In this document: positions 1 through 44,866 of the stretch, in pieces
How positions within the stretch are numbered: position 1 is the first letter of the stretch
Layout of the letters: each line of letters begins with the position of its first letter
Assembly (NCBI RefSeq): GCF_003144195.1
Contig: NW_020290110.1
Span: 1 to 44,866, forward strand
From: Ceraceosorus guamensis
Lineage: Eukaryota; Basidiomycota; Exobasidiomycetes; Ceraceosorales; Ceraceosoraceae
Direction of reading: 5' to 3'
Length of the DNA: 44,866 nucleotides
The notes under the pieces: model-generated
Told to the model about the DNA's origin: nothing
Databases searched by the model: none
The model's input: the letters and a program-made list of their open reading frames with translations, nothing else
Position numbers and translations under genes: made by a program

Positions 1-69
1 CTAACCCTAACCCTAACCCTAACCCTAACCCTAACCCTAACCCTAACCCTAACCCTAACCCTAACCCTA
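1..69. repeat. Telomere repeat (CCCTAA)n
   Basis: Uninterrupted CTAACC hexamers, about 11.5 units, run from the first base and then stop abruptly. Read outward on the minus strand this is TTAGGG, the usual telomere repeat of basidiomycetes and many other fungi. The C-rich strand pointing inward means the window begins at the left chromosome end. Confidence 0.97.
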
Positions 70-1382
70 CTTCCCAATTCACAAGGTGACGCATTTTGAG
101 CCGTATCTAGGCCGCCCAGCAGCGCCTGCAGGACTACCTCGACTCTACACAGCCATGCTGATTACTATGGATTGCCAGCTTGCCGTCAAGGCATTCCGAC
201 CAACGATTGAAACCTAGGGGCGATGGCTCGGCGGGTCATCGACGATGCTCTCGTTCTTTCTGATGTCCTGCCACTTTGGCCCGTTGCACACTCAACGCTT
301 TCGCTCTCACACACGACCTCAGATGCAGGATGCTGGTCATCAGCAGACGAAATGTGGGTCCTCACTCGCGCTAAAGTCACCGCATACCCTTGTAACCCTA
401 AATCCGATCCGCATGCGAGCTGCTCATTTCTCGGCGCTTCATGATGTTACCTAAGATTATCTTTTTGCATCCCGCGAGATGCACATCCTTGAACAGCAAT
501 CGCTTGCGGTCTTCCAGAGCGGCAAAGCTTGGTATGGCTCCTGCGGCGTTCGCTCTGCCGTCGACTGCCTAGACATTCACCACCGTCCTGTCTCGGCACT
601 CCTCTGCTCAGGGCAAATTATTCTCACGACTCGCGCGTTTTAGGCCACCTGCCCAATGCATTCGCCTGCGGCCAATTGCAGCAACAGCTTCAGGCCCTCG
701 CGGGTGTCAAGTTGGCGCCTTACCATCAGCTGACGAAGCTGACCGGGACTCGGACCCGCAAGGCGTCGGAGCACTTTTACGGGACTCGAATCCGTAGGTC
801 ATCAGAGCACTCTGCGGGACTCGAACCCGCAGGTCATCAGAGCACTCTGCGTGATCACCAAGATCCGCAAGGCGTCAGAGCCCTCTGCGCGATCACTAAG
901 ACCGGCGAGCATCGCTTGCGCACCCGCAGAGCGCCAGAGCCGTGCAATCTCTGCAGCCTGACTCTCATCGATTGCCTGTCACGCTCTCTCACTTACATGC
1001 CCCCATGGCATGCGCGTGGCGTGCTGCATCTCCACCATTTTATCGCTTAGAAATCTTCAAAATCAAGCTCTGCAGACGTCCAGACGCGCCGTTTTGGCAG
1101 AGCATGCTCTGATATCCTCGACTGACACCATTAGGCTTGCTTGCGAGCGAGGGCTTCTATTTTGACGGCCAAATAAAGCGTCAACAGGTGCAAGCGTGAA
1201 AAGATACACGCGTGCGCGCGCGTTTGCACCCATTCGAAATGATCCACCGCGCTCGGTAGAATGTCTGGTCCGCCCGCGTCTGCCACGCACCAAGCATCGC
1301 AACATCGCGCGGTGGGAGACGTTTGCAAAGTTTCCAAAGCCTAGCTTTGCGGGATAGTCTCCAATCAATCTGGACGCGCTCT
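70..1382. other. Subtelomeric gene-free region
   Basis: I see no convincing gene here. Open frames are short, lack recognisable domains and overlap on both strands. The region holds a lone telomere-like word (TAACCCTAA near 393-401) and the T-arm-like repeat array at 745-888. I saw no RecQ-type helicase, which is common next to telomeres in Ustilago and other fungi. The first real gene ends at 1383. Confidence 0.7.
745..888 (-). repeat. Tandem array of tRNA T-arm / B-box-like hairpins
   Basis: Three head-to-tail units of about 35 bp (745-780, 781-815, 816-850) and at least one degenerate unit (851-888). On the minus strand each of the first three carries a GGTTCGAGTCC-like core, the tRNA T-loop and Pol III B-box consensus: perfect in 816-828, one mismatch in 781-793 and in 745-757. 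Flanking bases form a short stem, CTGCGGG with CCCGCAG in the perfect unit. The neighbouring unit has TACGG with CCGTA, so the stem pair changed on both sides. Units are separated by the palindrome AGAGTGCTCT or a variant. No A-box, anticodon arm or full cloverleaf is visible, so this is not a tRNA gene. It could be tRNA-derived repeat DNA or a row of TFIIIC sites. Confidence 0.6.
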
Positions 1383-2872
1383 TCAGACCGCCGCATGCCC
1401 AATGGATAGTCTCCACGCATCTCCAATGCGCTCGTTGGCCTCATTCAGACCGCCGTGTGCAATGATCTCTAGGCCATTCTTGGTGTCAGTGGCGTCAAAG
1501 GCAAACCAGCCACGTGGCTGAGGAGCGATGCTGCTGTTGGCGACCTTCGGCTCGATGCGCAGCCATGCAAATGTGCTCGGCTCGCTCGATGATCGCAAAA
1601 GAGCGTAGACGTCGTCGAGGAACTGCAGCGTGTGGACTTGTGTCAGCGAGCATCCGTTGCACAGCGATCGCAAACGCCGGCTCACTTTACCTGCTCCATC
1701 GTGCCCCAGCTCTTTTGGCGCACCTTCGCCCTCGCCCATAAACATGATTGCTACAGCTTTCGCCTCGCCAAAGGTGCTGTGCGATATAGACTCTGCGCCC
1801 GAAGGATACGGCACGAGTCCATGTACGGAGCGCTTGTATGGCTGGCCGCTGATGTCCAACAAAGGGACCTCGGATGATGTCCAGGTTGCAGACTTGATGT
1901 CAAAGATGTCCAACGGACCTCCAAGCTCGTATCTGAGAGCACAGATGCGTCAGTGCCCTCGCAGCTCTCGATCTTGCGCCCGCGCTCTTGATCTTGCGCC
2001 CACGCTCACCCGCAAAACCCGCCCCATCTTATGAGCTGCTTCGCACCGGTTGGACCCTCTATTGCCGTTAGAACCGTGCCCCCACGACCAGGCTCCGGCG
2101 CAGAGGGCATAGTCGACCAACTCAAATTGCCCAACTCGATGCTCTCGAGAGAGGCGAGGCGGCCTGAGCACAAGACCGCCGTGATGGGTGAGCAGTAGCC
2201 ACAACTAGCGCGTGAGCAAGCGACTCACCAGAGGCGGGACAACCAGCATGGACGAAGAGCCTGTCGCCTGCGATTGCAGCAGTGTGATAAGAGCGGTCCT
2301 GCGGAAAGTCGCTCGCTGTGCCCCTCTGCGTCTGGAGCTTAGTCCACTTCTCCTGAACGGTATCGAAGCGCCACATGTCGTCCGTATGCTGCTCTCCATC
2401 ATCTCTCCGGGTCTCGATGGGCGACATGTCCTTGCCTCCCCGGCCTCCCCAGAGATACAGCGCTTTGGATGCAGCGTGTGCCACCATGGACGCTCCTACT
2501 CGCGCTATTGGCCATGCTTGGGCTGCAGAAGCGGGCTTGACAACACGAGATGGGTCTTAGGATGCGTGTGTATGCGCGCGCAGGTAGGTGCGTGAGCGAC
2601 GCTCGGCACCTGCTGAAGAGATGTGCGCTAACCCACCTTTGCCATCCAAGTCGACGACGAGCACCTCGTTGCCAATCGGCGTCCTCGGTTTGAGTTCTCC
2701 TCCACTGCAGCACCGACTTGTCAGCACTACGAGGCCGACTGGGTAGCGTGGCCCAGCACGTGACTCACAAGATGTATGCTCTCCTTCCCACGACGGAGAG
2801 GCAGTGACTGGAGCGCGAGATGAGGTTGGCTGGCAAGCCGGTGAGATTGATCGGTGTCCACGTGGCTTGCAT
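1383..2872 (-). CDS. Kelch-repeat protein
   Basis: Predicted beta-propeller protein of 368 aa from six exons: 2769-2872, 2637-2704, 2229-2522, 2010-2163, 1686-1932, 1383-1622. All introns have GT..AG ends and the phases agree. Kelch signatures appear in order: an initial SRSSHCLSVVG blade, AYIFGGE, a LYLWGGRGG blade followed by MWRFD, DRSYHTAA..LFVHAGC, IRWGGFCG with LDIFD, and ELGHDGAGK...DDVYAL near the C-terminus. Double-Gly and Tyr/Trp spacing is typical of galactose-oxidase-like/kelch propellers of about six blades. No catalytic residue set or extra domain is seen, so an adaptor or scaffold role is the safe guess. The start is the first ATG of the open frame, in a WTPINLTG context usual for fungal members. 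It is transcribed away from NAA30 and toward the telomere. Confidence 0.85.
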
Positions 2873-2943
2873 TGTGTCCTACTGGGATGCGGTGGTGGTG
2901 GTGGTGGATATGCAAACCGTGACGAGCGATGGTGAGCCTGATG

Positions 2944-3031
2944 GTCTGAGTGATCGCTTGGAGTTCCGCCCAATGAGTCTGAGTGCTTGCTTGGATTTCC
3001 GCCCATCAGTGATCGCTTGGATTTCCGCCCC
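2944..3031. repeat. Three direct copies of a GCTTGGATTTCCGCCC-containing unit
   Basis: Units of about 32 bp begin near 2944 and 2978, with a shorter third copy from 3009. The shared core is GCTTGG(A)(G/T)TTCCGCCC. The repeats lie 70-160 bp upstream of the kelch gene start, so they could be promoter elements or a young minisatellite. Confidence 0.7.
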
Positions 3032-3366
3032 CCTCCCCCGTCGCCGTGCACCTTGTCGGTTATGAGAACGCGGAAGCTGTTGCCTGATTAACCCACGACT
3101 GCGTGCATGGCGCTCAGGCTGATTAAAATGCCCGCTGCAGCTGTTGCGTCGCACGCGCAACACGCATCCTCCCACGTGACCCGATCCTTCTCGCGGCAGC
3201 GTACACACAACAACACTTTTGACTCAACTCGAGACTCAAGACTCACGACTCGAGATTTCAGGCGACGGACTCCATCACCTGCCTGCCTCCTCTGCCCTCA
3301 TCTGCGCGCATACACGCATATGCGGCAGCAAACTGTGGCTGCTGAGCGCTCCCTGCTCACGCTCTG

Positions 3367-3413
3367 CACTCCACGCTCCACACTCCACACTCCACACTCC
3401 ACACTCCACGCTC
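3367..3413. repeat. 7-mer tandem repeat CACTCCA
   Basis: Six to seven units of CACTCCA/CGCTCCA lie just upstream of the NAA30 start codon (3438), probably in its 5' leader. This is a simple minisatellite. Confidence 0.85.
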
Positions 3414-3437
3414 GATCTTCCAGTCATCAACCACGTC

Positions 3438-4587
3438 ATGGCCTCGCAGCAGCAGCTCCATGCCGGGGTGGAAGGCCAGGCGGTTGACTCTACGCACGCC
3501 AAGCCTGCTCAAAGCGCGCCCCACGTGCGCGGATCAGCAGCTTGCGTTCACCTGACACCCTACGCGGGCGAGGCGCAGCTGCCCATCATCGCCTCGCTCA
3601 TTGAGCGTGAGCTGAGCGAGCCGTACATCGTCCACACGTATCGTTATTTTCTGCGCGGCTGGTGAGTGGCTGCCAACTCGCTCGCCGCTGCATCGCAAGC
3701 ACGCGTGGCTGAACATTCTTTTGCAACGCCTTTTTGCGGCCCTGCGCGCGCTTCACCTGTGCGCCGCTTTCCCCGCACTTTGCTGCTCTTGCAGGCCACA
3801 ACACACCTTCATTGCTTGGGCCAAGGACGAGGCGGCGACCGCGGCTTCTTCCCTCGAGCGAAGGGCGGACCCCACTATGGATCAAGATGAGACCAGCAGC
3901 ACAGGCTCTTCTGCTCTTTCGGATCATGAGAGCGACGACGAGCCGGGAGCGCTGTCCATCTCGAAAAGCATTCCAGTCGGCGTGATTGTCAGCAAGCTAG
4001 AGGCGCATAGAGGCAGACATCAGAGGGGCTACATTGCCATGCTCAGCGTCGCACCAGAGTGGAGAGGTCGTGGTGTGGGTGAGTCCCGCGCTCAGCGTCG
4101 AGTATCCATGGCGAGCTCCGCGCATCTGATCCTCTTTCTTCCGCGCACAAGCAACGAGGCTGGTGCAGCGTGCAGTGCGCGCTCTGGTGGAAGGAGGAGC
4201 GCAAGAGGTGAGTGTAGGCTATCACAGTGCTGGTCCACGCTACAGAGAGCAGCTAAGCCCGCACGTATGCGTATGGATCACCGCGCAGATCGTGCTCGAG
4301 ACGGAAGCAGACAATGTCGCATCCTTGGCGCTGTACGAGAGCTTTGGCTTTGTGCGAGAAAAGCGATTGTTCCGCTTCTACCTCAATGGTGGGTCGACCA
4401 AGCGTGCAGACCTGCGCGTTGTCTGGATGCTGACCAAGATTGCGGTTTGTGCGCAGGCAAAGACTGCTTCCGATTGGTGCTGCCAGTCACACAGACCAGT
4501 TCGAGCAACGGCGTCGCAGCTTCGGGGACAGAGCCCAAGCGACCTCCATTTCCACCCGCGAGGTTCGAGACGCTAGGCATCGCTTGA
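3438..4587 (+). CDS. NAA30: N-alpha-acetyltransferase 30, NatC catalytic subunit
   Basis: GNAT-fold enzyme that acetylates the N-terminus of proteins beginning Met-hydrophobic as the catalytic subunit of cytosolic NatC (yeast Mak3). Five exons: 3438-3661, 3795-4078, 4152-4207, 4289-4388, 4457-4587, giving 264 aa. Family signatures are LSEPYIVHTYRYFL, the PVGVIVSKLE strand, GYIAMLSVAPEWRGRGVATRL across an exon junction (the RGRGVA acetyl-CoA loop), ETEADNVASLALYESFGFVREKRL, and FRFYLNGKDCFRLVLP. A Ser/Asp/Glu-rich insert lies between the first core strand and SKSIPVG (exon 2) and is absent from the compact yeast form. The C-terminal 30 residues are poorly conserved and Pro/Ser rich. The start gives MASQQQLH; the upstream in-frame ATG at 3219 would add low-complexity sequence encoded by the 7-mer repeat. 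Confidence 0.93.
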
Positions 4588-5125
4588 TCGAGAACGCTTC
4601 TCAGCTAATGGCTTTTGCCGCGGCTCTCTGCTGGCCGCATCTACGCGTCAATAGGTTGCGTCTGGATGCAGGCCAGCTGCTGTGGCTGCTTTTGCCGCGT
4701 CTCGAAATTTGGCGCGCGCGCGCGCGCGCGTCTTGGACCCTCCTGCTGGACAATATAGCGTGGGACAGTGTCAGCATTAGCCAATCCAACCCTGGATGAC
4801 GCAGCAACCGTCGTTGCACACACCACGCCGTCATGTGATGACCAATCCTGCAAGGGTTATTCATCACATCCATTCCAGAGCGTGGGCATGCGTCTGTGGA
4901 TTGGGCACGCCAGGCTTGCCTGCGCAGCCGAGTGCTATTTTCGGCAGGGTCGTCTCCACACACAGCTCGCCAGGGTCAAATGTGGAGACCACCCTGCCGA
5001 GAACAGCCCTTCGACGTCTGGCTCCACTTGAGCGAGCCCTGCAATTCATTTAAAGGTCGCGCGTTTCGTCCCCACAGCTTGCACACTTCCGCACCTTCAC
5101 CCCTACCCATTCCTACCACACTGCA
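4588..5125 (+). promoter_or_regulatory. Catalase upstream region
   Basis: The gap of 538 bp holds NAA30 3' sequence and then the catalase promoter. Visible elements are an alternating GC tract (about 4711-4729), three CCAAT-type boxes (4781-4785, 4842-4846 and inverted at 4900-4904), a 20-bp inverted repeat (4941-5000) and an ATTTAAA TATA-like word near 5048, roughly 75 bp before the ATG. CCAAT boxes are the known target of the HAP/NF-Y complex; its action here is inferred. Confidence 0.6.
4941..5000. promoter_or_regulatory. Inverted repeat, 20-bp arms, in catalase promoter
   Basis: Arm 4941-4960 and arm 4981-5000 are reverse complements at 19 of 20 positions, separated by exactly 20 bp. The outer part of each arm is TCGGCAGGGT or its complement. 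The element ends 125 bp before the catalase ATG. It could be a two-sided operator for a dimeric regulator, a transcribed hairpin in a long leader, or the trace of a small insertion. Confidence 0.8.
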
Positions 5126-7417
5126 ATGCTTCCCGAACCCAGCATGTCGGCCATCGATCGCGTCGCCGAGGCTGCCCGCTCTGCGGCAGATGGCATCGTG
5201 GGACAGTCTGGCGCCAACGGTCAACCCAAGAGTAATGGCCGGGCGACCAATGCCAAGCTCGAGCAGCTCAAGCAATTCATCGACTATCCAAAGGAAGGAG
5301 AAAACATTGCCACCACCGAGCATGGAGTTCCCGTAGCCAACAACACCGCCTGGCTCAAGGGCGGTGCTCGTGGTCCAATGCTGCTCGAAGATCAAGTCGC
5401 CCGAGAAAAGGTTCACCAATTCGATCACGAACGCATCCCTGAGCGTGTCGTGCACGCGCGAGGTGCAGCAGCGCACGGTACTTTCAAGGTCACCAAGCCG
5501 CTAGGGAGAAATGTTACTGCTGCGAATGTCCTAAACGACACCTCCAAAGAGACGCCCGTATTTTTGCGCTTTAGCACGGTTCAAGGTCCGCGGGGCAGTG
5601 CGGACACGGTGCGCGATGTTCGCGGTTTTGCCGTCAAGTTCTACACCGACGAGGGGAATTGGGACATTGTTGGAAACGATGTTCCCGTCTTCTTTGTTGC
5701 CGACAGTCACCGCTTCATCGACCTCATCCACGCCGTCAAGCCAGAGCCCCAGCTCGAGATTCCAACTGGTCAATCCGCCCACCCCAGCTTTTGGGACTGG
5801 ATCAGCTTGTCGCCAGAGTCTGCGCACATGAACATGTGGCAAATGTCGCCGTACGGTATTCCAAGATACTACCACACCATGCGAGGTCACGGGGTCAACA
5901 CGTATCGGCTCGTCGGTGAGGACGGCTCTTCTCGTTATGTCAAGTTCCACTTCTTCCCCGAGGTCGGTTGCCAATCCCTCAACTGGGACGAGGCGCTCAA
6001 GATTCAGGGTCAGAACCCAGACTTTCATCGCACGGTTCTTGCCGAAATGATCGATGCTGGCAAATTTCCTCGCTGGAAGTTTGCAGTTCAAATCATGGAG
6101 GAAGACGATGAAGACACGCACTCTTGGGACCCGCTCGACTCTACCAAGGTGTGGCCCGCTGCAAAGTACCCCTTCATCGAAGTCGGCGAGCTGGAGCTCA
6201 ATGCGAATCCGACAAATTACTTTGCAGAGACGGAGAATGTCGCCTTCTGCACCAGTCACATTGTCCCCGGAATCGACTTTTCTGATGACCCTCTCCTTCA
6301 AGGTCGCAACTTTAGCTACTCTGACACGCAGCTGTCGCGCCTTGGCGGACCAAATTGGCATCAAATCCCAATCAATCGCCCCGTCTGCCCGATGGCCACC
6401 TTCAACAGAGACGGCGCAATGCCAATGAAGATTCCCAAAGGAGCCAATTACTTTCCAAACAGCGAGGGCAACGCTACCAATCTCGCACCGACATTCAACA
6501 AAGCCGACACGCTCACCAACCCTGAAGCGTTGCCTGGACAAATTTGGCACGACAGCGCAAAGCGTCTCGCTTCTGGTGAGAGTCGGCAAGGCTTCTCCTC
6601 GTATCCAGAAGACCTCGCGCGTTTGAATCGCCTGAAAGCGCTCAAGCTGCGCACCAACGGTCCAAAATTCGCCAACTACTTTGAGCAGGCACAAATTTTC
6701 TGGAACAGCGTTCAGGATCACGAGCGAGCTTCGATCAAGGAGGCGGCCATCTTTGAGCTGAGCAAGGTCCCGGATGAAGAGGTCAGAAAGCGCATCGTTC
6801 ACTTGTATAGGCACATCAATCCTGACCTCGCCAAGGCAGTAGCCGACGAGTTCAGGCTAAATGTCCCTACCGACGCAGCTATTCCGATCTCACAAGAAAC
6901 GTATCCAGAGCTCAGCTTGCACTATGAGAACGTTCGCACCATTAGGCAGAAGCGCATCGCAATCATCAAGCTGGACGGCACGCCCGAATCTGAAATCGAG
7001 ACGATCAAGAAGCGCTTCGAGTCGGGCGACGCACTCGTCTTTATCATCGACCACCGCGGATTGGATGCGATGAGGAGCACACTGTTCGACGCCACCTTTT
7101 TGCCACTGACCAACGAGGAGTCCTACAGGGTTGCGCGATCCCACGGTCGCGTCAAGCACTGGATCCGCGAGTCGACTGGCCACCTCAAACCCCTCTTGAT
7201 CAATGGTTCCTACGGTCTAAGCCTCGTCAAGCAAGTCATCACAAACGAGGCCGAGGGCATCAAGGCAGCCGTTGGGGACGACATTGTCAGCTCTTTCGGA
7301 GTGATCACCAGCGCTGCCGAAGCGGCTTCGAGTCAGAAACTGGTAGACGCATTTGTCGAAGCCGTAGCTCACGGTCGCCACTACGCCAGACCCGGCGTTG
7401 CTTCGCTCGCCTTCTGA
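5126..7417 (+). CDS. Large-subunit catalase (clade 2, flavodoxin-like C-terminus)
   Basis: Haem catalase of 763 aa that dismutates hydrogen peroxide to water and oxygen. The length and the extra C-terminal domain (about residues 600-763, RQKRIAIIKLDG onward) mark the large-subunit type, as in bacterial KatE/HPII and fungal CatA/CatB. Active-site signature FDHERIPERVVHARG contains the distal His110. Asn184 lies in IVGNDVPVFF. The proximal haem ligand is Tyr398 in RNFSYSDTQLSRLGG, followed by NWHQIPINRP. No signal peptide or PTS1 (C-terminus ASLAF) is seen, so a cytosolic enzyme is likely. Met7 (5144) is an alternative start. The gene is one uninterrupted exon although nearly every neighbour has introns. 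It converges on EXO84 with about 100 bp between them. Confidence 0.97.
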   Translation: MLPEPSMSAIDRVAEAARSAADGIVGQSGANGQPKSNGRATNAKLEQLKQFIDYPKEGENIATTEHGVPVANNTAWLKGGARGPMLLEDQVAREKVHQFDHERIPERVVHARGAAAHGTFKVTKPLGRNVTAANVLNDTSKETPVFLRFSTVQGPRGSADTVRDVRGFAVKFYTDEGNWDIVGNDVPVFFVADSHRFIDLIHAVKPEPQLEIPTGQSAHPSFWDWISLSPESAHMNMWQMSPYGIPRYYHTMRGHGVNTYRLVGEDGSSRYVKFHFFPEVGCQSLNWDEALKIQGQNPDFHRTVLAEMIDAGKFPRWKFAVQIMEEDDEDTHSWDPLDSTKVWPAAKYPFIEVGELELNANPTNYFAETENVAFCTSHIVPGIDFSDDPLLQGRNFSYSDTQLSRLGGPNWHQIPINRPVCPMATFNRDGAMPMKIPKGANYFPNSEGNATNLAPTFNKADTLTNPEALPGQIWHDSAKRLASGESRQGFSSYPEDLARLNRLKALKLRTNGPKFANYFEQAQIFWNSVQDHERASIKEAAIFELSKVPDEEVRKRIVHLYRHINPDLAKAVADEFRLNVPTDAAIPISQETYPELSLHYENVRTIRQKRIAIIKLDGTPESEIETIKKRFESGDALVFIIDHRGLDAMRSTLFDATFLPLTNEESYRVARSHGRVKHWIRESTGHLKPLLINGSYGLSLVKQVITNEAEGIKAAVGDDIVSSFGVITSAAEAASSQKLVDAFVEAVAHGRHYARPGVASLAF

Positions 7418-7521
7418 ACGCGTCTCTCGTGCATCACGCTTTCATGACCTGCATGCACGCATCCATCGCAAACACGCAATCCATCGTAAAGTGAGCGCTA
7501 TTTTCCCATGTGTGAACACAG

Positions 7522-10293
7522 TCACCGATGCAGCATGGCACTTTGCCTTCTAATCTCCTGTGCAGATAGACGATGCGTGGCTGCTTCGGACGGCTCGTCT
7601 GCGAGAGTCAAGGTGAGAGCAGGTACTGTGACCGTGACGGTGCGTCAGCTTGGCACATGTACCGCACTGCGCACCTGCACGCCCCCCACTCACTTGGCCG
7701 ATCGGTCCCGTCAGGCTTGAGCAGATCCTCTAGCAAAAATCCAAAGCTTAGCCCAACCTCTTTGAGCTGACTGGCGCTCGACTTGGTGATTTCGATGGCT
7801 TCGCTGACAACTTTGGGATCTTGATCCGCCACGCCGTACACTTGCCTTCTGAAAATCTCGGCGTACGCTTCAATCTGCGCTGACGCCCAGCGCACAAAGC
7901 CTGGGCGGGCGCAGCACGTGAGGGGTGCAAAGTCAGCTCGGCGACCAGCACCGCATAGCACACCGCACGCGCCACTCACCGCTGGCCATTCGATTGTCCT
8001 TGAACGCGCTCATGTACCACTCGCTCGTGTTCTTGACCAGCGTAAAGTGCACCAGCGCCAGTTCAGAGATGTACAGGCTGACATCACCCTCAAACTTGAT
8101 TTGCCGGCTCCTCCTTCTCAATAGCTCGGATCTAGCTGCCAAGAAGATCTCGCGCGCCTTTTCGCCCTTGTCCAGACGCAAAAGGTACGAAGCGTTGCGC
8201 ACCACGCTAGTCTTTTTGAGGTACGGCGATGAGAGGTCGTGCGTGATTGCTGCGACCAGGAGGGATGTGTGGTGCGCTAATTTCGCTGACAGACTTTGAT
8301 GCGCAGGATCAGCCACATCGTACGTGGATAAAGCTCCTTTCCCTGAAAAGAGTCGTCACAGCAGCTCAGCAGCCTTCGAGATCCAAAGCACGCTCCACCA
8401 GCGCACTCACCCTTCTCGACCATGGCGACAGCGTCGCCCCATTCACGGAGCGCAATGGCAACGGCAAGCTCGTCGCTGAAATCATTGATCCATCTACCAG
8501 GGTCCTTCTTCTCCGTGGCAGCAGTAGCCGCAGCTGCTGCCAAGACGCTACCATTCTCCCCCGTGCCGCTCGAAGCTCCATGCGGACCCAACAGAGTGCT
8601 AGCGTGAATCTTACCGCCGGCCGTTGTTCGCGACATGGCGCCTCCAGCACCACCACCGACCAGCGTGCTCTCTCGCTTCCTCGCTTCCGCTTCGGCCAAG
8701 CTCTCCTTTCTGCGCTTGTTTGCTAGCTCTTCTGCCACTTTTCTAAACGCGTTCAACAAAGCTCTCTTGTCCTCTGCTCGCTCCGTTCTGTACACAAAAG
8801 TCTCCTTGCCGCGCTTGATCTTGACCGCATTGGTAAGCTCGCCGCCGTCTTTGAGATCGATCACGATGATTTCTCCCAAGCTGAAACAGCGCTCTGCGAC
8901 CAGTCTCACCCTCGCGCTCATTTGCCTCTTTTTCCGCACAGCTACCAGCAGAAGATCGTCCAAAAGGAACAGGGCGACACCTTGTTTGGGCTTGTACGTG
9001 GCGGCATTCAGCTCCGTGAAGGAGGAGGCTTCGGCAATGAGGTGCCGGCCTGGCACGTACGGCAAGAACTTTTGCGAGCCTTCGATGCCCTCCCACAGCG
9101 ACATGAGCTGGGCGCGGTAGACTTGCTGCAGATCGAGCATGCTGTTGCGCCCACTGCGACTGTATCGCCGCAGGTCCGGATCGGTGATGCCTGCGGGGTG
9201 GAGGAGGAATCGGGAGCGTCAGTGGATTTTGTTGATCGCCCCCGCGAGCATCACGCGCTGCCACTCACCACCTTGCATCTCTTCGAGCTCGAGTGTGCGT
9301 GGCACTCGATTCCATTCTTTCAGCAGCTCCTTCAACTCCAGCATGTCATTTTCCAGGCTTCCAATCTCCTTGCTGACTCGGATAAAGTCCTGATAGTTGC
9401 GAAAAGTCTCGTCTTCTGCTTGCGCACCGGCGCCGGTCGGTCTGCCTATCTTGGAGCGGACGTCTGCGGCAAAGGCAAATCGTGAGCACAGAGCCGCGCC
9501 GCGGCGCCCTTTGCAACCCGCGGCACTCACAGCCATTCTCTTCAGCCGATCGACTAGAAGCCTGACTCGCACCCGCGCTTGCACCCACAACGCCGGCATA
9601 GGCGTCATTGTAGCCTGTATGCTCTTGGTCGAAGCCGTCGCCCATGATCGGCAGGGGTCGTTGAGAAGCGTAACCTCCTGCTCCTGCCCCCGCATGGGAC
9701 AGGCCACCATAAGCGGCATCGAGCGCGGCATCGTCGTCGTCGGCATCCTGCTTGTTGATGTTAGAGTAGGACAATCCAGCAAAGTTCATGGCCATGCCCG
9801 GTGGCAGCTCTGGAGCGCCTGGAAGGACGCTGGGCATGCTCGGCACCTCGGGCACCGCAGGGATGGCTGAGAATCCTCCCGGTCCCAGATGAGTGGGCTC
9901 CGCATACCTCATGGACAGCCTCTTCTTCAAATTGGAGCCCACTCCTCCTCCTCCTCCTCCTCCGCCGCCGCCTCCTGAACTCTTGTGCGTCGCATTGACA
10001 GATGCCTGATGGTTGCCGCGCTTGCTCTTCGAAGCAGATGCATCAGCTCCGCCGTGATGCTGCGCTTGCCGCGTAGAGGCGTAAGCTTGGTAGTGAGCGC
10101 TACCTCCGTACGCTTGAGCCTGAGCATCGCGTGCTTGCTGTGCCCAATTATTGCCCCCATCGCGGTTGCGACCAGATCGAGAAGGACCCGCATCCGTGTC
10201 CCCACCGCCGCCTCCAACTGGTGGGATGCTGGGCTGGCTAGAATCTCGAGACGCGTACAGCGTCAGCGGTCGTGTCCGAAGAGATCGTGACAT
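7522..10293 (-). CDS. EXO84: Exocyst complex component Exo84
   Basis: Subunit of the octameric exocyst that tethers secretory vesicles to the plasma membrane at growth sites. Exons: 9531-10293, 9269-9463, 8411-9190, 7980-8342, 7694-7900, 7522-7598 (about 794 aa). If the last intron is retained, the frame ends at 7608 instead. Residues 1-250 are low complexity, with Gly-rich and Ala/Gln-rich stretches and one run of 11 Gly. The core follows: NYQDFIRVSKEIGSLENDML (Vps51/Exo84 helical region), the FLPYVPGRHLI motif, a PH-like domain (VALFLLDDLLLVAVRKK to TERAEDKRALLNAF), and the C-terminal helical domain (INDFSDELAVAIALREWGDAV to FVRWASAQIEAYAEIFRRQV). The PH-like domain in this family binds Rho GTPase or lipids. 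The start MSRSLRTRP is chosen because upstream residues are Thr/Arg repeats. Confidence 0.92.
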
Positions 10294-10797
10294 GCTGCGA
10301 GTGGGCGATGGGAGTGTGGGGGATCGGATGGCAGAGCGGCACGAAATGGTGATGGCGGTGTTGGTGGTCCTCGTGGTCGTCGTGGTCTTGCTCGGGCGCT
10401 GGAAGCGCAAGTCACGAGTCAGGAGTGTGAGCCTCGAGCGAGGGCAGCATGCAACGCAGCGCTCCGTCCGCGGATCTGTGCGTCATTGCTCACGTGATCA
10501 CCCTGCACCACCGCCTAGCTCACCTGACTTGACTCTTCTACTCATTCTGTGTGACAATCAAAACCCAAGGTGGAGAGCTACATGAGACCGTTCTGACGTA
10601 CTCTTGTCCAGGCTTTGAAGGTCAATACTTGTCTCTTCGATCACTTCCAATGGCATGCGGCATGCACCATCGCATCGTACGTGCGCGCTGGACCATGCAC
10701 CACCGCTGCACTACAGACTGTCAAGCTCATCCTACATCATCACGCTTGCGCAGCATGACACCGATACAATTACAAATGCGCTCGCGATTCTTCGCAG
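10294..10797 (-). promoter_or_regulatory. EXO84 promoter / GCP4 3' region
   Basis: A gap of 504 bp between two minus-strand genes. It should hold the GCP4 terminator and EXO84 promoter. GAGTC-type words occur at 10415-10440. I see no conserved open frame or strong TATA box. Confidence 0.4.
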
Positions 10798-13700
10798 CTA
10801 CGCCACTGCCGCAGCTTGCCCTTGCTTCCTCAGATCATCCAGAACTCGCAACTTGGGCATCTGCTCCTTCTCCCCCCTCTCCTCCCTCTCCTCCCTCTCC
10901 TCCAAGCTCTCATCCTCCCTTTCCCGTGCTCCCCTCTGCGCAGCTTTCTTCTCCCTCTCCCTCCTCTCCGTCTCTCTGCGCGAAAGCCAGCCGGAAAAGT
11001 CCAGTCTGAGCAGCAGAGCGTCCAAATGCCTCCTAGCCGCGCTATCAGCGTCCAACCTAGCCTCGGTCACCTTCGTCTTTGCCTTGGATGCGTTGGGCCC
11101 CTGCCCCTGTGCGTTCTTGAGTCCTGCACCACCACCCGCACCGGCATCGCCACCGCCACCGCCTGTTCGACCTGGGCGAGCATAGGTGGACATGGATACG
11201 CTGGCGATGGACGCATCGATTGCCATGCTCGTCCCGCTCGCCCCTCCGCTGCCAGATGCATTGTTGCCATGCGCATCGCGCGCGCCGACACCAGCTGAAG
11301 CGGTCGAGAGGAGAGCAAAGAATTCGTCGAGCTGACCGCGCAAGGTCTGCAAAGGGTAAAGCGAGGCGGCGACGGTCAACACGTGCGACGACGACCCGAT
11401 GCACGGCAAAGCACTCACATCGGAAACATCGTTCATCGCTCTCGTCCTCTCATCGATCGTGTTGCTCACTCCGTCTCTTGCAGACGTCGTGTCCCCAATG
11501 CTTCCTTCTTCGAGCAGACCAGGCAATACATCACCTCCCCATCGACTGGCCACCAGTCCCGCAAACTTTTGACACGTGTCGCAGATAGCTCGAATGAGCG
11601 TCGTCGCTCGAGGAGACCTCAGCAAGAGGCCATCGACGACGAAAGCCAAAAACGCCGTGTGCGCCGAGCGCAGTGTGGAAAAGTCGAGCTGAGAAGCGCC
11701 CTCTGGACCCGTCGCGATGGACCCGCCGAGTGGCCCAATGTGAGAAGAGTGACCCGCTAGCGTCGCAGCTCCGCCGTGCCTGCGAGAAGCGATGACGGAT
11801 GGCGCACCTCGCGATAGAGCCGCTGCTGCAGCTGCTGCCGCAGGTCCACTGCCATATCTGGACCTGGCCAAGCCGGCCTCTGAAGCTCTGCGACCTGAAC
11901 CAGAACTCGTTCGCGGACGCGCATCTGGATTGTCGGGTGATACTGGTCGACCAGTAGCGCTGGCCGCCACTCTGGAGCGGCGCAACGCGGCTCCGGAAGT
12001 GGATTGTGCGAGACTCCGCCCGCTTGGCTGGGCCGACAGTGGATGGGCATGATCGATCGCATTGATTGATTCGAGCTCCAATTGAGCAATGAGGCGACTG
12101 TATTGAACGTCGATGATGTCCGTCTGTGAGTTGTAATGGAGGTCGGTGAGCCGCGTCTGGGTCACATACAAGCCGCGCTTTGCTCACTTGAAAATGCCCG
12201 ACTAGGCTATCGATGATCCAGAGCCCTTCCCTCGCAATGTTCCAACCGAGCCTGAGCAGCTCCGAGCGCGCGTGCTCCTCCATCGTGTTACCGCCGCCCT
12301 CACTCGTGCCGGTGAATTTTCTCCTCAAACGCTGCGCTTTCGACATGCTGGTCCACGCATCCCTCAGTCTGGAGCTTGTCGAGCGCAAGGCCAGCAAGTA
12401 CGAAAATACCTCGCTGTATGCTCGAGCATCGGTCCGCGTGAGCAGCAGATCCAAGGGAAAGGGGGGCGCGTATGCGACGCAGAACGCAGAACCCAGGGGA
12501 ATATCCGCAAAGGGTGACCACGCCTCCTTGACTCCGTTGCGAGAGCGTGGTACAAGTACTCGGACGTGCGACAAGAGTTCCGAAGGGAGGTCTGATGCGC
12601 TAGCCGCTCGGTATAGCGCTAGATCCACGTCTGATGGCTTGATCATTCCGGCAGCAGCGGTGCGCGTCGTGAGCTGAGTTCGCCGCAAAGAGGAGAGCTC
12701 GTTCAGAAAGAAGCTATGAAACAGACCCGAGCGGTGCATGAAGTAGTCGCCGCTGGGGGGATCGGATGCGGGCAGAGCATGAAGTCAGCATCATCACCGC
12801 GTTGACGTGCACAGCGTTACGGACGCACAGCATCTGCACAGTTTCCATAACCTGATCCGGAGTGAGGACATTTCCCCACATCCACTCTGCCAATTCGTCG
12901 CGTATCCTGTCGAGTCTCAACTTCAGCTCCAGCTGCCTGTTCGCCGGGCTGACTTCGTCTTGGCGGCCAAGCAGCTCGAGATGCTGGTCGCGCATGACGC
13001 TCGGCACTCGCACGCTGGCCGGTAGCGCTCTCAGTGCCCTGCCTATGCCCAGTATCGTCTCTGCGATTTGAGGATCGAGGGAGTCGGGACAAGCGTTGGG
13101 CGCCCAGCTCCATTCCTGTCGATCTTCCTCCGAACCTGCCAGATGAGCAGGTCGATGAAGCTCTGCTTGCACCGCGTCCACATTTCTTTCTGCCACAGTA
13201 TTAAGTGGATCCGCCGCTCGGATGCGAACGAACAGGCCGCTGGCGCGCCCGTGGCACACCCAACCGCGAACCCGACGAAGCCAAACGCTCTCGGCAGCGT
13301 CGAGGAGCGCCTGCATGTGCTCGCGCGTCGCACCTACCGACGCCTGGGTGCGCATCGCCAAGAGCGACAGCAACTGCGCCGGGGGCCAAGGGCGTGCCGC
13401 CGCGCGCTTTGCATCCGCAATGGAGGTCCCCGCGCCCGCGCCAGCCTGTCGCGCTTGATCGAGCACGTAGGCCAGATCAGCCAAGTTGCTCAGAGGTCTG
13501 CACCACGGCTCCAGCGCAGCCCTGACACCGGCGAGGGATGAGCAGTGCTGCAGTTCCAAGTCGACATTGACTCGCACAGAGGTGGATGGTGTCGCTGCAA
13601 GCTGCTCGGGGGCGTGTTGAGATGCCGCCTTGCCTTGCAGCACCGCTCTCTGCACTTGGCTGACTGCTGATCTCCACATGTCCAAGCGAGCGAGCATAGA

Positions 13701-14030
13701 CCTGGCAACGGCGGCCTGCTCAGCCCCATCGACAAAGGCGACGTGGTGGTCTTCCTCCTCCTCCTCTTCCTCTGCTTCGCCAACCGCATCCAAGTCGCTA
13801 GGATTGGCCACGTGCCTCCTTCTCCTCCTGGCGGCGCTCCGAGCTGAGCGCAGAACTTCCTCGGCCCATGTCCGAGCAGTGTGAGCATCCGATGCCAGGG
13901 ACGAGAGGGACAGGAGCTGGGATACCTCGCCTGGGTGCAGCAAGGATTCGAGTGCTGGATGCAGCGCGTCGGGTGAGGGAAAGAGGCTAGAGGGCACACC
14001 ATGTAGATGCAGCAGCACCTCTGCGATCAT
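10798..14030 (-). CDS. Gamma-tubulin complex component, GCP4-like
   Basis: Spc97/Spc98 (GCP) family protein that builds the gamma-tubulin ring complex for microtubule nucleation at spindle pole bodies. Three exons: 12829-14030, 12188-12752, 10798-12123, giving 1030 aa. The N-terminus MIAEVLLHLHGVPSSLF resembles GCP4, and no long GCP2/3-type extension precedes it. Family motifs: EWSWAPNACPDSLDPQIAETILGIGRALR, then QMLGDYFMHRSGLFHSFFLNELSSLRR across an exon junction, LGWNIAREGLWIIDSLVGHFQ joining TDIIDVQYSRLI, and the conserved terminal helices LRSAHTAFLAFVVDGLLL and LQTLRGQLDEFFALL. A long Ser/Ala/Arg insert follows TDIIDVQYSRLI. The last 100 residues are Glu/Arg rich, probably coiled coil. 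An acidic run of seven Glu lies near residue 90. Confidence 0.87.
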
Positions 14031-15120
14031 TGTTGGCCGATCGATCGCAGTGCGAATGAGCTTCGTCGTCGTCGATGATGCGCGAGATGCGCGAGATGCG
14101 CGAGTACGAGGTGATGGAAGAGCTGCGAGCCGTGCGTCACACGCGCGAGTCTTGAGTCAGAGTCAAAAGTCACGAGTCACGAGTGTGAGTGTGAGTGTCC
14201 GCGCACCGGTACACGTGAATCAGAATGCGCCCAAAGCAACACATGTGCGCGCGATGCAGACAGACAGACGCGCGTGCAGAGGGAGAGCGCGACGCGTTTG
14301 CCTTTGGCGGGAGAATGCGCGCGCGTGCCCCGATCATCGGCGTAGCGCGCATGCAGCTCACCTGGACCAGCAGCGATCAAGCTCGCTTGCGCATGCATGC
14401 AGCAGCGCGCGCGCGTTCAGCAGGGAGTTTAAATTGCACTTTGACTTTGACTCAAGATCTGACTCGAATAGCATTCACGATTGGTGTATGCCATCGCTTC
14501 GCGCAAAAAGTCACACATTTGCAAGAGCATCGATGCCGCATGGTATGCTCTCGGATCAAGACTCTTGACGCAAAATATGCCTGGTCGGCTCGAAGCCAAG
14601 TCGCGGGGTGGCTATGTATACGGCTTGCTGCTTGCTGATGCTCTGCGCGTGGATGCGGGGAGTGACCGCCTGCATGATCGAGACGTCCCTTCACTCGAGC
14701 GTAGCTGGTGCATGGCATGTCGACTGCGAGGGCATATGAAAGGGGGCGGGGCGATAATCAAGTGAACTGCCCCCAAATCCCGGCTCTCCCGGTCCCTGCA
14801 ATCGTGAATCTTGAATGACCAACGACTGTGACTCACGATCGACATTCGTGATTCACACACCCATGATGTGCGCTGTACGTGAGATTTCTGCACGAGCATA
14901 TATCCATGGCACTCGGCCGCTTAAATTGACGCAATTAAGGCTTTTGACATCCGACTTAACGAGTCCATGCAGCTTGTGATTGTGATTCGGATTAGGCTAG
15001 TCTATGTCCCGAATCTGAATCTCCATGCATGCATCAGCAAGCATATATTTTGATTCACGACTCCGACTCTTGATTCACGCGATCACGATTGCGCCAACAT
15101 CACTCGTCCATTCTCTCACT

Positions 15121-15173
15121 GCGACTGCGACTGCGACTGCGACTGCGACTGCGACTGCGACTGCGACTGCGAC
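15121..15173. repeat. Hexanucleotide microsatellite (GCGACT)n
   Basis: About 8.8 perfect units of GCGACT. Confidence 0.95.
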
Positions 15174-15626
15174 ATATGCTGCAGCTGCTGCTGACCGTGC
15201 CGATTGCTACATGACCACAGCAACCAATTCACGTTTCGTGTCTGTCGCCTCGTGTCTCACTCTGGCGCATTCATGCACGTCCGTCTATGCGCAGACATAG
15301 CAGACCATCGCGACTCCTCTTCAAATTTGACACGAGATTGCTCCTCGTGACGCAGCAGAAGAGATGGATCGAGCTAGACGCCACGCACGCATCAGCCAAG
15401 CAGGCGCGTCCATCGCTCGAGCATCGAGCTATACCTACGATGTGCATACTCACGAATTACTACACCTGCATGCACTCGACTCCATCAGACTCACCTGAAT
15501 CGGAATTGCATCAAGACGCTTTGTTTGATTCCTGATTGCTGGCATGCATGGGGTTCGGCGCAACTTGAAGCAGTCACGATGAGTCGAGATGCGTGGGACG
15601 GATGGATGATTGAAGCAGGCTTGACG

Positions 15627-15656
<30 letters not shown>
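15627..15656. repeat. Tetranucleotide microsatellite (GGCA)n
   Basis: About 7.5 units of GGCA. Confidence 0.93.
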
Positions 15657-15657
<1 letters not shown>

Positions 15658-16174
15658 GATGCAATCAAGAATCGTGAATGAAGGGTCACTCACTCGAGCA
15701 CTTTACGGCGATTTGTTCATCTATGCATGGCCACCAAGAGTTTATAATCGCCTGCACGAGGGCGAGATCTACAGATGTGGGCTGATGAAACAAGCAAGCA
15801 TATGGTGGGTCACGGTCATCTTGATCGAGTGCATGGCAAGTTATGATTAACTTCTTTAACCGCATTTGTGATTCTCTATTCGTGATTGTGATTGATCTAG
15901 CTCGCACTCACGAGTCGAGAGACCGCATGACAGGCAGCAGCAGAGATTGTGATTGATGCATGTATGGGTGTCATTGCGCGTACGCAACTCGACCGTCCGC
16001 GTCCACAGGTGTTGCGCCAATCAAGGCATACCAACCCCTCCTCTCGTATCTCGTGACAATCCACCACCTCACACTCGTCTTGCGTCGCTCAATTGCGTCT
16101 TGCACCTCGATCGATCTATCGTTTGCCTTTCATGCTCGACGGCCGTTGGAACTTTGGTCCGGCTCGATGCAGCT

Positions 16175-16750
16175 ATGAGCGCACCCTGTTGCGACAATTT
16201 CTTCTCCCACTTCAGCGACGGCGTTAACAGCAGCAGCGGCAGCGGCAGCAACACCAACGAGCAAGACACTCTCTACACGCCCGCTCCGTCCCTGCATCCT
16301 TCCCTCTCTGGCTCTCCTCCACTGATCGTAGCCTCTGCCACCCCTACCTCTGCCCAACCCGCTTCCGTGCAGCGCGTGCAAGAAGAGGATGAAGTGGATG
16401 AGCTGATGGAAGAGTCGCAGTGCAGCACACCCACCCTCAACGCGCTGCTTCACCCCAACCCGATCGCTCACCAGCTCAGCCAAAGCGCTGGGCATCTAGC
16501 AGACGCCACATCACCACAAGACTGCAATCGCGAGGGAGCGTCGACTCTGACTCGACCCGGCAAACCGCCTCATTCTGCACCTGCACCAATGATGAAAAGG
16601 CACAAGCTGAGAGAGTACGACTCGCACAACTCCAGTCACGTACGAGTCGATCATGCTGCCAAAGCTCTGTGGACAGAGTATGGTGCGCTCATGCCCATTC
16701 CGACATTCAGCGAGCTAGCGAGGCGCAAAAATGCCAAGGTGACCATGGCG

Positions 16751-16798
<48 letters not shown>

Positions 16799-19167
16799 CA
16801 GAAACATCAACAGCCTGAGCGCCGTGAAGAAGCGCTCGAGATTGACACGCGCAAGAATGGCGCTCGGCGTAACAAAGAGGCAGCAACAGCGAGCTGCAAG
16901 AGGACAGCCGTTGCGCATGCATTGGAGAACGTGGATGCATCGCAGCGACTCGACCAACCTTTGGTGCAGAAGCTCGCTCTTGCTCATCGACCCAGCATCT
17001 CGCCGCTGGACACGGCAGACGAAGAGGAGAGAGCCTTTTTCCTCGCCCCTTCCTCATGCGGCATGGGCGACGACGCGTCTTCCGTCGATTCCTCGGACAC
17101 GGCCGAACCTCTGCCCAGAAAGAGGCAGAGACGAGCGAGCACAAGCACTGGCGGCGAAGCGCACCGTCCGCCTGCCATCCTCACCTCTCTCAAGCTCAGC
17201 AAGTCTTCGCCCATTCAAGGTCAGAGTCGAGATGAGGTCAAGGTCGCCAACCAAGCCGACGTGACGGAGAAATATGGCAGAATCATAGCGGGACAGCGCA
17301 AGGGTGGCAGAGTTGAGCAGCAAGAGAATCCTCTTCGCTTGCCGCTCTCGTCCATTTCTCCGATCTCCGTCTTTTCAGCAGCTCACATTTCTCCTCTGTT
17401 GCAGCAGCAGCAGCAGCAGCGAAGCAAGATGACAATGCCCAGCAATCGTGAAGGTCAAGTCGTAGATCCGGGTCGCGCGCTCAAAGACGAGCCCGCTCGA
17501 GCTAGCAGAAAGCTGTCGAGCGGAGCGCGCCACGCGGCTCCAAGACCCCCCCAGCAGAATGCGACCTTCGCTGCTCAAGCTCGCAAACGCAAGCTTGACC
17601 GATCGACTGGCAGCCAAGAGCAAAGGCAAAGGCAAAGCGAATCATCCAAGCGCAGAAAGAAGCGCAAACGCAGCTCAAAGAGCCGAAGCGGCAGTCTCAG
17701 CAGCGCAGACATTGTAGTCGTCGCTCCAACTCTGAGCCACACAACGACGGCACAACAGAGCAAGAAAGTTTGCGAATCGAAGAACAGGGCTGCTCGTGCT
17801 CGGTCTTTGCCACCTGCAAAGTCGGATGACCTTGCGTCGATGAGCACGCCGTCACCGCCGCTGCAGTACAACAAGGACGCGATCCGGAAAGCTGTGGAAA
17901 TGGATCGTGCGTGCATGAGCACTCCGTCGCCTCTTCGACCTGCGGCAGACAAGCAGGCTGGCGATGTGAACATGAACGACGATGGCGACTCGTTGAATAC
18001 TCCATCGCCACCGCAGCACGCGCATACATGCGCCGATCGCCAGAACGACAAGGATCCGAGCCAGCTCGCGGATGATCGCGACGAAGTTTCGTTGGGCACG
18101 CCTTCCCCACCTGAAAATCGCCGCATGTACATCGTCCCAAGACAGCACAAGAAGGTGTCCAAAGCGCGCGTGAGCAGTGGTAATCAATCCTTGGATACGC
18201 CGTCTCCTCCGCAGCAGCTGCGAGCGCAGAAGAGCGCAAAACTCGGCACCAAGTCGTCCGATGTCGATGCTGCGGACAAGACGATGAGCAAAGATTCTCG
18301 CTTGCAAAGGGCACACGCGACGGCAAAGGTGGGCAAGAAAGCGGCCGATTCGGATCAATGCATGAGCACTCCTTCACCTCCAACGGCTAGCTCCTCGCAA
18401 TTCCTTGCAAAAATCGTCAATGGCAAGACGACTTCGAAAGCGAGCGTCAACGGCACGGCTATTGTCCATCGCTCCACTTCCGCATTGCAGCAGACAAAGC
18501 ATGCACCATCCCGAGCTCCTCAGGGTGCCAACACACCAGTGTCGCAAAGCAAATCGACTGCTCAAGATGCGTGGGAGCGACCTCCCTACTCCCATCAGCG
18601 CAGCGCCGAGGCATCCAGAGCTAGAGAGTGGATGCTGCTGCAGCGCGAGCAACGCGACGAAGCTGCCTCCGCACGGCCCGTAGGAGCGACGGGCAAAGCC
18701 CACAAGAATGCGCAGTCAGGCTTCGGCCTGGCGGACAGCGCGAGAGGCAGAAACAAATCGTGGACTCCTGCAGAGGATTTGATGGTTTGCAATGCGTAAG
18801 TCGTGGAGGGGACGGGGCCTGCGCGCGGGCGACCGTACCATTCGAGCGCATTGATGGGCTCACCACGCTCTCGTTGCGCGTCGAATCCCCCACCCAATGA
18901 ACAGGCTCCAAGCCGCGTCCAAGCAGGTTCGAAAATCTTTGGCGAACAAGTTGGGACGTGCTCATAGCAGCACAGAGTTGCGAAGTGAGAGAAAATCTTC
19001 ACCAGAGCTACGTTGCCCTTCCCCCTCTGCTATGGCCCCCTCAAAGCCGAGTCACAAAAAAGCTGATCCGCTTCGCATCTTTTCCCTTCGCAGTCGACGA
19101 CATTATCTGGTCCGGCTTCAACAAGCTTCACGCCGTACCTGGACCTGCGCGCGGACGTCGCGCCTGA
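16175..19167 (+). CDS. Disordered protein with six TPSP motifs and Myb/SANT-like end
   Basis: I do not recognise a named family. Three exons, 16175-18795, 18905-18984 and 19094-19167, give 924 aa. The protein is mostly low complexity, rich in Ser, Lys, Arg and Gln. It has a poly-Ala run near residues 192-208 (a CAG tract read as GCA) and basic clusters such as SSKRRKKRKRSSKSR that look like nuclear localisation signals. Six copies of a motif [M/L]-x-TPSP-[P/L] begin near residues 556, 581, 607, 640, 673 and 730: proline-directed phosphorylation sites in form. The end, KSWTPAEDLMVCNA then KSLANKLGRAHSSTELR, resembles one Myb/SANT helix set, with WSGFNKLHAVPGPARGRRA as the tail. A nuclear, chromatin-linked role is inference. 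The frame is open upstream to 15953, but Met at 16175 fits best. Confidence 0.72.
16757..16797. repeat. CAG trinucleotide tract (poly-Ala coding)
   Basis: Roughly 13-14 CAG units inside the TPSP protein gene, read in the GCA frame as alanine. Repeat length probably varies between strains. Confidence 0.9.
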
Positions 19168-19549
19168 TCTTCGACGCTCCATTCACTCACGCCTGCAGCA
19201 CACCTCATGTTTGCGTGGACGATGAGGGTGCAAAAAATGCGTGACTCATTGAAAAGCGATGCGAAAAGAAGAAACACCTCGAAAGCGCCGCTGCTCTAGC
19301 GTGGCGCGAGTCGGGCATTTCTTGCAAAGACGTCTAGACACGAGGCGATGCGGTTCGCTCGACGGCGAGGACAGATCCGTCATCTCCTGCTACCGGCCAA
19401 GACCCCACAGAAGCAAGGGTCGGGGGTGGTCGAAGATTGCCCATCAGCCCAATCGCGCTTGCTCTGCGTCCATTCAAGGCCCATGAACGGCCCTGTATGC
19501 ACAACGAAGCGCAAGATTCGAGAATGAAGATGCGATTGCGATGCTTGCA
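19168..19549. other. Convergent intergenic region
   Basis: The 3' ends of the TPSP gene (+) and ARP1 (-) face each other here. I see no gene or repeat. Poly(A) signals cannot be assigned with confidence. Confidence 0.5.
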
Positions 19550-21426
19550 TCAAAACGTCTGTGATGGGTGCAAAAAGACGACGAGTTCGTTAGCCCGTCA
19601 CGCCAATGATGAAGTTGAAATCAAACTCTCACCTTTCGATGCACCACATCTCCATCTTCCGTGTATTCTTCTGCAGAGATCCACATCTACGATTTGCAAA
19701 CGCAAGATGTGTGGAATGTCAGCGCAAGTCAACGCAGCGCTAAGAGCCAAAATTCCATCCGCCGACCGACCGACTGACTGACCTTTCTGAAGGTGCTCAG
19801 ACCAGCCAAGATGCTTCCACCTATCCACGTAGCATACTTTCGCTCGGGCGGCGCAAAGATCTTGATGTGGGAGTTCTTCACTCCCAACCTCTTCGTCTCC
19901 GTCAATAACCTCTCTCCGAATCCTGTTGTGCGAGATCATGGCAATGCACGTCAGCTCGAAGGGACCACATATTTGTTCACGCTCACTGCGCACCTTTCAA
20001 GAGCGTGCTTCCGCCGCTGAGCACGACGCTGGCGTAGAGATTTTGCCGCAGGTCCAAATCGCACCGGTTGATAGAGTCGATGATCATCTGAGGTACTCCA
20101 GGGTATTCCAAGCCGGCCAGCGAAGGGTTGAACAGGATTTCAGGCGCTCTAAATCGTTCCGATCCGAGCTGAAGGGGGGAGGCGCGATGTGTGAGCATCG
20201 GCGTTAGCGTCAGCAACAAGAATCGTCACATTCTTGCAGTCAAACGTGCTCTTTGCGCACCTTGATGACATTCCCGTCCGGCAATCTGAACTCTTCGCTC
20301 GGTTTCGGATCCTTTTCCTCCTTGGCCGTATCGCTCGGCGCAACATAGCAGCATTTCTCCTTGATCAACCTGACAACTTCCTTTTCCGCCGTCGTGTGCA
20401 GATCGTAGCCAGCTTTGAGGAGGTGCAACTGCAACGACTCGGTCACGTCCCGACCGGCCACATCTATGCGCCTGATCGCGTGTGGCACGCTGAACCCCTC
20501 ATATACCGGCACCGCATGCGTCACTCCGTCACCCGAGTCCAACACGATGCCTGTCGTTCGCCCTGACGAGTACCTGTTCAGGAGGACCGATCGAGTCAGT
20601 GCCCGACGCGGCCTTCCAAGCAGCCCACCAGCACGACTCACAAGCTGAGCACTGCCTGGATGCTGATGTACATGGCCGGCACGTTGAACGTTTCAAAGAA
20701 AACTTGAGCCGCCGTGTCTCGATTGGACCGAGGATTGAGCGGCGCCTCTGTGAGCAGCACGGGGTGCTGCCGATGGCGCACACAGTCGCACGCATCCGGT
20801 GTCAGCACAATGTCCAGGAGCACCTTGCCCCTGCCCGCACAACGCTCACCTCCTCGCTGAGCGTGCCGAGCTCGTTGGTGTAGACGTGGTGCCAAATGCG
20901 TTCCATATCGTCCCAGTCTGTCACGATTCCGTGCTGCATTGGATACCTGACGCTAAGCAATCCCCTCAACTCCTGAGCCTTTTTGCCAATAAACATGTCT
21001 CCCTCTACTGCGCCTGCCATGACTCTGGGATGCTTGGGCCTGCCAACACTGCGTGTTAAAGTGATCAATGTCAGAAGAGTCGCAAGGAAGGTGAAACGTA
21101 CGTGCGGCCACGAAAGACCAGCGCAATTGCAGCTTGGAGGGGGGCGCCTGTCAGACTGAGATCTCCGTACCTCGCGCGGCCCGCCTTTCTCTGCCTCGCG
21201 AAGCGCATGCAGACTAGTCAACCGCTACCTTGCCGGCGGTAGTTCCTCGGACCTCCAAATTCGCGTCGCCCTCGGGGCCCCACACATTGCTCCGCATGAT
21301 GACTCACTAGTTAGGAAAGAAGCATTTGGGCACATCTTCTCCTGCAAAGCCGGCTTTGATAGTTCCCGAACCTCCATCGAGCACGACGGGCTGGTTGAGG
21401 AGCACATCGTCAAACTCTGCAGGCAT
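19550..21426 (-). CDS. ARP1: Actin-related protein 1 (centractin), dynactin subunit
   Basis: Arp1 forms the short actin-like filament of dynactin, the dynein cofactor for nuclear and organelle movement. Eight exons: 21308-21426, 20850-21048, 20642-20766, 20261-20573, 19994-20168, 19783-19922, 19633-19686, 19550-19558, giving 377 aa (vertebrate Arp1 is 376). Motifs in order: [22 protein letters not shown] (phosphate loop 1), [135 protein letters not shown] and [20 protein letters not shown]. The last exon is only 9 nt and encodes Thr-Phe-stop, restoring the HRKTF end seen in Arp1. The first intron (259 nt) is the longest, and a small extra exon inside it is not excluded. Confidence 0.95.
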
Positions 21427-22453
21427 CGTGTATGCGCTTCCAGTGACGGAGATCAATCAGCGAAGCAATCGAAGGATTGAAGGAGTGGATGCGGACGAGA
21501 AGAGAGGGTGCAGGCTGTTGATAAAGTCTAGCCGCTTTCGTGCTCGTCTGGCACTTTGCTGTGCAGTCTCGAGTACTGCACCAAGAACCCCCTTACTGCC
21601 CGAGCACAGTACGTGGACGAAGGCGTCTTTCCCCTTCTGCCGAGCTGAAGTACCAGAAAGCAAGTAGGGCGAGGCAGAGACCTAGAGTACGATGATGAGC
21701 TAAACGATCCAGGATCGATACCCTCCAGCCCGTGTCCGCCTCGATTGTATGCGCCTCAAAGAAGGTGTGTTTGGGCAAACGCCAGACTGGATGCTTGTCC
21801 TTGTCGCCTTCCAGGGGGCGCGTCGTAAAATGATCGCTAGAACTCGTCGCGAGAGCAAACGCCTGGCGTTTGCACTCGGAGCGCGGCACCGCTCGCAACT
21901 CGATGCAGGAAGGAGTGTGTGTGTGAAGGTCTGACCGAGTCTCGAGTGTTCATCATAGGCACCAGTGAGAGTCGAGTCGAATGTAGCGCGGGGTGGTCAT
22001 GCAACGCCATCGTTCATCATCCGCGCGATCAAGCTAGCCCGCCCGCGCGCGGCGCGGCGCAACACATCAACGCGAGCGCGTGCGCGTGCGTGGCATTGCG
22101 CTTCACGCGCCCACGCTATGCAGCCTGATCTTTCTCGTACGACAGCACATCGATCATTTCGCTTCGTCCTGCGCAAATGCCAGTCAGACTCCACAGATGA
22201 TTCATAGCTAGCAACTGGAAGATCTTGAAGAGGTTGACTTTGTGACAAGTCTCAATTCACGTTGAAACGACAGTCTTGGGGAGCGGACAGACGCCTGCGC
22301 ACGGCGATGATCACACCGATGCCAGGTGTGGCCAACGAAGCCCAAGATTCGGCATTGGAGATATCAGAAGCTGGATCAATGGACATCACCTCCAAGAGAT
22401 CAAATGGCAAGATGGACGTGCAGGTGCAATTGTGGCATTCCCATAGGCTTGCC
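21427..22453 (-). other. Intergenic region between ARP1 and GCN2
   Basis: About 1 kb between the GCN2 stop and ARP1 start, both minus strand. It should contain the ARP1 promoter. Unassigned open stretches on the minus strand include one ending SSAEGERRLRPRTVLGQ (21593-21898, with a hydrophobic LGLCLALLAFWYF segment) and a 44-codon frame starting MSIDPASDISNAESW near 22384. I cannot tie either to a family; a small gene is possible. Confidence 0.35.
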
Positions 22454-28344
<5,891 letters not shown>

Positions 28345-28934
28345 CGTCGCAGCTGCACAGCTCAGGGGTGTATGCGCTCATTCTGCTGCGACATGGAATG
28401 TGAGAGCGGCTGCACAGCTGCAGAAGTGGTGGACATGATGAAACATGTGATCAGGAACAGCGTCCCAAGGCGGGTCAAGGTGGAAGGCATACAATCCAGT
28501 GTGAGTGTGAGTAGAGCGGACCTTTGGCCAGAAAGCTTCGGGGTGAGACGTGGGGCGTTCATGCGTCATGCGTGGAGGCGAGGTGTACGGTAATGGTCAC
28601 GTGAGCCACATCGCAGCGCGTCGACGCACAGCCTTGAACTCGTGACGCTTGCCTCGTTATTCAGGAACTCACGACTGCGTGACCGCGATCAGCCATGCAT
28701 CTCGGGTCGGCTGGGATGCCGGCTACCTAACAGGTGCTCACAGTCCACCACGCCTGTTGACTCAGACTCCTCGCCGTTTCACAACTCTCGCAAGCAGCGA
28801 CTTTGCCCTTCATATCGACGAGCTCCTCGGCTGGCCCTGCATCGCGCACAGCCAATGCGGTCACACGGCACTCGCCCGAGCCAAGGTCGCCAATAGGTGC
28901 AGCTGCATCGTCAGCAGATGTCAGCTGGGACTGT
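28345..28934. promoter_or_regulatory. Divergent intergenic region (GCN2 / ITFG1-like)
   Basis: A 590-bp gap between two start codons, expected to hold both promoters. It contains several short frames upstream of GCN2 on the minus strand. Whether any lies in a GCN2 leader and acts as an upstream ORF cannot be told without the transcript start. Confidence 0.45.
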
Positions 28935-31634
28935 ATGCCCTCTCATCGCAAACCCATCATGAGGTCCTCCTTGCTGTTCAGCCTTTTGGGCTGCGCACTT
29001 CTGCTCTGCACCTCTTCTGTCGCCATCTTTCCGTTCAAATCAGCCCGCTTCACAGCCAACGGTCTGGTCTCTGCAGGAAGTTTAGGACTGGGACCTTCGG
29101 ATGGAGCCGTGGTCAGCTTGGGAGACTTTGACGCGGATCAATTTGTCGACTACGTCACCCTCTCTCCCGACTCTGCGACGATCAAGGTCTGGACTTGGGA
29201 TCATCGTGAGTCGCTTCAGCGAGATGGGCTGCGCGCTTGTGTTGGAGATCATGCTCATCCTTGCTGCCTCCGCTCTGCGCGCAGTCGGTTTCAAATTCCG
29301 GACCGAGCCGTACGCGACGCTGAAAGCTCCGTCTGGCTGGTCAGTCGTGAATGTGGTATCTGCAGACTTTGACTACGATGGCAGGCTCGATGTTCTGCTC
29401 GTCCTCAAACAGTACGGCAGCCGCATGTCTGATCACAGCGAGACGCGCCTGCAACTGTGGATTGGCGACTCGGCCGGCGGTTTTAGTGAGTTGCATCAGC
29501 GCGTGGCTCGGAGGGCACTCCAAGTGCTGACATCGGGCCGCTTGAATGCTTGTAGAAGCGTCCCCGATCGAGCTACCTAGTGCTGGTGATGCACAGCCCC
29601 TCATCTTTGATGACACGGGAGATATGAAAGTGGACCTGCTGGGCCAGGCTTGGGCTAGTCCATCCGCGAGCGACAGTGCATCTTCCGGACTCAAAATCTG
29701 GCGCAACAATCTCGGCGAACCGAACGGAAGCTTCGCAATGTGGGTTGTGCTACGAGGCTAGCACGGAACACCCGTGGTTCTTGACCCAGCTGACAGGTCT
29801 GCCCATGTGACAGCGAGAACGCCCCTTTGCAGCACGCTCCTGGCACTGCTGGCTGCCGATTAGCCAGCCCTCACAGCTCAGCTTTCATAGACTTAGATGG
29901 AGACTGCTTGGCAGGTGAGCATGCACCCAAGCTGCAACCCATGTAGCCTCTTTGGCGAGCTGACACATGGCAACACGGACAGACCTGTTCCTCGTTTGCG
30001 AAGGCGAAGGTGGGCGGACGAGGTACGAGGTACATACCGCGTCCAAACCTAACAAATCTGAGCCTTTCAAGCTGAGCTTGAGTGGTCATCTACCGATGGG
30101 AGCGGGCGCACTAAGTTTTGCAGACATGGATAGAGATGGGACCATGGATGTGGTCTTTCCCGCCTGCGACTCGAAAGGATGCTCGATCAACATTGCGCAC
30201 AACCGGCAAATGCCTCTATGCAAGCAGGAAGGGGGCTGGCTCGGACCCGGACCTGGCGGACCTACAAAGTCCCAAAGCAAACTTCAAAAGGCCGCCGCGA
30301 ACGTCAGTGCGAGACAGTCGACTTGGTCTGCGCGCGATGCCTCCTCGCTTGCCGATCCTTCCGATGCGTCGAGCAGGAGAATTACTTGCCGGACGCCAGA
30401 GAGCCTCTGCACTAAGGACGAGGGCTTTTCTTTTGATTTTGAAGTCGGATCTGCCAACTCTGTGAGTGCCAGCGAATGACTACGACGACCTGATTGCTAT
30501 GAGGAGGGCTGCTGAAGTATCACTCCGTTTGCATGCAGGACATCACCACGCTACCGCTGACAGCGATAGTGCCAGAAGCATTTCTAGCGCTGGACAATAC
30601 CTTGGCTTCTCCCGCAGTGCCGCTCGCGTTGTCCATAGGAGACTTCAACAAGGACGGTTTTCCGGATTTGGTAATCGTCACACTTCCCGATCACAATCGT
30701 CCGGATCATACGCGTGTCAGACTGTTAAAAAATGTCGCTTGCTCACCTGGCAAGTCGGGCTGTCCACCAGAGGGATGGGAAGCGAGCAGGACCTTTGAGA
30801 TGGTCACAATAGGTGCAGAGGTGCTGGAAACGTTGGACGACGTCAGAAGCGCCACCTTTTTGGATATCGATGAGGACGGAACCTTGGATCTGATGCTGCA
30901 ACGACAGGTATCGGCCAAAGGCGGCGCTCGAGGCGCTGCTACCACGGTCACGTTTGTGCAGAACAATTACTTTCACGACGCCTTCTTTTTGAAGGCGGTA
31001 ACGCTGAATGGGGCGTGCATCGGATACTGCGAGCCCAGCGACGGACCGCGCTTCAAGCCTCGAGCTGTGAACTATGCGGGCGCATCGTACAAATTCACAG
31101 TGCTCGATACGAACGGTGTGCGACGAGCTCAGCAAGTCGGCCAACTTCCACAACACACGTATCGATCGCTGCAACCGCCTTACTCTTATTTTGGATTGGG
31201 CCGGACGAACAATTACGTCGAGAGCCTTTTCGTTGGCAGCACGCGCAGACAGCCGCAGCACTTCTTGGCTATGGAAGGAGTGGTGCCCAATAGTCATGTA
31301 GTCGTTGTGCCGTGGCAAGATGCGAACGCTCCTGACGGTGGAGATCCCGGTCAGTGGCACAAGGAGCTCTATCTGAGCCCGGCGGACTGGATACCTGCCG
31401 TCACTGCTGTGCTGGTCTGCCTCATCTTGCTCCTCGCGACCATCGTCTTTGTGCTCCACATGAATGAGAGGGTGAGTCGGCGCACGAACTTGCGACTTTC
31501 TTCCTGCTTTGCATGCAAGCTGAACCCATGCGGCAACACCACACCCTCCCCCTCACCCCTTTTACCATTGCTAGCGAGAGGATGAGAGGGAACGCAAACG
31601 CGCTGTGCACGCTATCAATTTTGATGCCCTGTAA
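28935..31634 (+). CDS. ITFG1/TIP-like FG-GAP membrane protein
   Basis: Homologue of the T-cell immunomodulatory protein family (ITFG1), a secretory-pathway type I membrane protein with an integrin-alpha-like propeller. Seven exons: 28935-29205, 29285-29485, 29556-29739, 29877-29914, 29983-30461, 30539-31471, 31575-31634, giving 721 aa. A signal peptide (LLFSLLGCALLLCTSSVA) follows the start; Met9 at 28959 is an alternative. FG-GAP-like calcium loops: GDFDADQFVD, ADFDYDGRLD, IDLDGDCLAD, ADMDRDGTMD, GDFNKDGFPD and LDIDEDGTLD. A long hydrophobic segment (WIPAVTAVLVCLILLLATIVFVL) is the transmembrane helix, followed by a short cytosolic tail, REDERERKRAVHAINFDAL, matching the family's basic tail ending F-D-A-[M/L]. 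The fungal function is not known; human ITFG1 has been linked to cell-surface signalling. Confidence 0.9.
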
Positions 31635-32188
31635 TGATATCAGTAAGAATGGCCGATCACACTTCGCAACTTCGTGTGTGCCGTCTTGCTGCCTTCTGTC
31701 CGAGCGACTTGCTGCTGCTGCTGCTGCGGGACAGCGCACCGACACGAATGCGGCGGTTCATCGCGAAACGGTTGGTACGACGGATCACACTTCGTGCTCT
31801 TTGCATGCCCAGACAGCCTCGTCGGTGCCGCATTCTTTTCACGCCGACGCTCTGGATTCCCATAAGCCAGGTGCAGCCTCAATAACATCGGTTCACAGTG
31901 GGTGCCGCCATCCGGCTCGCACTTTGAACATGCGACGGTGAGAGTCGTGGTGCCGCTGCATGGTCTTCGGTGAAGCGTATCAAGACGATGTCCAACTTTA
32001 GCTTTACGTGGGCGCTCGCTGGTCCCTTCTCAATTGCCCTTCCCCCGCCACCCAAAACGTGCCGTGCGCCAGCGACAAGCCGTCATGAAAAATTGACTCG
32101 GATCATATTCAGGAAGCAAGGAGCTCAAGAAGATCAAGTGGGAAAGGGGGGTTGACTTTTTGCGTGGAGATTGCCCTCTGCAGCCTTG
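31635..32188. other. Convergent intergenic region (ITFG1-like / racemase)
   Basis: A 554-bp gap between convergent genes. The word GATCACACTTCG occurs twice (about 31655 and 31786). A short GCT run at about 31711-31725 is present. I see no credible gene. Confidence 0.45.
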
Positions 32189-33989
32189 CTACAACTTCGC
32201 TTTGACTTGCTGCTCCTCCTCTTCCTCCGCCTCACCCGAGGCCGCGCCGCACTCTACTAGCCTCTCAAATTCTGCCGCATCCACACCTATCCATTCCCTG
32301 AGCACGCTGGCGGTATGTTCGCCTGGCTGAAGCAAAAGGTCCGGCGATTCGTCCTGCACATTATGCTCCGATCCTTTGGGCGCGATGGCTGGTGTGCGGC
32401 TCAGACGAGGAGCGGGTTGAGGCACCACCGGTTCGCCCGACGCGGCTATTTCCGCAGCTACGACGGGCTGAACAGCAGACAGCGACTCGTCTCGCGTCAA
32501 GACCGGCACGGCGCAAGCATCTGTACCGACGAACTTGGAGGTCCAATACTCGCGCGTCTGCGTCGCAAAGACGCTGGTGAGATATGCTCGAAGTGAGGGC
32601 CAGGTCGTTCGATCGTTTTGCGTCGAGACGGAAGGATGGCCATCGCGCGTTGGAGCGCTCGGCGTCGACTCTTTCAGAATGCGAAGCAGCTCTGCGTAAA
32701 AAGGGGGCTCGATTGCTCCGCTGTACATTGGCAAGGCGGGAGATCGTAAGATGAGTTGGCAGCATGAGCGGGGTGCGGGGGGGGACATTGGAAGCGGACA
32801 GTGTCGTTGCATTCAAGACGAGACGAGGCCGCATCACTCACACGCTGAACCACTTGCCATCTCTGCACTTGTACACGGCGTACCACGGAGCTCCACCCGT
32901 CAATGCGCCCGTCCCTCTGCTGCCCTCTGTTCCATCTGCCGCCACGCTTCCCCACTCTGGGTGACTCAGATAACTGCTGATGAGCAAAAAGGAGCTCAGA
33001 TATCGAGCTCCCGTCACCATGTCCGACTCCACCACTTGGCCCTTGCCAGATTTGGAGCGCTCTAGGAGCGCGAGCAGGATGCCCAGAACGCAGATCAGCG
33101 AACCGCCGGCAAAGTCGCCCAATAGATTAGCGGGAAAAGAGGGCGCACCGCCAGCTTCGTTGCCCAGCATCTGATTCGCATGCGGGGAGGAGAGGAGTCA
33201 GCGGGCGGGCGGGCAGGCGGGCAGGCAGCCTGTAGGACGCTGCATCCAGAGCGCGTCAGGTCAGAACTCACCGACAGCAGACCAGAGAGGGCAATGTAGC
33301 TGCAGCGCAGCGCAGCAGTGATAACGTTCAGATTGTGTCAGTTGGCGCCCTGCGCGTCGCCCTCGCCCTCGCCCTCGCCCTCGCCCGCCGTTTGCCACTG
33401 CACTCGTGTCAGACTTACTTGATGTCGTGACCTGCCATGCTCGCGTACGGGCCTGCATGTATGTTCAAGTAGAGGCAAAGCCGCAGCGACGATGAAACAT
33501 GTCTCAGCGTGGGCGCTGCATGGGCTTCATCGCCGTACACCACCGCGGGCTGAAGCCCGGTTGCGCACACGCACGCGCACACGCACGCACATCGCTTGCT
33601 AATTGCTCACCTTGCCTCTGAAAGCCAGTCAATCTGGCAAATACGCAGCCTTCATTCGCGCCACATCCCTCTCTTCCTTGCCTCACATCCTCCGGTCCCA
33701 AGCCCAACCTCTCCAGCACTCCGGGTCTAAAAGGATCCACCACCACATCCGTCCGGCTCAACAATCTTCTGATCGCGCGCAGACCATGCTTGTTCTTGGG
33801 ATCCAACGCTACGCTCTTCTTGCCTCGAACGAGGGAATCGGGATTGAAAGAGGCGTTCACCTTGTCGATTCGGATCACTGTGGCACCGAAATCAGCGAGG
33901 ATCAGACCGACCATCGGACCTGGCGCTAATCCTGCAAACTCCACCACCTTGAGCCCAGAGAGGGGCAGCGCGGCTCGAGAAGAGGTCAT
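32189..33989 (-). CDS. Alpha-methylacyl-CoA racemase, peroxisomal (CoA-transferase family III fold)
   Basis: CaiB/BaiF-fold enzyme expected to epimerise 2-methyl-branched acyl-CoA for peroxisomal beta-oxidation. Five exons: 33611-33989, 33419-33452, 33272-33299, 32842-33170, 32189-32720, giving 433 aa. Signatures: LKVVEFAGLAPGPMVGLILADFGATVIRID at the N-terminus, [60 protein letters not shown] assembled over three exons (GHDINY contains the catalytic Asp of the family), ANLLGDFAGGS and WYAVYKCRDGKWFSVGAIEP. The C-terminus VKAKL ends in AKL, a PTS1 form. Exons 2 and 3 are 34 and 28 nt. Intron 2 contains a short CCCTCG repeat. AMACR is distinguished from plain CoA-transferases only by these motifs, so substrate is inferred. 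Confidence 0.9.
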
Positions 33990-34900
33990 CGTTGGGGATG
34001 GCTTTGCCTTGCCTTGCCAGTGTTCAAGGTTCTCTCGCTTAATGCAAGGCTTTTTGATGATTTACTGACTTTGTTCGCTCTTGTTGGCTGATGGATGAAG
34101 GAAGCCAGAGTCTCGAGTCTGAGCGTCGAGCGTCATCAGCAAAGAAAGGATTCGATTGTTTGTCAAAACCAAAACATACGAACTCGTGACTGTGACTGGT
34201 GGTCAAGATCAACAGCTTCCATGCTGCAACAGCTATAGGCAGCAGACACGCGAGATGCTTGCACCAACCGTTGCCCCGCCGAAAGGTGCGGGGAAGTCAA
34301 CCGGTTGCGGTGACTTTCGCTCGGTAAATTGCGTGTGCGCGTGCGCGTGCGCGTGTATCGCACGGCTTCACCGCGCGCGCGCCGGGGGCCTTATAGCACC
34401 GGCAAATATGACAGCCGGATGCGCGGCAAGTCCGCGGAGGTTGCATATGGTGACTTTCGCTGATGCATGTGCATGGCGTGGGCGGGGAACGCGTCGTCTG
34501 ACGATTGCGCGGCTGCTGCGTGCTGCGCGCTTGCATGCTCCACATCATACCTTACAATCACGAATTAAGGCACACCGATACTCACACTCGTGACTTTTCA
34601 CTCTTGACTGACGTGACTTCTTGGCTACGGCCGAAGCGGGCCGCGTCACATACGATGGGTACGGTAGATAGTCGTGAGTTTGTATCTGATTCGTGATTCG
34701 TAATTGAGCGCTCGGGCGTAAGGCCTTACGACTCTGACTGCATGCTCTCTTCATTAAGCTTCCCATCACTCGTCGCTTCTCGGAAAGCACATCACTGACC
34801 TTATAAAGACGCATACGTCCTCTGATTTGGACCGTCACCCAAACTTCAGCTGAATTCTCGACCAGACCACACCCACTCCTCACTCTTTGACCTCGACATC
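33990..34900. promoter_or_regulatory. Divergent intergenic region (racemase / SDR)
   Basis: A gap of 911 bp between two starts. Contents: GAGTC-type words around 34110-34190 and 34560-34705, a 13-bp direct repeat GGTGACTTTCGCT (34309-34321 and 34449-34461), an alternating GT/GC tract (about 34328-34378), a 14-bp perfect palindrome (34717-34730) and TATAAA at 34802-34807, about 95 bp before the SDR start. I see no gene. Confidence 0.6.
34717..34730. promoter_or_regulatory. 14-bp perfect palindrome
   Basis: CGTAAGGCCTTACG reads the same on both strands. It lies about 70 bp upstream of the SDR TATA box, so it is placed like an activator or repressor site for a homodimer. No matching factor is known to me. 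Confidence 0.5.
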
Positions 34901-36251
34901 ATGTCCATACCCGTCTCTGCGCGCTCAGTCTTGATCGTAGGGGTGAGTGTATGCGTGACTGCTTGTTTTGCTGGCAGACGCTGACGAGAACGTGTTCGAT
35001 GGGGGGGTTGGGGGCCAGGCTGGACCAGGAGTAGGTGCCTCTGTGGCTCAAAAGTTTGCCAGCCTTGGACATCCCGTAGCCATCGCCTCTCGATCCAATC
35101 CTCAATCCCTGGCCGATTCCATCAACTCTTCCCTACCCTCGCCGCTCGTCAAGGCATTCTCGGTCGATGCCACCTCTCCCAGCAGCGTTTCGCAGTTCGT
35201 GGCGGATGCGAGCAAGGCTTGGCCCGATGCGAAGCCGCACGTAGGCGTGTGGAACCCTACGGTCGGGTTTGGTTTCAAACCATTCTTGAAGTGGACAGAG
35301 GCCGAGGTCAGGGAGGCGTTTGAGGGTCAAGTGTGAGTTGCACAAAATCGTCATTGCCTGCTCTCGCATGCGTGGGCTCCCTCTGCGTACCGTCGAGTAT
35401 AGAGCGATCGCTCACGCCCTCCCCTCCTCTGACTTGATGACCGAAGCATCGGAGCCTTTACCTTTACTCAATCGCTCCTTCAACTCTTTCTCGATTCTCC
35501 TCTTCCCTCTTCTCCCCTGGAATCGCGAGGCGTGCTGCTCTACACCGGCGCAACCTCTTCCCTCCGCGGCTCGCTCAACTTTTCCGGCTTTGCAGCTGCG
35601 AAATCCGGCTTGAGGAGTCTGATCCAGTCCGTCGCGCGCGAACACGGCAAGGATGGGGTGCACGTGGCGCACTTTGTGATCGATGGTGTCATCGATACGC
35701 AACGCGTCAAGGGATTCTTGGGCGAAGCTGAGCATCCAGAAGATGTGAGTGTGTGTGTGTGTGTGGTGTGTGTGTGGCCAAGTGGGGCGAAGCGGGTGGG
35801 CTTCTTGACAACTTTCTTGCGCGCGCGCGCAAGTTGGGGAACATCCATTGCCCGCGAACGATGCGTTCAAGCCCCCTCCCCCACCCGCGCGCATCTGCAG
35901 CCACACTTCGCTGTGCCCTCGCAGCTTCGACTTGCGAGTTCGAAGCAACCTGGTGCTGACTCGAAGGAGGGGGAAAACTTGTTGCCCCCCCGCCCCTCCC
36001 ATTCTCCCACAGCGCCTCGACCCAGATCACATTGCAGCAGAGTACACGCACGTCGCCAACCAGCCTCGCAGCACTTGGACGCACGAAGTCGACGTTCGGT
36101 GAGCTTGCACTGCGCACCCCAGACTCTGCGAGGCGTGATGCAGCAGCGTCAGACAAAGGAGAATTCGGTGCAGGCTAACTCGATCTTCACATCTTGCCAC
36201 CCCCCCCCCCCCCCCCCCCTTCTGCGCAGCCCTGCTCGCGAGAAGTTCTGA
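34901..36251 (+). CDS. Short-chain dehydrogenase/reductase-like protein, atypical active site
   Basis: Rossmann-fold SDR of 253 aa from five exons: 34901-34942, 35019-35332, 35447-35744, 36013-36098, 36230-36251. The first junction builds the cofactor loop SVLIVGAGPGVGASVAQKFA, close to but not the usual TGxxxGxG. Then come VAIASRS after strand 2, NPTVGFGFKPFL, VIGAFTFTQSLLQLFL, the GVLLYTGATSSLRG strand, FSGFAAAKSGLRSLIQSVAREHG, VHVAHFVIDGVIDT and a tail THEVDVRPAREKF. The normal catalytic YxxxK is FxxxK here; related proteins I recall also have Phe, so it may be a subfamily trait. Substrate is unknown. Intron 3 has GT and GC repeats; intron 4 ends in a 20-C tract. It diverges from the racemase gene. 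Confidence 0.85.
36200..36219. repeat. Homopolymer C20 in intron 4 of the SDR gene
   Basis: Twenty consecutive C bases lie 10 bases upstream of exon 5 (36230). They serve as the pyrimidine tract of the 3' splice site. The exact length is liable to sequencing error. Confidence 0.85.
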
Positions 36252-36500
36252 AGCTGTTTTCCCCCAAGATCTGCGTATTGTTGTGCACGCCCTGGTATCA
36301 GAGGCAAGGTCAATGCGATGAGAGTTTTGCACTCCTGATCCGAGAAGCTTTGCGGAGCATTCCCATCGCACGCATCGAGCAACGAGCAAGGCGTCATTGC
36401 AGGCAAATCTCGACGATTCGGCTGCAATTTCTGGTGATCAAAGCAGAGGTATACTGACGAACTTCACAAAGAGAAAATGTCGCCGCCCAGTCGCATTCTC

Positions 36501-37604
36501 TCAGATGGCTGGCACGGCAGGAGTATCTGCTTGAGGAGTGGGCGGCAAGTTGTCTGAAGAAGGCTGCGTCTCTGGCTTTGATTCTGACAAACCAGCTTTT
36601 TGGAGTAGCACCTCTGCGCGCGTATGGTCCACCGTCGTCTTCATCCTGTGAGAGTAGAGCACGCTTCCTTCTGCTCGTGAGGAGCAGCAAGCAGCAGCAT
36701 GACAGGACGAGGGAGAGGCAGAAGGTCGGTCATGCGGGCCCAAGAGGAATGTGGAGGGCGTGACTCTAGCCGTCGCGTATTTGTTGCTCACCTGGACTGA
36801 TTATAAAGTCACCGCCAAGCTGATCGAATGCGCCTCCTTTCCACATCAGACTGCCGGACGTGGCCATGCCCCACACGCTGTGCAGCACGTCGCTCATCTT
36901 GCTTTTGGACGTGTCATAAGGCTGCGAGAAGGTTGCGGCGGGATGGAAGCAGTTCGAATCGATGGTGAATCATCCTGCACACATCCACTGCAAGCCCCGC
37001 TTCCAAACTCACGATATCACCAGAAATGTCTAGACTCTTGATGCAGCCCAAGGCATCGAATACTTTTGCGCTTGGATCGCTGACCATCAAGAACTTGTTG
37101 CCCGTCATGTCTTGGTACCTGTCGATGCCCTTTTCCGCCACGCCGTGACCGAGCACGATGAGTTGAGGAGCGTTGGAAGGAGCATCGGGAGCTGCAAGCT
37201 TGGAGAGTATAGGGTTGGAATTGAGGGAGGAAATGTATCCTTGGCACATACCTTTTGTGTTTCGCGTTCGAGTCGAATCAAATCGCGAAATAATGCGGGC
37301 ATCGACGGCGACACGAGGGTCGGTCAGCTTGCAGGCTAGACTGGATTGATGCACATACATGCATGCTACCCGACGCCAGCCGCCCCTCCGGCCCCGCTGA
37401 TGCACGGACCGACTCACCACAGTGATGATGACGGATCAAGATCAGAATGCTAAGTCTGCCACTGGTCAGCTCTGCGAGCGTGGTGCTGGATCCATCCTGA
37501 CGCTGAACGGGCAGGCTCAAAGCTTTGCTCAGCTCTTCCGAACTCAGCTGAACGCTGTTCGGATCCGGTGCGGGCTGCTTCTGCTTCTTGTTGCCGAACA
37601 GCAT
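36501..37604 (-). CDS. AhpC/TSA-like (PRXL2-type) thioredoxin-fold protein
   Basis: Peroxiredoxin-like thioredoxin-fold protein of 259 aa. Five exons: 37418-37604, 37252-37365, 37013-37191, 36792-36921, 36501-36670. Landmarks: an N-terminal strand region (DGSSTTLAELTSGRLSILILIRHHHC), APQLIVLGHGVAEKGIDRYQDMTGNKFLMVSDPS, VFDALGCIKSLDI, then HSVWGMATSGSLMWKGGAFDQLGGDFIISPEGSVLYSHRMK, as in the AhpC-TSA_2 family. The putative redox Cys falls at the end of exon 1, and the spliced frame gives HHHCACM, so the motif around it depends on a modest acceptor (GGGTAG) and should be read with care. The Pro-rich tail after QKAGL is variable. Activity as a peroxidase is inferred, not shown. Confidence 0.85.
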
Positions 37605-38996
37605 GATTGTGGACTGTGCGTGCGCGAAGAGCGAGCGAGCGGATGAATGGGCGTGTTGATTGGCGATGTGGCAAGCTTGATGGGATGGAAGTCACGAACG
37701 GATGCTTGTGGATCGTGTTGGTATGGGCAGCAGCAGCAGTCGTGAGTCGTTGAGTGAGTGAGTGAGTGAGTGAGTGAGTGAGTGAGTGAGTGAGTGAGTG
37801 AGAGCCATGGAGTTTGCGCGCAAGCTGGCCGGAAATATAACTTTGCGGAGCGCATGCACGCAAAAGGTGGAGGTTGGCTTCACGCAAAGATGCGGAAACA
37901 AGCACGACACGTGACTACCGCTCAGACTCACAGATCGAGAATTATCGCCAGTGCACGTCCACGAGAGCAGGCAGGCAGGCAGGGTCTACCCGACTCGACC
38001 CGCGCGCGCTTCATGCTCAAGAATCAAAAATGCTGAACCAAATCGCGCCCACGCCCGCGCCCGCGCCCCTCGCTTTGCTCCCTGATGTTGAACAGCAAGT
38101 ACAGCGACCGGCCAGCATATGCAGCAGCGGCAGAGCAGCACCAGACACCGCGTTGCTTGGTCAGCATCCCGAATCAGTCGGGAGCCGTTCAGCAGCAGCG
38201 CACCGCGCACCGCGCACCCAAGATCTTTAGTCAACGTAGACGACCCTCCCCGTACTCATTTACGTGACTAATTGTGTGTGGAAAGAAGACTCGTTCATCA
38301 TCCTCGGTTGTGCCAGCTTGGTGTACAGCAGCGTCGCCGACGGGCATCCAGCGCAAGTCACCGATTCACCGACCCGGTCTTTCCGATGAGCGAAGTGTGT
38401 GAGTGCGCAGGGCGCCTCGCAATTTTGCTGTGAGCGCGCCCACGCATGCGCAGTCAGTGGATTCTTCTCGCGGCGCATGCATGCATGCATGCATGCGTCA
38501 AGCTGCGACGCGCGCGCTGCTCCCACCGTCTGCTGCTTGTCCGTTGGTTTGTGAGGCGCGCGCGCGTGGCCGAATTTGTGATTTGTTCGACCGAAGAACC
38601 GTTAGCAGCCAACCAAAAGCGAGGAGTTTTCAATCGGGGCTGCCGCTGACTCTGACGGGGGACTTGAAACCAATTAAGGGCTACAGCTAGCTAGGCAAGG
38701 GTGATGCCGCTCGCTCTCCGCGTGTTTAGCAATCCGAGACCTGTTGACCGCTGTTCCATGCGCGTGCAGCCGCGGTCAGCCAGTCAGCCAGAGCGGAGCG
38801 GCGTGCCGTGTGTGCGCGCGCGCGCCTGCTGCTGCTGCTGCTGCTCCGGTCCGACTTTTGTGATGAAGTTTGCACAACTATGATCAGAGCGCAATCGCTT
38901 TCCCCCTCCTTGCTTCTACTCCACCAAGCAAAACAAGCTGCACGCAATCTTCTGCCATTCTCACTTTTCGCAACAAAAGAGTCATTCCCTGGCAAA
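37605..38996. promoter_or_regulatory. Divergent intergenic region (AhpC/TSA-like / cytochrome c)
   Basis: About 1.4 kb with no convincing gene. It contains a 13-unit TGAG repeat (37751-37802), a GGCA run (about 37968-37982), an ATGC run (about 38476-38497) and a short CTG run (about 38826-38843). A CCAAT box at 38670-38674 is a candidate HAP-complex site for cytochrome c, by analogy with yeast CYC1. Confidence 0.5.
37751..37802. repeat. Tetranucleotide microsatellite (TGAG)n
   Basis: Thirteen perfect TGAG units about 150 bp upstream of the AhpC/TSA-like gene start. Confidence 0.95.
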
Positions 38997-40142
38997 ATGG
39001 GCTTCTCTGATGGAGATGTAAACAAGGGCGCTGGGTGAGTCGCTGCTCCTTCCCTCCTGCCGCTCCCCCCCTGCCTCCCCAAGCCCTCCTGGTGGCGCTC
39101 CACTGCCAGCTGGTCAGGCACGCAGTTGCGATAGCCTGAGTCGAGCCGAGAACCTGCGCCAAAGGGTTGCATTCCGGCCCCCCTATCATGCGCCGCACGC
39201 TGCGCAACTCGCCTCGCCTGGCTCGACCAACAGTGCTGACTATTTTTCTCTCGCGCCTTCACGCACAACAGTCTCTTCAAGACCCGCTGCGCGCAATGCC
39301 ACACTGTCGAGAAGGGCGGCCCCAACAAGGGTGAGTAGAACGCAAGAGCGAGACCGACGATTTCGAATGGTCCCCTTGCTGCCCCGGGGTGGCGGTGATA
39401 GGGGGAGCGCTACACGTCTCGGCGCAGATCTTGAAGGCAGTCTCGTGCGACGCTCGCTACTCGTCGCTTGCAGTCTGTCGGCTTGGCTTGGAATGATTAT
39501 GAAGGGCGCTCCCCTTTGCCGCCCGCCGAACCCGCCATCAGTGTGATCACACGCTGACCAAGCTCCTAGCTCTTCTCTCTCGCACCTTGCTCCTCAGTCG
39601 GCCCCAACCTCCGTGAGTGTTCCAGCTCGCCTCATCCTTTGCATACATGCCCGCTGAACGCGCTGCCATCATTCCTCGCCACAGACGGACTGTTTGGCCG
39701 TAAGACTGGTCAGGTCGAGGGTTTCAGCTACACTGCTGCGAACGTGAACAAGGGTGTTACATGGTGAGTGCATCACATGGGTCGCTCGGGCCGCAGGGCT
39801 ATCTCTTATCAGGACGAGGCACGGATGGCAAGATTTGCTTTAACAGTCGCGCTCGCGTGATGTGAAGGACGCTGCTCGTCATCCGGAGGCAAGCACGAGC
39901 AGGAGCACGTTTGGTTTTTGACGGTGGCTGCTTTGCGCTCCACAAAGACGAAAGCAACAATGTGCTGACATGAACCCTCTGGTACGCTTCACCTCTCTTC
40001 GTGTAGGGACCAAGACACCCTTTTCGAGTACCTCGAGAACCCCAAGAAGTACATTCCAGGGACCAAGATGGCCTTTGCGGGTCTGAAGAAGGAGAAGGAC
40101 CGCAACGACTTGATCACCTGGTTGCGCCAAGAGACCAAGTAA
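38997..40142 (+). CDS. CYC1: Cytochrome c
   Basis: Mitochondrial intermembrane-space electron carrier between complexes III and IV. Five exons: 38997-39034, 39272-39330, 39598-39612, 39685-39763, 40007-40142, giving 108 aa. Haem site CAQCH has Cys19, Cys22 and His23. The axial Met85 lies in [12 protein letters not shown]. The invariant segments [25 protein letters not shown] and [14 protein letters not shown] are intact. Exon 3 is 15 nt and, with one base from each neighbouring exon, encodes the VGPNLH junction. Family alignment leaves no doubt about it. Introns (about 70-270 nt) make up most of the gene. Import through haem lyase without a cleaved presequence is known for the family. The symbol follows the yeast name. 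Confidence 0.98.
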
Positions 40143-40990
40143 AAGGCCAGGCAGGCAGGCAGGCGCTCGCAACGCATCGCATCGCATCGCGACGGAATGA
40201 TCGCAGCAACGCTCGCATCTCCCCTCTGTTGCCTGTTGCACACTTCACCACTCTCTCGCCCTCCTTCTCTCTCCGCACTCCTGACTCACTGGTCGACTGG
40301 AGCATCTGAAGAACCGTGCTACCGAACTTAATCGCATGGGAACACTGGATCACTCTTGCGCTCCTAGCCCTGAGTGTGGGTCCATTGCACACGCACGCAC
40401 GCACGCACGCACGCTTCCCCCCTCAAAAATCGACACAAATTTGCATATCATAGACGACCATTTTGCTTTGAATGTGTGCGGTTTTGGGGGGGTTTGGGGG
40501 GAAAATGCGGTCCTGTGGTGGTGATGCTGCTGCCCGCTGACAGGGGGTGCGTAGCGAGCGAGTGGCAAGCGGCAAGCCGCATGGTTCGCGCGCCTGGCTC
40601 CAGACGCCAAGGATTCAATCGAGGCACAAGGCGAGGCGAGCGCCTCTGCTTCTTTCTTTAGTGGTCGACTGGGACACGTTCCAAGAGCAGTCAAGGCGAG
40701 GTGCGAGGTGGCGAGCGCGAGCTAGCTTGATCAGTTTTGACGTGGACGTGGACTTGTGCGGAGCGAGCGAGCGAGCGAGGCGGGGCAGGGCGGCATTCGA
40801 TGAACCCTTTTGAACGAGGAACACGCCTTTGTTTTCCTCTTTTTCTTCTCCCCTTTTTCCTTTTTCTTCTTTTTGAAAAGTGCGATGCGATGCGCACTCG
40901 ATCGCACTCGTTCCCATCGGCTTTCCTATTGCGCTCGGTCGCTCTTTCCGCTCCGACGTGTTGTTCGAGAGTCGCTTACACGTGCTGCTG

Positions 40991-41021
<31 letters not shown>

Positions 41022-41833
41022 CCAGCGAGTCAGCGAGTCAGCGAGTCAGCGAGTCAGCGGCAATCACGCATCTCTATTCTTTGCCCGGGCGGGGAGGGGG
41101 GGGAGTGGAAATATTGTGATTTGAGAGATGGACCTTGCTTCATGCGTGCGCACGCCATCCAGCAAGAGAGAGGCCAAAAGAGTCAACAAGTTTTGCCCCC
41201 ACTCGTTTGATCGTCTCGGTCGGTCGCAGAGAGGAGGCAAAATGCCTAAAAGTCAAAAAAAAAAGTTGTGCCGATCACGTGAGCAATACTTGTGGCTGTG
41301 CATGGCATGCATGCATGCATAGTCAAGAGTCGATCAAGCCTTAAAGTCACGAGTCTTGAGCGCAAGCGCAATTTTGAAATCTTGGAATCACGAATCAAAT
41401 GCTGCGAAGAGCTCCCGAGCGAGCGAGCGAGCAGCTTGCAATCGTGAATCGTGGATTCGGCCAAAGCTCATGGATGGGCTTGCACAGAACGTCGCATCCA
41501 CCTTCGCACCGTGCGATCTTGCCCCCGGCCTTCATTCCGCCCTGCCCCGCCCCGTCCTGCCCCGCCCCGTCCTGCCCCGCCCCTCCTTCGACACGGGGTT
41601 TGCGCAAGCACGACACACATTTGCAAGTGCCCCGAATATCCTGCACCTTTTTTGGGGGGGGCCCAGCTGGGCGAGATTGACGAGGTGCACAGAGGGTCGG
41701 CTCGGCTCGGCTCGGATGCGCTCGATCGCGGGGTCGATCATGGATCAGCAAGCATGAAGCAGCGATAGCGGATCACTTGGAGTTGCAATCGTGGTAATTC
41801 CGAGTTCGAGTGGGCCCTCGCAACTTTGCGCCC
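40143..41833. other. Repeat-rich intergenic region (cytochrome c / ASNSD1-like)
   Basis: About 1.7 kb without a credible gene. Simple tracts: GCAC (about 40391-40415), G-rich runs (about 40484-40502 and 41650-41661), a pyrimidine tract (about 40835-40875), CAGC grading into GTCAGCGA repeats (40990-41059), a CCCCGCCCCGTCCTG 15-mer (about 41545-41582) and GGCTC (about 41698-41715). GATTC/GAGTC words cluster at 41340-41460. It includes the ASNSD1-like promoter. Confidence 0.55.
40990..41059. repeat. CAGC tandem repeat grading into GTCAGCGA repeat
   Basis: Six or so CAGC units pass into an 8-mer GTCAGCGA array with four copies, suggesting stepwise growth from one repeat type to the other. Confidence 0.9.
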
Positions 41834-42173
41834 ATGTGTGGTATCACTTTGTATGCTGAGCGAGGTGGGACCTGCAAAGAAGAGGTGCACCATTCGTCGT
41901 CGCCCGATTGGCTGCAAGCTCTGAGCAGGAGCAACAACAGGCGAGGTGAGTCAGAGTGGAGCGCGTGATGGCGTGGCGAAGGCACAGACAGAGCGAACGC
42001 AACGCAACGCAAACGTGCCCGCTAGTCGGCAGTCACTGCGACTGTCACTCAACTGTGGCACGAATCACTGATGGCGCACCACATCGCTTCGTTTCACCTT
42101 GTCGACAGGCCCGGATATCGCCTGCTCCTTCAACGTCCTCCTTCCGCCGCATGCACTACCACCACCAGCAACA

Positions 42174-42209
<36 letters not shown>

Positions 42210-44772
42210 GTATCACCAACATCGCACCGATCGAGCGAAGCGAACGCGTCGTTGCGCTCCCCTCTGTGCGCGCGAGTCGTCTTATCATCCGCCGTCCTAG
42301 GCACGCGGGCACCCTTGACACCTCAGCCACTGATATCCGAGCGCTTCCTGCTGGCTTGGAATGGTCAAGTCTGGCAGGGATTGGATGCGCTGCGGAACCG
42401 AGGCATGGAGGTGCAAAGAAGATCAAAGGATCCTAATCTGCTGCGTTTGGATGCCGACAATGATGGTGCGGCATTGTTCTTGGCGCTGCATGCTGCCCTC
42501 GATTCGCACAGACATGAGCTTAGACACGAGGTGGAGCGCGATCAGGCGGCCGGCGGCAATGTTGGAAACGTGCTTGCGAGCCAACTGTCGATATTTGATG
42601 GCCCTTACGCTTTGGTGCTCGTAGACGTGAGTGGGAAGCGGAATTAGCGTCTTGCAGGTGTGAAGGACATGCTCCGACCTCGGCGCACGATCGCTCATAC
42701 CCCAGCCAGCTGACAGACAGACATCCATCACTCGTATCATGCCGTACGTAATACCACGCAGCGCATACACTCGCAGGTCTACTTTGCCCGCGATCCTCTA
42801 GGTCGCAGATCGCTCCTCACCAATCACGCTGTAGCTCTCGACGAAGCTGGCCAGGAATCTAGGAGCGATACCGCAGCACCTTTGATCCTCTGCAACGCAT
42901 CTTGCACCGAACTTGCAGCGGCCGGCATTGGCCTCCAAGAAGTCCCGCCTCAAGCATTGTGGCAAGTGGATCTGAGAGTGAGTGTCGGCCTTCACCTGCG
43001 AGACACATCGTTGCGTGGGCAACAGCAGCGGCAGTCTGACAAAATGCGTTCACATCTCATCTCAGGACCTGAACGCTAGACCAGTGCAGCACAAGCGCGA
43101 CTCGATTGTGAGGAAAAATCGTCGCGGGCGCCGGCGTCAGAGGCAACCTCGCAGCGCACTCACGACTGCCCCTTTCATTGCGCTGCTCACGCGCTCCTTA
43201 GATGACACGCCCGCTCGTCATCAAAGAGATGACCAACGACCAGATGGAGCACCGCTCGTCTGACGAGTCGAGGGAAGCAGCGGTGCGTACTCTGCACAAT
43301 GTCCTAAAGGAGGCCGTCCGGCAAAGAGTCGAATCGATCCACTGTGCCGCACAAAGTGACGCGTGAGTCGAAGACTGCCTAAAGCGCGACATTTTCCCCT
43401 CTTGACAAATTCGATTGTCGACTCACGTGTCCCGCTGGGCCGGATCATACCTTGATGCGCAGCCCCGCCCTCGCTTTGCTCTACTCGGGCGGCCTAGACT
43501 CGGCCGTGCTGGCCGCACTGACAGATGTAGTCTATCCGTCGCACCAACCCATCGAACTCCTGACCGTCGCCTTTGCCAATCCCAGAAAGCTCGCGTCGAC
43601 CCGCTCAAAATGCGTCACGGAAGGTCATCAGGCTGAGTCAAGAGCGACTTTTGACACGCCCGATCGCTTGACTGCGAGGAGAGGAGTGCAAGAGCTGCGC
43701 GGGATCAACCCGCAGCGGGAATGGAGATTGATCGAGATTGACGTGGAGGCGCAAGAATACGAAGATCATAAGCAAGACGTGATGCATCTCATGTATCCCA
43801 GCAGCAGTGTTGTGAGTCGAGGTTGTATTCGTGCAATTCGGTGTCCTTTGACGGGCTGCTAATGTAGATGATCATTTGTCTACCTTTGGTCTTTTTCGCA
43901 CGAATCAGATGGACTTGGTGAGCAGGCAATGATGAGACAGCGCACTGCGCCCCGTCAATCCTGCCGCTCCAGCTGACGCAAATTTGCGCCACGCCTCAGA
44001 GCATCGCAGCTGCTCTATACTTTGCTTCGCGTGGCGTCGGCTACTTGCCGAGCGACGGGAGCGAGTCCCCTACCGCGCCCTCGACTGCACGCACTCGCTA
44101 CATCAGCCAAGCCAGGGTGCTCCTTTCGGGCTTGGGAGCAGACGAGCAGTTGGGCGGCTATTCGCGTCACAAAGCCGCTTGGCAAAGGGGCGGTGAAGCG
44201 GAACTAGCCAAAGAGGTGCGAACGCATGTCGAAGAGAGCGATCTGGCCCATCTGGCGCCGCTCTCCCAAAAGTCTTTCTTCTTTTCCTGCTGACCTCGTA
44301 CCCAGCCCGGAACTCATGCTCCCCCGCGCAGATCCAGTTGGACATTTCGCGCTTGCCTTCTCGCAATCTGGGCAGGGACGATCGAGTTCTCTCTTACTGG
44401 GCCAGAGAGGTACGACATCCCTTTCTCGATAGAGACGTGATGCGCTTCTTGTGCTCGCTGCCGCTGCAAGATAAGATGGACCTGGCTGCGCCCGCTGGAG
44501 TGGGCGACAAGCGCATCTTGCGAGCCGTGGCCAAAAGTCTGGGCTTGCGCTGCGCTTCGCGCGAAGTCAAACGAGCGATACAGGTGAGATGCCGCCGATG
44601 GATGTTGCCCCCCCCGCTGCTCTGGCTGGAAATCCTTACGCTATCACGATGCGTCCGCTTATGCCTCGACCTCCCCTCTTCGAACGCCGCCCAGTTCGGA
44701 GCTCGCAGCGCAAAGATGGGACTGCAGGATGGACGTATCAAAGGCCACGAATTGCTCGCAGGCACATCGTGA
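41834..44772 (+). CDS. Asparagine synthetase domain-containing protein (ASNSD1-like)
   Basis: Homologue of human ASNSD1 and yeast YML096W, with an N-terminal glutaminase-like domain and a C-terminal asparagine synthetase-like domain. Ten exons: 41834-41945, 42109-42626, 42777-42977, 43066-43107, 43202-43362, 43463-43811, 43909-43917, 44000-44215, 44332-44583, 44695-44772, giving 645 aa. The protein starts MCGI, keeping the Cys2 nucleophile of Ntn amidotransferases. Then DGPYALVLVDVYFARDPLGRRSLL, the PP-loop LLYSGGLDSAVLA, TPDRLTARRGVQEL, VLLSGLGADEQLGGYSRHK, SRLPSRNLGRDDRVL, VRHPFLDRDVMRFL and a final FGARSAKM. Exon 7 is 9 nt and encodes Met-Asp-Leu, making VMDLSIAAALYFASRG. A poly-Ala run (CAG tract near 42175-42208) interrupts the first domain. 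Biochemical function is unproven in this family. Confidence 0.92.
42170..42208. repeat. CAG trinucleotide tract (poly-Ala coding)
   Basis: CAACAG/CAG repeats inside exon 2 of the ASNSD1-like gene, read as alanine. As in the TPSP gene, the tract uses the Ala frame rather than Gln. Confidence 0.88.
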
Positions 44773-44866
44773 AGAGGCAAATCTGATGCGCTCAACCTGT
44801 TTGGTGCTCAGTATTGCATTGCTTTGCCAGCACGGATGATTCAAGAGACGAGAGAAGGGAAGGGGG

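Follow-up and report, generated by a model that had tools for sequence, protein, structure and literature searches.

Tandem repeats whose units are palindromic and can form hairpins make up a general class, the hairpin-forming or palindromic minisatellites. For the Pol III B-box, or tRNA T-arm, the consensus is GGTTCGANTCC. S. pombe has known TFIIIC boundaries that contain several B-boxes (PMC4502379; PMC2908685); at IR-L, five B-boxes are used as part of the boundary (PMC4502379). Monttinen and Loytynoja reported mutation patterns consistent with DNA template switching, which can create perfect stems together with multi-base compensatory changes (PMC8794818). Here, we compare with these systems a short tandem array near one end of contig C115 of Ceraceosorus guamensis. 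The window analyzed is that contig at its full length of 44,866 nucleotides, from an assembly of 23.8 Mb in 199 contigs.

The array and its relative at the end of a second contig

The window opens with a terminal CCCTAA telomere tract of 69 bases (positions 1 to 69, no strand assigned), delimited by TRF. About 0.75 kb from this tract, a tandem array of approximately five units occupies positions 738 to 943 on the minus strand, as outlined by TRF and covariance-model matches; its outermost unit is degenerate. TRF reported a 35-bp period with 3.1 copies at 744 to 851, which confirms the 35-bp array that a sequence-only reading of this DNA had placed 0.75 kb from the telomere, and an overlapping second row at 800 to 903 with a 38-bp period and 2.8 copies. 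Where complete, the units measure 35 to 38 bp, within the 10 to 60 bp taken for tandem units of hairpin-forming minisatellites. Cut on the minus strand at the word AGNGCTC, they are 38, 35, and 36 bases long, followed by a last unit that fades out at about position 738. Beyond the three units claimed in the earlier reading, the array contains a unit without a B-box (884 to 847) and the degenerate unit (943 to 907). The surrounding reading frames include a weak Kelch-like frame at 1383 to 1913 (17.8 bits, below the Pfam cut-off) and a clear Pfam match to Kelch at 2122 to 2487, both on the minus strand, and a catalase frame at 5126 to 7417 on the plus strand. A 173-amino-acid plus-strand frame crosses the array at 529 to 1050; it was rejected as protein coding, with the 35-bp period breaking the frame and no Pfam match.

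When the genome was searched with the array at the DNA level, the sole relative, with three matches and a best E value of 6.5e-9, lay at one end of contig C191, and the reciprocal search agreed; distant copies whose core has changed could escape such searches. Apart from C191, window positions 70 to 3000 gave no match in the genome at an E value of 0.001 or better. The sister array spans approximately 13.05 to 13.39 kb of that 13,392-base contig, its units vary from 24 to 58 bp in length, and no telomere was seen at that end. The two arrays have no flanks in common, which probably reflects movement or exchange of the repeat as a whole array. Both have a nearly palindromic core (CAGAG-TG-CTCTG) close to CGCAGAGTGCTCTGRTGNC; next to it comes a hairpin slot in which the inner stem and loop vary. 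In several of the better units this slot is closed by TGCG/CGCA, and the inner stems read GG/CC and GATC/GATC on C115 and GGA/TCC, TATC/GATA, and GAA/TTC on C191.

Genome-wide, exact copies of the full core pattern occurred five times, on C115 (two) and C191 (three). Allowing up to three mismatches yielded 235 occurrences, compared with 105 for a reversed control, mostly at single scattered places among the 100 of these 235 matches that were listed. The word CGCAGAGNGCTC was found 55 times (control, 31) and stood in tandem only on C115 (3) and C191 (7), with the other 45 occurrences scattered. A covariance model was built from eight units, including those at 738 to 775, 776 to 811, 812 to 846, and 847 to 884, and was searched against 26 sequences comprising 113,084 bases. 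Its extra matches were the degenerate unit at 907 to 943, which was not among the building units (E value of 0.0075), and one further C191 unit (E value of 0.01). It also matched a core without a hairpin on C1 (19.1 bits, E value of 0.0024; locus L063) and, weakly, C191 at positions 1030 to 1067 of locus L005 (E value of 0.064). Above an E value of 0.4, the matches included four tRNA or tRNA-like genes, at their T-arms.

Hairpins in the repeat units

A perfect short hairpin had been claimed for each of three units, and this holds for two of them. The unit at 812 to 846 forms a 7-bp hairpin, CTGCGGG/CCCGCAG (832 to 826 with 818 to 812), around the loop TTCGAGT (fold P value of 0.006), and the unit at 776 to 811 forms a 5-bp hairpin, TACGG/CCGTA (796 to 792 with 782 to 778), with a fold P value of 0.24 that is no better than shuffles. 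The terminal unit (775 to 738), at which the array ends, has only 4 bp, CGGG/CCCG, in its B-box stem. A different hairpin, GCGGATC/GATCACGC with one bulge, is present in the unit without a B-box at 847 to 884 (fold P value of 0.044). The compensatory stem change that had been proposed between the first two units also survives in part: one pair changes on both sides, from G-C to A-T, but the same unit loses two pairs, the outermost turning into C-A and the innermost into A-C.

The folding of the repeat was evaluated on ten inter-core segments, of which C191 supplied seven and C115 three. Cutting was done solely at the core word, which restricts the test to stretches flanked by that word on either side and so omits the last C115 unit, the degenerate unit, and the ends of the C191 array. 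Their summed fold was -109.1 kcal/mol, compared with a shuffled mean of -70.1 kcal/mol (standard deviation of 6.6), and none of 500 shuffles was as low, although these figures overstate the independent evidence since the units are related and the segments are not independent. The hairpin tendency is real, given that the sum outdid every shuffle. Individually, five of the ten segments folded better than shuffled sequence (P < 0.05) and the other five did not. Twelve slots cut by hand gave 27 pairs versus 13.1 (P = 0.0002 over 5,000 shuffles), but they were chosen with the sequence known, so the test cut at the core word carries the weight. Folded as one strand, positions 730 to 930 gave a z score of -2.0, with 4 of 200 shuffles as low.

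Covariation did not rise above its control. In a MAFFT alignment of eight units, two pairs changed on both sides, a result that 99 of 500 shuffles equaled, and in a test on six pairs 263 of 500 shuffles were as high. The earlier claim that the fold is kept gains support: units of both arrays form their hairpin in one slot from differing inner stems, and the summed fold exceeds all shuffles, though single segments do so in only five of ten cases. Against the claim stand the covariation tests and template switching, which can likewise produce perfect stems (PMC8794818).

B-box words, tRNA genes, and chromosome ends

Within one mismatch of the B-box consensus, the whole window holds no word on the plus strand and three on the minus strand, all of them in the array. 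GGTTCGAGTCC occurs there exactly once (827 to 817, minus strand), and the one-mismatch words are GATTCGAGTCC at 792 to 782 and GGTCCGAGTCC at 756 to 746, in agreement with the three exact or one-mismatch B-boxes first described. Per unit on C115, the B-box is exact in one of five, carries one mismatch in two, and is absent from two, the units at 884 to 847 and 943 to 907 having no such word with up to two mismatches. The C191 array, searched on both strands, contains neither a B-box within two mismatches nor a T-arm shape. The B-box is not general to the repeat; in the best reading it is confined to one subfamily.

Across the genome, GGTTCGARTCC was found 33 times, compared with 35 for its reversed control, which is the level of chance. 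For T-arm shapes in which the 5-bp stem is perfect and the loop reads TTCRANY, 0.8 was expected in the window and 2 were seen, one of which is the array unit; with at least four pairs, 7.0 were expected and 6 seen. A single T-arm look-alike is therefore not rare, and the three copies in the array amount to one repeated unit. A second minisatellite, with units of 47 to 49 bp, was observed at C11:173304-173419 (positions 505 to 620 of locus L084). It holds three copies of GGTTCGAGTCC, shows no good T-stem by eye, and follows, at a distance of approximately 400 bases, a tRNA-like sequence that contains this word too and that ARAGORN reported as tRNA-???.

No tRNA gene was found with the array's one exact and two mismatched B-boxes: ARAGORN reported none at the array, and no A-box-like word (TRGCNNARNNKG) was found on the minus strand below position 1500, in keeping with the earlier statement that neither an A-box nor a cloverleaf is present. 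An Rfam search brought nothing at gathering score anywhere in the window, and tRNA, Rfam, and mascRNA readings of the array were rejected. That the array is a Pol III gene or a mascRNA-like, tRNA-like small RNA has a negligible probability. It would draw on weak local Rfam matches to tRNA-Sec (15.5 bits, E value of 3.1) and mascRNA (14.4 bits, E value of 5), which fall far below the gathering scores of 47 and 42.5 bits, and on the A-box-like word TAGCGCAGAGKG in four C191 units, which never stands together with a B-box in one unit; neither this pair nor a cloverleaf, as expected of a tRNA gene or a tRNA-derived SINE, was found in any single unit. There is also no terminator telomere-ward: between array and telomere, the minus strand has no T-run of four or more. 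The tRNA-Gly reported by ARAGORN at 28268 to 28353 was likewise not among the matches of the Rfam search of the window. In the sister array (positions 3121 to 3307 of locus L005), an A-box-like word, TAGCGCAGAGTG or TAGCGCAGAGGG, was noted at four places overlapping the core, perhaps by chance in one repeated unit.

One tRNA gene resembles the array more closely. Over 17 bases (TGCGGGTTCGAGTCCCG), the unit at 812 to 846 is identical to the T-arm of the tRNA-Arg(UCU) gene at C74:79127-79212, which lies 1.7 kb from the telomeric end of its contig. The terminal unit (738 to 775) matches this gene over 18 bases with one mismatch, and the unit at 776 to 811 has the same 3' end, CCCGT. Among 257 further segments of 160 bases from the window, none reached 17 bases (best 14, then 13), with the array compared on one strand and the control segments on both. 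The comparison set consisted of 28 sequences: 27 of 30 fetched tRNA loci, the three cut by contig ends being excluded, and the C11 tRNA-like sequence; 63 of the 452 tRNA candidates in the genome were scored. ARAGORN placed an intron in 27 of the 30 fetched tRNA genes (L047 to L076), a share that gives the impression of being high.

We regard it as a possible but rather doubtful origin that the T-arm of some tRNA-Arg(UCU) gene, for instance that on C74, was taken up by one unit or was itself the source of the ancestral unit, and that the units diverged later. The three matches just given argue for such a capture. The tRNA-derived satellite once proposed may be correct in view of the 17-base match, but the likeness stops at the T-arm, with no similarity between array and tRNA-Arg(UCU) outside it; and the C191 units retain the hairpin without a T-loop. 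Furthermore, the C11 tRNA-like sequence shares 15 bases and two tRNAs share 13, which indicates that much of the 17-base match is common B-box, and the symmetry that palindromes and T-arms have in common lowers the information in that match. Capture concerns the origin of the repeat and is compatible with its being a minisatellite.

Eleven other telomere-bearing loci, drawn from the 100 telomere matches listed out of 466, were surveyed for approximately 1.5 to 1.9 kb inward of each tract; ends on contigs after C87 were covered by the genome-wide searches only. None of the eleven carries the repeat. One, on C74, has a B-box word, which lies inside a tRNA gene, and the covariance model scored only at L080 (its tRNA, E value of 0.45) and L033 (E value of 1.3). 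The subtelomeric element that had been proposed is not borne out by this survey of chromosome ends or by the restriction of arrays to C115 and C191 genome-wide, and on this evidence the repeat is not a general subtelomeric element.

A more striking subtelomeric feature than the hairpin array is CCCTTGTAACCCTAA, located at window positions 387 to 401. It occurs 29 times in the genome, compared with 0 for the reversed control, also in L007, L033, L034, L036, L078, L079, L080, L087, L088, L090, and L092. Each of the 19 plus-strand matches is found no more than 2.3 kb from the start of a contig; among the 10 on the minus strand, the five with a determinable contig end (C68, C70, C74, C80, and C119) lie within approximately 600 bases of it. 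In the loci read, CCCTTGTAACCCTAA forms the inner border of elements outward of a telomere tract. These are of at least two kinds unlike in sequence, one alike at 94 to 99% over 273 to 415 bases on four contigs and the other at 89 to 94% over 243 to 362 bases on three; window positions 70 to 386 match neither kind beyond 16 border bases. They may represent a telomere-attached mobile element, perhaps resembling the Coprina-type Penelope-like elements. Reverse transcriptase domains (PF00078), detected at seven places in the genome, were found within 9 kb of contig starts at C96:4811-5476, C76:8323-8733, and C32:3235-3624 and are possible candidates for a telomere-associated element.

Origin of the hairpins and comparison with known systems

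The most economical account of the array is a palindromic minisatellite. We consider it reasonably probable that the array is a small, diverged or degenerate minisatellite of this hairpin-forming kind, probably without a function, in which one subfamily came to carry a B-box and the hairpins either are regenerated through mutation or are under mild selection. With each unit built as a core, a slot closed by TGCG/CGCA in the better units, and a variable inner stem and loop, single-strand hairpins formed during replication would probably promote slippage, as the spread of unit lengths on C191 suggests. The same hairpins would probably promote template switching, in which one arm is rewritten from the other and new, well-paired inner stems appear without selection, by the mechanism described in PMC8794818. 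A tandem palindrome would be a natural substrate for this process, which would agree with inner stems that vary beneath a closing stem of greater constancy. In the C115 subfamily, the loop would have become TTCGAGT between GGG and CCC and would thus read as a T-arm or B-box. Against the minisatellite, half of the ten segments do not fold better than shuffles, covariation is no higher than in shuffles, and the tRNA-Arg match exceeds chance.

The hairpin excess could also reflect selection, and the data do not separate selection from mutation. Selection on the hairpins in their own right seems unlikely, whether they acted in RNA, within a minus-strand transcript that continues from the Kelch-like gene, or in DNA, as palindromic binding sites of a dimeric protein. 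The summed fold excess and the palindromic core would agree with such a role, as would the position of the array, roughly 440 to 645 bases past the end of the Kelch-like frame at 1383 on the same strand; the five segments without an excess, covariation no higher than its control, and the uneven unit lengths on C191 argue against it. A subtelomeric TFIIIC-binding boundary, comparable to ETC/COC sites or to the B-boxes of the S. pombe IR elements, is very improbable. It could invoke one exact and two near B-boxes within 82 bases near a telomere, the only words that close to the consensus in the window, and the precedent of IR-L (PMC4502379). Against it, the B-box is not retained in the related copies on C191 and is missing from two of the five C115 units, both variant words are altered within the GGTTC block, the other telomere-bearing loci examined lack the repeat, and the word is at chance level genome-wide. 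The subtelomeric insulator suggested by the sequence-only reading thus gains no support, and nothing besides the B-box word itself would point to a boundary function. A combined scheme, in which a palindromic minisatellite captured a tRNA-Arg T-arm and was amplified near the telomere into a young, local TFIIIC-binding boundary with hairpins under selection, would likewise have a very slim chance of being correct. TFIIIC binding to the array, if it occurred, would make this an instance in which a minisatellite gave rise to a boundary site.

Compared with the known systems, the array resembles a tRNA T-arm in its exact B-box, set in T-arm geometry with a 5-bp stem and a 7-base loop, and in the bases identical to tRNA-Arg(UCU). 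Unlike in a tRNA gene, no acceptor, D-arm, anticodon arm, A-box, or terminator was found, and the sister units have no T-arm. Like the S. pombe IR elements (PMC4502379; PMC2908685), it holds a cluster of several B-box-like words that is not part of a tRNA gene; it differs in that only one word is exact and is not kept in the sister array. Its well-paired stems that differ on both arms recall hairpins made by template switching, which PMC8794818 describes for RNA genes. The array bears on whether both-sided stem changes prove function or can come from template switching. A search of the literature by word, which an unnamed repeat would escape, found no described case of such a variable-stem repeat. 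The short, GC-rich tandem units with inverted repeats, the uneven copy number, and the location near a chromosome end are those of hairpin-forming minisatellites; the array departs from them in having a largely constant core and closing stem but an inner stem and loop that change from unit to unit. It offers, on a modest scale, a case in which the hairpin of a repeat persists longer than the repeat sequence.
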